Part shown: positions 1 to 54,844 of the stretch, one piece after another
Layout: every line of letters begins with the position of its first letter
Position numbering within the stretch: position 1 is the first letter of the stretch
DNA from: an uncultured Phycisphaerales bacterium
GTDB lineage: Bacteria; Planctomycetota; Phycisphaerae; Phycisphaerales; UBA1924
Assembly: GCA_937995595.1 (NCBI GenBank)
Contig: CALKJW010000018.1
Coordinates: forward strand, 1-54,844
Length of the DNA: 54,844 bases
Direction: 5' to 3'
Position numbers and translations under genes: made by a program
The notes under the pieces: model-generated
The model's input: only the letters and a program-made list of their open reading frames with translations
What the model was told of the DNA's origin: nothing
The model's database searches: none

Positions 1-20
1 GGGGCTCCTACCGTCCTGCC

Positions 21-1559
21 ATGACCAACGCCCTCCAACCCGCACAGCCCCCGCACTACGCCGAACTCTGCCGTCTCCGCCGGCACGTCAAGACCCTCGA
101 CTCGATCGGCAGGTTGTTGAGTTGGGACCAGGAAACGTACATGCCGCCCGCCGCGGCGGCGCACCGGGCCGATCAGGCCGCCGCGCTCTCGGCCATCGAG
201 CACGAGCAGGCGACCAGCAGGCGGCTGGGCGACCTGATCGCCCAGTGCGAGGCCGACAGGAGCCTGACGGGCGACCCGTCCTCGGCCGAGGCGGCGAACA
301 TCCGGCAGATGCGTCGTGACTACGACTTGGCGACCAAACTGCCGACCGACCTGGTCTCGGAACTGGCGCGGGTCGGCAGCCAGTCGCAGGAAGCGTGGAA
401 GGAGGCGCGGCAGAAGAACGACTTTGAGATGTTCCGGCCGTGGCTGGAGAAGATGTTCGCGCTCACGCGGCGGAAGGCCGAGTGCCTGAAGAAGCCCGGG
501 GCCGAGTTGTACGACGCGCTGCTCGACGAGTACGAGCCCGACGCCACCGGCGCGCAGATCGAGGCCGTCTTCACGCCGCTGCGCCCGCGCCTGAGCGCGC
601 TGGTGCAGGAGATCGTCGGCAGCGGCAGGCGGCCCGACGACGCGTTCCTCAACGTGCCGTTTGCGCCCGAGCGTCAGCACGAGTTCGGGCAGGCGGTGCT
701 GAAGGCGATGGGGTTCGACTTCACCGCCGGGCGCCTGGACGTGACGACCCACCCGTTCTGCTCGGGGATGGCGCCGGGCGACACGCGGCTGACGACGCGC
801 TACCGCGGCGAGAAGTTCACCGACGCGCTCTACGGCACCATGCACGAGGGCGGGCACGGCCTGTACGAGCAGGGCCTGCCCAAGGCCGAGCGATTCGGCC
901 AGCCGCTGGCCGAGTCGGTCTCGCTGGGCATCCACGAGAGCCAGTCGCGGATGTGGGAGAACTTCGTCGGCCGCTCGCGCGAGTTCTGGGAGTGGGCCCT
1001 GCCGCGGGCGCAGAAGTTCGCCGGCGGCTCGCTCGACCGGTTCGGCGTCGACGACGCCTTCTGCGCGACGAACCTCGTGCAGCCGAGTTACATCCGCGTC
1101 GAGGCCGACGAGGCGACGTACAACCTGCACGTCATGCTGCGGTTCGGGCTGGAGCGGTCGCTCATCTCCGGCGAACTGCCCGTCAAGGACCTGCCGGGCG
1201 AGTGGAACCGGCGGTTCAGGGACTACCTCGGCGTCGAGGTGCCCGACGACCGGCGCGGCTGCCTGCAGGACGTGCACTGGTCGTTCGGCCTGATCGGCTA
1301 CTTCCCCACGTACACGCTCGGCAACCTCTACGCGGCCCAGTTCTGGGAGAGCATCCACGGCGCGATCCCCGACCTGCGCGACCGGATGCGCCGCGGCGAC
1401 TTTGCGCCGCTGCTGGCGTGGCTGCGCGAGAAGATCCACCGGCACGGGCGGCGGTACAGTGCGGCGGACCTGTGCCGCATGATCACCGGCAAGCCGCTCT
1501 CGGCCGACCCGCTGATGCGGCACCTTGAGGGCAAGCTGCGCCCGGTGTACGGGCTGTAG
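21..1559 (+). CDS. M32 family metallocarboxypeptidase (carboxypeptidase Taq type)
   Basis: A 512-residue protein that covers the whole M32 fold, so it is predicted to be a cytoplasmic metal-dependent carboxypeptidase that trims C-terminal residues from peptides. The zinc motif HEGGH is at residues 275-279, and the downstream HESQSRMWE segment (about 305-313) supplies the expected third ligand, Glu306. The N-terminal half is helical and has no signal peptide. The length is the usual one for the family (about 500). The ATG at 21 is the only sensible start, although no clear Shine-Dalgarno sequence lies before it. The next gene starts 6 bases after the stop on the same strand, so the two are probably co-transcribed. 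The family assignment is firm; the peptide substrates are unknown. Confidence 0.93.
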   Translation: MTNALQPAQPPHYAELCRLRRHVKTLDSIGRLLSWDQETYMPPAAAAHRADQAAALSAIEHEQATSRRLGDLIAQCEADRSLTGDPSSAEAANIRQMRRDYDLATKLPTDLVSELARVGSQSQEAWKEARQKNDFEMFRPWLEKMFALTRRKAECLKKPGAELYDALLDEYEPDATGAQIEAVFTPLRPRLSALVQEIVGSGRRPDDAFLNVPFAPERQHEFGQAVLKAMGFDFTAGRLDVTTHPFCSGMAPGDTRLTTRYRGEKFTDALYGTMHEGGHGLYEQGLPKAERFGQPLAESVSLGIHESQSRMWENFVGRSREFWEWALPRAQKFAGGSLDRFGVDDAFCATNLVQPSYIRVEADEATYNLHVMLRFGLERSLISGELPVKDLPGEWNRRFRDYLGVEVPDDRRGCLQDVHWSFGLIGYFPTYTLGNLYAAQFWESIHGAIPDLRDRMRRGDFAPLLAWLREKIHRHGRRYSAADLCRMITGKPLSADPLMRHLEGKLRPVYGL

Positions 1560-1565
1560 GCGCCG

Positions 1566-2585
1566 ATGTCCGGCTCGTCCCCACCCGGCCTCCGCGTGGT
1601 CCGCCGCGGGCTCATGCTCGCGGGCGCGGCGTACTGCCTCACGGGCTTTGCCGAGTGGAACCCGTGGGCGACCGCGCCGATCGCGCTCACGCTGGGCATC
1701 GCGCTGGCGCTGCTGGGCCTGACGGCCTTCGAGCCCGAGAGCAGGAAACTCAGCCGCGTGCTGATCCAGGCCAGCGTCGTGCTGCTGGGCTTCTCGATCA
1801 GTCTGTCGGACGTCGCGCGCGCGGGCCTGTCGGGCATGGCCTTTGCCGCGGCGACGATCGCGCTGGTGTTCGTGCTCGGGCTTGCGCTGCGGCGAGCGCT
1901 CGCGACCGACCGGCAGGTCTCGTCGCTGCTGACCGCGGGCACGGCCATCTGCGGCGGCTCGGCCATCGCGGCGACGGGCACGGTGATCGGCGCGTCGTCG
2001 GCCTCGATCTCGGTGGCGACGGCGGTGGTGTTCCTGCTCAACGCGGGCGGCGTGTACGCCTACCCGTTGATCGGCCGCGCGCTGGACCTGAGCCAGAGCC
2101 AGTTCGGCGCGTGGGCGGCGGTGGGCATCCACGACGTCGCGGGCGTGGTCGCCGCGGCCAAGCAGTACGGCGACGGTGCGCTGGCCGAGGCGACGGTCAT
2201 CAAACTCACGCGCGTGCTGTGGATCGTGCCGGTCGCGCTGGTGCTGGGGCGCATGGCGCGGGCCGATGGGCCGGGCGCAGCGCCCGGCGCACCGGCCCGG
2301 CGGCCCGGGGCGCCCGTCCCGTGGTTCGTCGCGCTGTTCGTTGTCGCGTGCGCGGTGCGCACCGGCGCGCAGTCGGCGCTGGGGGCCGAGGAGGTCGCGC
2401 CCGTCGCGGGCGCGCTGCGGAACGTCGCCAAGGCCGCGATGACGCTCGCGCTGTTCCTGATCGGCACCGGCCTGTCGCGCAGCGCGCTGCGCCGGGCGGG
2501 CTGGCGGCCGCTGCTGCAGGGGCTGCTGATGTGGGTCGCGGTCAGCGTCGCCGCGCTCGCGGCGGTCCGTGCGCTGGTGCCGTAG
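1566..2585 (+). CDS. YeiH/UPF0324 family putative sulfate exporter
   Basis: A 339-residue polytopic inner-membrane protein with about ten hydrophobic segments. Family signatures are visible: GTAICGGSAI near residues 128-137 and GIHDVAGVVAAA near 186-197, matching the conserved GxAICGxSAI and xHDxxxVVGAA blocks of UPF0324. Members are annotated as putative sulfate exporters, with little direct biochemistry. It starts 6 bases after the carboxypeptidase gene and probably shares its transcript. The loop around residues 235-250 is rich in Gly, Ala, Pro and Arg and is encoded by a perfect inverted repeat, listed separately. It converges on the minus-strand kinase gene, with only 9 bases between stop codons and no clear terminator. 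Confidence 0.88.
   Translation: MSGSSPPGLRVVRRGLMLAGAAYCLTGFAEWNPWATAPIALTLGIALALLGLTAFEPESRKLSRVLIQASVVLLGFSISLSDVARAGLSGMAFAAATIALVFVLGLALRRALATDRQVSSLLTAGTAICGGSAIAATGTVIGASSASISVATAVVFLLNAGGVYAYPLIGRALDLSQSQFGAWAAVGIHDVAGVVAAAKQYGDGALAEATVIKLTRVLWIVPVALVLGRMARADGPGAAPGAPARRPGAPVPWFVALFVVACAVRTGAQSALGAEEVAPVAGALRNVAKAAMTLALFLIGTGLSRSALRRAGWRPLLQGLLMWVAVSVAALAAVRALVP
2270..2288. repeat. Perfect 9-bp inverted repeat inside the YeiH-like gene
   Basis: GCCGGGCGC, one A, then GCGCCCGGC form a perfect palindrome inside the reading frame, encoding part of the Gly/Ala/Pro loop between two membrane segments. It may be an inserted palindromic element, but such palindromes also arise by chance in 70 % GC DNA, so this is reported as structure only. 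Confidence 0.5.
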
Positions 2586-2594
2586 CACGGTGAG

Positions 2595-3686
2595 TCAGCG
2601 CGTCGCCAGCGGCAGGCAGCGTTCGAGCATCTCGAGCGCGGCACGAAGGTACTTGGGGTGCCCCTCGCGCGCCAGAAAAGCGGGCGCCGTCGCCGCCATC
2701 AGCACGCGACGGACGTTGGCCAGCAGCGTGTAGTCCTCGCCTGTCGCCAGCCCGGCGTCGCGGCAGGCGCGGGCGAGGAAGTTCACCGGCTTGACGCCGT
2801 CGAGCAGTTCGCTCCGGCCCCAGTGCAGGCGTTCGAGGTACACCGCGTCCTCGACCCAGTGGCCGGGGTGCACCAGGGCCAGGTCGATGAGCACGCACGC
2901 GCCCGCGCCGTTGCCCGCAAAGCCGCGCCGCAGCATCGCGTTGCCCGGGTGCAGGTCGCCGTGGCACCAGGTGTTGATCGGGCGCGCGTTCCAGCGCGCG
3001 ACCAGCGTCGGCAGGGCGCGCTGCGCCTGGTGCACGGCGTGGTTCCACCGCTGCGCCTCGGCGATGCCGTGCGTCTTGATCGCCTCCCTTGCGCGGGCCA
3101 GCAGCGACTCCCAGTTCTCGGTCTTGACGCCGCGCGCGCCGTCCACCACGCGAAGCCGCGCGGCCCGCGCGTACCAGTCCGCCGCGGCGCGGAGCATCGA
3201 CTCCAGCGACGGGCGCGACATCGCGCCCGAGACGGGCGTGCCGTCGAGCCGCTCGACCACCAGCCACGCCAGGTCGTAGCCGCCGATGGCTGTCCCCGCC
3301 GCGTACACCCGCGGCGTTGGCCCCATGGCGCACGCGTATCCGGGGCTGACCTCGCACGACCCGCCGTCGTCGAGGGGGCCGTCGTCCAGACGTTCGGCCG
3401 CGTGTGGCAGGCCGCCGAGCGCGACCGTCCAGCGGTACTCGGCCGGGCCGACGGGCAGTTTCACGACCACCGGCACGGGGTCGGCGTCGTCGACGCGGAA
3501 TGTTGCAAAGCCCGTCGCCGCGCCGCCCGCCTGCCACGACGAGCGGAACCACTGCACGGCCGAGAGCCGGTCCTCGCACGCGGCCCGCAGCACCGGCTCC
3601 AGGGCCGCGGCCAGCGACTCCGCGCCCGACTCGCCGCTGCTGCCGGCGGCCCGCGGTGCGTGGTGGTGCGTCGGCGAATCGCCCAT
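2595..3686 (-). CDS. Aminoglycoside phosphotransferase (APH)-family kinase
   Basis: A 363-residue protein with the APH/choline-kinase fold. The catalytic loop HGDLHPGN is at residues 242-249, and a LIDLA segment (266-270) sits where the metal-binding DFG-like Asp268 belongs. The lysine in VVVKLP (about 76) is the likely ATP-binding Lys. The start was set at the ATG at 3686 because the 47 codons before it are Arg-rich, unlike a kinase N-terminus, and would run into the end of rsmA. The substrate cannot be read from sequence: the superfamily covers antibiotic, homoserine, choline and fructosamine kinases. It lies 109 bases downstream of rsmA on the same strand and may share its transcript. Confidence 0.82.
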   Translation of the reverse strand: MGDSPTHHHAPRAAGSSGESGAESLAAALEPVLRAACEDRLSAVQWFRSSWQAGGAATGFATFRVDDADPVPVVVKLPVGPAEYRWTVALGGLPHAAERLDDGPLDDGGSCEVSPGYACAMGPTPRVYAAGTAIGGYDLAWLVVERLDGTPVSGAMSRPSLESMLRAAADWYARAARLRVVDGARGVKTENWESLLARAREAIKTHGIAEAQRWNHAVHQAQRALPTLVARWNARPINTWCHGDLHPGNAMLRRGFAGNGAGACVLIDLALVHPGHWVEDAVYLERLHWGRSELLDGVKPVNFLARACRDAGLATGEDYTLLANVRRVLMAATAPAFLAREGHPKYLRAALEMLERCLPLATR

Positions 3687-3795
3687 CGGAAACGCGTCTC
3701 CGCTGCGTTGCCGGGAACATCGGCAGACTACCCGAATCTTCGTTCGATGTCGAGAGCCGGTTCGCCGCCGGGGTGTTCGCGGACGTGCCGCTCGC

Positions 3796-4656
3796 TCACA
3801 ACCGCCCCAGCGCCTTCCCCAACGCAACCACCTGCGGCACGGATAACTGCTCGGCGCGGAGCGTGGGCACGATCCCCTCGCAGCCCGGCGCCGCCGCGAC
3901 CGACGGCCAGTCCACGCCCCTGCCCAGCACCGCGCCGAACTGCTTGCGGCGGTGCGCGAACAGCTCGCGGAGAAACGCGCCGAGCGCGGCGGGGTCGCTC
4001 ACCAGCGGGTCGGCGCGGCGCGTCAGCAGCACCATCGCGCTGGTCACGTCGGGCCGCGGCCAGAAGCACTCACGCGGCAGCGTCGCCACGGGCCGGACGT
4101 GCGCCAGCGACTGGGCCAGCACCGCCAGCGCGCCGTACTCCTTGCCGCCGGGCGCTGCGCCCAGACGCTCGGCCACCTCGCGCTGGATCGTCACCGCCAG
4201 CGTCCGGCACTCGGGGTGGTCGATGAGGATCGTGCTCATCAGCGGCGTCGCCGCGGCGTACGGCAGATTCGCGACCAGCGCGAACGGCCGGCCGCGCAGC
4301 GCGCCGACGATCCGCGGCGAGAGAGCCCGCTTGCCGTCGAGGCAGTCGCCGTGCACGAGCGTGAAGCGCTGCCGCTCATCGGGCCTGAGCGTGGGCGGGA
4401 TGCGCTCGGTCAGCAGCCGCGCCAGTTCGTCGTCCAGTTCGCACGCCACGACCTCGCACCCGCGCGAGAGCAGTTCCTCTGTGAGCGTGCCGGTGCCCGG
4501 GCCGACCTCCAGCACGAGCGAGCCGGGGCCGACGCCCGCGGCGTCCACGAGTTTGCGGATCAGGTTCTGGTCGACGAGGAAGTTCTGGCCGAGCGACTTC
4601 TTGGGTCGCAACCCGCGCGACTCGAGCAGGCTCTTGATCTCGGTCAGCGTCTGCAC
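3796..4656 (-). CDS. rsmA: 16S rRNA dimethyladenosine transferase RsmA (KsgA)
   Basis: A 286-residue SAM-dependent enzyme that dimethylates the two adjacent adenines in the 3'-terminal helix (helix 45) of 16S rRNA late in 30S assembly. The RsmA signature LGQNFLVD is at residues 22-29, the SAM motif EVGPGTGTLTEELL at 50-63, the acidic ribose-binding CELDDELA at 72-79, and catalytic motif IV NLPY at 130-133. A C-terminal helical domain follows. The start codon is GTG; the protein begins 21 residues before LGQNF, as in homologues. It lies 33 bases downstream of the secreted thioredoxin-fold gene on the same strand, separated from it by a 16-base palindrome. Confidence 0.97.
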   Translation of the reverse strand: MQTLTEIKSLLESRGLRPKKSLGQNFLVDQNLIRKLVDAAGVGPGSLVLEVGPGTGTLTEELLSRGCEVVACELDDELARLLTERIPPTLRPDERQRFTLVHGDCLDGKRALSPRIVGALRGRPFALVANLPYAAATPLMSTILIDHPECRTLAVTIQREVAERLGAAPGGKEYGALAVLAQSLAHVRPVATLPRECFWPRPDVTSAMVLLTRRADPLVSDPAALGAFLRELFAHRRKQFGAVLGRGVDWPSVAAAPGCEGIVPTLRAEQLSVPQVVALGKALGRL

Positions 4657-4672
4657 CGGGCGGATCGTACCC

Positions 4673-4688
4673 GCCGGCGCGCGCCGGC
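4673..4688. other. 16-base perfect GC palindrome between two minus-strand genes
   Basis: GCCGGCGCGCGCCGGC lies immediately after the stop of the 4690 gene and before rsmA. It could form a hairpin that attenuates read-through. It has no T-run, so I do not call it an intrinsic terminator. Confidence 0.4.
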
Positions 4689-4689
4689 C

Positions 4690-5904
4690 TCAGTTCTTCG
4701 CCGCGGCCTTGATGGCCTCGTCGAGCGCGGCCCGGCCCGGCCAGCCCTGGAAGAACGCCGCGACGTTGCCGCGCGCGTCCAGCACGTAGTAACTCGGGAA
4801 GGCGATCACGCGGAACTCGCCGAGCGTGACGTCGGCCTGCGGCACCAGCGGGTAGGGCATGGCGTGGCTCTGCCAGTGCGCCTTGGGGGCGGCCTCGTCG
4901 TTCTCGCGGCAGGCCAGACCCACGAACTTCACGCCCGAACCGCGGTGCGCGTCGTACAGCGCCTTCATGTCGTCGGCGCGGCTGAGCGAGCCGGCGAACT
5001 TGGTGCCGAAGAACTCCAGCACCACGGTCGAGCCCTTGAGCGACGACGTGCTGACGTCCTTGCCCGTCGCGTCCTTGAGCGAGAACTCCGGCGCGGGCGA
5101 GCCGACGGGCACGCCCAGTTCGACCGGCGGCGGGGGAACGGCGTCCGCGGGCGGGGTGATCTGCGCCGGGATCTTCTCGTCGAGCGTGTAGCCGGCGGGC
5201 AGCGCGATCTCGAAGTCCTTGGCCGAGAGTTTCACGTCCGTCCGGACTTCCCACATGTCGCAGATCATCGAGAGGCGGTCCGAGCCCGTGCCGCGCGCGT
5301 TCTCCATGCGGCGCGGCAGGCGGTCGACCTGCGAGATCGCCCAGATGCGCGCGCCGTCGCCGGCCTTGCTGCCGGCCGAGATGATCTCGCACACCTCGCC
5401 CAGCACTTCCTCAAGGCCGATGCGCTCGATCAGTTCGGCCTTCATGTCCTGCGCGAACGGGTCCGCTGCGAGCAGTTCGGCCGGGAGCAACTGGCCCAGG
5501 TCGGTCAGTTCGGCCTTGGCCTTGCTGTCGCCCATCGGGCGGGCCATGAGCGTCTTGGTCTTGTGATCCAGCCAACGCACGACCTTGCCGTCGTGCGTGA
5601 CCGTCAACTGCTTGTCGGGCGCGCCGGGCTGCTTGATCCGGCCCGTCGCCATCACGTACGTGGTGCTCTGACCCTTGGGCCGGTAGATCTTCACCTCGCC
5701 GCTGGAGTCGATGATGTCCTTCAGGATGCTGGTCGCGTAGCGGCGAGACTTGAACGTCAGCGACTCCACGTTGCGAAGCGCCGCGGTCGTCTCCGCCAGA
5801 GTGGCCTTGGCGTCCTCGGCGTGCTGGGCACGCGCGTCGGGGGCAAGGGCCACGGCCGCGGCGGCGATCAACCCGAGGAACATCCACGTTGTGCGCTTCA
5901 TCAT
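4690..5904 (-). CDS. Secreted LolA/DUF2092-like protein fused to a thioredoxin fold lacking CXXC
   Basis: A 404-residue exported protein. Residues 1-26 are a Sec signal peptide ending in ARA before Gln. Residues about 30-255 resemble LolA/DUF2092-type periplasmic lipid- or lipoprotein-binding domains (beta-rich, with segments like THDGKVVRWLD and DFEIALPAGY). Residues 271-404 are an AhpC/TlpA-like thioredoxin fold beginning APEFSLKDATGKDV. The place of the redox motif reads FFGTKFAGS (298-306), so both cysteines are replaced, by Phe303 and Ser306. The cis-proline region (AFPSYYVLD) is kept. It is therefore probably a binding rather than a redox domain. Two adjacent ATGs are possible; GGGAGG lies 4 bases before the first. 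Function is otherwise unknown. Confidence 0.78.
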   Translation of the reverse strand: MMKRTTWMFLGLIAAAAVALAPDARAQHAEDAKATLAETTAALRNVESLTFKSRRYATSILKDIIDSSGEVKIYRPKGQSTTYVMATGRIKQPGAPDKQLTVTHDGKVVRWLDHKTKTLMARPMGDSKAKAELTDLGQLLPAELLAADPFAQDMKAELIERIGLEEVLGEVCEIISAGSKAGDGARIWAISQVDRLPRRMENARGTGSDRLSMICDMWEVRTDVKLSAKDFEIALPAGYTLDEKIPAQITPPADAVPPPPVELGVPVGSPAPEFSLKDATGKDVSTSSLKGSTVVLEFFGTKFAGSLSRADDMKALYDAHRGSGVKFVGLACRENDEAAPKAHWQSHAMPYPLVPQADVTLGEFRVIAFPSYYVLDARGNVAAFFQGWPGRAALDEAIKAAAKN

Positions 5905-6144
5905 CGAACCTCCCGTACGTTGCGTCACGGAACGGATTTTGTTAGGAGTCTGTGCAAGACCAACAGTCCGCAATGGTACCCCTGCTCTTTGCGGCCGATG
6001 CGTTCGCGCTCGGCCAAAGATCGCGGGAATCGCACACGATGATCGACCAGCCGTGCCTCGCGGCGCAATCGTCGAGGGCAACAGCCGTGCGGCCTGTCGG
6101 GATCACGCAGACTTGTACCCGAAACCGGGCGTCGGGTTGCGCAA

Positions 6145-6978
6145 TCAGCGCGGATTCTGCCCGAGCAGCGTCGCCAACGCCGCGCCGGGGTCCTCAGCAC
6201 GCATCAGGTGTTCGCCCACGAGCACGATGCGGACGCCGGCGTGCCGGAGTTTGTTGACCTCGGCGTGCGTGCGGATGCCCGACTCGCTGACCAGCACGTG
6301 GGTCTCTTCCACCAGATCGACCATGCGCATGGTGTTGGCGATGTCCACGGTCTGGGTGTCGAGGTTGCGGTTGTTGATCCCCAGCAGCATGTACGACGGG
6401 TGCGGGAAGCCGACGTGCGGCCGGACGCGCAGCAGGTTCTCCATGCTGTGCACCTCCACCAGCGTCGTCAGGCCCAGCCGCTGCGCCAGGATCTGCATGT
6501 CCAGCAGTTCCGAGAGGCTCAGGCACTCGGCGATGAGCAGCACGGCGTCGGCGCCGAACGCGCGGCTCTCCCACAGTTGCCAAGGGTCGATGATGAAGTC
6601 CTTGCGCAGCACCGGGATCGGGACCGCCTCCTTGATGCGCTCGATGAACGACAGGCGGCCCGCGAAGAACTTCTCGTCGGTCAGGCACGAGATCGCCGCC
6701 GCGCCGTTGTCGTAGTAGCGCCGGGCCACCTTCGCCGGGTCGAAGTCGTCGCGCTCGTACTCGCTGCGGATCCAACCCGCAGAGGGGCTCTTGCGCTTGA
6801 TCTCGGCGATGACCGACGTGTGGAACGCGTCGGGGTGGTGCGTGACCGCGGCGAACAGGTTCCGCGCCGGCTCCTGCTGGGCGACCAGACCCTCGAGTTC
6901 GGCAAAGGGCGTCTCGGCCTTGCGCCGCTCGACCTCGGACCTCTTGTGGGCGACGATCTCGGCGAGCACGCCAGTCAT
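6145..6978 (-). CDS. trpC: Indole-3-glycerol phosphate synthase
   Basis: A 277-residue TIM-barrel enzyme converting 1-(2-carboxyphenylamino)-1-deoxyribulose 5-phosphate to indole-3-glycerol phosphate in tryptophan synthesis. Recognisable family segments run in order: IAEIKRKSPSAG (substrate lysine), VLRKDFIIDPWQL (catalytic lysine), LLGINNRNLDT (phosphate and catalytic Asn), LVSESGI and VLVGEHLMR near the C-terminus. The start at 6978 (ATG, MTGVLAEI) was chosen because the 109 codons upstream are low-complexity Arg/Pro/Ser and overlap the divergent promoter region. No other trp gene is in the window, so it is a single-gene locus here, divergent from the CPBP gene. Confidence 0.96.
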   Translation of the reverse strand: MTGVLAEIVAHKRSEVERRKAETPFAELEGLVAQQEPARNLFAAVTHHPDAFHTSVIAEIKRKSPSAGWIRSEYERDDFDPAKVARRYYDNGAAAISCLTDEKFFAGRLSFIERIKEAVPIPVLRKDFIIDPWQLWESRAFGADAVLLIAECLSLSELLDMQILAQRLGLTTLVEVHSMENLLRVRPHVGFPHPSYMLLGINNRNLDTQTVDIANTMRMVDLVEETHVLVSESGIRTHAEVNKLRHAGVRIVLVGEHLMRAEDPGAALATLLGQNPR

Positions 6979-7111
6979 GCCGCCATTATCGGTGCGCGGC
7001 CGCGTCGGGAACAGCACGGCCGGCGCCGGTTTCGATCGCACCGGCGAGCCGCGACCGTCCGAGGGTGTTATCGTGGCCGACCGCCGACCGGCCTTTGTCC
7101 GAACTGAACGC

Positions 7112-8023
7112 ATGCCCACCGCCGCCGACTGGTTCACGATCGTCATGCTCGCGGGCGCGCCGGTCGCGCTCGCGTGGCTGTGGCGGCGCGACGTGCTGCG
7201 GCCCGGCGCGTTGCGCCGGCTGGCCGGACGCGGGCTGCTGCGCGACCCGTCGTCGATCTCCGGCGCGGCGTGGCTGGCGTGCGCGCTGGCGACGTTTCTG
7301 GCCATGGCTGTCGGCGCGGGCGCGGCGCGGTCGCTCCCGGCGACGGCGGAGTTCTCTGACGCCGCGGCCAGGGCGCTGCGCGACCTTGCGGGCTACGGGC
7401 TGGCCTCGACGGTGGGCGTGCTGTGCGCGTTGCTGATGGCGCGGTCCGCGCCCGAGCACGCCCGGCGCGCGATCGGTCTGGCGTGCGAGCGGCGCGACGC
7501 GGCCGTCGGCCTGGGCGCGTTCGCGCTCACGCTCCCGCTGTGCATCGCCGCGGCGACGGCGTCGGCCGTGCTGGCCAAGGCGGTCTCGGGCGCTCCGCCG
7601 GAGCGGCTGGCGCACGAGACGCTCCGCGCGCTGACGGCCGACCGGTGGACGTGGCCCGCGCTGCTGAGCTCCGTGCTGGTGGTCGTCGGCGCGCCGGTGG
7701 TGGAGGAACTGGTGTACCGCGTGTTCCTGCAGAGCGCGGTGGTGAGCGTGCTGGTCGCGGTGCGCGCCCGCGCGACCGGGCGCGACCCGCACGCGACGGC
7801 GCGCGACTCGGCCGTGGGTGTCGTCGTCGCCACGGCGGTGTTCGTGCTCCCGCACGCGGCCGCGCTGGGCGGGCCGGTGGCCTGGCACGCGCTCCCGTCG
7901 CTGGCGGTGCTCAGCCTGGCGCTGGGCGTGGCGTACGAGCGGACGCGCTCGCCGGTCGTCCCGGTCGTGGTGCACGCGGGGTTCAACGCCTTCAACCTGA
8001 TCGCGGCCATGCTGCTGACCTGA
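7112..8023 (+). CDS. CPBP family intramembrane metalloprotease
   Basis: A 303-residue polytopic membrane protein of the Abi/CPBP (Rce1-like) family. The catalytic motif EELVYR is near residues 197-202, a central His sits in VLPHAAAL, and the terminal motif HAGFNAFN is near residues 288-295. About eight membrane segments are visible. Bacterial members are presumed intramembrane proteases, often of unknown substrate. The ATG at 7112 follows 133 bases of intergenic DNA shared with divergent trpC. The GC-rich reading frame upstream of this ATG is not membrane-like and was left out. A lipoprotein gene follows after 38 bases. Confidence 0.88.
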   Translation: MPTAADWFTIVMLAGAPVALAWLWRRDVLRPGALRRLAGRGLLRDPSSISGAAWLACALATFLAMAVGAGAARSLPATAEFSDAAARALRDLAGYGLASTVGVLCALLMARSAPEHARRAIGLACERRDAAVGLGAFALTLPLCIAAATASAVLAKAVSGAPPERLAHETLRALTADRWTWPALLSSVLVVVGAPVVEELVYRVFLQSAVVSVLVAVRARATGRDPHATARDSAVGVVVATAVFVLPHAAALGGPVAWHALPSLAVLSLALGVAYERTRSPVVPVVVHAGFNAFNLIAAMLLT

Positions 8024-8061
8024 CCGCGCAGGGACGCGCGCCGGGCGATACCCTCTCGGTC

Positions 8062-8553
8062 ATGAGCGCACGCCCGACGGCCGTATCCCGCGTTTCTGTC
8101 GTGCTTCTGCCGGTCCTCGCCGCGGCGTTGCTGCCGGCCTGCGCCGCCACCACCGCGCCGCGGTTTGATTTCGCCGGCGCGACGCTCGCCGAACGCACGG
8201 CCGAGGGCGTCGCCGTCTCGATCACCCTCGACGCGTACAACGACAACGACATCGCGCTCCCGCTCCGCGACATCGACTACTCGGTGGAGATCGACGGGCG
8301 GACGGTGTTCCGCGGCACGCGCTCGGCCGAGGCGACGCTGCGCCGGCGCGGCGTGCAGCAGATCCGACTGCCCGCGGTGATCGCGCTGGCCCCCGGCGAG
8401 CAGGGGCCCACCGGCGAGACGGACCTGCGGCTGGTCGGTCGCGTGACGTACGTCACGCCCGGCAAACTGGCCGAGGTGCTGTTCGATTCGGGCGTGCGCG
8501 TGCCGACCGCGTCGGTCGTCGCCGAGGGCACGGTCGACCTGGGCGCGCGGTAG
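8062..8553 (+). CDS. LEA14/WHy-domain lipoprotein
   Basis: A 163-residue exported lipoprotein. A hydrophobic signal peptide ends in the lipobox LPAC, with the acylated Cys near residue 27. The mature part matches the LEA type 2/WHy pattern: a beta sandwich with an N/D-rich loop (LDAYNDNDIALPLRDIDYSV) and a C-terminal strand VVAEGTVDL. WHy domains occur in desiccation and hypersensitive-response proteins and in bacterial lipoproteins of unknown role. It probably sits at the inner or outer membrane facing the periplasm. It lies 38 bases after the CPBP gene, which suggests co-expression, and converges on the PAP2 gene with 6 bases between stops. Confidence 0.8.
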   Translation: MSARPTAVSRVSVVLLPVLAAALLPACAATTAPRFDFAGATLAERTAEGVAVSITLDAYNDNDIALPLRDIDYSVEIDGRTVFRGTRSAEATLRRRGVQQIRLPAVIALAPGEQGPTGETDLRLVGRVTYVTPGKLAEVLFDSGVRVPTASVVAEGTVDLGAR

Positions 8554-8559
8554 CCGGGT

Positions 8560-9216
8560 TCAGGCGCGGGCCGCGGGCGTCGGCCGCAGCGCGGTGCGGC
8601 GCAGGCCCTCGACCACCCAGTACGCGATGAACGCGGCGACGACCACGTCGGAGAGAAAGTGCGCGCCGGCGAGCAGGCGGCTCAGCGCGCAGCCGGCCGC
8701 CGCGCCGACGAACACCCACGCGGCGCGCGGGAAGATCAGGCTCAGCGCGAACGCCGCGCCGAACGCCACGCCCGCGTGGCTCGACGGCAGCCCGAGGTTC
8801 GAGCCGCTCCAGAAGTTCTCCCACACCGGGCGGAAGCCGTAGTAGCCGTCGGTCAGTTCGGGCCGCAGGCGGCGGAAGACGATCTTGGCCGCTTCGGTCG
8901 CCGCGCCGCCGAGCGCCGCGCACGCCAGCAGGAACAGCGCCCGCCGCACGCCGCGCGCAGCCCGCGCCGCGCCGCCACCGATGTCCGCGAACACGATCGC
9001 CGCGGCGACGAACAGCCACGGCCAGAGCGTGCCCAGCACATAGAGCGCCTGGTACCACGCGCGCGATTCGAGCGCGGCCTTGGCCGCGGCGGTCTGTTCG
9101 GCGCTCGCCAGCGGGCCGCCGGGACGCAGGTGCAGGAACACCGCGCGGTCCCAGCACATCGCCAGGACGATGCCGACGGCCCACAGGCCCGGCACCCGTG
9201 AACGGGTCCGCTTCAT
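8560..9216 (-). CDS. PAP2-family membrane phosphatase
   Basis: A 218-residue membrane protein with all three PAP2 acid-phosphatase motifs: KIVFRRLRP (KX6RP), LPSSHAGVA (PSGH) and SRLLAGAHFLSDV (SRX5HX3D). Five to six membrane helices are evident, and the active-site motifs would lie on the periplasmic side. Likely substrates are lipid phosphates such as undecaprenyl pyrophosphate or phosphatidylglycerol phosphate; sequence alone does not decide. The ATG at 9216 overlaps the stop of the upstream GT39 gene (ATGA), so translation is coupled to that membrane glycosyltransferase. That pairing suggests lipid-linked sugar recycling or lipid A modification, which is an inference. Confidence 0.9.
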   Translation of the reverse strand: MKRTRSRVPGLWAVGIVLAMCWDRAVFLHLRPGGPLASAEQTAAAKAALESRAWYQALYVLGTLWPWLFVAAAIVFADIGGGAARAARGVRRALFLLACAALGGAATEAAKIVFRRLRPELTDGYYGFRPVWENFWSGSNLGLPSSHAGVAFGAAFALSLIFPRAAWVFVGAAAGCALSRLLAGAHFLSDVVVAAFIAYWVVEGLRRTALRPTPAARA

Positions 9217-10802
9217 CGTCGGCCCTCCCCGCTTGCGCCGCCGGGCGGGCCGAGGAACGAGCGGCCGATGTACGCGACACGGTCGCGCTTGTGCTCGCCG
9301 TCGAGTTTGCCCGACTCGGTCGCCGGTTCGACCGACTCGAACATGGCGCGCCAGGATTCCAGCGTCCACGGCTTGTCGTTGGACAGCAGCAGCGCGTCGC
9401 GCCCGCGCAGCGCGGGCTCGTGCAGGTCGGTGTGCGGCCAGAAGTCAAACTGCGAGCGCCGGCCGCCCATCAGCGACGAAGCGCAGTACACCGTCGGCCT
9501 GCCGGGGATGTAGTACGACAACTGGCTGGCGCGGCCGTAGTGATCGGCGACGACGAACGCCCGCGCGCCGTCGCCCCGCGCCGCGTCGATCTCCGCGAGC
9601 ACGCGCCCGGCGTGCGCGCCCATCTGCCGCGCGCCGATCAGCCGGCCCGTGCGGATCGGCCCCGGCCGCGCGCCCAGACGCTCCGCAAGCGCGGCGACCG
9701 GGCCCCAGTCCTTCACGCGGCCGGCCACGCTCGCGGCGAGGTCGGCCCGCAGCAGCACCGGCGCCGCGCACAGGCCGTAGACCACCGCGACCGTCCACAC
9801 GATGCGCGACAGCCGCGCGGGGCCGGTGCGCGGCCCGCGCGGGGGCGCGGCGCTCGCCCACCAACCGCCCAGCGTCAGCAGGGTCGTCGTGCCCGCGATG
9901 GGCCAGTTGCCCTCGGGCTCGGCCAGCAGCGATACGCCGAGATAGAACGCGAAGATCGGCGCGGCAAACCACGCCATGAACGACGCGCCCGGCCCGAGCG
10001 CCCGGCGCGCCAGCACGCACGCCAGCACGCCGAGCATCAGGCCCGGCCCGGCCATGCCCGTCTGCGAGAACGCGAGTTGGAACGGCCACCACGGGCTCCA
10101 CGTCCGCGGCCCGGTGGCGACGGGCATGTCCCCGCCTCTTATTCCCATGTGCCCGAGGAGGTGCCGGAAGGTCGCCCACTGGTTCTGCGCGTTCCACAGG
10201 ACCACCGGCACCATACCCAGCAGCGCGACGAGCACGCCCGCCGCGGCCCACGCGCGCCACGAGCGGTGCGGGTTCAGCCGCGCGCGCCACAGGAGCGCGA
10301 ACACGACAACGCCCGGCGCGGCGAGGACCATCGTGTACTTGAACAGGAAGCCGACGGCCAGCGCCGCGCCCAGCGCGACCCACGCGCCGCGCGACCCGTG
10401 CATGAGCGCCCGCCACGCCGCCCACGCCGCACCGAGCCAGCACGCCACCAGCGGCCCGTCGATGGTCATGAGGATGCCGGTCATCTGAAAGACCGGCGCG
10501 AGCGCGAACGCCGCGGCGGCCCACAGAGCGGCACGTCCCGCCGCGCGCGGCTCCGCGCCGCCGAAGGCCGCCGCGTCGCGCGTCAGCCCCGCCGCGCACA
10601 CCATCGCAACGAACCCCGCCACCACGCTGGGCAGCCGCACGGCCCACTCGGCGTCGCCGAAGAGCGCGGTCGAGATCGCGATCGCCCACGCCACGCCCGG
10701 TCCCTTGGAGTAGTACGACCAGTCGAGGTGCTGCGACCACAGCCAGTACTGGGCCTCGTCCTCCACCAGGTCGTACGGGCACGCAAGGGCGAGGTAGAGC
10801 AC
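9213..10802 (-). CDS. GT39/ArnT-like dolichyl-phosphate-mannose-type glycosyltransferase
   Basis: A polytopic membrane glycosyltransferase, at least 529 residues, with an N-terminal acidic periplasmic loop VEDEAQYWLWSQHLDWSY that is typical of GT39/GT83 enzymes, followed by some ten membrane helices and a soluble C-terminal domain. Such enzymes move sugars from polyprenyl-phosphate donors to lipid A or proteins. The start is uncertain. The first usual start codon is the GTG at 10802, but the in-frame sequence upstream continues a hydrophobic stretch (TAVALAAAVALAR) that would complete the first helix and contains no ATG, GTG or TTG, so initiation may use a rarer codon between 10803 and 10911. 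It is the third gene of lysA-lptG-GT39-PAP2. Confidence 0.85.
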   Translation of the reverse strand: MLYLALACPYDLVEDEAQYWLWSQHLDWSYYSKGPGVAWAIAISTALFGDAEWAVRLPSVVAGFVAMVCAAGLTRDAAAFGGAEPRAAGRAALWAAAAFALAPVFQMTGILMTIDGPLVACWLGAAWAAWRALMHGSRGAWVALGAALAVGFLFKYTMVLAAPGVVVFALLWRARLNPHRSWRAWAAAGVLVALLGMVPVVLWNAQNQWATFRHLLGHMGIRGGDMPVATGPRTWSPWWPFQLAFSQTGMAGPGLMLGVLACVLARRALGPGASFMAWFAAPIFAFYLGVSLLAEPEGNWPIAGTTTLLTLGGWWASAAPPRGPRTGPARLSRIVWTVAVVYGLCAAPVLLRADLAASVAGRVKDWGPVAALAERLGARPGPIRTGRLIGARQMGAHAGRVLAEIDAARGDGARAFVVADHYGRASQLSYYIPGRPTVYCASSLMGGRRSQFDFWPHTDLHEPALRGRDALLLSNDKPWTLESWRAMFESVEPATESGKLDGEHKRDRVAYIGRSFLGPPGGASGEGRR

Positions 10803-10911
10803 GCGCGCAAGCGCGACCGCCGCGGCCAGCGCGACGGCGGTTCGGATCGAGCCGGGAGATGTGCGCGTCGGCTGTTGCAGGGCGGGGCGTCCGGGTCTTC
10901 GCGTGCGCCGG

Positions 10912-12063
10912 TCAGGTCTTGACGCTCGACCATGCCGCGATGGCGATGGGGATCAGGATCAGGACCGGCAGGAAGACGGAGAGTTGCACGGGCAGGCCTG
11001 GCACGTCCACCGCGGCGCCGAACACGCTCCCCAGCAGCGCGAAGATGCCGACCGGGGCGCACTTGAGGGACTGCACGAGCATGTTCCGCGGCTCGCGCAC
11101 GAGGAAGAACGGGAGCGTGATGACCAGCGTGAGGTACGTCGATGCGGCGGTCGAGACGCGGCTCCACCTCGCCCGTTCCAGGCGCTGCCGCATGGCCGGG
11201 TCCAGCCGCGGGCTCTTGAGCATCGCCGAGATCTGCCGCCACGAGAGCGACTGCGAGAAACTGGCGTAGCGCCGCAGCAGGAGCGAGGGCGGATCGAGGT
11301 CGGTGGCGATGCGCAGCGTCCCGTCGGGCCCGACCGGGTCCGCCGCGCCGGGGTCGGCCTCGACGCCGGTCGGGGCGAGCACCAGCCGCTCGACGCGCGC
11401 GCCCGACAGTTCCCACGCGCCGTTCCGCCACACCGCCTCGGGGGCGGAGGTCATGGCGGTGGTGCGGCCCTGCGCGTCGCGGTCCCAGACGTACACGCGG
11501 ATCAGCCGCTGCTCCGAGGGCACGAACTCTCCGGCCATGAACACGCGCTTGGCCCCGTCGGCCGTGGGCGGGACGTTGAACGCCGACCACTCGCGCGATC
11601 CGGCGTCGCCGTGGTCGCGCGTCAGCAGCGGGGCGATCCGCGGGTCGCTGAGCACGAACTCCTGGTCAGCGATCTTCAGGCCGATCATCAGCGCGGCGAC
11701 CACCAGCACCGGGCGCGCCAGCCGCCGCAGGCTGATGCCCCCCGCCAGCGCGGCGACCAGTTCGCGGTGCCGCACCATCTGCGTGAGCGTGAAGCCCATC
11801 GCGCCCACCAGCGCCAGCCCGACCATGTACGAGAACAGCTGCAGCAGTTTGGGCCACCACAGGTCCGCCACCAGCAGCGCGGCCACCAGCAGTTTGCGGA
11901 CGCCCGAGGGCTGTTCGCCGTCGAGCATCCGCTCGGCCGCGCGCAGGAACCGGTCGATGTTCAGCGACACGTCCACCGCCACCACGAACGAGAACAGCAG
12001 CACCAGCAGCGCGCAGGTGTTGAAGAGGAACTGCCGGGCGATGGAGCGGTCGAGCGTGGTCAC
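10912..12063 (-). CDS. LptF/LptG-family permease of the LPS export system
   Basis: A 383-residue YjgP/YjgQ-family protein. It opens with [14 protein letters not shown], the usual amphipathic start of LptF/LptG, has two membrane helices followed by a beta-jellyroll-like periplasmic domain (about 135-290, with RVYVWDRDAQG and RNGAWELSGARVE), and ends with further helices including ITLPFFLVREPRN. With the LptB ATPase it would extract LPS from the inner membrane. The start is GTG at 12063; GTGA overlaps the lysA stop codon, so the two are translationally coupled. Whether it is LptF or LptG cannot be settled here, and the partner permease is not in the window. It supports a diderm, LPS-making host. 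Confidence 0.88.
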   Translation of the reverse strand: MTTLDRSIARQFLFNTCALLVLLFSFVVAVDVSLNIDRFLRAAERMLDGEQPSGVRKLLVAALLVADLWWPKLLQLFSYMVGLALVGAMGFTLTQMVRHRELVAALAGGISLRRLARPVLVVAALMIGLKIADQEFVLSDPRIAPLLTRDHGDAGSREWSAFNVPPTADGAKRVFMAGEFVPSEQRLIRVYVWDRDAQGRTTAMTSAPEAVWRNGAWELSGARVERLVLAPTGVEADPGAADPVGPDGTLRIATDLDPPSLLLRRYASFSQSLSWRQISAMLKSPRLDPAMRQRLERARWSRVSTAASTYLTLVITLPFFLVREPRNMLVQSLKCAPVGIFALLGSVFGAAVDVPGLPVQLSVFLPVLILIPIAIAAWSSVKT

Positions 12064-13412
12064 GGCGTTGGCTCGCGGCGGGGCCGCGGCGGGGCCGCGA
12101 CCGGCTCCATCGTAACCGCGTGCGGCTCGCGCTCGTGCGCGACCAGATCGTCCCAGGTCTCGCGCCGCCGCACCACCGTGGCCCGCGGACCGTCCACCAG
12201 CACCTCGGCCGGCAGCGGGTGCGAGTTGTACCGGCTGGCCATCGACATGCCGTACGCCCCCGCGCCGAACACGGCCAGCACGTCGCCGCGGGCCGCGGGG
12301 GGCAGCGGCCGGTCCTGGGCCAGGAAGTCCGAACTCTCGCAGATCGGCCCGACGACGTCGCACGCCTCGAGGCCCGGCAGGTCGGGCCGCTCGTCGCGCC
12401 GCGGCGGGACGTGCTGGGGCGCGCACGACGCGGGCCACACGAAGTGGAACGCCCCGTACAGCGCGGGCCGGATCAGCGTGTGCATCCCCGCGTCGCAGAC
12501 GAGGAACTTCTTGGCCGCGGTCTGTTTCACGTACTGCACGCTTGTCAGCAGCACCCCCGCGTTGGCCGAGATGAACCGGCCCGGCTCGAGGATGACCCGC
12601 ACGCCCCGCTCGACCATGGGCGCCAGCAGCGGGACGATCCGCGCGGCATACTCCGAAGCGAGGATCGACTGGCCCGTGCGGTAGTCGGCCCCGAAGCCGC
12701 CGCCGAGGTCGAGCGTGTCGACCGCGTGCCCGTCGCGCGCCAGATCGTCCATCACCGCGGCGGTCTTCTCCAGCGCGCGCACGTACGGCTCGGGGCTGGC
12801 GACCGGCGAGCCGATGTGCAGGTGCAGGCCGGTCAGGCGCAGGTGCCGGTGTCCGGCGAAGCGCCCGAAGAACTCCCGCGCCCGCGACAGATCGACGCCG
12901 AACTTGGTCTCGGCCGTCCCGGTCGTGGTGTACTTGTGCGTCGCCGGGTCGACGTCGGGGTTGACGCGCAGGGCGGCGCGGGCCGTCGCGCCGCGCTCCG
13001 CGGCCAGCGCGGCGACGACCTGGAACTCCATCTCCGATTCGATGTTGAACGTGCCGACGCCCGCGTCGAGGGCCCGGGTGATCTCGGCGTCGGTCTTGCC
13101 GACGCCCGCGTAGACGATCCGCTCGCCCGGCACGCCGGCGAGCAGCGCGCGGCGCAACTCGCCGCCCGAGACCACGTCCATCCCCGAGCCCAGCGCGGCC
13201 AGCGTCCGCAGGACGCCGAGGTTCGGGCACGATTTGATGCTGAAGCAGATCGTGGGCCGGGCCAGGGCGAAGGCCTCGACCAGCCGGGTGTAATGGTGGG
13301 TCAGCGTGGCCCGCGAGTAGACGTACGTGGGGGTCCCGGCCAGGCGGGCCAGTTCGACCATGTCCACGTCTTCACAGAACAGCCGCCCGTCGCGGTAGGC
13401 AAAGTGATCCAT
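12060..13412 (-). CDS. lysA: Diaminopimelate decarboxylase
   Basis: A 450-residue PLP enzyme making L-lysine from meso-diaminopimelate. The PLP lysine is Lys60 in CFSIKSCPN; the glycine loop [11 protein letters not shown], the LHLHIGSPV segment and the active-site block [13 protein letters not shown] are all present. The fold-type III barrel and C-terminal beta domain ([16 protein letters not shown]) are complete. ATG at 13412 was chosen; the 35 codons before it have no family similarity. It heads a minus-strand run with lptG (4-base overlap), a GT39 enzyme and a PAP2 phosphatase, an unusual partnership for a lysine gene. I saw no lysine riboswitch in the 242 bases upstream. Confidence 0.95.
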
Positions 13413-13654
13413 GTGACGGGGAGGGTAGCGCGAGGGCGTCCCGGCGTGCTCTTGGACACCTTTCAAACAACGAACAAAGGTGCTCGAGCCGCCCGATCGT
13501 TCGAAATTGCCGACCACTGGAAACCGAAGGTTTCGCTGATCGTATCGGAATGCGACGTCCGCGACCGCGGCGGCGCGTTCTGCGTCTGCGTGCGCGCGGT
13601 CATGCCATCATGGGCGGCGAGGATCGGGTAGTCTTCTCGCCACGGGAGGCAGCG

Positions 13655-14470
<816 letters not shown>

Positions 14471-14551
14471 CGGGCATCGGCCCGCATCCGGCAACCACCG
14501 CTCCCTACCATCGATCCCCGCGGCCGACTGCCGCGGAGATGGAGTGGCTGC

Positions 14552-15973
<1,422 letters not shown>

Positions 15974-15996
15974 TCGCACCGCGCCCGCCACGCGAC

Positions 15997-16917
15997 ATGC
16001 CCAACTACGACCTCATCGCGATCGACCTCGACGGCACGCTGCTGTGCCCGCGCGGCGAGGTTTCCACTGAGAACGTCGCCGCGATCCGCGAGGCCCGCGC
16101 CGCGGGCATCACCGTCACCGTCTGCACCGGTCGCGGGCTGGTCGAGTGCCTGCACGTGACCGAGCGCATCGAGCAGGCCGACCCGGTGGTCGTCGCGGGC
16201 GGGTCGATCGTCGCCTGCCCGGTGCGTCGGCGGACGCTGCACCGCTTCGCGATGGACGAATCGCTGGTGCGCGAACTGGTCGGCCGCATGATCGCGCACG
16301 GCCACGCCGCGCTGGTGCTCAAGGACCCGACGGCGACCGCGCCGGCCGGCGGCGCGGCGGGCGACGCGCCGCGCGGGCACGACTACGTGGTCGTCTCGCC
16401 GCGGGGCTGGGCGGGGGTCGACCCGGTCACGCGGTGGTGGTTCGACACGCTGAAGGTGCCGGTCAAACTCGTGTCGTCGATCGACGAGGACGAGCACCTC
16501 GATCACACCGTGCGGGTGGGCGTCTGCGGGACGCACGCGGCGACCGCGCCGGTGGCGCGGGAGATCCTGAGCGAACTGGGCGACCGCGTGAACCACCACC
16601 ACTTCGGCGCGGTCGTGCCCGAGGGTGTCGGCGGCGACCCGGACCAGCACGTGGTGATCTTCGAACTCTTTGCGCGCAACGCGAGCAAGTGGAGCGCGAT
16701 CAGCCACCTGGCGCAGCAGCGGTCGGTGCCGCGCGAGCGGATCTGCGCGATCGGCAACGACGTGAACGACGTGGACATGCTCGCCCGCGCAGGGCTGGGC
16801 GTCGCGGTCGAGAACGCGATCCCCGAGGCCAAGGCCGCGGCCCGGGCCGTCACCAAGGCCAACGACGCCGACGGCGTGGCGCACGCGATCCGGCAGGTGC
16901 TGGCAGGCAAGTGGTAG
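15997..16917 (+). CDS. HAD-superfamily hydrolase, Cof type
   Basis: A 306-residue HAD phosphatase. Motif I is DLDGTLL (residues 10-16), motif II TVCTGRG (about 41-47), the motif III lysine is in KWSAISHLA and motif IV is GNDVNDVDMLARAG near residues 253-266, with a C2-type cap between. It probably dephosphorylates a sugar phosphate or a flavin/pyridoxal phosphate; the substrate is not predictable. The cap contains a Gly/Ala-rich stretch (APAGGAAGDAPRG), encoded by a local palindrome near 16345-16380, that looks like an insertion. It lies 23 bases after asnS. A strong inverted repeat follows the stop. Confidence 0.87.
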   Translation: MPNYDLIAIDLDGTLLCPRGEVSTENVAAIREARAAGITVTVCTGRGLVECLHVTERIEQADPVVVAGGSIVACPVRRRTLHRFAMDESLVRELVGRMIAHGHAALVLKDPTATAPAGGAAGDAPRGHDYVVVSPRGWAGVDPVTRWWFDTLKVPVKLVSSIDEDEHLDHTVRVGVCGTHAATAPVAREILSELGDRVNHHHFGAVVPEGVGGDPDQHVVIFELFARNASKWSAISHLAQQRSVPRERICAIGNDVNDVDMLARAGLGVAVENAIPEAKAAARAVTKANDADGVAHAIRQVLAGKW

Positions 16918-16940
16918 GGAAGCGCGGCGCGGGCGCACAG

Positions 16941-17037
16941 GCAGCCCGAGCGTGAGCGAGGGCGTTTCCGCCGAAGGCGGAAGCACCGCGCCGTGTGCGC
17001 GGCTCGGCCGCGGCGCCCTCCCTCACGGTCGGGCTGC
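16941..17037. repeat. REP-like inverted repeat, possible bidirectional terminator
   Basis: The arms 16941-16964 and 17014-17037 are 24 bases each and pair at 22 of 24 positions (core CAGCCCGAGCGTGAG against its complement). Inside is a second perfect hairpin, TTCCGCC-GAA-GGCGGAA at 16966-16982. It lies between the HAD gene and ppdK, which converge, so it could end both transcripts. Its size and sequence also fit a dispersed REP-type element. Confidence 0.65.
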
Positions 17038-17039
17038 TT

Positions 17040-17119
17040 ATGGGTCGGGCTGCCTACTTCTTGTCCATGATCGCCTCGACGCCGGCGCGTCGACGAACGC
17101 GGACGATGGGTCGGGCTGC

Positions 17120-17141
<22 letters not shown>
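17040..17141. repeat. 36-bp direct repeat duplicating the ppdK 3' tip
   Basis: Positions 17040-17075 and 17106-17141 are identical over 36 bases. The second copy holds the last codons and stop of ppdK (IMDKK then TAG); the first is a free copy of the same tip 66 bases further downstream. The spacer carries no gene. A short segmental duplication is the simplest explanation. Confidence 0.9.
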
Positions 17142-19906
<2,765 letters not shown>

Positions 19907-20028
19907 GTGCTGTGAACCTCTCCGACCGGGCAGGCCCTCCCCAGAAATGGTGGCCCGGTGCTGATGTGGGTGCGTGGTTCTCGCTCTGGCGGCGGCCGAG
20001 TTTCGGCCCGGCCGAAGCAAGGCCAAAA

Positions 20029-20057
20029 GCATAGAACGGCACAGGCGAACGGGCGAA
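20029..20057 (-). promoter_or_regulatory. Possible sigma-70-like promoter of ppdK
   Basis: On the minus strand TTCGCC (20057-20052) and TATGCT (20034-20029) are separated by 17 bases in a locally AT-richer patch, about 120 bases before the ppdK start. The -10 is fair and the -35 weak. It is offered as a candidate only. Confidence 0.3.
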
Positions 20058-20167
20058 TCGACGCGAAAGACCGTGCCGGAAAACGCACGAACTTCGCAGA
20101 CCGCCCGGCGCAACCGTCGCGCCGACGCCGCGACGGGCGGTTGCGGGGCGGGCGGTACGATTCGGGC

Positions 20168-21559
20168 GTGATTCCCGCCGCCGAGTGCACGCCGGTCGCG
20201 CTGGCCCTGTCGCCCTTGGACGTGGTCCGCGCGTGGCCCGCGGATGTCCCGCTGGCGGCGATGGTGTCGGGGGGCGACAGGCGCGCCGGCCGAGCAGCGG
20301 GGGAGCGGGGGCGGTGGAGCATCCTGGCCGTGCCGAAAGACTGGGCCGCGGTCGACCCCCGCGGCGGTCTCGCGCCCGGGGCGGTTGGAGATGGGTCGTC
20401 GCTCTCGGTGCCCGTGCCGTTTGTCGGCGGGTGGGTGGGGATGCTGACGTACGAACTGGGCGCGCACCTGGAGCCGAGCGTGCCGGCGCGGCGCGCCGCG
20501 GCGTGGCCGCCGGGTGCGTGGGCGCGGTGCGACAGCGCGCTGGTGCACGACGCGGCGAGCGGTCGCTGGTGGGCCGTGGGCGACGCGGACGACCTGCCGA
20601 GCCCATCGCGCTTGCACGCGGGCGCGAGCGGGGCGGCCGAGCCGCCGGAGTTTGTCGGGCCGCTGCGGAGCGACACCGGCCGCGAGGCGTTCGAGCGCGC
20701 CGTGGCCCGCGCCGTCGAGTACATCCGCGCGGGCGACGTGTTCCAGGTGAATCTCTCGCACGCGCTGGCGGGCACGATGCGCGGCACGCCGAGGGGCCTG
20801 TTCGTCTCGATGCTGCGGACCGCCGCGCCGTGGTACGGCGCGCTGCTGGAACTGCCCGATGATCTTGGCGGCGGGGCGGTGGTCAGCGCATCGCCGGAGT
20901 TGTTCCTCGAGTTCGATGCGCGCACGCGCGGCGCGGTGACGCGCCCGATGAAGGGCACGCGCGCCGGCGAGCAGACCGCGGCGGACCTCCTGGCCAGCGA
21001 GAAGGACGCCGCGGAACTCAACATGATCGTCGACCTGATGCGCAACGACCTCGGCCGCGTGTGCGAGTACGGCTCGGTGCGCGTGGAGAACGCGCGGGAG
21101 ATCGAAACGCACGGCGGGGGCGGCGTGCTGCAGGGCGTGGCGACGGTGGGCGGGACGCTGCGCCGAGGGCTGGGGCTGAACGACCTGCTGCGTGCCGCGT
21201 TCCCGCCGGGGTCGATCACCGGCGCGCCCAAGGTGCGGGCGATGCAGATCATCGACGAACTCGAAGCGCGCCCGCGCGGGCCGTACTGCGGGTGCATCGG
21301 GTTCGTGTCGGACTGCGGCCGGGCGCGGTTGAACGTGGCCATCCGCACGGCGGAGATGACGCCGGTAGGTCAGAAGGCAGGCCCGCAGAGAGGGCGGAGC
21401 GGACACGGAGGCACGGGGGAGTGGAGCGTCCGCTACGGCGTCGGCGCGGGCATCGTGGCCGATTCCGATCCCGCGAGCGAGTGGCGCGAAACGCTGCTCA
21501 AGGCCCGTGTCTGGCAGGGGGTGGCGGCGGTGAGCGACGAGGAGTGCGTGCGGCGATGA
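20168..21559 (+). CDS. pabB: Aminodeoxychorismate synthase component I (anthranilate synthase I family)
   Basis: A 463-residue chorismate-binding enzyme. Visible are DVFQVNLSHALAG, SASPELFLEFD, the PMKGT motif with Lys262 (the PabB-type PIKGT position), ELNMIVDLMRNDLG and PPGSITGAPKVRAMQII. The PMKGT lysine, the lack of a glutaminase partner and the Nudix neighbour favour PabB over TrpE. The start is taken as GTG at 20168; the 70 codons before it are Arg-rich non-homologous sequence. Residues about 401-418 (GQKAGPQRGRSGHGGTGE) break the conserved block between IRT and GAGIVADSDP and are encoded by a repeat; E. coli PabB has some 20 fewer residues here. ATGA overlaps the Nudix start. Confidence 0.88.
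   Translation: MIPAAECTPVALALSPLDVVRAWPADVPLAAMVSGGDRRAGRAAGERGRWSILAVPKDWAAVDPRGGLAPGAVGDGSSLSVPVPFVGGWVGMLTYELGAHLEPSVPARRAAAWPPGAWARCDSALVHDAASGRWWAVGDADDLPSPSRLHAGASGAAEPPEFVGPLRSDTGREAFERAVARAVEYIRAGDVFQVNLSHALAGTMRGTPRGLFVSMLRTAAPWYGALLELPDDLGGGAVVSASPELFLEFDARTRGAVTRPMKGTRAGEQTAADLLASEKDAAELNMIVDLMRNDLGRVCEYGSVRVENAREIETHGGGGVLQGVATVGGTLRRGLGLNDLLRAAFPPGSITGAPKVRAMQIIDELEARPRGPYCGCIGFVSDCGRARLNVAIRTAEMTPVGQKAGPQRGRSGHGGTGEWSVRYGVGAGIVADSDPASEWRETLLKARVWQGVAAVSDEECVRR
21384..21420 (+). repeat. Repeat-family segment inserted in frame in pabB
   Basis: This G/A-rich segment contains CGCAGAGAGGGCGGAG followed by ACACGGAGGCACGGGG. The second part closely matches the outer arm of the palindrome at 22206 (ACACGGAGGCGCACGGGG), differing by a two-base insertion. 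The reading frame stays open through it. Confidence 0.6.
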
Positions 21560-22188
21560 GCGCGGCGGACGGCGACAACTCGTACCGTGTTGAGCCGCTC
21601 GGCGGGCCGCGCGTGCGGACGGACGTGATCGACGTCTACATCTTCCAGCGTGCGGCGACCCCGCCGCGGCCGGTGGTCGGAGCGAGCGCGGTGTCGTCGT
21701 CGTGGGGCGGCGTGACGCCCGACACGGGCGCGGACGGTGCGCACGGCGTGTATTTCCTGCAGCTCCGTCGCGCCCGCGACCCGCTCGGCGGCACGTGGCA
21801 GCCGATCATGGGGCACGTCGAGAAGGGCGAGACGGCGGTGCGGTGCGCCCTGCGCGAACTGGAGGAAGAGGTCGGCCTTCGCCGCGGCGACGCCGCGCTC
21901 CGTGGCGTGTGGGCGCTGGAGCAGGTGCACCCGTTCTACATCGCCGAACTGGACGCGATCGTGATGAGCCCGCGCTTCGCGGCGGAAGTATCGCCCGGCT
22001 GGGCGCCGCGGCTGAACGACGAACACACCGCACACCGCTGGGTGCACTCGCGGGACGCGATGCGGGCGAGCGGTGGGGGCGGCGAGGGCGCGTTCATGTG
22101 GCCGGGGCAGCGTGCCGCGGCGAGAGAGATCGTGGAATCACTGCTCGTCGAGGGATCGGTGAGCGCGGAGCGGTTGCGCGTGGTGTGA
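21556..22188 (+). CDS. Nudix hydrolase, possibly dihydroneopterin triphosphate pyrophosphatase (NudB-like)
   Basis: A 210-residue protein with a complete Nudix box, GHVEKGETAVRCALRELEEE plus VGL, near residues 93-115 (GX5EX7REUXEEXGU). Its start codon overlaps the stop of the chorismate enzyme gene (ATGA), so the two are translationally coupled. In bacteria NudB removes pyrophosphate from dihydroneopterin triphosphate in folate synthesis, so coupling to PabB makes a folate role plausible. Family length is usually about 150; this protein has an extra segment between strands (about 35-65) rich in Ser, Gly and Pro, and a C-terminal tail. The function is inferred from context; other Nudix substrates remain possible. 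Confidence 0.82.
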   Translation: MSAADGDNSYRVEPLGGPRVRTDVIDVYIFQRAATPPRPVVGASAVSSSWGGVTPDTGADGAHGVYFLQLRRARDPLGGTWQPIMGHVEKGETAVRCALRELEEEVGLRRGDAALRGVWALEQVHPFYIAELDAIVMSPRFAAEVSPGWAPRLNDEHTAHRWVHSRDAMRASGGGGEGAFMWPGQRAAAREIVESLLVEGSVSAERLRVV

Positions 22189-22205
22189 TCGTGGCGCGCG
22201 GCCGG

Positions 22206-22417
22206 GTGAAACACGGAGGCGCACGGGGTCGCACGGAGCGGATGCAGAGTTGTTGGGCGATCGGCGCTCCGCGCTCTCAGCGCGTCCGCGCGAGGAGTGT
22301 CTCGCGGAGGCGCGGAGACCGCGCAGATTCTGGAAAGTGAACGGGGGAGCATCTCGCCGCGCGGGGTCGTCCGCTCGCAGGCGTTTCACCGTGCGCCCGG
22401 GTGCGCCTCCGTGTCTC
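22206..22417. repeat. Nested palindromic repeat cluster between Nudix and frr genes
   Basis: The 272 bases between the Nudix and frr genes hold no gene. The outer arms, 22206-22240 and 22384-22417, are inverted copies (ACACGGAGGCGCAC and its complement GTGCGCCTCCGTGT). Inside lie a second inverted pair, 22266-22294 and 22299-22326, the latter containing TCTCGCGGAGGCGC, the 14-base core also found after the GxxExxY gene. The region can fold into a large cruciform and may also terminate the two convergent transcripts. Confidence 0.72.
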
Positions 22418-22460
22418 AAGCCCGGCTCTGCCCGCAGCGCTCTTCGGCGCGCGACCGTGA

Positions 22461-23033
22461 TCACACTTCTTCGACTTCCTTCATCTTCTTGGCGACGGTC
22501 TCGTCGGTCTCGTGCTCGTACTTCTTGAGCAGGTCCTGGATCTCGGTCTTGAGCGTCTCGATCTCGTCCTCGGGCACGTGGGCCTTGGGGTCCTTGGCCA
22601 GCACGTCGACGTGCTTGTTCGCGTCGCGCCGGGCGTTGCGGAGGGCGACCTTGGTCTCCTCGCCGAGTTTCTTGCAGTGCGCGGCGAGTTGCTTGCGGCG
22701 CTCGCCGGTGAGCGCGGGCATGTTCAGACGGATCTGCTTGCCGTCCACCATCGGGTTCAAACCCAGGCCGCTGGCGTCGATGGCGCGTTTGACGTCCTGC
22801 AGGCAGCCGGCGTCGAAGGGCTTGATGAGCAGTTGCGTCGGTTCGGGGATGGAGATCGAGGCCAGGCTCTTCAGGTCGGTGGGCGTGCCGTAGTAATCGA
22901 CCTTGAGATACTCGACCAGCGCGGGCGAGGCGCGCCCGGTGCGCATGCCGCGGAGTTCCTTCTTCAGGTACTCCAGCGCCTTGGTCATGGCCTGTTCGGC
23001 CTCAAGCAGAATGGTGTCAGGGTCGCTGCTCAT
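22461..23033 (-). CDS. frr: Ribosome recycling factor
   Basis: A 190-residue protein of normal RRF length that splits post-termination ribosomes together with EF-G. Family segments: AMTKALEYLKKELRGMRTGRAS (helix 1 and the conserved RTGRAS), the domain II beta segment YYGTPTDLKSLASISIPEPTQL, RLNMPALTGERRKQL and a long C-terminal helix ending AKKMKEVEEV. Start ATG at 23033. In most bacteria frr lies directly downstream of pyrH on the same strand; here the two are divergent with 94 bases between starts, so the ancestral pair has been rearranged. Confidence 0.97.
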   Translation of the reverse strand: MSSDPDTILLEAEQAMTKALEYLKKELRGMRTGRASPALVEYLKVDYYGTPTDLKSLASISIPEPTQLLIKPFDAGCLQDVKRAIDASGLGLNPMVDGKQIRLNMPALTGERRKQLAAHCKKLGEETKVALRNARRDANKHVDVLAKDPKAHVPEDEIETLKTEIQDLLKKYEHETDETVAKKMKEVEEV

Positions 23034-23127
23034 GGGTGAATCTCCCGGCCCGTGCGTGCATGCCCCCGGAGCGGACGATGATAGGGCCGCGCGCCCGGAG
23101 GCGCGGCGTTTTGCTACCATCCGCGCC

Positions 23128-23907
23128 ATGCCCGCGACCACCGAGCGCAAGCCCATCCGGAAGCCCGACCCGATGCCCAAGCCCATCGCCCGCTCCGCCC
23201 GCTACAAGCGCGTCCTGCTGAAACTCTCGGGCGAGGCGTTCTGTGCGCCCGGCGGGTTCGGCATCGACGGGCACGAACTGGAACTGATCGCCGCGGAGGT
23301 GCGCGACGCGCACAAGGAGGGCTCGCAACTGGCGGTGGTGGTGGGGGGCGGGAACTTCATCCGCGGCGCGCGGCTGAGCAAGACGCTGCACATCAACCAG
23401 GCGACCGGCGACTACATGGGCATGCTGGCGACGGTGATCAACGGCCTTGCGCTCAAGGAGGCGCTGGCGCACCTGGGCGTCGACTCGCGCGTGATGACGG
23501 CGATCGACGTGCGCGCGGTGGCCGAGCCGTTCATCCGCGGGCGCGCTCTGCGGCACCTGGAGAAGGGCCGCGTGGTGATCCTCGTCGCGGGCACGGGCAA
23601 CCCGTTCTTCACCACCGACACGTGCGCATCGCTGCGCGCGACGGAACTGGAGTGCGACCTGCTGATGAAGGCGACCAAGGTCGACGGCGTGTACGACGCC
23701 GACCCGGCCAGGAACCCCGGCGCCAAGCGCTACGACACGCTGACCTTCGCGCGGGCCATCGCCGACAACCTGCAGGTGATGGACACCGCGGCCCTGGCGA
23801 TGTGCCGCGACAACAAGATCCCCCTGCTGGTGTTCGACTTCAAGAAGCCGGGGAACATCCGGCGCGCCGTCCGCGGCGAGCGGGTGGGGACGCTGCTGGG
23901 GGAGTGA
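23128..23907 (+). CDS. pyrH: UMP kinase
   Basis: A 259-residue amino acid kinase-fold enzyme phosphorylating UMP to UDP. Present are the glycine-rich VLLKLSGEAF, VVVGGGNFIRGA, the MLATVINGLAL segment, GTGNPFFTTDTCASLRA (the UMP-specific block) and DPARNPGAKRYDTLTF. The N-terminus has about 20 extra residues of repeated KP(I/M) character. The ATG at 23128 was chosen because the sequence upstream overlaps divergent frr. The stop codon at 23905-23907 falls inside the direct repeat that brackets the GxxExxY cassette. Confidence 0.96.
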   Translation: MPATTERKPIRKPDPMPKPIARSARYKRVLLKLSGEAFCAPGGFGIDGHELELIAAEVRDAHKEGSQLAVVVGGGNFIRGARLSKTLHINQATGDYMGMLATVINGLALKEALAHLGVDSRVMTAIDVRAVAEPFIRGRALRHLEKGRVVILVAGTGNPFFTTDTCASLRATELECDLLMKATKVDGVYDADPARNPGAKRYDTLTFARAIADNLQVMDTAALAMCRDNKIPLLVFDFKKPGNIRRAVRGERVGTLLGE

Positions 23908-24103
23908 GCGAGGTTTCTCGCAAAGGGGCGGAGGGCGCGGAATGTTGAAGAAGATCGGATTTCCAAGGCCCACGGCGGTATCGACACTGTGATTGTTCTT
24001 CGGATTGCACTGCGAGCGATGTCGTGATTCGTGCGCACGCACCGCGCGAACGCAGCGTCACTGCGAGTTGGTCGCGGGTCATTTCTGATCACAGAGCGAG
24101 CAG

Positions 24104-24496
24104 GTGCCCCCAGACCGGATCAACGCGGTAACCGGACAGGTCCTCGATGCCGCGGTTCACGTTCACCGCGAACTCGGTCCGGGGCTGCTGGAATCGGTGT
24201 ACGAGGCGGTGCTCGCGCACGAACTTCGAAGACGCGGATTGGAGGTCAGGACGCAGGTCCCGATACCCGTTGTGTGGGAATCGGCCCAACTCGAAGTGGG
24301 CTTCCGGGCGGACTTGATCGTAGCGGATTGTGCTATCGTCGAACTCAAGAGCATCGACGCGATAGCGCCGGTGCACAAGAAGATTCTGCTGACGTATCTT
24401 CGACTGACCGACAAGCGCGTCGGCCTCTTGATCAACTTCGGAATGGAACTGCTTAAGGACGGCATCACGAGAATCGTGAACCGGTTTGAAGAGTGA
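24104..24496 (+). CDS. GxxExxY family protein (PD-(D/E)XK nuclease fold, PDDEXK_3)
   Basis: A 130-residue protein with the name-giving motif GLLESVY (residues 27-33) and a probable PD-(D/E)XK core: Asp70 in GFRADLIV, then Glu80 and Lys82 in VELK. The family is small, widespread, often multi-copy per genome and biochemically uncharacterised; the Pfam fold assignment is nuclease-like. The start is GTG at 24104 (VPPDRINAVTGQVLDAAV), with only a weak ribosome site. Base composition drops toward 50-55 % GC in the 3' half, unlike the neighbours, which suggests transfer. The stop codon overlaps the first base pairs of a 37-base repeat present again 122 bases downstream. Confidence 0.88.
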   Translation: MPPDRINAVTGQVLDAAVHVHRELGPGLLESVYEAVLAHELRRRGLEVRTQVPIPVVWESAQLEVGFRADLIVADCAIVELKSIDAIAPVHKKILLTYLRLTDKRVGLLINFGMELLKDGITRIVNRFEE

Positions 24497-24702
24497 CGAG
24501 GTTTCTCGCGGAGGCGCAGGGGGCGCGGAGGTCGGGAGGCGTCGAACACCCAGCGTGCTCCGCGCCTCTGCGAGAGACGAGTTCGCGGTCGTCGGCGCGC
24601 TGTGCAAAGAGGACGAGACGAGGTATCTCGCGGAGGCGCAGGGGGCGCGGAGGCGGAAGAGTCTTGAACTTCTGCGACCTCTGCACCTCTGCGAGTGGTT
24701 CT
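24495..24702. repeat. Two tandem imperfect-palindrome repeat units after the GxxExxY gene
   Basis: The 37-base segments 24495-24531 and 24617-24653 differ at one base. Each is followed by an inverted partner: CTCCGCGCCTCTGCGAG at 24558-24574, and 24671-24695, which pairs with 24627-24651 at about 20 of 25 positions. The result is two hairpins of roughly 80 bases with a period of 122 bases. No gene is seen in 24497-24790; the rest leads into the hppD start. Confidence 0.85.
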
Positions 24703-24790
24703 CCTTCAGTGGCGCCGCGAGAGGCTGCTGCCGCGAACCGCGAGTTCGGCCCCGCGCCCTATCATCCGTCGTACCCGCAGGAGCCCCGCC

Positions 24791-26050
24791 ATGACCACCG
24801 CGACCACCCGTCCCGCGACCGCCGTCAAGCCCTCCGCCGACCCGCTCCAGCTCATCGACGTCGACCACGTGCAGTTCTACGTCGGCAACGCCAAGCAGGC
24901 CGCGTTCTTCTACGCCCACTGCTTCGGGTTCCAGATCGAGCAGGTCTGCGACCTCACGACCGGCAGCCGCGACGCCGCCCACTACCTGCTCACGCAGGGC
25001 AACATCCGGTTCATCCTCACGACGCCGCTGACGCCCGAGCACCCCGCGGCGATGGAGGTCGCGATGTACGGCGACGGCGTGAAGGACGTGGCGTTCACGG
25101 TGTTCGACGCCGAGAAGGCCTGGGAGCGCGCGGTGAAGAACGGCGCGACCCCGGCCTACGAGCCGCGGACGTACCGCGACGAGCACGGCACGGTGACGAT
25201 GGCGGGCATCCGGACCTACGGGCGCGTGTGCCACTCGTTCGTGTCGCGCACGGGCGCGTACGAACTGACGAAGGTGAAGCAGGGCGGGGTCTTCAAGCCG
25301 CGGTTCCGCAGGCTGGCCGAGGGCGCGGCGTGCGAGCCGGCGCGCGGGTGTGCGCCGCAGGCCGGCGTGTCGAGCGTGCTGGCGATCAACGAGTACAACA
25401 GGAAGAACCCGTGCGGCCTGAAGTACGTCGACCACCTGGTCGGCAACGTCGAACTGGGCAAGATGAACTACTGGGTCGCGTTCTACGAGAACGTGCTCGA
25501 GTTCACGATGTTCAAGCACTTCGACGACAAGGACATCTCGACCGAGTACTCGGCGCTGATGTCCAAGGTCATGGCCAGCGGCAACAACCTCATCAAGATG
25601 CCCATCAACGAGCCGGCCGAGGGCAAGAAGAAGAGCCAGGTGCAGGAGTACCTCGACTGGCACTCCAACACGCCCGGTGTGCAGCACCTGGCGCTGCGGA
25701 CCGACGACGAGCTGGCGTCGATCGCCGCGCTGCGCTCGCGCGGGGTGGACTTCCTCACCCTCCCGGACGCGTACTACGACAAGGTGTGGGACCGCGTGAA
25801 CACGATGCTCCGCCAGCACGGGCACGAGGCGGTGCGCGAGGACCACGAGGCGATCCGCAAACTCGGCATCCTGGTCGACGCCGACGACGAGGGCTATCTG
25901 CTGCAACTGTTCACCAAGCCGCTGCAGGACCGGCCGACGCTGTTCTTCGAGATCATCTGCCGCCGCGGCAGCCAGTCGTTCGGCAAGGGCAACTTCAAGG
26001 CCCTGTTCGAGGCGCTGGAACTGGAGCAGGAGCGGCGCGGGAACCTGTAG
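24791..26050 (+). CDS. hppD: 4-hydroxyphenylpyruvate dioxygenase
   Basis: A 419-residue non-haem iron dioxygenase converting 4-hydroxyphenylpyruvate to homogentisate in tyrosine breakdown or quinone/tocopherol routes. The iron triad is visible: His215 (YVDHLVGNV), His299 (GVQHLALRT) and Glu387 (FFEIICRRG). Two vicinal-oxygen-chelate domains are complete, and the protein is longer than most bacterial forms (about 360), nearer the eukaryote-like class. ATG at 24791 follows the repeat zone; an in-frame extension upstream runs through repeat DNA and is rejected. No homogentisate dioxygenase gene is adjacent. It converges on the DAHP synthase gene, so one aromatic-breakdown and one aromatic-synthesis gene abut. 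Confidence 0.96.
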   Translation: MTTATTRPATAVKPSADPLQLIDVDHVQFYVGNAKQAAFFYAHCFGFQIEQVCDLTTGSRDAAHYLLTQGNIRFILTTPLTPEHPAAMEVAMYGDGVKDVAFTVFDAEKAWERAVKNGATPAYEPRTYRDEHGTVTMAGIRTYGRVCHSFVSRTGAYELTKVKQGGVFKPRFRRLAEGAACEPARGCAPQAGVSSVLAINEYNRKNPCGLKYVDHLVGNVELGKMNYWVAFYENVLEFTMFKHFDDKDISTEYSALMSKVMASGNNLIKMPINEPAEGKKKSQVQEYLDWHSNTPGVQHLALRTDDELASIAALRSRGVDFLTLPDAYYDKVWDRVNTMLRQHGHEAVREDHEAIRKLGILVDADDEGYLLQLFTKPLQDRPTLFFEIICRRGSQSFGKGNFKALFEALELEQERRGNL

Positions 26051-26069
26051 GCGACTGCGGCGGGACCGG

Positions 26070-26087
26070 CGCGGCGTTCACGCCGCG
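26070..26087. terminator. Possible bidirectional hairpin between hppD and the DAHP synthase gene
   Basis: CGCGGCG-TTCA-CGCCGCG makes a 7-bp stem with a 4-base loop at the junction of two convergent genes and overlaps the DAHP synthase stop codon. There is no T-run, so termination is only a possibility. Confidence 0.3.
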
Positions 26088-27463
26088 GCGGACATCCGGC
26101 GCGCCAGCACGAACGCCAGTTCCATCGACTGCTCGTAGTTCAGGCGCGGGTCGCACGGGCTGGCGAAGTTGCGCGCCAGGTCGGCTTCGGTCACGCCGTT
26201 GCCGCCGCGCCCGCCGATGCACTCGGTCACGTCCTCGCCGGTGAGTTCCAGGTGCACGCCGCCCAGGCGCGAGCCCTCGGCGCGGTGGATGTCCCAGCAG
26301 GTTTCGAGTTCGCGCATGATCTGGTCGAACGACCGCGTCTTGCGCCCGGTCGAGGTCGTCACGGGGTTGCCGTGCATGGGGTCGCAGACCCACAGCACGC
26401 GCCGTCCCGCGCGGTTCGCGGCGCGCACCAGCGGCGGCAGCGCGCCCGAGATGTTCGCCACGCCCATCCGCGTGACGGCGACGATCCGGCCCGGCTCGTT
26501 CCGGGGGTCGAGCCGGTCGAGCAGCGCGAGCAGTTCGTCGGGCGAGACGCCCGGCCCGATCTTCACGCCGATCGGGTTGCGGATGCCGCGGAAGTACTCG
26601 ACGTGCGCGCCGTCCAGCGCGCGGGTGCGCTCGCCGATCCACGGCAGGTGCGTGGAGAGGTTGAACCACCCCTCGCGCCGCGGCACGCTGCGCGTCTGGG
26701 CCGATTCGTAGAGCAGGTTCAGCCCCTCGTGGCTGGTGAAGAACTCCACGCGCGTCAGGTCGTCGACGCTCCGCTCGCCGATGGCCTCCATGAACTTGAG
26801 CCCGTCGGCCAGACGCTCGGTCATCTCGTGGTACGCGCGGCGGAGGTCGTCGGGCAGGCCCGCGTGCCGCATGAACCCCAGTTCCCAGTACTCGGGGTGG
26901 TGCAGGTCGGCGAACCCGCCGTCGAGCAGCGAGCGGACGAAGTTGATCGTCAGCGCGGCGTGCTTGTATCCCTCGACCAGCCGCCACGGGTCGGGCCGGC
27001 GCGACTCGGCGTCGAACGCCGCGGCGTTCACGAGGTCGCCGTAGTACGACGGGAGCGTGACGGGCGCACCGTTGATGTTCCGCGTCTCGGTCGGGCTGGA
27101 ACGCGGCTTGGCGTACTGGCCGGCGAAGCGCCCGACGCGGATCACCGGGCGCTTCGAGCCGTGGATCAGCACCACCGACATCTGCAGCAGGATCTTGAGT
27201 TTGGCGGTGATGGCCTCGGGCCGGCAATCGGCGATCTGCTCGGCGCAGTCGCCCCCTTGCAGCAGGAAGCGCTTGCCCTCCTGCGCCTCGGCGATCAGCC
27301 GTCGGAGTTTCTCGATCTCGAAACTCGTCACCAGCGGGGGCAGCGAGGCCAGCGCGGCAACCGCCCGCTCGACCGCCTCGCGGTCGGCGTACACCACCTG
27401 CTGGGCCTGCAAACGGGCCTTCCAGGAGTACGGGGTCCAGTCTGTGCTCGCGGCGGTCGTCAA
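26078..27463 (-). CDS. Class II 3-deoxy-7-phosphoheptulonate (DAHP) synthase
   Basis: A 461-residue plant-type (class II) DAHP synthase catalysing the first step of the shikimate pathway. It contains LLQGGDCAEQ (metal-binding Cys), GRFAGQYAKPRSSPTE, FFTSHEGLNLLYE, GIRNPIGVKIGPG and WVCDPMHGNP, all hallmark blocks. No ATG or GTG lies in a suitable position; the start is inferred as TTG at 27463 (LTTAASTDWTPYSWK), about 10 residues before the conserved W-x-P-x-SW motif of the family. The in-frame sequence further upstream is Arg/Pro-rich and not homologous. No other shikimate gene is adjacent. Confidence 0.93.
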   Translation of the reverse strand: MTTAASTDWTPYSWKARLQAQQVVYADREAVERAVAALASLPPLVTSFEIEKLRRLIAEAQEGKRFLLQGGDCAEQIADCRPEAITAKLKILLQMSVVLIHGSKRPVIRVGRFAGQYAKPRSSPTETRNINGAPVTLPSYYGDLVNAAAFDAESRRPDPWRLVEGYKHAALTINFVRSLLDGGFADLHHPEYWELGFMRHAGLPDDLRRAYHEMTERLADGLKFMEAIGERSVDDLTRVEFFTSHEGLNLLYESAQTRSVPRREGWFNLSTHLPWIGERTRALDGAHVEYFRGIRNPIGVKIGPGVSPDELLALLDRLDPRNEPGRIVAVTRMGVANISGALPPLVRAANRAGRRVLWVCDPMHGNPVTTSTGRKTRSFDQIMRELETCWDIHRAEGSRLGGVHLELTGEDVTECIGGRGGNGVTEADLARNFASPCDPRLNYEQSMELAFVLARRMSAAA

Positions 27464-27766
27464 GCGTTGATGGTATCGGCCAGAACCGCCCGTTCGCGGA
27501 GCGTGCGACGCCCGGGCGCGAGCGTCCGCGCCCGCGTAGCGGGGCCCGGGACCGCGCACCCTCTGCGCGGTTGAGCGAAAATCGGAACAATTCCGGGAGA
27601 AACACTGGACGCCACCCGCACGGAGGCCGATGGCCCAAGAACCTTGCGGCCCGCGCGACGTGCGGGGGGCGCGGGGTGCCGCACGGCGCGCGGGGCGCCG
27701 GGCGGGCGTGGGCCGCCTGTTGCCGGCCCGATCCTGGTCCCCGCTCGACCGCAAGGAAGCAGAACC
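27464..27766. other. Divergent intergenic region (303 bases) without a recognisable gene
   Basis: This region lies between the DAHP synthase gene (minus) and the histone-like gene (plus). It is very GC-rich except for an AT-richer patch at about 27571-27600 (TTGAGCGAAAATCGGAACAA), the most likely place for a promoter of the histone-like gene. No convincing -10/-35 pair, RNA gene or conserved reading frame was found. Confidence 0.5.
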
Positions 27767-28000
27767 ATGGCTACGAACCGCAAGAGCACGCGTCGCAGGA
27801 CGACCGCCAAGCGCACCACGATGAAGCGCAAGGGCATGAAGCGCACCTGGACGACCAAGAGCCGCTTCGCCAAGCACGCCCGCAAGACCGCCAAGCGCAC
27901 CACAAAGGCCAAGGCCGTGAAGCGCACGAGCCGTCGCAAGACCACGGCCCGCAAGACCGCCGGCTGGAGCATGCGCCGCACGACCGCCCGCCGCGCCTGA
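27767..28000 (+). CDS. Small histone-like K/R/T-rich basic protein
   Basis: A 77-residue protein made of about 14 Lys, 18 Arg and 16 Thr, so roughly 40 % basic, in short repeats such as RRTTAKRTTMKRK and TAKRTTKAKAVKRT. Only a few hydrophobic or aromatic residues (two Trp, one Phe) break the pattern. It resembles the histone H1-like/Hc1-like and AlgP-type DNA-binding tails of bacteria, so a nucleoid-binding role is the best guess. The ATG at 27767 is preceded by AAGGAAG, a reasonable ribosome site, and the gene is followed by a strong hairpin terminator, which supports a real monocistronic gene. No globular fold or specific family was recognised. Confidence 0.72.
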   Translation: MATNRKSTRRRTTAKRTTMKRKGMKRTWTTKSRFAKHARKTAKRTTKAKAVKRTSRRKTTARKTAGWSMRRTTARRA

Positions 28001-28044
28001 GCCGACGATCCCCTTCGGACCGCGGGGAGAGAGTGAGAACAACG

Positions 28045-28086
28045 ACGGCCGCGACGGGCTGGAGGCAGTCCGTCGCGGCTGTGTTT
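28045..28086 (+). terminator. Intrinsic terminator after the histone-like gene
   Basis: A 10-bp perfect stem GCCGCGACGG/CCGTCGCGGC (28048-28057 and 28070-28079) is extended by three further pairs including one G-T. It has a 12-base loop, and the T-containing tail GTGTTT follows. Confidence 0.65.
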
Positions 28087-28099
28087 CTGGGTCTCCCGA

Positions 28100-29239
28100 T
28101 CAGGCCGCCGCGGCCAGCGAGGCGGGGACGCCGAACGACAGCGGCGCGATCACGCGGGGCCCGTCGGGTCGGGCGGCGTGGGCGGCGAGCGCGTCGAGCG
28201 CCGGCCCGGGCGAGAGCGTGCCGATCACCAGCGCGTCGGCCGCGAGCGGCTCGCGCACGACGCGCACGCCGCGCTCGGCCAGCGCGGCGCGGACGACGTG
28301 CTCGTTCTTGCCGGTCGAGATGAGCGCCGCGGTGTCGAACGGCCGCAGCGCGTGCTCGCGCTGCAGGGCCTCGCGCGCCGCCGCGAGGCCGGTGAACCGC
28401 TCCCACAGCAGGCGCGGCATCTCGCGGCGCGGCTGGCGGTGCGCCGAGCGCAGCAGGTCGAGCAGCCCGGCCGCGTAGCCGGTCTCGGCCCGCTCCTTCA
28501 CGGCGATGCGGCCGTAGCGCGAGACGGTGCGCCAGATCTCGGCACACCGCTCGCCGCGCGGCGCGTACCGCTGCATCACCCAGACGTTGTTGCGCACCAG
28601 ACGGCGCAGGATGACGCTCATGTCGCGCCCGGCCCGCGTCTTCTCGTGCAGCACGCGGAAACGCCGGTCGATCGTGACGCGCCACCCGGCCAGCAGCAGC
28701 CTGGCGCTCAGGTCGTACTCCTCGGCGTAGTAGTTGAACGACGGGTCGTAGCCCCCGGCGTCGATGAACGCGCCGCGCCGGACCGCGACGCCGCAGCCGA
28801 TGAACACCTCGGGCAGGCCGCCGGCCTCGTGGCGGGTCGCGTGCGCCGCGCCGGACGCCGGGTCGAGCGGTGGGAGGAGGATCTCCGCCTGCACCGCGCC
28901 CGCGTCGGCCGGGGCCTCGCGCAGCGCGCCGAAGAGCCCGGCGTCGAGCGGGTGCGAGTCGTCGTCGAGCATCACGACCCACTCGCACGAATCGTCGCTG
29001 GCCAGCACGCCCGCGTTGCGCGCCGCGGCGCCCTCGTTGCGGTCACGCGTCAGCAGCGTCACCGGCAGGCCGTTGCGCAGTCCGACCGGCAGCCGCGGCG
29101 GGTAGGCCGACGCGTTGTCGACGACGATCACCTGCGCGTCGTGGCGCGGCAGGCGCTCCAGCGCGGCGATCGTCCGCGCCAGCGTTGCGGGCCGGTCGCG
29201 CGTCGGGAGGACGTACGCGATGCGCGGCGCGCCGATCAA
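28100..29239 (-). CDS. Family 2 glycosyltransferase
   Basis: A 379-residue cytoplasmic GT-A glycosyltransferase. The N-terminal nucleotide-binding segment is IAYVLPTRDRPATLARTI, the DXD-like metal site is VVMLDDDSHP (about 91-100), and the acceptor-side block is NYYAEEYDLSARLL. The C-terminal about 80 residues (from FDTAALISTGKNEHVV) form a separate alpha/beta segment of unknown role. The start is TTG at 29239, and TTGA overlaps the stop of the upstream kinase/nucleotidyltransferase gene, so translation appears coupled. Together the pair probably makes and transfers an activated sugar for a surface glycan. Acceptor and donor are unknown. Confidence 0.85.
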   Translation of the reverse strand: MIGAPRIAYVLPTRDRPATLARTIAALERLPRHDAQVIVVDNASAYPPRLPVGLRNGLPVTLLTRDRNEGAAARNAGVLASDDSCEWVVMLDDDSHPLDAGLFGALREAPADAGAVQAEILLPPLDPASGAAHATRHEAGGLPEVFIGCGVAVRRGAFIDAGGYDPSFNYYAEEYDLSARLLLAGWRVTIDRRFRVLHEKTRAGRDMSVILRRLVRNNVWVMQRYAPRGERCAEIWRTVSRYGRIAVKERAETGYAAGLLDLLRSAHRQPRREMPRLLWERFTGLAAAREALQREHALRPFDTAALISTGKNEHVVRAALAERGVRVVREPLAADALVIGTLSPGPALDALAAHAARPDGPRVIAPLSFGVPASLAAAA

Positions 29240-30990
29240 GCCTCGGCCCCCGCACCGGCCACCGCCGCGACGCGGCGCGGCCCGCCCGCGGCGGCTCGCG
29301 ACTCGATGACCTCCGCCGGTTCAAAGGCCAGGTGCGCCGAGTGCAGCCGCGCCAGGCCCTGGCGCAGGTCCGTCGCCGAGACGACCGTGTTGCCCAGCCG
29401 CTGCACCTGCAGCGCGGCGGCGACCGAGCCGATGAACGCCGCCGCGAGAAGGCTGCCGCCGGCGCAGCGCGTCAGCGTCGCCGCGGCGAGCATCGAGTCG
29501 CCGCACCCCAGCGCGTCGACGGCGTGGCCCGAGAGCGCGGGCACGTGCTCGCCCCGGACGTGCGAGGCAAAGCCCGCCTCCTGGTTCACGGGCGCGGCGA
29601 GTCGGTCGAAGGCGATCACGCCGTCGGCCCCGAGGCTGATCAGCGCGGCGCGGCTGCGCGTCTCGGCGAGCAGGCGCCAGGCGACCAGCGGCAGGCTCTG
29701 GTCGTACAGGCCGTACGCCTGCCGCGCCTCGGACTCGCTGGGCGAGACGAGGTCGAGGTCGCGCATCATCCGCAGGTTGCTGCGCCGGCCCGAGACGTCG
29801 GCCGCGAGGATGCCCGCGTGCCGGCGGAGTTCCGGGCACAGCCGGGCGATCACGCTCTGCGGCAGCAGGCCCAGGCCGAAGTCGGCGATGATCGCGCCGT
29901 GGCACCCGCTCTCGCCGGGGCGCGCGCCCTCGGGCGAGACGGCCAGTTCGCGGGCCGTGTCGGCGGCGAGGCCGACCAGCGCGTCCTGCTGCGAGGCGTC
30001 GAGTTCCAGCCGTTCGAGCAGGTCGAGTTTCATGACCTTCTGCGCGCCGACGAGGAACCGCTGCTTCTCCGGGATCGCCGCGTCGACCGCGATGTGCCGG
30101 ACCTCCACGCCCTCGGCCAGCAGGCGGTGCCGCAGGGCCGCGCCCTGCCCGCCCTCGTCGTTGCGCGGCAGCGCGGTGACCAGCACCGGGCACGCGCCCA
30201 TCGCGGCCAGGTGTCGCGCGATGATCGCCGCCGCGCCGTCGTACATGCGCCGCTCCAGCGGGCGCAGCGTCATGACCGGCGCCTCGCCCGCCACGTCGGG
30301 CCGGTCGCACAGCACGTAGGTGTCGAGGATCACCTCGCCCACGACCAGCACCCGCCTGCCGCGGAAACGCGTGATCGTCCGCGAGAGTTCCACCCCGTCG
30401 AGTTCGGGCAGCGAGAGCAGTTGCCGCAGCCGCGCGTGGTACGGATCGACCGACCGCTCCAGCGCGGCGATCAGCGCGGTCGACGAGAACACGACGTCGC
30501 CCGAACTGAAGACCACGCGCCCGCCGTGCTTCTCCACCGCCGCGCGCTCCGCCAGAAAGCGCGGGTCGTTGTTGAGTTCGTACTCCTTGCCCTTGACGTA
30601 GACGTCGGGCCGGACGGCCTCGAGCAGTTCACGCGCGGTCGCCGCCTGCTCGATGTAGACCCAGTCCACGCAGTCGAGCGCGGCGAGGTTCTCGGCCCGG
30701 AGTTCTTCGGGGATGAGCGGCCGACCCGTGCCCTTCTTCATGGCCGCGTCGCCGGTGATCGAGACCAGCAGCAGATCGCCGTGCGAGCGGGCGTGCCGCA
30801 GGTGCCGCAGGTGGCCGGGGTGCACGATGTCGAAGCAGCCGTGGCAGTGGACGACGGACCGTCCCGCGCGGCGTGCCTGCTCGCGCAGGGCGAGCAACTG
30901 CTCGCGGGACAGCACCTTGCCGCCCGGGCCGTGGCCGGCGGGGCGGGGAAGCGGAGCAGGGTCGGGGCTTGCGGGTTGAACTGGCGGCAT
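29236..30990 (-). CDS. HldE-like bifunctional enzyme, nucleotidyltransferase first, PfkB kinase second
   Basis: A 584-residue two-domain protein. Residues about 30-175 are a cytidylyltransferase-like domain with GCFDIVHPGHLRHL (HPGH 57-60) and VKGKEYE, matching the ADP-heptose adenylyltransferase half of HldE. Residues about 200-555 are a PfkB-family kinase with RRVLVVGEVILDTYV and DALGCGDSML (492-501, catalytic Asp498). In E. coli HldE the kinase comes first and the transferase second; here the order is reversed. The predicted role is synthesis of ADP-D-glycero-beta-D-manno-heptose for LPS or another surface glycan. ATG at 30990. It overlaps the GT2 gene and is divergent from the CgeB-like gene. 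Confidence 0.88.
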   Translation of the reverse strand: MPPVQPASPDPAPLPRPAGHGPGGKVLSREQLLALREQARRAGRSVVHCHGCFDIVHPGHLRHLRHARSHGDLLLVSITGDAAMKKGTGRPLIPEELRAENLAALDCVDWVYIEQAATARELLEAVRPDVYVKGKEYELNNDPRFLAERAAVEKHGGRVVFSSGDVVFSSTALIAALERSVDPYHARLRQLLSLPELDGVELSRTITRFRGRRVLVVGEVILDTYVLCDRPDVAGEAPVMTLRPLERRMYDGAAAIIARHLAAMGACPVLVTALPRNDEGGQGAALRHRLLAEGVEVRHIAVDAAIPEKQRFLVGAQKVMKLDLLERLELDASQQDALVGLAADTARELAVSPEGARPGESGCHGAIIADFGLGLLPQSVIARLCPELRRHAGILAADVSGRRSNLRMMRDLDLVSPSESEARQAYGLYDQSLPLVAWRLLAETRSRAALISLGADGVIAFDRLAAPVNQEAGFASHVRGEHVPALSGHAVDALGCGDSMLAAATLTRCAGGSLLAAAFIGSVAAALQVQRLGNTVVSATDLRQGLARLHSAHLAFEPAEVIESRAAAGGPRRVAAVAGAGAEA

Positions 30991-31101
30991 GCCTGTCTTT
31001 ATCGGTCCAACCGTGGCCCGAGGTCAGCCGGATGGGGCTTGGGCAGAGCCCGGCAGGGCCTCCGAAGGTGCCAACCCGGCGAAAGTGCCGATAACCGGGC
31101 C

Positions 31102-33645
31102 ATGACCACCTTCGTGTCCCCGGCTATTGCTGCGCCCGGAATCAGCCCTGTTGTGCCGGGCGGTGGCCTGTGGGCAGCCGGCGGTGCCGGCAGCGGCGGC
31201 GGTGGTGGGGGAAGCGGGGGGAGTGGGGGGAGTGAGGGTTACACACGCGACGATCTGATCCGCTTGGGCAAGGCCGACCGGCCGTGGCAGTTCGTGCCGC
31301 TGGTGGTGCGGGCGCTGACGGCCGACGGCCCGGCCGCGGCGGACCCGGTGCTGCGGTACCTCGCCGCGGCGAACCTCGCCGCGCTGGGTCTTCGCACGCT
31401 CGCCGCCGAGCAGTTCGCGGCGTTGCCCGAGAGCGTTCGGCGCGATGCGTCGGTCGCGCCGCTTCGACAAGTGATCGAAGCGCTCCACGACGATCGGCTG
31501 AGCCTCGATGAGCGCGTGCGCAACTGCCGCGAGAACGTGCGCGCCATGGTCGAGGCGGGCGTATCGGGGGCCGAAGCGCTCTCCGCGGCGTTGGCCGAGT
31601 GGGAGCGGCAGACGGCCGCCGGCGGCGAGGTGCACCTGCGCACTCGCGACGGGAACGTGGTCGTGCAGGCCGCGCCGGGGTCGCTGCGCCTCCGGCACCT
31701 GGCCGACATTGCCGGGCAGGTCGGTTCGCTGCGCCTGCCGCACGAGGCAACGGGCACGACCAACATCAGGCCGTACGTCGTGGAGAGCGCGGACCCGCCG
31801 TGGCTGCTGCAGCGCGTGCTGCGCGCCACGCCCGACCAGCCCGACGGTTACCGCGTGCGCGTCTCGCTGGTGCAGCGCTCGCCGATGGAACTGCTCGACG
31901 GGCTGTCGATGGCTGACCTGCGCGCCGAACTGGCGACCGACCGGCTGCGCGTGTTCGTGGGCGACGACGCGGCCGCGCGGCTGGAGCGCGACCTGCTGGC
32001 CCGCACCGACACCATCGCGCACGGGCACTACCTTGGCCTGCCGGCGCGCGGCCCGGAGTGGCGGGGGGCGGGCCGATGCGACCCGCCGGTCGAACAGGTC
32101 GTGCAGCGCGTCACCATCGCCCAGCAGGCCGAGGCGGTCCGGCTCGAGGCCGCGGTGCGCGTCGAGTACGCGCAGCGCGACGCGGCGTGGTACCGCGCGC
32201 GCTTCGCCGCGGCGGGCGCCGATCCGCTGCGCGTGCTGGTGCCGACGTGCCGCTACTCGACGTACATCCGTCACGCGGCGCACGATCTCGCCGCCGCGCT
32301 TCAGGGCGCGGGGTGCGCAGCGCGCGTGCTCATCGAGCCCGACGACTGCTCGCAACTGTCGGGCAACGCCTACCTCCGCGCCTTCGCCGAGTTTCGCCCC
32401 GACCTGGTCGTGCTGATCAACTACACGCGGGCCAACATCGGCCCCGCGATCCCCGCGGGCGTGCCGGTCGTCACGTGGGTGCAGGACGCGATGCCGCACC
32501 TGTTCGACCAGCGCACCGGCGCGGCGATGGGGCCGCTCGACTTTGTCGTCGGCCACACGCACGTCGAGTTGTACGAGCGGTTCGGCTACCCCGAGCGCAA
32601 CCGGCTGAAACTCCCCGTGACCGCGAGCACGCGCAAGTTTCACGACGCGCCCGTGGCCCACGCCGCGGCGGCGCGCGTCGCCTGCGACGTCGCGTTCATC
32701 ACCCACCACAGCGAGACCCCGCAGCGCCTGCACGGGCGCCTGTGCGGCGAGGCGGCGCACAGCCCGGCAGTCGTGCGACTGTTCGAGGAACTCCGCCCGC
32801 GGATCGAGGCGCTCGTCGAGCGTGCCGGCGGAGCGCCGGTCATGACCGACCTGCGCGAGACGATCGACCGCCTGACGCGCGACCTGCTCGGGCGCGAGCC
32901 CGACGCGCGAACGGCCGCGATGATCCGCAACCAGTACGCCTTCCCGCTGGCCGACCGCCTCGTGCGGCACCGCGTGCTGGAGTGGGCAGCCGAGGTGTGC
33001 GCGCGGCGCGGCTGGACGCTGCGACTGTTCGGGCGCGGGTGGGACCGGCACGAGCGCTTGGCGCACCTCGCCGGGCCCGAACTGGCGCACGGCGAAGACC
33101 TCCGCGCCGCGTACCAGTCCGCCGCGGCGACGGTGCACGCCTCGATCCACTGGCTCTACCACCAGCGCGTGATGGAGTGCGCGCTGTCCGGCGGCCTGCC
33201 GCTGGTGTATCTCAAGGGCGACGACCTCTCGCTGCTTCGCGCCCACGCGCTGTCGAGCCTCGAGGGCGCGCCCGGCCGGGCCGCCTGCGCCGCCGACAGC
33301 GCCGAGGCGATGACGTTCGTCTCCACGCTGCAGCGTCTGGGCCGGCCCGTCAGCCCGGCGTGGGGCGCGCTGCCGCGCAACGCGGCCCGCGACCGCGCGT
33401 GCCGCGCGCAGTGGGCCGGCATGCCGCGGGCCTTGGGCGCGGCGTTCCTGCTCGGCGACCTGGCCGAGACCACGTTCTCAACCGCCTCGCAGTTTGAGGC
33501 GCTGGTCGAGCGCGCCGTCGAGCGCGGGCCGCGCCGCGACAGCCTCTCGCGCGGCATCGCCGCGCGGGTGCGCGAGCACTACTCGACCGAACACGCCGCG
33601 GCGAAGATCATCGAACTGGTGCGCGACTCGCTCGCGGCCGACTAG
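31102..33645 (+). CDS. Large CgeB-like glycosyltransferase with Gly/Ser-rich linker
   Basis: An 847-residue protein. Residues about 20-48 are a Gly/Ser linker after a Pro/Ala-rich tip, encoded by a G-rich tract at 31190-31240 that keeps the frame. Residues 50-380 are helical and charged, without recognised domains. Residues 380-840 look like a GT-B glycosyltransferase of the CgeB/DUF3880 type: an N-terminal lobe with LRVLVPTCRYSTYIRHA and DLVVLINYTRANI, VVTWVQDAMPHLFD, and a C-terminal lobe with TLRLFGRGWDRHERLA, SAAATVHASIHWLYHQRVME and a terminal glycosyltransferase tail. ATG at 31102 was chosen; the long upstream frame is antisense to two other genes. It probably decorates surface glycan. 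It shares a CTAG stop overlap with the convergent solute-binding gene. Confidence 0.78.
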   Translation: MTTFVSPAIAAPGISPVVPGGGLWAAGGAGSGGGGGGSGGSGGSEGYTRDDLIRLGKADRPWQFVPLVVRALTADGPAAADPVLRYLAAANLAALGLRTLAAEQFAALPESVRRDASVAPLRQVIEALHDDRLSLDERVRNCRENVRAMVEAGVSGAEALSAALAEWERQTAAGGEVHLRTRDGNVVVQAAPGSLRLRHLADIAGQVGSLRLPHEATGTTNIRPYVVESADPPWLLQRVLRATPDQPDGYRVRVSLVQRSPMELLDGLSMADLRAELATDRLRVFVGDDAAARLERDLLARTDTIAHGHYLGLPARGPEWRGAGRCDPPVEQVVQRVTIAQQAEAVRLEAAVRVEYAQRDAAWYRARFAAAGADPLRVLVPTCRYSTYIRHAAHDLAAALQGAGCAARVLIEPDDCSQLSGNAYLRAFAEFRPDLVVLINYTRANIGPAIPAGVPVVTWVQDAMPHLFDQRTGAAMGPLDFVVGHTHVELYERFGYPERNRLKLPVTASTRKFHDAPVAHAAAARVACDVAFITHHSETPQRLHGRLCGEAAHSPAVVRLFEELRPRIEALVERAGGAPVMTDLRETIDRLTRDLLGREPDARTAAMIRNQYAFPLADRLVRHRVLEWAAEVCARRGWTLRLFGRGWDRHERLAHLAGPELAHGEDLRAAYQSAAATVHASIHWLYHQRVMECALSGGLPLVYLKGDDLSLLRAHALSSLEGAPGRAACAADSAEAMTFVSTLQRLGRPVSPAWGALPRNAARDRACRAQWAGMPRALGAAFLLGDLAETTFSTASQFEALVERAVERGPRRDSLSRGIAARVREHYSTEHAAAKIIELVRDSLAAD

Positions 33646-34763
33646 CCCAGCACGCGCGAGCAGATCGCCATCGCCGCGTCCACGTTCTCGGCGACGGCGT
33701 GCAGGTCGACCTGCGCGGGCTCCGGCGCGGCGAAGGCCCCGAACTCCTCGCGGAGCGCGGGGTCCACGGGCATGTTGCGCGAGTCGGTCTCGGCGAGCGT
33801 GCGCTGCGCCTGCGGCGAGAGCAGGAACTCCACGAGTTCGACGGCCTCGGCGCGGTTGGCGCCGCCCCGAGCGAGCGCCACGGTGCCGGGGATGAGCATC
33901 GAGCCCATGCCCGGCAGGTCGGCCTCGGCGGGCACGTCGGGGTCGCCGGGTTGCGGGCCGCGCGGGTCCTTCCGCTCCCACGACAGGTCCACCGGCCACT
34001 TCTCGCGCTGGCCGGCGAAGACGTCGTCGGTGTCGGTCAGCCCGACGCGGCACTCGCCGCGCGCCACGGCGGCGACGACCGCTGCGTTGCCGTCCACGAC
34101 GCGCACGCCGTGCGCCTTGAGCGCGGCGAGCCAGCGCTCGAACGCCTCTGTGCCGAACTGCTGCACCAGCGCGGCGAAGTGCCCGCGCGTGGTGCCGAAC
34201 TGCGGCCGCGCGATCGCGACCCGACCCCTGAACGCCGGGCGGAGCAACGCGCCGGGCGTCCGCGGAGCGTCCGTCGCCTCGACGAACTTCGTGTTGTAGA
34301 CAAACACCCGCGCGCGGCTGCCGAAGCCGTACCACGTGCGGTCTGGCGCGCGGAGGTGCGCCGGCCAGCCGCCGTGCGGCTTCATGTGCTCCTCGGCGCG
34401 CGGCGCGGCGGTCTCGTCAAGCACGCCCGCGCGCGCCAGACGGATCGTGCCGAACGGCTCGCTGGACCACCACACGTCGCAGCGCGTGCGAAGGTCCGGC
34501 GCGTCGCGCTCGTTGAGCAGCCGCTGCACCAGCCCGGTGGTCTTGGTCGCCTCGGTGTCCATCACGGCCTCGACGCGGATGCCCGTGGCCCTGGTGAACG
34601 CGGCGAACACGACCCGCGCGTACACCGAGTCCGCCGACGTGTAGCAGACCACGCGCCGGTCCGTCCGCCCGCGCGCCATCGCGAGCGGCCCGCCGACCGC
34701 CGCCGCGGCCAGCGCTGCCGAGGCCGTGAGCGTGAACCGGCGACGACTCACGTCATGTGCCAT
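33642..34763 (-). CDS. Tat-exported extracellular solute-binding protein, Fe3+-type ABC family
   Basis: A 373-residue periplasmic binding protein. A twin-arginine signal SRRRFTLTASAALAAAA occupies residues 6-22. The fold is that of FbpA/FutA-like binding proteins: VVCYTSADSVYARVVFAAFT, DVWWSSEPFGTIRLA, GFGSRARVFVYNTKF (the usual Y-x-x-x-S-x-R-x-R-V-x-x-Y-N block) and LIPGTVALARGGANRAEA. The adjacent-tyrosine iron site of FbpA is not evident; that region reads VGLTDTDDVFAGQ, so the ligand may not be ferric iron. No permease or ATPase gene is adjacent, so it is an orphan component. ATG at 34763. The coiled-coil gene upstream is on the same strand but separated by 34 bases. Confidence 0.82.
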   Translation of the reverse strand: MAHDVSRRRFTLTASAALAAAAVGGPLAMARGRTDRRVVCYTSADSVYARVVFAAFTRATGIRVEAVMDTEATKTTGLVQRLLNERDAPDLRTRCDVWWSSEPFGTIRLARAGVLDETAAPRAEEHMKPHGGWPAHLRAPDRTWYGFGSRARVFVYNTKFVEATDAPRTPGALLRPAFRGRVAIARPQFGTTRGHFAALVQQFGTEAFERWLAALKAHGVRVVDGNAAVVAAVARGECRVGLTDTDDVFAGQREKWPVDLSWERKDPRGPQPGDPDVPAEADLPGMGSMLIPGTVALARGGANRAEAVELVEFLLSPQAQRTLAETDSRNMPVDPALREEFGAFAAPEPAQVDLHAVAENVDAAMAICSRVLG

Positions 34764-34797
34764 GGGACAGCGAACTCCCGTCTTCGGATGTGCACGA

Positions 34798-36570
34798 TCA
34801 CTTCTTGTCCGCGTCCTTGGCGGGCGCGGCGGGCTGCGCGGGCTTGCCGCCGCCCTTTTCCTTGAGCGTGCCGAAGTACGCCTTCACCGCCTCGTGGAAC
34901 TCGCGCGGGATCGCGTTCTGCTCGATCGCGTCGGTCGCGGCCTGATCGGCCGTCGCCACGACCTGCGCGAACGCGGCCCTGCTCTCGCCCCTGATGCTGT
35001 CGCCCTCGACCAGGCGCGAGCCGACGATCGGCCCCTCGCCCTGCGGGCCGATGGCCCGCCGCTTGACGGTCTCGAAGTCCGCCGCGGCCTCGCCGGGCTC
35101 GCCGCCGCGCCCCTGCCCCGGTCCGCCCGAGCCCATGCCCTGGTTCTGCGCGTAGCCCGCCGACCACGGCTTGGTGCCGGGGGTGCCGCCGGCGCATTCG
35201 CCCATGCCTTCGCACTCGCCACCCCGGCAGAGCGACTGCATCTGCGACCTGCACTCCGAGAGCGCGGCGTCGGCCATCTCCATCTCGGCCGCGAGTTGCT
35301 CGAGTTCGGAGAGTTTGTCGCCCAGTTCACTCATCGTGCCCTGCTGGCCCTCGCCGCTCTGGGACATCTGGCCGGCCGCGCTCATGCAGGCGCCGGCCAG
35401 CGACTCCATCGCGTTCTGGCTCTGGTTCTGGCTGTTGCACATCTGCTCGAGTTGTTGCTTCTGCTCGGGCGAGAGGTTCTCGGCCTTGTCGAGCGCCTCC
35501 TTGATCTGCTCGGGCGACGCGTTGGCCAGGCTCGGGTCCAGCCCCGCCTCCTGCAGTTTCTTCTCGAGTTGCTCCTTGTTCTGAGCCAGTTTCTCCAGTT
35601 GCTCGGCCATCTTCTTCAACTGCTCGGCGATCTTCTGCTTCTCCTCTTCGCTGAGGTTGCCGGCCGCGACCTTCTCCTGCATCTTCTGCAGTTCGGCGCG
35701 GGCCTGCTTGAAGTCGCCGGCCTGCAGCGCCTTGGAGAAGTCCGCCAGTTCGTCGCCGGGGCGCTGCAACTGGGCGAGTTTGTCCTTGAGCGTCTCGAGT
35801 TTCTGCCCCTTCTCGCCCTGCTTGAGTTGCTCGAGGCGGTCGGCCAGGCGCGTCAGTTCCTTGAGCGCGGCGCGGCGGATCTCCTCCGGGCTCGACGGCT
35901 CGGGCTTCTCGGCGCCCGGGGGCGTGACCGGCTCGTCGGGCTCGATGCCCAGTTTCTCGAACGTGTCCTGCTTGAGTTTCTCGACCGCGCGCTGCTCGGC
36001 CACGGCGATCGTCCGCTGCTCCTCGACTTCCTTCTTCGCCAGCGCGTTCCTGTACCAGCCCAGCACGTCCATCCGCGGCACGGTCAGGAACACCACCGCC
36101 AGCGCCAGGCCCAGCGCCAGCGGCACCGGCCAGAACCGCGGCGGCTCGATGGGCACCGCCTGCGACAGGCGCACGCCGCGGGCCGAACGCGCGGCCGATT
36201 CCACCGCCGCCTTCGACCACGGGTCGGTCGCGTTCTCGATGTACAGCGCGGTGCTGATCGCCTCGCGCAGGTTCGCGCCTTCGTCCACGCGCCGCGCCAC
36301 CGCCTTGCGGTCGGCGAGCGTGAACAGCGTCCACGCCAGCGCGCCCGCCGCCGCGCCGACGGCGGACCAGACGGCGACCTGCTTCCAGAACTGCAGGCTG
36401 CTCGTGCCCTCGGCGCCGACGGCCGCGGTGAAGACAAACACCTGCTCGGCGATGCGCAGCACGATCAACCCCGCCAGCACCACCGCCAGCGCAACGACCA
36501 GATTGCGGATGTACGCGATCGCGCCCACGCGCCACGCCGCGGCCCGCACCACCCGACGGATGTCGTTCAT
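34798..36570 (-). CDS. Membrane-anchored Gln/Glu/Lys coiled-coil protein of unknown function
   Basis: A 590-residue protein I cannot assign to a named family; it resembles large planctomycete membrane/coiled-coil hypotheticals (DUF4175-like). Membrane helices lie at about 24-42, 64-84 and 145-165. Residues about 180-440 are long heptad-type coiled coils (KELTRLADRLEQLKQGEKGQ and similar). Near 430-510 comes a Gln/Asn/Ser/Met/Gly segment with several Cys (MCNSQNQSQNAMESLAGACM, CRSQMQSLCRGGECEGMGEC), then a Gly-rich linker and a final helical part. AGGAGG lies 5 bases before the ATG at 36570, a strong ribosome site that settles the start. It may be a scaffold or a partner of AAA/vWA modules, but none is nearby. 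Confidence 0.72.
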   Translation of the reverse strand: MNDIRRVVRAAAWRVGAIAYIRNLVVALAVVLAGLIVLRIAEQVFVFTAAVGAEGTSSLQFWKQVAVWSAVGAAAGALAWTLFTLADRKAVARRVDEGANLREAISTALYIENATDPWSKAAVESAARSARGVRLSQAVPIEPPRFWPVPLALGLALAVVFLTVPRMDVLGWYRNALAKKEVEEQRTIAVAEQRAVEKLKQDTFEKLGIEPDEPVTPPGAEKPEPSSPEEIRRAALKELTRLADRLEQLKQGEKGQKLETLKDKLAQLQRPGDELADFSKALQAGDFKQARAELQKMQEKVAAGNLSEEEKQKIAEQLKKMAEQLEKLAQNKEQLEKKLQEAGLDPSLANASPEQIKEALDKAENLSPEQKQQLEQMCNSQNQSQNAMESLAGACMSAAGQMSQSGEGQQGTMSELGDKLSELEQLAAEMEMADAALSECRSQMQSLCRGGECEGMGECAGGTPGTKPWSAGYAQNQGMGSGGPGQGRGGEPGEAAADFETVKRRAIGPQGEGPIVGSRLVEGDSIRGESRAAFAQVVATADQAATDAIEQNAIPREFHEAVKAYFGTLKEKGGGKPAQPAAPAKDADKK

Positions 36571-36762
36571 GCCGACCTCCTGCTGACACTCCATGGCCGG
36601 ACGGCCGGCCCGGTCCAAGGGCTTGTACCAGTGTATTCGGAGCCAGTCGCCGCGAGGTTTGGGTTTTTGATCTTTGTCAGGTGAAGTTGCGGCCAACCGA
36701 CCCGTCAGACCCCGCGCCGCCGACTGGCGGAGTGGCCCGAGGTCGGCGAAGATGGCGGCCCC

Positions 36763-38151
36763 ATGGCTTGGGTTCCCTTTTCGCAAAGCGGCGTGGACAG
36801 CCTCTTCGCGTCGCTGCGAGAGCGCGACCCGTTCGGCCATCGTCTGCACACGTTCTTCGCCGCGGCGGCGTGCTTCTTCGCGGGCTGGCCCACGACCTGG
36901 CTCGAACTCGCCTGGCCGGGCGTGCTGGCGTGCTGCGCGGTGCGCCTGTGGTCGCACCACCGCATCCTGGGCCCGCTGGTGTGGGAGTGGCCGGTGCGTC
37001 TGGCGGTTCTGTGGGCCGCGTGGGGCGCGCTCTCGCTGGCGTGGACCGCCGGGCCCGCCCGCGCGTGGGCCGAGGAATGGGGCGTGGTTCGCTACGCGCT
37101 GCTCATCCCCGCGCTCTGGCCGGTGATGAACGAGCGGCGCGTGCTCGTCGCCGCGCTGGCGGCGGGCGTGCTGTGCGGGAACCTGTCGCAGGCGGCGCAC
37201 GCGCTCGGACGCGCGGCGGAGGTCGACTGGCTCACGTGGTCGCGCTTCGACGACCGCAACAGCGGGTGGTGGGACCCGGTCGTCGGCGGATCAGTCCTGT
37301 GCGCCGCGCTGGGGCTGCACCTGGCGGCGCTGGTGCTCGGACGCGGCGCGCGCGAGCGCGCGACCGGCGGGGCGCTGGCCGCGGCGACGCTGGTCGGCAT
37401 CGCGGCGACCGGCACGCGCGGCGCGTGGATCGGCGCGGCGGGGTTGGTGGCGTTCGCGTTGCTGCTCGGCGCGGCGCGCGCGCTGCGCGCGAGGGCGGCC
37501 CGCGCCGAGTCGATCACGAGTGGCGCGGCCGAGGTGAGCGGCACGCGCGTCGCCGTCGGCGCGGTGGCGGTGCTGGTCTGCGTCGGCGGCGTGTGGCTCG
37601 CCGCGGGGCCGACGATCATCAGCCGCGTGCGCGAGACCCGCGCCGAGATGGACCGCGCCGTGCGCGGCGACCTCGACACGTTCACCGGTCAGCGGCTGGC
37701 GATGTGGGGCTGGGCGTGGCGCGCCGTTCGCGAGCACCCGGTCCGCGGCGTCGGCGCGGGCGGGTTCGGCGCGTGGGTCAACCGGACCGGCGCGGCCGAC
37801 GCGCGCGAGCGCGGCGACCCCGCGCCCGGGCCGTTGCTGCACGGCCACGCACACTCGTGGTTCATCCACGCCGCGGCGACAACGGGCGCGGTGGGGCTCG
37901 GGCTGATGTTCGCGCTGGCCGCGGCGAGCCTGTGGAACGGCCTGCGCGTGCAGCGCGACGCGCCGCAGCGTGCCGCGTGGAGCGCGGGCTACGACGCGGG
38001 GCCAGCGGTCGCGATGGTCGGCCTGGCCGGCGCGGGGCTGTTCGACACGGTCCACGTCAACCAGCAGACCGCGTACTGGCTGTGGCTGCTGGTCGCGCTG
38101 TGCATGAGGTTCCGCCCCGCGCCGCGCAGCACCCGGGGGGCCGCGCCATGA
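36763..38151 (+). CDS. O-antigen ligase/Wzy-like polytopic membrane protein
   Basis: A 462-residue protein with about eleven membrane helices and a large periplasmic loop. Conserved features of the Wzy_C/WaaL family are seen: ATGTRGAWIGAAGLVAF, a loop with TFTGQRLAMWGWAWRAVREHPVRGVGAGGFG, and HGHAHSWFIHAAATTGAVGL, which holds the typical H-N/H-x-F-L block. These enzymes ligate or polymerise polyprenyl-linked glycans outside the inner membrane. The next gene, a GT4 glycosyltransferase, overlaps it by ATGA, so both probably serve the same surface polysaccharide. ATG at 36763; the 192 bases upstream are shared with the divergent coiled-coil gene. Confidence 0.85.
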   Translation: MAWVPFSQSGVDSLFASLRERDPFGHRLHTFFAAAACFFAGWPTTWLELAWPGVLACCAVRLWSHHRILGPLVWEWPVRLAVLWAAWGALSLAWTAGPARAWAEEWGVVRYALLIPALWPVMNERRVLVAALAAGVLCGNLSQAAHALGRAAEVDWLTWSRFDDRNSGWWDPVVGGSVLCAALGLHLAALVLGRGARERATGGALAAATLVGIAATGTRGAWIGAAGLVAFALLLGAARALRARAARAESITSGAAEVSGTRVAVGAVAVLVCVGGVWLAAGPTIISRVRETRAEMDRAVRGDLDTFTGQRLAMWGWAWRAVREHPVRGVGAGGFGAWVNRTGAADARERGDPAPGPLLHGHAHSWFIHAAATTGAVGLGLMFALAAASLWNGLRVQRDAPQRAAWSAGYDAGPAVAMVGLAGAGLFDTVHVNQQTAYWLWLLVALCMRFRPAPRSTRGAAP

Positions 38152-39398
38152 ACGTTCTCGTTGTCGCGGGCCGTCTGCCCGGCCCACCGTGGACAGTTAC
38201 AGGCACGGTCGGCCTCGTCGCTCGCGGGCTTGCGGCCCGCGGGCACGCGGTGACTGTTGCGTGCCAGGGGGTCGACGACGCCGAGGCGTTCGCGCCGTTG
38301 CCGGTCGTTGCCCGCGCGCCCTACGAGCAGAACGGCAGCGACTGGCCGCCGGGTCTTGGCGCGTGGGCGCGGCGCGTCGCGGCCCGCGCCGGGTTTGACG
38401 CCGTGCTGTCGCTGTCGCGCTGCGCCGGCGGCGACGTGTGGATGCCGCTGGGCCCGGCGCCGGGGGCGTGGATGTCCGGCGTGATCGAGGCCCTCGGGCC
38501 GGTCGGGCTGGCCAAGTCGCTGTACAGGCACCCGGGCGTGCTGACCGCGCCGCGCGGCTCACCCGGCGGCGGCCCGAGGCCCGCCCGCGTCGCGGTGATC
38601 GGCAGGGCCGGGCGCGACGCCGCGCGGGCCGCGCTGGCTCCGCACCGGCTCGACACGCGCGTGGTCGCGCTGCCGTTCTTCTCCGCCGTGCGCGCGCCGG
38701 ACGCGCTCACGCGCGAGCGGTGGCGCGCCGAACTGCGCAGCGCGATCGGTGTGCGCGAACCCGACACGCTCGCGCTCGTGTCGTGCGTGGGCCACGTCGG
38801 CGGTTCGCTCGCGAGCGTGCTGTCCGCGCTGCCGCGCGTCAACGGCAACGCCGCCCGCGGCGGCTCGTGCGTCGCGCTGGTGCTGGCGCGCGACGTGTAC
38901 CACGCGCACGACTGCGCCGTCCGCGCGGGCTGCGCCCAGTGGGCGCGCGTGCTGGGGCCGACGTCGCGCATCGCGCCCGCCCTCGCCGCGTGCGACGTCG
39001 CGGCCGTGCCCGAGCCGGCGCCAATGGGGGCCGATGCCTTCTCCCGCGGCGACACGGGCCGCTTTGCCGCCGATGCCCTGCGCATGGCGCGCCCGGTGCT
39101 CGCCGAGCCCTTCGCGCCCGGCGCCGAACTGGTGCGAGCCGTCCCCGCCGGCGGCGAGCCGGGGCTGGTCGTGCGGTGCGACGGGGTCGAACCGGCCGCG
39201 GCCGCGTGGGCCCGCGCGCTCGCCAGGGCGATGGACCGGACCTGGCGCGACCGCGCGACGCTCGCCGCCGCCGCGGCGGGCGAGGACCTCGGCGAGAACG
39301 CCTTTCTCGATGCGCTGGACGAAGCGCTGCACGCGGCGGTCGCGGAGCGCCGGCGCGAGCCGCGCCCCGCGCCGGCGCGGTCGCGCAAGGGGGCCTGA
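38148..39398 (+). CDS. GT-B glycosyltransferase (family 4-like)
   Basis: A 416-residue cytosolic or membrane-associated glycosyltransferase. It begins MNVLVVAGRLPGPPWTVTGT, with a GTVGLVARGLAARGHAVTV block, the usual N-lobe of GT4 enzymes. The C-lobe contains CDVAAVPEPAPMGADAFSRG and DALRMARPVLAEPFAPGAE, corresponding to the donor-binding EGFG-like region, and ends with a Glu/Arg-rich tail. The canonical E-X7-E is not exact, so the family call is moderate. It overlaps the upstream ligase-like gene by 4 bases (ATGA). Compositional bias to Ala, Arg and Val is strong. Donor sugar unknown. Confidence 0.75.
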   Translation: MNVLVVAGRLPGPPWTVTGTVGLVARGLAARGHAVTVACQGVDDAEAFAPLPVVARAPYEQNGSDWPPGLGAWARRVAARAGFDAVLSLSRCAGGDVWMPLGPAPGAWMSGVIEALGPVGLAKSLYRHPGVLTAPRGSPGGGPRPARVAVIGRAGRDAARAALAPHRLDTRVVALPFFSAVRAPDALTRERWRAELRSAIGVREPDTLALVSCVGHVGGSLASVLSALPRVNGNAARGGSCVALVLARDVYHAHDCAVRAGCAQWARVLGPTSRIAPALAACDVAAVPEPAPMGADAFSRGDTGRFAADALRMARPVLAEPFAPGAELVRAVPAGGEPGLVVRCDGVEPAAAAWARALARAMDRTWRDRATLAAAAAGEDLGENAFLDALDEALHAAVAERRREPRPAPARSRKGA

Positions 39399-39527
39399 GC
39401 GGCACGGCACGCGCCCGTTCGCGTTTCAACGCGGGTTGGATGCCGCGCACAAGGCGACTTACCGTTGGGTGCCGCGGAACGTTCCGAACACCCGCCGCAC
39501 TCGCAGGTCGAACGCGAAGGATCCTTG

Positions 39528-41819
39528 ATGACGACGATCGTGCACCAGCCCGTTCGCCCGCCGACCGCCGATCCTGCGCGCGAGAAACTCCCGCTGGAAG
39601 ACCGCGCGGCGACCGCGCTCGACGCCGCGGTGCAGGCGCTGCTGGCCAAACTGCGGACCGACCGGCAGCGCTGGGGCGCGGCCGCGGCGGCCGAGGAGCC
39701 CGATCGGGGCGGCCTGCACTGGTGCACCGAACTCGAGGGCGACTCGATCCTGTCGAGCGAGTACCTGCTGATGAAGTTGATCCTCGGGCAGGAGCACGAC
39801 GCGGAAGGCGCTGGCGGCCGCCGCGTGGGCCGCCCGACGCTGCTGCGCATCGCCGACCACCTGCGCCTGACGCAGCGGGCCGACGGGACGTGGGGGCAGT
39901 ACCCCGGCAGCGGGCCCGACATCTCGGCGTGCGTGAAGGCGTACCTCGCGCTCAAGTGCTTCGGCGACAGCGCGGACGCGCCCCACATGCGGCGCGCCCG
40001 CGAGCGCATCCTCGCCCTCGGCGGCGCGGAGCGGTGCAACACCTTCAGCACGTTCTACCTCGCGTGCCTCGGGCAGGTGAGTTGGGACGCCTGCCCGGCC
40101 ATCCCGCCGGAGATCGTCCTGCTGCCGCGCTGGTTCCCGTTTCACATGGACAAGGTCGCCGCGTGGACGCGGACCATGATCCTGCCTCTGGCGGTCTGCT
40201 CGGCGCTGCGGCCGGTGCGCGAGTTGCCCGCCGAGTGCGGGATCGACGAACTGTTCGTGAACCCAGGGTACAGGACGCGGCTGAGCAAGGAGTGGGAGCG
40301 CGACGAGCCGGTCTGCTGGAAGAACTTCTTCCTGGCCTGCGACCGGATGCTCAAGGTCGTGCAGCGGTTCAACCTTTCGCCGCTGCGCGCGGCCTCGCTG
40401 CGCCGGGCCGAGGCGTGGATCCTCGACCGCGTGCGCCCGGAGACGACCGAGGGCCTCGGCGCGATCTTCCCGCCGATGGTGTACCTGCAGGTGGCGTTCA
40501 AGGCGCTGGGGTACGAGCGCGACCACCCGGTGATGGTCCGCGCCGAGCGCGACCTCGACGATTTCTGCATCCAAGGGTGGACGAACGGCAACCGGGAGAG
40601 CGGGTCACACGGGCACGGCGGGCGGGACGCCTGCCCCGCCACATCCAAGCGCGACCACGTGCGCCTGCAGCCGTGCTTCAGCCCGGTGTGGGACACGGGT
40701 ATCGCCCTGTACGCGCTGACCGAGGCGGGCCTCTCGACGCGCGACACGCGCATCGCGCGCGTCTGCGACTGGCTGATCGCCCACCAGGTCCGGATGAACG
40801 GCGACTGGGAACGCAACCTCAACCCCGAGGACCGCGGCGTTGTGCTCGGGTCGTCCGACCCCGAACGCGGCGCGGCCGGGTGGGCGTTCGAGTACCGCAA
40901 CGAGTGGTACCCGGATAACGACGACACCGCGATGGTGGCCAAGGCGCTGTGGCGGGCGGCGGACCGTCAACGCAACACGGCGGCGGATCGGCTGATCCGG
41001 TCCACGGCCCGGCGTTCGGCGCGGTGGCTGCTGGCGATGCAGAACGACGACGGTGGCTGGGCCGCCTTTGATCGCACCGCCGATCGGCCGTGGATGGAGG
41101 CGATCCCCTTCGCCGATCACAACGCGATGCAGGACCCGTCGTGCGCCGACATCACCGGGCGCACCATCGAGGCGCTGGTGACCTGCGGCGTGTCGAAGGA
41201 CCACCCGAAGATCCGTGCCGCGGTGCGCTACCTCCTTTCGAAGCAGGAGCCCGAGGGTTGCTGGTGGGGCCGGTGGGGCGTGAACTACCTCTACGGCACG
41301 TGGCAGGCGCTGGGGGGGCTCGTGTACGCGGGCTTCGACCCTTCGTCCGCCGTCGTGCAGCGCGCGGTGCGCTGGGTGCAAAGCGTGCAGAACGCCGACG
41401 GCGGCTTCGGCGAGAGCGCCGACTCGTATCTCGACCGCGCGCTCATGGGGCGCGGCCCCAGCACCGCGAGCCAGACCGCCTGGGGCCTGATGTGCCTGCT
41501 CTACGCCCTGCCGCCCGGGCACGATGCGTGCCGGCGCGCGGTGCAATGGCTGTGCGACCATCAACTCGTCGAGGACAAGGCGAGTTTCGAGGCCGGAGTT
41601 TGCGCCGCGCCGGGTGTCGAGAACCCCGGTTCGGGCGAACTGGCCGCGGGGGACTTCGTGCACGACCGCGCCGGCTCGTGGGCCGAGCACTGGTTCACCG
41701 GCACCGGCTTCCCCAAGGTGTTCTACCTCCGCTACAACCTGTACCGGCACTACTTCCCCGTCATGGCGCTGGCCCGCTGGGTGCGGATGTCCCGCGGCGG
41801 GGCCGCGGTCGGGATCTGA
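39528..41819 (+). CDS. shc: Squalene-hopene cyclase
   Basis: A 763-residue terpene cyclase forming hopene from squalene, for membrane hopanoids. The catalytic DXDD is Asp463-Asn-Asp-Asp466 in WYPDNDDTAM, and the family blocks PCFSPVWDTGIALYAL, GGWAAFDRT, PFADHNAMQDPS, GRWGVNYLYGTW, GGFGESADSYLD and FTGTGFPKVFYLRYN are present with several QW-type repeats. The protein is 100 or more residues longer than typical (630-670). At least two insertions are evident: residues about 360-377 (repeat-derived, listed below) and about 682-712 before the final QW motif. Start ATG 39528 with AAGGA upstream. Why it stands alone without squalene synthase genes is not explained by this window. Confidence 0.94.
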   Translation: MTTIVHQPVRPPTADPAREKLPLEDRAATALDAAVQALLAKLRTDRQRWGAAAAAEEPDRGGLHWCTELEGDSILSSEYLLMKLILGQEHDAEGAGGRRVGRPTLLRIADHLRLTQRADGTWGQYPGSGPDISACVKAYLALKCFGDSADAPHMRRARERILALGGAERCNTFSTFYLACLGQVSWDACPAIPPEIVLLPRWFPFHMDKVAAWTRTMILPLAVCSALRPVRELPAECGIDELFVNPGYRTRLSKEWERDEPVCWKNFFLACDRMLKVVQRFNLSPLRAASLRRAEAWILDRVRPETTEGLGAIFPPMVYLQVAFKALGYERDHPVMVRAERDLDDFCIQGWTNGNRESGSHGHGGRDACPATSKRDHVRLQPCFSPVWDTGIALYALTEAGLSTRDTRIARVCDWLIAHQVRMNGDWERNLNPEDRGVVLGSSDPERGAAGWAFEYRNEWYPDNDDTAMVAKALWRAADRQRNTAADRLIRSTARRSARWLLAMQNDDGGWAAFDRTADRPWMEAIPFADHNAMQDPSCADITGRTIEALVTCGVSKDHPKIRAAVRYLLSKQEPEGCWWGRWGVNYLYGTWQALGGLVYAGFDPSSAVVQRAVRWVQSVQNADGGFGESADSYLDRALMGRGPSTASQTAWGLMCLLYALPPGHDACRRAVQWLCDHQLVEDKASFEAGVCAAPGVENPGSGELAAGDFVHDRAGSWAEHWFTGTGFPKVFYLRYNLYRHYFPVMALARWVRMSRGGAAVGI
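40615..40645 (+). repeat. GC palindrome inserted in frame in the squalene-hopene cyclase gene
   Basis: GGCGGG at 40621-40626 pairs with CCCGCC at 40635-40640 around ACGCCTGC. It encodes GHGGRDACPAT between ESGS and SKRDHVRLQPC. The neighbouring cyclase sequence on both sides is conserved, and no known cyclase block matches the inserted residues. The core GGCGGG-ACGCC resembles the hairpin at 45289. Confidence 0.6.
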
Positions 41820-41888
41820 TCTCCCTTTGTGTGACTCGCTGGCCGGCTGCGAGCGGCTCGGCCGATGTACTCTCTCGGGGAGCCGCGC

Positions 41889-43325
41889 ATGGTCAGGTGG
41901 ATGAACAAGCCCGAGTCCCTGCTGGCCGCCGCCGCGGTCGGGCTGCTCGGCGCGCTCGCCGTGCTGCTGAACCTCGTGCTCGCCTCGTGCCAGAGCACCG
42001 CCGCGAGCAGCGCGGGCGGCGTCCGCGGCCAGCCGCTGGCGCGCGCCCCGCTTCCGACGCCGTTGCAGGAGTTCTACGGCGACCGCGGGCCCGATCTGCG
42101 CGTCCGCATCCGGTCCGGTGTTGGGAGCGCGAGCATCGCGGCGTCCGCGGGCGAGGTGCTGCTCTGGCCGGGCGCGGCGTGGGGTTCGAACGCATCGTCG
42201 CGCACGCTCCGCACGGCGGGCCCGGTGGAGGTCCGGCTCGTCGGCGGCGAGTTCGTGCTCAAGTCGCCGCAGGGCGAGGCGAGACTGGCGGCGGGCGACG
42301 GCCTGTGGGCCGCGCCGATGCCGGCCCGCGCCGGCGCGACGCCGATGCTCACGCTCGACGGCGGGAAGTACCCCGGCCGGCTGCGACTCGTGCCGCGCAG
42401 CGACGCCGCGCCGGGCGCGTTCGACGTGGTCGAGTTCGTCGCGCTGGAGGACTACCTGCCCGGCGTCGTGGCCAAGGAGATGCTGGCGGGATGGCCGCTG
42501 ACGGCGTTCCAGGTGCAGGCGGTGTGCGCCCGGACGTACGCGCTGCAGGAGCGCGGGCTGAGCCTGCGCCGCGGCGATCACTTCGACCTCGAGAGCACCG
42601 ACCGCGACCAGGTCTACGGCGGCGCCTCGGCGAACCCGACCGCGCAGGAAGCCGTCCGCTCGACGCGCGGTCTGGTGCTCAAGCACAACGGCGTGATCCT
42701 CCGCGCGTACTACTCCAGCACCTGCGGCGGGCGCACCGCCTCGGCGCGCGACACCTGGCCCATCGGCAAGGGGTACGAGTACAACCTCGCCGCGCCGATC
42801 CAGGCGCACACGCGCCCCAGCGCGTGCGACATCTCGCCGCTGTACCGCTGGACGGTGACGCGCGACCGCGCCGAACTCGAGCAGCGCATCCGCGCCTTCG
42901 GCGAGCGGCAGAAACTGCTGGTCCGCAGGCTCAAGACGCTGCACTCGATCGAACCCATGGCCTTCAACGCCGACGGACGGCCCAGCCGCTACAAGGTCAT
43001 CGAGCCCGGCGGCGCGTGGTACGAACTCTCCGGCGAGGAACTGCGGCTCGCGTGCAACAACAGCGTGCCGGCTCCCGCCGCGGCGGGCGCGGGCGTCGGG
43101 GCGCCACAGGCCGGTTTGCCCGTCGTCGACCGCAAGTCCCGCGTGCACAGCAGCGACTTTGAGGTCAAGGTCCGCGGCAACGTCGTCACCTTTACCGGGC
43201 GCGGCTTCGGCCACGGCGTGGGGATGTGCCAGTACTGCACCAAGGCGTTCGCCGACCGCGGCGAGGACTGGCGGACGATCGTGCTGCGGTTCTACCCCGG
43301 CGCGACGATCGAGCGGCAGTATTGA
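41889..43325 (+). CDS. SpoIID/LytB-domain exported protein
   Basis: A 478-residue envelope protein. A hydrophobic segment (about 12-35, ending LASCQS) serves as signal or anchor; LASC may be a lipobox. The SpoIID domain spans about 145-470: ALEDYLPGVVAKEM, FQVQAVCARTYALQE, YYSSTCGGRT and FGHGVGMCQYCTKAF are all family signatures. SpoIID and its relatives are lytic enzymes or partners acting on denuded peptidoglycan glycan strands, here probably in cell-wall remodelling. The start was set at ATG 41889, behind GGGGAG at 6 bases; an in-frame ATG at 41865 has no such site. Convergent with the EVE-domain gene, 3 bases apart. Confidence 0.88.
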   Translation: MVRWMNKPESLLAAAAVGLLGALAVLLNLVLASCQSTAASSAGGVRGQPLARAPLPTPLQEFYGDRGPDLRVRIRSGVGSASIAASAGEVLLWPGAAWGSNASSRTLRTAGPVEVRLVGGEFVLKSPQGEARLAAGDGLWAAPMPARAGATPMLTLDGGKYPGRLRLVPRSDAAPGAFDVVEFVALEDYLPGVVAKEMLAGWPLTAFQVQAVCARTYALQERGLSLRRGDHFDLESTDRDQVYGGASANPTAQEAVRSTRGLVLKHNGVILRAYYSSTCGGRTASARDTWPIGKGYEYNLAAPIQAHTRPSACDISPLYRWTVTRDRAELEQRIRAFGERQKLLVRRLKTLHSIEPMAFNADGRPSRYKVIEPGGAWYELSGEELRLACNNSVPAPAAAGAGVGAPQAGLPVVDRKSRVHSSDFEVKVRGNVVTFTGRGFGHGVGMCQYCTKAFADRGEDWRTIVLRFYPGATIERQY

Positions 43326-43328
43326 GAC

Positions 43329-43754
43329 TCACAGCCCCGCCAGTGCGCGCAGCGCCCTGTCGAGCGCGGCGGGCACGGGCATGATGCTCAGGCGCGAGTT
43401 GGTCACGAGCAGGAAGTCCTTGAAGCGCGGGTCGGCCTTGATCGCCGCGAGCGTGACGGGCGTGCGTGCGCGGCGGATTGCGCGGACATCGGCCACCACG
43501 AGTTTCGGCTCGCCACGGGCGTTGAGCGACGGGTCATCCGGGTCCGGGTACGGGTCGCTCGCCAGTTCCGCGAGCCCGACGACGGCCTTCTCATCGCCGG
43601 TGTGATAGACCAGCGCGGCGTCGCCCCTGCGCGCGGCGCGGAGGAAGTTCAGCGCCTGCGCGTTGGTGATGCCGTCCCACCGCGCGACCTTGTCGCGCAG
43701 CAGGTCGTCGAACGAGTACTCGCCGGGGTCGGCCTTGAGCAGCAGCGTCGGCAT
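43329..43754 (-). CDS. EVE domain-containing protein
   Basis: A 141-residue single-domain protein of the EVE (PUA-like) family. The diagnostic segments are SFDDLLRDKVARWDGITNAQALNFLRAARRGDAALVYHTG, ending in strands KAVVGLAEL, and PVTLAAIKADPRFKDFLLV, ending RLSIMPV. EVE domains bind modified bases in DNA or RNA, and homologues are found in methyl-directed restriction systems, but many bacterial members are single genes of unknown role as here. ATG at 43754. No restriction or methylase gene lies nearby, so a defence role is not supported. Confidence 0.9.
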   Translation of the reverse strand: MPTLLLKADPGEYSFDDLLRDKVARWDGITNAQALNFLRAARRGDAALVYHTGDEKAVVGLAELASDPYPDPDDPSLNARGEPKLVVADVRAIRRARTPVTLAAIKADPRFKDFLLVTNSRLSIMPVPAALDRALRALAGL

Positions 43755-43995
43755 GGTGCGATTGTTCGCCGAGCGACACCCGTGTTCTCGGTCCGCCGCC
43801 GGTTATCGGCACCGCTGCGCGGATGCTGTGCGGGGTCGGACGGCGCGCCGTGGTAAGGCGGGGCGGGGTGCGCGGTGTGCGCATGAAGGCCGGCGCAGGG
43901 CACGACGATACTGGCCCGTTCGGAGGCGGCGCGCCGTTCCGCCGCCCCGTCGACGCGCGCGACCCTGGCCCGACCACGCAACCGAGGTGACAGAG

Positions 43996-46224
43996 ATGGA
44001 GCAGGTCAACACACCGCACGACACGGGGACCCAGCGTCCGACGCCGACCGGCGACGCGCCGGCGGACGCGGGCGTGCTGTCGCTGATCGCCGACCTGGAG
44101 AAGCGACTGGCGGGACTCAAGAGCCTGCACGAACAGGGCGCGCAGCGCCAGGCCGAACTCGACGGGCGCGAGGCGTCGCTGGCCCGGCGCGAGGCCCAGC
44201 TGCTCCAGTCGGTCGAAGCGCTCACCGCGCGGCAGAACGAGATCGAGCAACTGGCCGCCGCGGCGGCGTCGCGTCACGAGCAGGTGCAGCAGTCGCTGGA
44301 GTCGCTCGACCGGCGCCGCGAGGAACTCGAACGCGCCGCGCGAGAGGCCGAAGCGGCCCGCGCCGAGAACCAGCGCCGCGCCGAGCAGGCCGCGCAGGCC
44401 GAGCACGCCGCGGCCGAGCGGCTCCGCCTGGCCGAGCAGACCGAGGCGGGCATCGCCCAGGCCCGGGCCGAGGTCGAGCGCCTGCGCGACGAGATCGCAC
44501 GCGAGCGCGAGGAATCACGGCGCGAACTCGACGCGCTCGAGGCCGCGCTGGCCCAGCGCGAGGCGCAGGCCGCCGAGGCCGCGGCCTCGCTGGAAAGACA
44601 CCGGGCCGAACTGACCGCGGCGCAGGAGAACCTCGCCCGGGCGCAGCAGCGGCTGGCCGACGAGACGGCGCGGTTCCGGGCCGACGCGGCCCGCACGGAG
44701 CAGGAGGCGACCGAGCGCGCCGACGCGCTGCGCGAACTGGAGGACCGCCTCAACGAGCGCATGGCGGAACTCAAGAACGAGGCCGACCGCATCGAGCGCG
44801 AGAAGGTGATGGTCGCCGAGCAGGCCCGCACGCTCGCGGGCAGCGCGGGCGGGGCCGACGAGCACGCCAGCGCGATCCACTCCGGTCGCGCCGAGCAGGT
44901 GCAGATCCAACTCGGCGAGGCCAACGCGCGCTGCGCCGGCCTGCAGACCGAACTGGCGCAGGTGAAGGAGGACCTCGCCAACGCGCTGGAGCAACTGGCC
45001 CAGGCGCAGTCGGCGCTCGGCCAGGCGCAGCGCGTCGGCCCCGAGGAGATCGAGCGCCGCGACCGCGAGGCCCAGGGGCTCCGCGACGAGATCGAGCAGC
45101 TGCGCAGCGCCTCGGACCTGCTCCGCTCGCGCATCGAGCAGAGCGAGGCCGCCGCTGCCAGCGCGCACTCGGCCGACGAGCAGGAGATCGCCCGGCGCGA
45201 CCAGGCGATCGTCAAACTCCGGGAGCGTCTGGAAGCCGCCGAGCGCGAACTGTCGCGCCGGGGCGGGCTCGCCGCGGACGCCCGGGCCGCGGGCGTCTCG
45301 CCCGCCTTCGCCACCCTGCGGCGCGAACGGCTGCGCCGGTACAAGTCGCTCCTGCAGGCCCAGGCCCGCAAGATCATCCAGGCGCAGGCCGCGATCCAGA
45401 AGCGGCACGGCGAGTGCGAGCAGGTGCTGTCGCAGCGGGCGCGCCTGCAGGCCGCGTGGGACGAACTGCAGCGGCGCGAGAAGCGGCTGGCCGCGTCCAA
45501 GTCGCGGAGCGGCGCGGCGGTCGTGGTGCTGTGCGCGACGCTCACGGTCGCGGTGCTCGCCGCGCTGTCGTGGACGGTCGCCGAGAAACTCTGGCCCGGC
45601 ACGTACGTCGCCCGCGCGACGCTGCGCGCCGACGCCCACGGGCGCCCCGCCGCGCCGCACGAACTGGCGTCGTGGCAGGCCTACCACGAGGACCTGGTCC
45701 GCAACCCGCAGTTGCTCGAGATCGCCGCCGAGCGGATGTCGCGCCGCGGGCTGGCCAAACTCGGATCCGTCGCCGACCTGCGGGCCAAACTCGACAAGGA
45801 CCTGTACACCCAGTCGGCCGGCGCGGGCGAACTGACGATCGAGCTGCGCGAGACCGGCGGCGAACGCGCCAAACTGGTGCTCGACACCTACGTGACGGCG
45901 ATCAAGAGCGCGGCCGACGCGGCCCGCGACGGCCGCGCCGAGGACCTGGGCACGCTCATCGCCGAGCCGGCGGCGGTGCTGGGCGCGCCCGTCAACGACC
46001 GCCGCCTGCAGAACGCGGGCATGCTGCTGGGCGGCGGGTGCACCGCGGCGCTGCTGGCGGGCCTCCTGGTCTGGAGCCGCATGGCCGCCGCCAAGCGCCG
46101 GTTCGACGAGTCGCAGGCGGTGCAGGCCGCGCTCGAGGAGGTCGAGTGGTCGGCGCTCGAGGCGTCGATGAAGAAGGGCGTGGAAGCGGCGCGCAAGACC
46201 CGCCCGCCCTCGCGCGCGGGGTAA
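43996..46224 (+). CDS. Coiled-coil protein with C-terminal Wzz/GumC-like (PCP) membrane domain
   Basis: A 742-residue protein. Residues about 30-500 are a nearly uninterrupted coiled coil rich in Ala, Glu, Arg and Gln (for example RREELERAAREAEAARAENQ). One break occurs at GLAADARAAGVSPAFA near residues 425-440, which is encoded by a palindrome. A membrane helix lies at about 506-527 and a second at about 676-695. Between them is a periplasmic segment (YVARATLRADAHG ... LTIELRETGGERAKLVLDTYV ... LGAPVNDRRL) resembling polysaccharide co-polymerase proteins of the Wzz/GumC type. The coiled coil would be cytoplasmic, unlike canonical family members. ATG 43996 with GAGGTG upstream. Probably linked to polysaccharide export; the function is inferred. 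Confidence 0.7.
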   Translation: MEQVNTPHDTGTQRPTPTGDAPADAGVLSLIADLEKRLAGLKSLHEQGAQRQAELDGREASLARREAQLLQSVEALTARQNEIEQLAAAAASRHEQVQQSLESLDRRREELERAAREAEAARAENQRRAEQAAQAEHAAAERLRLAEQTEAGIAQARAEVERLRDEIAREREESRRELDALEAALAQREAQAAEAAASLERHRAELTAAQENLARAQQRLADETARFRADAARTEQEATERADALRELEDRLNERMAELKNEADRIEREKVMVAEQARTLAGSAGGADEHASAIHSGRAEQVQIQLGEANARCAGLQTELAQVKEDLANALEQLAQAQSALGQAQRVGPEEIERRDREAQGLRDEIEQLRSASDLLRSRIEQSEAAAASAHSADEQEIARRDQAIVKLRERLEAAERELSRRGGLAADARAAGVSPAFATLRRERLRRYKSLLQAQARKIIQAQAAIQKRHGECEQVLSQRARLQAAWDELQRREKRLAASKSRSGAAVVVLCATLTVAVLAALSWTVAEKLWPGTYVARATLRADAHGRPAAPHELASWQAYHEDLVRNPQLLEIAAERMSRRGLAKLGSVADLRAKLDKDLYTQSAGAGELTIELRETGGERAKLVLDTYVTAIKSAADAARDGRAEDLGTLIAEPAAVLGAPVNDRRLQNAGMLLGGGCTAALLAGLLVWSRMAAAKRRFDESQAVQAALEEVEWSALEASMKKGVEAARKTRPPSRAG
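45277..45305 (+). repeat. GC palindrome inside the coiled-coil/Wzz-like gene
   Basis: GCGGGCG-TCT-CGCCCGC (45289-45305) is a perfect 7-bp hairpin, overlapped by a second pair, GACGCCC/GGGCGTC (45277-45283 and 45291-45297). It encodes the only stretch that breaks the heptads. The core GGCGGGC-GACGCC (read on the minus strand) is similar to the element in the squalene-hopene cyclase gene. Confidence 0.5.
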
Positions 46225-46235
46225 ATCCGACGCCC

Positions 46236-46275
46236 GAAAAGAAACCGGGCCCCGCGCGTGTGCCCGCGGAGCCCG
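46236..46275 (-). terminator. Intrinsic terminator of the sigma/anti-sigma operon
   Basis: A stem of 11 pairs with one mismatch (46246-46256 with 46265-46275, 8-base loop) is followed on the minus strand by TTTCTTTT. It lies 28 bases after the anti-sigma stop and may also act on the convergent coiled-coil gene. Confidence 0.75.
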
Positions 46276-46302
46276 ATGATCATGGTCGCGTGCCGGCCGG
46301 CC

Positions 46303-47103
46303 TCAGAGGCGGACGCTGCGCAGCACAACCGAACCCGTGCCGCGGTGCCGGATGCCCAGCGTCCGGCCCGTCTCGGCGGCGACGTTGCTCAGGTCGCGCC
46401 GCTCGATCTGGTTCGGGCTCGACGGGCGGAAGGTGATGTCCGCGGTCGTGACGTTGCCGTGCTCGTCCTCGACGATCAGTTCAAACTCGGCGCCGCCCGA
46501 GGGCAGGTCCTTGACGAACAACTGGCCGCTGCGCGCCTCGGGGTCCAGCACCAGCAGCGCCTTGCCCGCGAACGCCGGCTCGGCGCCCGGGTGATCGGCC
46601 GAGAACTGCACGAACCTCGTGCGCGGGTCGAACATCGCCGCGCTGAAGCGGCTGCTGAAGTCCTTGAGGATCGCGTCGCGCACCACGTGGTCGCTCAGGC
46701 CGTCGCGGATGTCGCGGTAGTCGGTGCGCAGTTGCAGGGTGGTGAAGCCCAGCACGATCGCCGCGGCGGCGCACGCGATGGCGCCGATGCGCCACAGGCG
46801 GTTCACGCCGTACACCGGGCGGAGTTCGGGGACGACCGCGCCGCCGGAGATCCTGCGCACGGTGAGCGACCCGGTGATGGCCTCGCGCACGGCGGCGAGC
46901 ACGCGCGCCCGCAGGCCGGGCGGGGGCTCGACGGCGGGCAGCAGTTCGTCGCCCGCCGACGCGCGGAGCTGCTCGCGCCGGATCTGCGCCTGGACCGCCG
47001 GGGGCGCGGCGCGGAACGCGCGCTCGAACGCCTCGCGTTCGTCCGCGTCCAGCAGGCCCAGCGCGTCCATCGACGCCATTTCCAGTAGTTCGTGCGTGGT
47101 CAT
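46303..47103 (-). CDS. RskA-like anti-sigma factor
   Basis: A 266-residue single-pass membrane protein. The N-terminal about 50 residues form a helical anti-sigma-like bundle (LLEMASMDALGLLDADEREAF). One membrane helix is at about 104-122 (WRIGAIACAAAAIVLGF), and the C-terminal periplasmic beta domain (about 150-266) carries LLVLDPEARSGQLFVKDLP, as in RskA. Its start overlaps the stop of the ECF sigma gene (ATGA), the standard sigma/anti-sigma arrangement, so it likely holds that sigma factor inactive until an envelope signal triggers proteolysis. A T-tailed hairpin terminator follows. No zinc-binding HXXXCXXC motif was seen. Confidence 0.85.
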   Translation of the reverse strand: MTTHELLEMASMDALGLLDADEREAFERAFRAAPPAVQAQIRREQLRASAGDELLPAVEPPPGLRARVLAAVREAITGSLTVRRISGGAVVPELRPVYGVNRLWRIGAIACAAAAIVLGFTTLQLRTDYRDIRDGLSDHVVRDAILKDFSSRFSAAMFDPRTRFVQFSADHPGAEPAFAGKALLVLDPEARSGQLFVKDLPSGGAEFELIVEDEHGNVTTADITFRPSSPNQIERRDLSNVAAETGRTLGIRHRGTGSVVLRSVRL

Positions 47104-47681
47104 GAGGCCAACTCCTCGTTCGGGCCCCGCTCGCGGAGCCGCACAAGCGCCCGAGAGAGCGCGGATTTGATCGTCCCGATCGGCGTGTTCAGTTCCTCGC
47201 CGATCTGCCGCAGCGTCTGTCCCCCCAGGTACGCCCTGGTCACCACCGTCCGCTGCAGGTCCGGCAGTTTGTTGACGCGGCGCATCAGTTCGCCGAAGCG
47301 CTCGCTCTGCTCCATCGCCGCGCCGCTGTGCGCGTCCGCTTCTTCGCCGCCCAGGTGCGGCTGCTTGTCGTCCAGGCTGACGGCCTTGACGCGCGCCTTG
47401 GTGCGGCGCAGCCGGTCAACGAGATGGCGTCGAGAGATCAGCATCACCCAGGTCACCAGCGCGGCGCGTTTCGGGTCGTAGCGGTCCGCGGTCCTCCACA
47501 ATCGAACAAAGATCTCCTGCACGGCGTCCTCGGCATCGGCCCGTGTCGGCATGGCCTGGAACGCCAGCCGGTACACCAGCGAAGCGAAGCGGTCGTACAA
47601 CTGCGCAACCGCCTCCGGCTCGTTCTCCCCGACCCTTCGCATCAGGTCGAGGTCCGCGTCTTGGACTTTGGCGCCAGACAT
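47100..47681 (-). CDS. ECF (sigma-70 family) RNA polymerase sigma factor
   Basis: A 193-residue ECF sigma factor. Region 2 covers DLMRRVGENEPEAVAQLYDRFASLVYRLAF and DAEDAVQEIFVRLWRTADRYDP, and region 4 has LPDLQRTVVTRAYLGGQTLRQIGEELNTPIGTIKSALSRAL, a clear helix-turn-helix. The ATG at 47681 (MSGAKVQ) was chosen; the 49 codons before it are not homologous. It is co-translated with the anti-sigma gene (4-base overlap). The region upstream has GGAACC at 47780-47775 on the minus strand, a -35-like ECF motif that could support autoregulation, but no matching -10 was found. Target genes cannot be named; the prepilin-like gene is divergent. Confidence 0.93.
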   Translation of the reverse strand: MSGAKVQDADLDLMRRVGENEPEAVAQLYDRFASLVYRLAFQAMPTRADAEDAVQEIFVRLWRTADRYDPKRAALVTWVMLISRRHLVDRLRRTKARVKAVSLDDKQPHLGGEEADAHSGAAMEQSERFGELMRRVNKLPDLQRTVVTRAYLGGQTLRQIGEELNTPIGTIKSALSRALVRLRERGPNEELAS

Positions 47682-48030
47682 GGGTGCCTCACTCCAACCC
47701 CACGCGTTCACACACCCGGACTCTCGCACGCACGGCTCGGCGCCGAGAACCGGCCCAAGCCCCGGTACCGCCTTGGTTCCGGCACTCCTGATACGCACCT
47801 TGCATCCAACAGGATGCCTGAAAGTCAACGATCTGGCAAGGGTAGACCCGATCCTGACCGTTCCCGCACTTGCGGCATGCCGTCCGAGGCGACCAAGATC
47901 TCAGTCCGATAACAACAATACCCCACTTCAGGGCATGCGCCATCAAGTCCTGCGCAGAGAGCGGTTGCAACGGTTGCACACCTCTGGTAAAGTTTGAGTT
48001 GACAGAACGGTCCCGTCGGAGGACGGCGCA
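47682..48030. other. Divergent regulatory region (349 bases) between ECF sigma and prepilin-like genes
   Basis: No gene or RNA is recognised here. The sequence is locally AT-richer between about 47780 and 48010, unlike most of the window. It holds a perfect 12-base palindrome, CTCGGCGCCGAG (47736-47747), and a GGAACC motif on the minus strand that might belong to an ECF-type promoter. A weak TTGACT (minus, 47828-47823) has no good -10. The promoters of both flanking genes presumably lie here. Confidence 0.5.
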
Positions 48031-48783
48031 TTGACGACCGGAATCGGTCAAACCTGTGCAACCTCGCGCACCCGTGTTTGGTGCCTGCGCGCTGCGCGCG
48101 GCTTCACGCTCGTGGACGTCTTCACGTCCATCGCCGTCATCATGGTGCTCATCGGCATCCTGCTGCCGAGCCTCTCGACCGTCCGCGAAACGGCGCGGCG
48201 GGTGGTCTGCGGGTCCAACGTCCGGCAGATCGGGATGGGCTTGGCCATGTACGCGGATGATTACGGCGGGTTCCTCCCCCCGAGCAGATTCTCGGTGGGC
48301 CAGCCGCCGCAGCACCATCGCACCGTGCAGGTGCGGGCGACAACGCCGGCGCTGGCGCTGGGTCTTGCGCAGTGGGACGGCTTGGGCGTGCTCTTCCAGG
48401 CCGACTACCTGACCGCGCCAGGCGTGTTCTACTGCCCCTCGCACCACGGTGATCACCCGTACGCCGCGAACCTGCCCCGGTGGTTCTCGCAGAACGACGA
48501 GGTGCTGTGCAACTACCAGTTCCGCGCCAGTTCCGACCCGTTCTACTCGATGGCGGGCGAGCGTGCGGTGGTGGCGGACGCGCTGCGTTCGCAGTCGGAC
48601 TTCAACCACACGGTCGGGTGCAACTTCGTGCGCGCCGACCTGAGCGCGACGTGGTACACCGATTCGATCGGGCGGATCCTGTCGATCCTTCCGGTTTCGC
48701 CCAACGCCGCGGGCGCGTCGGACGACGTGCTGGACGCGTGGGGGTTCCTCGACGGGATCGACTCGACGGGCCAGCCGCGCTGA
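48031..48783 (+). CDS. Prepilin-type N-terminal domain secreted protein with Asp at +5
   Basis: A 250-residue protein starting at TTG (48031), with GGAGG 8 bases before it. The leader (about 24 residues, ending AARG) is followed by FTLVDVFTSIAVIMVLIGIL, a type III signal. The normal +5 Glu of type IV pilins and pseudopilins is Asp, a rare change that may weaken N-methylation or assembly. The rest has the stalk-like RETARRVVCGSNVRQIGMGLAMYADDYGG and a soluble globular part with Cys and aromatic residues (GVFYCPSHHGDH, LCNYQF, GCNFVRADLS). It is a relative of the gene at 13655. The protein is presumably surface or pseudopilin material of unknown task. Confidence 0.8.
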   Translation: MTTGIGQTCATSRTRVWCLRAARGFTLVDVFTSIAVIMVLIGILLPSLSTVRETARRVVCGSNVRQIGMGLAMYADDYGGFLPPSRFSVGQPPQHHRTVQVRATTPALALGLAQWDGLGVLFQADYLTAPGVFYCPSHHGDHPYAANLPRWFSQNDEVLCNYQFRASSDPFYSMAGERAVVADALRSQSDFNHTVGCNFVRADLSATWYTDSIGRILSILPVSPNAAGASDDVLDAWGFLDGIDSTGQPR

Positions 48784-48892
48784 GCCGCGGGCCGGTCACG
48801 AAACCGCGGCCCCGCGACCCGATACAACCCGCGATCCAGTTCGCCGCACGCGCGACCAGCGCCGACCTGGTCACCGATCCGACGCACCCGCG

Positions 48893-49927
48893 ATGATCAC
48901 GACGCGCTCACGCACCGTCCGAGTCTGTTCCGCGTTGGCTGGGGCGCTCGCGATGGTCGCGGGCGCACGGGCCCAGATCGCGCCCGCGCGCGAGTTCTGC
49001 CCCGTCGACGGCCCGATCCCGATCCGCGTCGATGAGCCGCGCGACGGCGCCGCGCCGCGCCCGCCCGAGTCGCTGCCCGACCCGGTCGCGCTGGAGGCGG
49101 AACTGATCCGCGCGGCGACCGGCGAGGTGGTCGAACGTCGCGCGGTGGAGCCCGGCCCGGCGGACGCGGCCGCGCTCTTCCCGCGCATCTGGGCCGAGCG
49201 CGAGCACGGCGCGCTGATCCTGCAACTCCGCGCCGGCGGGCGGCGCGTGGGCGCGCCGGTGGTCCTTTCCGCCATGCTCGCCTCGCCGCCCTACGCGCAG
49301 CGCACCGACCGCGCCGGCGCGCCGATCTTTCCGCCCGCGGACCGGCGGAACCCTGTCTACTGCGGCGTGCGCGCCGAGACGCTCCGGCACCTGGTGCTCG
49401 AAACCACGCGCGGCCGGATGGAGTTTGCCCTTCGGCCCGAGGCCGCGCCGGGCACGGTCTGGTTCTTCTCCCGACTGGTCGAGGGCGGGCTCTACGACGG
49501 CACGCCCTTCCACACCGTCGCGTCGCTGCGGCCCGGAGCGGATCCCGATTTCGTGCAGGGCGGCGACCCCACCGGCACCGGCAAGGGCGGCGCGGGCATG
49601 ATGATCGACCTCGAGGAGAGCCCGCTGCCGCACGCCTTCGGCACGCTCTCGATGGCCCGCGCGGCCGACCCCAACTCCGCATCCTCGCAGTTCTTCATCT
49701 GCACCGGCGGGCCCGCCGCCGCGACACTCAACGGACGCTACACGGTGTTCGGTCAACTCGTCGGCGGCGCGGAGACGCTCCGCGTGATCGCCGCAAGCCC
49801 TGTCGGTCCGGACAACCGCACGATCGACCCGCCGCGCGTGCTCACCGCGCGGCTGATCGACGCGCCGCCGTTCGGCGAGGGCCCTCCCCCGGCGCGCGAC
49901 CCGCTGGCCGAGCGTCCGCCGAGATGA
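48893..49927 (+). CDS. Exported cyclophilin-type peptidyl-prolyl cis-trans isomerase
   Basis: A 344-residue protein with a Sec-like signal peptide (ending ARAQ, residue about 28) and an N-terminal Pro/Ala/Arg-rich linker. The cyclophilin domain spans about 165-330: LETTRGRMEFALRPEAAPGTV, FVQGGDPTGTGKGG, SMARAADPNSASSQFFICTG and GRYTVFGQLVGGAETL. The catalytic arginine of the FHR motif (Arg55 of human CypA) is missing: the sequence is F206-H-T208. The enzyme may therefore have weak isomerase activity and work mainly as a chaperone. ATG 48893. The 109 bases upstream of the gene hold nothing recognisable. Confidence 0.88.
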   Translation: MITTRSRTVRVCSALAGALAMVAGARAQIAPAREFCPVDGPIPIRVDEPRDGAAPRPPESLPDPVALEAELIRAATGEVVERRAVEPGPADAAALFPRIWAEREHGALILQLRAGGRRVGAPVVLSAMLASPPYAQRTDRAGAPIFPPADRRNPVYCGVRAETLRHLVLETTRGRMEFALRPEAAPGTVWFFSRLVEGGLYDGTPFHTVASLRPGADPDFVQGGDPTGTGKGGAGMMIDLEESPLPHAFGTLSMARAADPNSASSQFFICTGGPAAATLNGRYTVFGQLVGGAETLRVIAASPVGPDNRTIDPPRVLTARLIDAPPFGEGPPPARDPLAERPPR

Positions 49928-49990
49928 CCGCCGCGTTGCTCTCAGACACCTTCCCGATGAAACTCGTGCCGCCACCGCGGTTCGAAGGTC

Positions 49991-50106
49991 ATTCACCGCA
50001 GCGGCGCAGAGAGCGCCGCGCCATACGGGATCGCGAACGCGTCGGGATTCGCGGTCGATCCTCTGTTCCTCCCGGTTTGTCTGCGTCCTCGGCGGCTGTG
50101 CGGTGA
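49991..50106. repeat. Inverted repeat element between cyclophilin and lipoprotein genes
   Basis: The arms near 49991-50020 (ATTCACCGCAGCGGCGCAGA and following) and 50080-50106 (its imperfect inverse, TCTGCGTCCTCGGCGGCTGT and following) bracket about 60 bases of variable sequence. It is similar in style to the other GCGGAGGCGC-type repeats. It occupies most of the 225 bases between two convergent genes; nothing else is seen there. Confidence 0.55.
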
Positions 50107-50152
50107 GTGCGGTCTTCGATGCATCACGCCCGAGATCGATCGAGAGCCCGCA

Positions 50153-50392
50153 TCAGTCGCGCGGCTCAAGCCGGCCGCGCAGGTTGGGTTGGCGGCGTCC
50201 GAACGCGTCCTCGACGTACTGCGGCGCATGCCGGTTGCGTACCGCGTCGTAGCGGTCGAACGGCGAGCGCTCCTCCTTGGGCGAGAGCAGCGGGCGCGAA
50301 CACCCGAGAACGCCGGCGACCACCGCTCCCGCGGCGATGCACGCGGCGAGTCGGGCGGGCGTTCGAGCGGGTCTGGCGGCGCGGGTCGGCAT
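50153..50392 (-). CDS. Small hypothetical lipoprotein
   Basis: A 79-residue protein that I do not recognise. It begins MPTRAARPARTPARLAAC, has a hydrophobic core IAAGAVVAGVLGC with a lipobox-like LGC at about residues 28-30, and a polar Arg/Asp/Glu-rich tail (PFDRYDAVRNRHAPQYVED). It probably is a small periplasmic lipoprotein. ATG at 50392; the frame continues upstream as an antisense shadow, so the short form is preferred. It lies 20 bases after trmL and could be co-transcribed. A real gene is likely but not proven. Confidence 0.55.
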   Translation of the reverse strand: MPTRAARPARTPARLAACIAAGAVVAGVLGCSRPLLSPKEERSPFDRYDAVRNRHAPQYVEDAFGRRQPNLRGRLEPRD

Positions 50393-50412
50393 CGGTGCCA
50401 AGTGTACCGGCG

Positions 50413-50931
50413 TCAGCGCGTATCGGGCGCGACGATCAGCCGGCCGCGTCCGTCGAGCCGCGCCTCGCCGCGGCACACCAACCGGCGGATGCCCTCGTAC
50501 ACCGCGGCGCACACCGCGGTCGCGAGGTTGAGCGACCGCTCGTCGGGCACCATCGGCAGCGCGAGCAGGCGGTCCGGATAGAGCGACAGCACGTCGGCGG
50601 GCAGGCCGCGCGTCTCCTTGCCGAACAGCAGGTGGTCGCCGCGGCGGAAATCCGCGTCCCAGACCGGGCGCGTCGCCTTGGTGGAAAAGACCCACGTCCG
50701 CGCGCCGGCGTGGCGCGAGCGGTACGCGTCGAACGAGGTATGCTCGACCGGGCGCAGCCGCGGCCAGTAGTCCAACCCCGCGCGCCGGCACGCCTTCTCC
50801 GAGGTGTCGAAACCCAGCGGGTGCACCAGGTGCAGCGCACACCCGCACGCGACGCACGTGCGCCCGATGTTCCCCGTGTTGTTCGGGATCTCGGGCTCGT
50901 GCAGCACGACGTGGAACAGCGGCTCGCTCAG
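50413..50931 (-). CDS. trmL: tRNA (cytidine/uridine(34)-2'-O)-methyltransferase TrmL
   Basis: A SPOUT-class methyltransferase of about 170 residues that 2'-O-methylates position 34 of certain leucine tRNAs. Its blocks match TrmL: HEPEIPNNTGNIGRTC, LDYWPRL, LLFGKETRGLP and the knot segment MVPDERSLNLATAVCAAVYE. Start choice is uncertain: a CTG at 50931 overlaps the stop of the thioredoxin gene (CTGA), a second CTG lies at 50919 and the first standard codon is GTG at 50907, which would remove part of the first beta strand. Alignment to E. coli TrmL favours initiation near 50919-50931. No ATG fits. The small lipoprotein gene follows after 20 bases. Confidence 0.93.
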   Translation of the reverse strand: MSEPLFHVVLHEPEIPNNTGNIGRTCVACGCALHLVHPLGFDTSEKACRRAGLDYWPRLRPVEHTSFDAYRSRHAGARTWVFSTKATRPVWDADFRRGDHLLFGKETRGLPADVLSLYPDRLLALPMVPDERSLNLATAVCAAVYEGIRRLVCRGEARLDGRGRLIVAPDTR

Positions 50932-52067
50932 CCCTTCTTCTCCGCGGCCCGGCGCGCCGCCACGCCGGGGTCGGCGGCGATCACGGCCTTGACCGTGTCG
51001 GCGAACTTGCCGTCGTGCGGGTTGCCCTGCCAGCGGATCACGCCGTCGGACGACAGGATGACCACGTGCGGGATGCCGCGGACCGACATCGCGTTGCTCA
51101 GCCGTCGGTTCGGGTCCAGCGCCTGCGGGTAGCCGTGGCTCCTTTTGTCGAGGAACTGTTTGACCGTGCCCTCCGCCTCGTTGCTCAGCCCGATGATGAC
51201 CAGATCGCTCTGGAGTTCCTTCTGCAGGGCCTCGAGTTTGGGCATCGCGGCGATGCACGGCCCGCACCAGGTCGCCCAGAAGTCGATCACGGTGACCTTG
51301 CCGTCGCGATCGGGCTGGTCGGTCAGGTACTTCGCCTGGCCGAGGCCGCCGCCGGGCAGCGGCTTGCCCTGGAAGTTTGCCGCGCTCAACTGGCCGCTGT
51401 TCTGCGCCGGCCACTTGGCGGCGGCATAGGCGGAGGCGGGCGGCGGCGTGTACCTGCCCCTGCCCTTGCCCGCGGTCGGCGCGGGCTTGGCCTGCCTGGC
51501 GGCCTCGGCCGCGGCCTTGGCCTGTTCGTCCGTCTCGGCGACGAGCATCGCGGCGGCCGAGTCGATGCCCTCGGTCATCACGTCGGCGAAGCGCATGTTG
51601 CCGGCCCGGTCGATGAAGAACACGTCCGGGTGCGCGTCCCCGCCGAGGTCCTTGAGAAACTCGCCGGTGTTGTCGTGCGCGATCGGGAAGGCGACCTTCG
51701 ACGCGGCGGCCGTCTGCGCGGCCTTGTCCCAGCCGTTCTTGTCGTGCACGCCGATCACGACCAGTCCCTGCGACGCGTACTTCTCGTGGGCCTCCTGCGC
51801 GGCGACGAGGGCGCGCGCGGACGCGTTGTTCCAACTCGCCCACGTCACGATGCACACGACCTTGTTCTTCAGCGAGTCGGCGTTGAGCGGGCTCGCGTTC
51901 AGCCACGGCCCCAGTTTCCGCCACTGCGACTGGTCGAAGGGCGTGAAGTGCGTCGCGTCCATCTTCTCGCGGTGCGCGCCGCGGCCTTCGAGGCGGACCT
52001 CCTGCGAGAGCGCGGGCGCGGCAAGGCCCAACGAGGCGGCGACAACGGCGAGCAGCGTGCGGTTCAT
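50928..52067 (-). CDS. Exported double-thioredoxin-fold protein (first domain inactive, second TlpA-like)
   Basis: A 379-residue exported protein with signal peptide 1-21 (ALSQ). The N-terminal thioredoxin-like domain (about 35-185) has WASWNNAS where WCxxC should be (Asn80, Ser83), so it is redox-dead. The C-terminal domain (about 235-375) keeps WATWCGPC with Cys268 and Cys271, and the cis-Pro region GIPHVVIL, so it should act as a periplasmic thiol reductase or oxidoreductase. The central linker is Ala/Lys/Pro-rich. It is a paralogue of the next gene (26 bases apart, minus), with the same mature start VRLEG/VSLEG and DATHFTPFDQS/DAMHFKPFDQS. ATG 52067. It may act as a resolver or chaperone of thiol proteins. 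Confidence 0.88.
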   Translation of the reverse strand: MNRTLLAVVAASLGLAAPALSQEVRLEGRGAHREKMDATHFTPFDQSQWRKLGPWLNASPLNADSLKNKVVCIVTWASWNNASARALVAAQEAHEKYASQGLVVIGVHDKNGWDKAAQTAAASKVAFPIAHDNTGEFLKDLGGDAHPDVFFIDRAGNMRFADVMTEGIDSAAAMLVAETDEQAKAAAEAARQAKPAPTAGKGRGRYTPPPASAYAAAKWPAQNSGQLSAANFQGKPLPGGGLGQAKYLTDQPDRDGKVTVIDFWATWCGPCIAAMPKLEALQKELQSDLVIIGLSNEAEGTVKQFLDKRSHGYPQALDPNRRLSNAMSVRGIPHVVILSSDGVIRWQGNPHDGKFADTVKAVIAADPGVAARRAAEKKG

Positions 52068-52092
52068 GGGGCGGTCCTTGTGGGGGTGCGGT

Positions 52093-53406
52093 TCAGCGGC
52101 CGGTGGTGGTGGTGCTCTTGGCCGCGGCGTCCTCGGCCTTGCGCCGTGCCTGCACGCCGGGGTCGAGGTTGATCAGGTTGCGGATCATCGCGTGATAGGT
52201 GTCGGTCGTGGGGTGGCCGAGGAAGCGCATCGCGCCGTCGGAACTCAGGATGAAGGTCGCGGCCATCTCCTCGCCCACGGGCCGGAAGATCGGGATCGCG
52301 CCGTTCTGGAACGCCTCGGACTGGACGCGCCCGACGACGATCGGGTGGTTGGCCTCGCGGTTCTGCTTGATCGAGTTGACGATCGCCGCGATCCGCCGCT
52401 CCAGGTCGGCCTGGTCGCGCGGGTCGAGTTCGCCCTGCTGCTGGTTGTTCTGGTCGTAGCGTGCGATGCTCCCGATGACCACCACGTCGCGCACGTACAG
52501 GTCCTGCAGCCGGTTCATCTCGCGGATGATGTTGATCATGTCGCGCCGGCGCGGGTCCATCAGGTACACGATCGTCAGTTTGCCGCGGGTGTTCGGCACG
52601 CCCGAGGTCCAGCCCTCCTCGGGCAGCGAGACCTTCGGGCCGTCCTTGTTGATCTTGTCGATCAGGTTGTCGATCTCGGTCGATCCTTCGAAGTTGAACT
52701 TCGCCAGCCGCGGCCAGCGGACGGCGGCGTACGCCTCGGCGTCGGGGTCCTCGAAGGCGACTGACGGCGCGTCGCCGGGCTTGACGCGTCCCTGCACGTC
52801 GCGGAACCGCAGGGCGTCGCGCTGCTCCGCGGCCTTGCGGTCCCTGATCGAGGCGAGCACGCCCGCGGCCTTGTCGGGCGTCTCGGCCAGCAGTTCGGCG
52901 ACCGCCGCGTCGACCGAGTCGGTCTCGACGTCGGCGTAGCGCATGTTGCCCGCGCGGTCGATGACATAGAAGTCCGGGTCCTGATCGACCTTCAGCGCCT
53001 CGCGGAACCTGCCCTTGGGGTCGGCCGCCCACGGGAAGGTCACGCCCAGTTGCTGCGCGACCGCGGCGCCCGAGGCGAAGTTCTGCGGGTGGTGCACGCC
53101 CACGACGACCAGCCCCTTGTCCGCAAGGCGCGCGTGCAGCGCCTGCGCCTTGCGCACCGCGCTGTGCGACTGGCGGTACCAGCCCGACCAGGTCACGATC
53201 AGCACGACCTTGTCCTTCGTGCTCTCGGCCGTCGGCGCGGCGCCGGTCCACTCGCTCAGTTCGCCCCAGAGCGACTGGTCGAACGGCTTGAAGTGCATCG
53301 CGTCGAGTTGCGCGCGGCGCTCGCCGCTCCCCTCCAACGAGACCTGACCCAGCGCGGGCGCGCCAAGGGAGAGAATCGCACAGGCGACAAACGCGGCGGT
53401 CTTCAT
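52093..53406 (-). CDS. Exported double-thioredoxin-fold paralogue, both active sites lost
   Basis: A 437-residue protein with signal peptide 1-20 (ALGQ). Domain one (about 40-185) has TWSGWYRQS in place of WCxxC (Tyr77, Ser80). Domain two (about 260-420) keeps the thioredoxin strands (LTIVYLMDPRRRDM) but no CXXC. The protein shares the mature start and middle (FYVIDRAGNMRYADV against FFIDRAGNMRFADV) with the gene at 50928, so the pair arose by duplication. With no redox cysteines, a binding or scaffold task is more likely. The ATG at 53406 is clear; the longer upstream frame is antisense to other DNA. Confidence 0.82.
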   Translation of the reverse strand: MKTAAFVACAILSLGAPALGQVSLEGSGERRAQLDAMHFKPFDQSLWGELSEWTGAAPTAESTKDKVVLIVTWSGWYRQSHSAVRKAQALHARLADKGLVVVGVHHPQNFASGAAVAQQLGVTFPWAADPKGRFREALKVDQDPDFYVIDRAGNMRYADVETDSVDAAVAELLAETPDKAAGVLASIRDRKAAEQRDALRFRDVQGRVKPGDAPSVAFEDPDAEAYAAVRWPRLAKFNFEGSTEIDNLIDKINKDGPKVSLPEEGWTSGVPNTRGKLTIVYLMDPRRRDMINIIREMNRLQDLYVRDVVVIGSIARYDQNNQQQGELDPRDQADLERRIAAIVNSIKQNREANHPIVVGRVQSEAFQNGAIPIFRPVGEEMAATFILSSDGAMRFLGHPTTDTYHAMIRNLINLDPGVQARRKAEDAAAKSTTTTGR

Positions 53407-53594
53407 GCGGTGCTCCGATTGGGTTCCGGCCGCGAGCGCGGCCCTGATGCAGGATGACCCCTGATCCGACTGGTGATTATGGCCCGGTCGCGCCGCCGTG
53501 GACAGCGCACGGCCCGGAAACAGGCCGCTGTTTGTACCGTTCGTCGTCCGGTGCGTGGCGGGTTCCACCGGCGTCCGGCCTGCCCGGGCAGGCA

Positions 53595-54701
53595 TCACGC
53601 GGCGCGTGCCAGCCCGGGCTTTGGGCCCAGGTCTTCGATCAGGACGGCAAGGTGGGAGGTTTTCGAAGCCGCTTCGGCCGCGGCGGGGCCTTGATCGAGT
53701 TTGAACCGCCGCCGGGCCAGCGGCTCGACGTCGATCTGGCCCGTGGCCAGCAGTTCGATGGCGCCCGGAAGGGGGCCGTCCCGGCTGCCGACGATTCGAA
53801 GTTCGTTGGTCACGACCGGGGTCAGGTCCAGCGGCTCGGACCAGCCCGCCGCGCCGACCGGGAAGGGTCGTCCCGCCGGGAAGGGCGCATCGGCCAGCAC
53901 GCTCTTGAGCATGATGACGCCCCGGGGCCGCGCCAGTTGCATCGCGACCCGCAGTCCCGCGGCCGAGCCGGTGCAGTCCACCACCGCGTCCTGATCCTGT
54001 CGGCGGCCGGGCTCCTCGGTCGGACGGTGCTTGATGCCCCATTGCTCGCACAGCCGCGCGGCGTCTGGATCGGCCGAGAGCACGCGGACCGAGCGGTTCT
54101 GACGCGCCAGCGCCTGCGCCGTCAGCAGCGCCAGCGGCGAGTCGCCCAGCACGCTCACGAACTGCCGGTTCTCGGCGCGGAGCATGTCGGCCGTGTGCGC
54201 CGCCGCGGCGACGATCGGGGCGAAGACCGCCCGGTCGTCGTCGAGTGCATCCGGCAGCGCGTGCAGGTTGGCGACGGGCATCGAGACCAGTTCGGCGCAC
54301 GCGCCGTCCCGGCCCCAGAGCCCAGGCACCTGCCGCGCGCGGCAGTGCGCCGACAGACCGGACCGGCACATGTCGCACTGAGAGCACGCGACGACCGGCG
54401 ACGCGACCACACGCCGGCCCACCAGCGAACGGCGAGCCGCCAGCGCGCTGCTGGAGTCCGCGGGGAGGTTGACCGAGCGGACCACGCCGACAAACAGGTG
54501 GCCGAGCGTGCCGACGAACGGCACGCCGCGCCCCGGGCCCTGCACGTCCGCGGGCGTCAGCAGCACGCGCGTGGGCTGCACGAGCGCCTCGCCGGGCGGC
54601 GGCTGTGGCGTCGCCGCGTCGGCGACGAGTCGGAGAGATTGGCCATCGGATCGCAGCGCGCGCACGGTGAACGCTCCGAACAGGTCGGGTCGGCAGGACA
54701 T
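53595..54701 (-). CDS. Zinc-type MDR (alcohol dehydrogenase-like) protein
   Basis: A 368-residue medium-chain dehydrogenase. The structural zinc cluster CSQCDMCRSGLSAHC is near residues 107-121, LFVGVVRSV and VGRRVVASPVVACSQC mark the catalytic domain, and the nucleotide domain has SVLGDSPLALLTAQALARQ and VRVLSADPDAARLCEQWG. Pro/Gly-rich Rossmann GXGXXG is degenerate (LGDSPLA), so cofactor binding may be altered. ATG at 54701 (MSCRPDLFG) was taken; the upstream 24 codons are Arg/Ser-rich. Substrate unknown. 54702-54844 holds no gene I can support; the start of another reading frame could lie beyond the window end. Confidence 0.85.
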   Translation of the reverse strand: MSCRPDLFGAFTVRALRSDGQSLRLVADAATPQPPPGEALVQPTRVLLTPADVQGPGRGVPFVGTLGHLFVGVVRSVNLPADSSSALAARRSLVGRRVVASPVVACSQCDMCRSGLSAHCRARQVPGLWGRDGACAELVSMPVANLHALPDALDDDRAVFAPIVAAAAHTADMLRAENRQFVSVLGDSPLALLTAQALARQNRSVRVLSADPDAARLCEQWGIKHRPTEEPGRRQDQDAVVDCTGSAAGLRVAMQLARPRGVIMLKSVLADAPFPAGRPFPVGAAGWSEPLDLTPVVTNELRIVGSRDGPLPGAIELLATGQIDVEPLARRRFKLDQGPAAAEAASKTSHLAVLIEDLGPKPGLARAA

Positions 54702-54844
54702 TCTCGGCGATATCCGGACCCGGCTGAAGGCCGACCGTTGCGATCGTGCCCCGGGGTCGGCACATGTTCGCACGCGGTGCTGCGCGGCGGGAGAGGGGCG
54801 GGGTGGCGGGGATTCAGCCGGGCATGCCGTGCGGCCGGCCGGGC

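Follow-up and report, generated by a model that had tools for sequence, protein, structure and literature searches.

The N-terminal domain of AhpF is described as two contiguous thioredoxin (Trx) folds in which one pair of cysteines is redox-active (PMC12288474). In CnoX/YbbN, the motif of the Trx domain is degraded (to SXXC in E. coli), and the protein, in the account given in PMC6282202, acts as a holdase without oxidoreductase activity; its single Trx domain is fused to a TPR domain, and cysteines are kept. Here, we describe two adjacent genes, A and B, that encode putative exported proteins of two Trx folds each. They lie in a 54,844-nucleotide stretch of contig CALKJW010000018.1 from an uncultured Phycisphaerales bacterium, called the window below. 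We found no earlier account of the A/B pair in the literature covered, from which subscription papers were mostly missing.

The closest known architecture is the N-terminal domain of AhpF. Protein A likewise has two Trx folds and a single CXXC, which in A is in the second fold. AhpF is cytoplasmic, whereas A is predicted to be exported, belongs to a different Trx subfamily and is without the fused thioredoxin-reductase-like FAD domain (no Pfam match; two Trx domains fill its 379 aa). With proteins of the TlpA/ResA/CcmG type (PF00578, PF08534), A and B share the Trx fold and an export signal seen by eye, and A domain 2 shares CGPC, Asp and cis-Pro. However, A and B are fusions of two domains, the first of which lacks CXXC, and B is wholly without it. 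Both proteins score over the 26-bit cut-off of PF00578 (AhpC-TSA; A 100.1, B 36.4 bits) and both miss the NCBIfam cut-offs (A best 79.1 versus 170 bits for ResA; B best 29.9 versus 123.15 for dsbE). The b domains of the PDI family and ERp29-like proteins are CXXC-less Trx folds that bind substrate. There, a dead fold stands beside a catalytic domain, as in A, or alone, as in B; in contrast, A and B are bacterial and ResA-like, their client binding is putative, and A has CGPC where the PDI-family motif is CGHC. B resembles CnoX/YbbN as a bacterial Trx protein with a degraded motif but has two Trx folds and, in the window, no mature cysteine; neither A nor B has a Pfam match to a TPR family.

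Both genes are intact open reading frames on the reverse strand. B (52093..53406, 437 aa), a putative exported double-Trx-fold protein whose mature chain is free of cysteine, is the upstream member of the pair. Its stop at 52093 and the start of A at 52067 enclose a 25-bp gap that contains AAGGA. A (50928..52067, 379 aa) is the double-Trx-fold protein with one CXXC. Thus, the protein that the sequence-only reading listed first is the second one transcribed. By eye, both carry Sec-type signal peptides, ending APALS-Q in A and APALG-Q in B; that of B (MKTAAFVACAILSLGAPALGQ; 53344..53406, reverse strand, residues 1-21, cleavage site approximate) has a pLDDT of about 50 in the AF2 model. The mature N-termini, EVRLEGRGAHREKMDATHFTPFDQSQW in A and VSLEGSGERRAQLDAMHFKPFDQSLW in B, are alike, in keeping with the original description of an adjacent exported pair with a common signal peptide type and mature N-terminus. 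Mature A has only the CGPC pair and a cysteine at residue 72, and mature B has none. The B orthologue of genome G001 (locus L044) is 81% identical.

The count of one CXXC among four domains, also made in the sequence-only reading, stands. On the reverse strand, A domain 1 (51522..52001; VIA-align, model residues 38-177) has NNAS, within WNNAS, at its dead site (51819..51830, residues 80-83). A domain 2 (50931..51413; Pfam match 243-346, CcmG matches at model residues 226-373) is of catalytic type and retains a buried Asp, a cis-Pro and the sole intact motif, the CGPC of WCGPC (51255..51266, residues 268-271). B domain 1 (52852..53343, by VIA-align; Pfam AhpC-TSA at 60-157) has YRQS, within WYRQS, in the corresponding alignment column (53167..53178, residues 77-80). 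B domain 2 (52096..52716, residues 231-437, placed by hhalign and AF2 strand-helix order) closes at the C-terminus with a DPGVxARR tail and has no motif: the CGPC equivalent is RRDM (52537..52548, residues 287-290, in the string YLMDPRRRDM), and the buried Asp has given way to Tyr281.

Each of the four domains is a Trx fold, and the four are homologous. The first domains of A and B are 46% identical, and in profile comparison every domain is linked to Trx domains with CXXC retained. VIA-align matches A domain 1 to ResA-type 4nmu (Z 18.2), A domain 2 to CcmG structures (Z 14.4-14.5, e.g., 2g0f at 14.5) and B domain 1 to the C-terminal domain of DipZ (2hyx/5cyy, Z 17.5, model residues 27-175). 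B domain 2 is absent from the VIA-align matches of the full B model; its Trx fold is assigned from strand-helix order and from its profile match to A domain 2 (hhalign probability 99.94%, E 2.3e-36). The AF2 models of A and B have Trx topology, with pTM values of 0.50-0.57, so the modelled domain arrangement is tentative. By profile match and modelled topology, the domains without cysteine are not of a different fold, a possibility raised alongside the original claim.

A second such possibility, that near relatives keep CXXC, also fails. The alignment and its full-length tree contained 107 rows; 8 of 115 candidates (fragments, single domains and one giant ORF) were omitted, and the long rows L081, L096, L106 and L118 were set for trimming. 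Domain 1 lacks CXXC in 77 of 77 aligned A/B-type proteins, and the motif is missing from both domains in all 50 B-clade rows. One B row, L093, has a single cysteine left at the domain-1 site (WYAPC), and the sole CXXC in any B row is that of a fused CGPC domain in L081. Past residue 30, B rows have no cysteine (30/50), one (11/50) or two to four (9/50). Both domain-2 cysteines are present in all 24 A rows (CGPC 21, CPPC 2, CAPC 1), and the second-Cys position of A domain 1 is Ser in 24 of 24. In domain 1 of the 53 CXXC-less (xx) rows, the same position is Ser in 35 and Ala in 12. The domain-1 buried acid is lost, as read from alignment strings; the buried-acid column of domain 2 is Tyr in 49 of 50 B rows versus Asp in 22 of 24 A rows. 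Proteins of two Trx domains that both have CXXC are found elsewhere, in these genomes and in the order. Judged from the domain-1 identity, the profile links and the relatives, the active-site pattern is beyond chance.

The order of the losses was read from trees made by quick searches. All 50 B proteins group in a single clade (starred support of 99) that is nested among A-type proteins, the nesting itself having support of 83-87. On this placement, B is a descendant of an A-like protein that then lost the second site too. With active-site columns left out, the first domains of A and B (22 A rows, 14 of 48 B rows) form one clade with SH-aLRT 99, and the domain-1 cysteines were most likely lost before A and B separated. 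The notion of a duplicated double-Trx scaffold, with only one domain in which redox chemistry is possible, is upheld. The accompanying notion, that this duplication concentrated redox function in one domain, is not, given that the domain-1 cysteines had most likely gone before the split. Domain 1 of A, of B and of the "xC" group (L126-L143) forms one clade with starred support of 98 when active-site columns are kept. A free search without those columns misses this single-loss clade yet does not reject it (AU p 0.587), so the domain-1 cysteines may have been lost once or twice. The full-length tree places the "xC" group with CC proteins.

With the B profile, relatives of domain 1 turn up in further classes of the phylum. 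WUGPC or WUPPC stands in 15 of the 19 that were read, apparent selenoproteins all (L158-L167, L169-L172, L174); the other four, and the single order-level locus L177, have Cys there. L168 and L175 have cysteine motifs, with TGA only later. In one tree, Sec-type relatives and the dead domain 1 are joined with support of 90. These planctomycete proteins resemble A and B in mature N-terminus and domain 1 but carry an in-frame TGA in place of the first Cys; A and B have Asn or Tyr there. One WUGPC/WUPPC example that was scanned scores 51.9 bits against the 300-bit cut-off of NF041054 (WAxxUGC_long) and so is no member of that related model; A scores 59.7 bits, and B is unlisted at E<=1. Neither A nor B has an in-frame TGA before its stop. 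Selenocysteine in A, B and their near relatives was considered, since several hits carried an annotation of one internal TGA, and dismissed: in L108 and L109, two of these hits, and in L111, the TGA is the gene's end and not the active site, and TGA in place of the first Cys occurred solely in the domain-1 relatives from other classes. Matches to the tRNA-Sec family RF01852 occur in 91/91 genomes and 14/14 controls, above the Rfam cut-off in 54/91 (48.5 bits in the window's genome) and 5/14, respectively. We accepted as real those of at least 64 bits, a cut of our own, which leaves 12 genomes. ARAGORN calls the best RF01852 match in the window's genome tRNA-Ser and the second listed tRNA-Cys, and calls the 69.6-bit match in genome G023 tRNA-SeC; this check of the cut covered those two of the 54 genomes above the Rfam cut-off.

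We propose that A and B make up a pair specific to this family, both exported (periplasmic) proteins of the TlpA/ResA type with two Trx folds each. Both would have lost the N-terminal redox centre ahead of gene duplication, and the dead N-domain may have become fixed as a structural or substrate-binding module, comparable to PDI b domains or the first fold of AhpF. The C-terminal CGPC domain of A would still be able to exchange electrons, most likely as a reductant, and its electrons could come from the DsbD-type membrane protein of the genome (a single DsbD_TM gene scores above the Pfam cut-off). B would stem from an A-like copy in which the second redox centre was lost whole, both cysteines together with the buried acidic residue, while the scaffold residues common to A and B were retained. 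Loss of the whole centre with retention of the scaffold suggests that B is most likely a non-redox client-binding protein, a putative holdase or scaffold, and the occurrence of B without A at over half of the examined loci suggests that it can work without A. Anatomy, homology, the probable order of the losses, purifying selection in one close pair, conservation of the locus and retention of each gene on its own are what the sequences show; compartment, direction of electron flow and client binding are what we infer. That A is a TlpA/ResA-like reductant with a non-catalytic N-domain, and B a non-redox client-binding paralogue able to work alone, strikes us as somewhat more probable than the contrary. 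Given that B, free of active sites, is often kept alone, it probably acts by binding proteins and not by redox chemistry.

The pair was originally taken as a possible binding partner system. An A–B complex, with B handing substrates to the one CGPC domain of A, would fit tandem genes 25 bp apart. It would likewise fit the clade formed by domain 1 of A and of B from the window and L045-L049 (starred support of 97), as from gene conversion or shared contacts, and the fusion of B to a CGPC domain in L081. Proteins A of L106 and L118 carry a second CGPC domain, and separate CXXC-bearing Trx genes lie directly 5' of A in L107 and L110 (CPPC) and L115 (CGPC). Dead modules are thus sometimes coupled to a further live one, which would fit partnership in the genomes concerned. 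However, the joint domain-1 clade is insecure: an alternative that keeps B domain 1 together in a single clade survives the test (AU p 0.223), and within-genome identity between the two first domains barely exceeds between-genome means, falling below one of them in L067. Concerted evolution of the two first domains, at which the one starred clade hints, is for the same AU value not secured. The locus tally also counts against an obligate partner system, since B, though CXXC-less, is kept without its partner. Among 67 family loci, 11 have B and A, 39 (L081 included) have B without A, and 17 have the A lineage alone. The eleventh B+A genome is counted on L096_p_5672, an A that is truncated by the contig end and is outside the alignment; L100, L104 and L105, "xx" by score and A lineage by tree, are tallied as A lineage; and absence of A was judged from assembled genomes, some incomplete (60-100%). 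No second A-like protein (E<=1e-30) was found in 17 of 20 B-without-A genomes examined, nor any full-length B outside the family in 392 phylum genomes (E<=1e-20). The complex is unlikely in our estimate. The retention of B without its partner does favour a duplicated scaffold whose redox chemistry lies in one domain.

Could B instead be a decaying copy, under relaxed selection and with no function of its own? The residues at the old CXXC of its domain 2 are variable, the cis-Pro there remains in only 30 of 50 B rows, and this domain has the highest of the four NG86 dN/dS values between the window and L045 (0.32, versus 0.178 in B domain 1, 0.162 in A domain 1 and 0.087 in A domain 2). Some relaxation is thus possible in B domain 2, the least constrained. 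Yet A and B as wholes are under purifying selection in this one close pair, the only one from which dN/dS was taken (0.155 and 0.228). The reading frame is open in 50 of 50 B rows, 16 columns are invariant among 46 aligned B proteins, and B persists without A in 39 of 67 loci. In addition to 22 columns that are at least 90% conserved in A as well as B, start Met included (among them His105/108, the domain-1 cis-Pro, DRAGxxR, SxDxxxR and the tail DP), B has conserved columns of its own: Tyr281 (98%; Asp in 92% of A), Arg306 (100%), His354 (96%), Asp143 (98%) and Arg135 (94%). Such B-specific conservation argues for divergence rather than decay, and we hold decay to be very improbable. The near-fixed Tyr281, Arg306 and His354, and the Ser/Thr at the domain-2 second-Cys position in 42 of 53 xx rows, could alternatively signal that B or the dead N-domains gained other chemistry, with a metal, haem or ligand at the old active-site face in place of client binding. 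Against this stand Pfam and NCBIfam matches of A and B to redoxin and thioredoxin families only, and the recurrence of the domain-1 His, Asp and Arg invariants in six CXXC-bearing CC relatives, so these residues are probably structural. New chemistry of this kind seems decidedly unlikely to us.

Client binding by B, our preferred reading, has a broader version: B would be a dedicated periplasmic chaperone or scaffold of two dead Trx folds that evolved stepwise from a double-Trx redox enzyme, one with N-domain relatives elsewhere in the phylum that mostly contain selenocysteine, and that displaced its redox-active sister at an orthologous locus in over half of the examined members of this planctomycete family. 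We regard this version as possible, at a little less than even chances. If it is true, a natural series runs from a Sec/Cys enzyme through a half-dead enzyme to a pure binding protein. The steps stand side by side, CXXC being in both domains elsewhere and in the second only, or in neither, at one conserved family locus. Given that the stages coexist in the group, the role of the Trx fold after its chemistry is lost becomes directly testable, as does the question of whether selection can favour a binding scaffold over an enzyme. For annotation, the pair urges caution: A and B both score as redoxins (PF00578/PF08534), though B is without CXXC.

Directly 3' of A lies a gene for a TrmL-type SpoU tRNA 2'-O-methyltransferase (50413..50922, reverse strand, start codon approximate), with a SpoU_methylase match (PF00588, E 5.9e-28) and 154.1 bits against TIGR00185 (TrmL), below the 190.6 cut-off. 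A same-strand TrmL-type homologue adjoins the A/B locus in 59 of 67 loci. We read TrmL and an upstream SpoU-family gene as conserved neighbours and claim no functional link. Past TrmL, a gene for a small lipoprotein of 79 aa (50153..50392, reverse strand, no Pfam match) is near A/B in 51 of 67 loci. The lipoprotein was weighed as a partner and rejected: 146 of the 150 genomes from the order carry it, whether A/B are present or not, and its proximity thus reflects synteny rather than partnership.

Genes B (52093-53406, minus strand; intact ORF, 437 aa) and A (50928-52067, minus strand; intact ORF, 379 aa) lie head to tail in the order B to A, separated by 25 bp. Both encode a Sec-type signal peptide (read by eye), and the mature proteins start alike (xVxLEGxGxxRxxxDAxHFxPFDQSxW). 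The Pfam AhpC-TSA/Redoxin model matches A in two stretches (100.1 bits) and B in one (36.4 bits; cut-off 26). At the active sites, A reads WNNAS and WCGPC, and B reads WYRQS in domain 1 and has no motif in domain 2, which confirms the sequence-only reading that one CXXC is intact among the four domains of the tandem pair. That reading called the gene with the live site the first; in transcription order it is the second, B being upstream. Judged from sequence, A and B are TlpA/ResA-like redoxins with dead modules (domains without CXXC) and a stepwise history.

The dead domains are thioredoxin (Trx) folds. The possibility that they adopt a different fold was checked by profile comparison for all and also by structural alignment for domain 1 of A and of B. 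Specifically, comparison of the domain alignments links the first domains of A and B at E 1.9e-82 and the second domains at E 2.3e-36 (99.94%). Four kinds of dead domain were compared with live ones, and each matches its closest live counterpart at 99.6% or above; the lowest dead-live pair, domain 2 of B with domain 1 of proteins carrying both CXXC motifs, is at 71%. AlphaFold2 models of A and B have mean pLDDT of 88.7 and 85.0 and pTM of 0.50 and 0.57; thus, the domains are well modelled and their mutual arrangement is not. VIA-align places domain 1 of the A model on ResA-type 4nmu (Z 18.2, rmsd 2.0, 136 aligned), domain 2 of A on CcmG (Z 14.5, rmsd 2.7, 138 aligned), and domain 1 of B on the DipZ C-terminal domain (Z 17.5, rmsd 2.2, 147 aligned). 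Matches to domain 1 fill the list for B, from which domain 2 is absent; the fold of the latter is predicted from its profile match and the strand-helix order of the model.

At E<=1e-5, 118 of 150 genomes (counting that of the window) have a B-like match, and the orthologue in a Phycisphaeraceae MAG (L044) is 81% identical. One hundred regions from relatives plus the window gave 115 candidate proteins, 107 with two assessable domains; CXXC is present in both domains in 16, in the second only in 37, in neither in 53, and in the first only in 1. Sixty-seven of the 90 family-f1 genomes, with one region each and the window among them, supplied A/B-type genes; these make 77 rows, of which 24 keep CXXC in domain 2 and 53 lack it in both domains. 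Near relatives were checked for CXXC in all domains, and domain 1 lacks it in 77/77 rows. L121 (G147) has the reverse pattern, with CGPC kept in domain 1 and WAGPS in domain 2. A second double-Trx group of 13 rows (L126-L131, L133, L134, L137, L138, L140, L142, L143) has a dead domain 1, typically QSWTxxxxG, and a live domain 2; nine of its genomes belong to family f1 and do not overlap the 67 that have A/B genes, and four belong to other families of the order.

A full-length tree with active-site columns taken out groups all 77 A/B rows in a single clade (support 100), inside which the 50 CXXC-less B proteins form another (99); nesting of the B clade within A-type rows has support of 83-87 only. 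In a tree of domain 1, 22 A and 14 B sequences group together as a clade (99), separate from the live rows, the selenocysteine rows, and the other dead ones. Thus, loss of the domain-1 site most likely predates the A/B split, and loss of the second site followed in B. The A-lineage rows of L100, L104 (WAPTS), and L105 also lack the second site, losses that appear separate from that of B.

The second-Cys position of domain 1 is Ser in 24/24 A proteins and, among the 53 proteins with neither motif, Ser in 35 and Ala in 12; in domain 2 of those 53 it is Ser/Thr in 42. The cis-Pro of domain 1 is retained in 76/77 A/B rows and the His of GVH in 77/77. Live domains open the xFWATWC motif with an Asp, which corresponds to Asp26 of E. 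coli Trx. This Asp is retained in domain 2 of 22/24 A proteins, is Tyr in domain 2 of 49/50 B proteins, and is missing from dead domain-1 strings. Twenty-two columns, start Met included, are at least 90% conserved in both A and B, while Tyr281, Arg306, His354, Asp143, and Arg135 are at least 94% conserved in B and not in A. Compared between the window and L045, A has a dN/dS (NG86) of 0.155 and B one of 0.228. After residue 30, 30 of 50 B proteins have no cysteine, 11 have one, and 9 have two to four; the sole CXXC among B rows belongs to the domain fused to B in L081. The changes in B resemble remodelling under constraint rather than decay.

A TrmL-type SpoU methyltransferase gene (50413-50922, minus strand, in the window) follows on the same strand in 59/67 loci (L105 at 2.4 kb distance), comprising 38/39 with B without A, 9/11 with both, and 12/17 of the A lineage. 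Upstream ORFs of one BLAST cluster occur in up to 53 loci, a maximum because the ORF at the hub of the cluster is long and includes non-coding sequence; the two examples scanned are both SpoU-family methyltransferases. An alcohol-dehydrogenase-like gene is upstream in the window, L045, L047, and L048. Given the shared TrmL-type and upstream neighbours, most A/B genes evidently sit at one orthologous place. The window also encodes a 79-aa lipoprotein (50153-50392, minus strand) with a conserved tail of ~45 residues, ERSPFDRYDAVRNxxAPQYVEDxFGRRxPNLRGRL. It occurs in 146/150 genomes of the order searched, with one match in nearly every one, and has no Pfam match; it is a core lipoprotein without a name.

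The loci divide into 11 with B and A (in one, a contig end truncates A), 39 with B without A, and 17 with the A lineage alone. A second A-like protein (E<=1e-30) was not found in 17 of 20 B-without-A genomes searched, the exceptions being G007, G011, and G022. Together, these two counts argue that B does without A across much of family f1. Some results point the other way, to A and B working as partners. Specifically, L081:1115-3052 (plus strand), from G022, is a natural fusion of a CXXC-less B to a C-terminal CGPC Trx domain; the A proteins of L106 and L118 carry a second CGPC domain; and separate CXXC-bearing Trx genes lie just upstream of A in L107, L110, and L115. Domain 1 of A and of B from the window and L045-L049 also form a joint clade (97), although B domain 1 as a single clade is not rejected (p 0.223). 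Against partnership stand the 39/67 loci with B without A. The earlier interpretation was half right: a duplicated double-Trx scaffold with one live domain is supported, and an obligate A-B partner system is not. The Trx gene of L110 (ORF p_2939_3791) has four more CxxC pairs before its CPPC domain.

A could serve as a periplasmic reductant, with CGPC, buried Asp, and cis-Pro all present; its genome has one DsbD-type membrane gene. B has lost active-site chemistry in both domains and kept the scaffold. A non-redox function is plausible for B, the likeliest being, we infer, the binding of periplasmic proteins. In idea, the dead N-domain of A resembles the b domains of PDI. In arrangement it resembles the AhpF N-terminal domain, which has two Trx folds and, like A, a single cysteine pair (PMC12288474). 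For B, a bacterial precedent for a holdase with a Trx domain that lacks oxidoreductase activity is E. coli CnoX, which has SXXC plus another cysteine (PMC6282202).

The B profile (E<=1e-20) matched 35 of 392 genomes across the phylum, and no full-length B was found among the 392 outside family f1. In 19 genomes of other classes, matches fall on domain 1, and 15/19 have an in-frame TGA as the first-Cys codon, mostly giving WGTWUGPC; some of these proteins have a further UGxC Trx-like domain behind the first. Counted at >=64 bits, stricter than Rfam's own cut-off, tRNA-Sec is present in 12/91 relatives and was not found in the genome of the window; the best match there, above the Rfam cut-off, is a tRNA-Ser. 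In a domain tree with active-site columns kept, the selenocysteine rows join dead domain 1 at 90; the domain-1 ancestor may have used either Sec or Cys. L158-L160 (G273, G342, G318) encode apparent double selenoproteins of two Trx domains each, one of which scores 51.9 bits with the NCBIfam selenoprotein model NF041054, below its cut-off of 300; their motifs are WGTWUGPC or WUPPC in one domain and APWUGWC/APWUGYC in the other.
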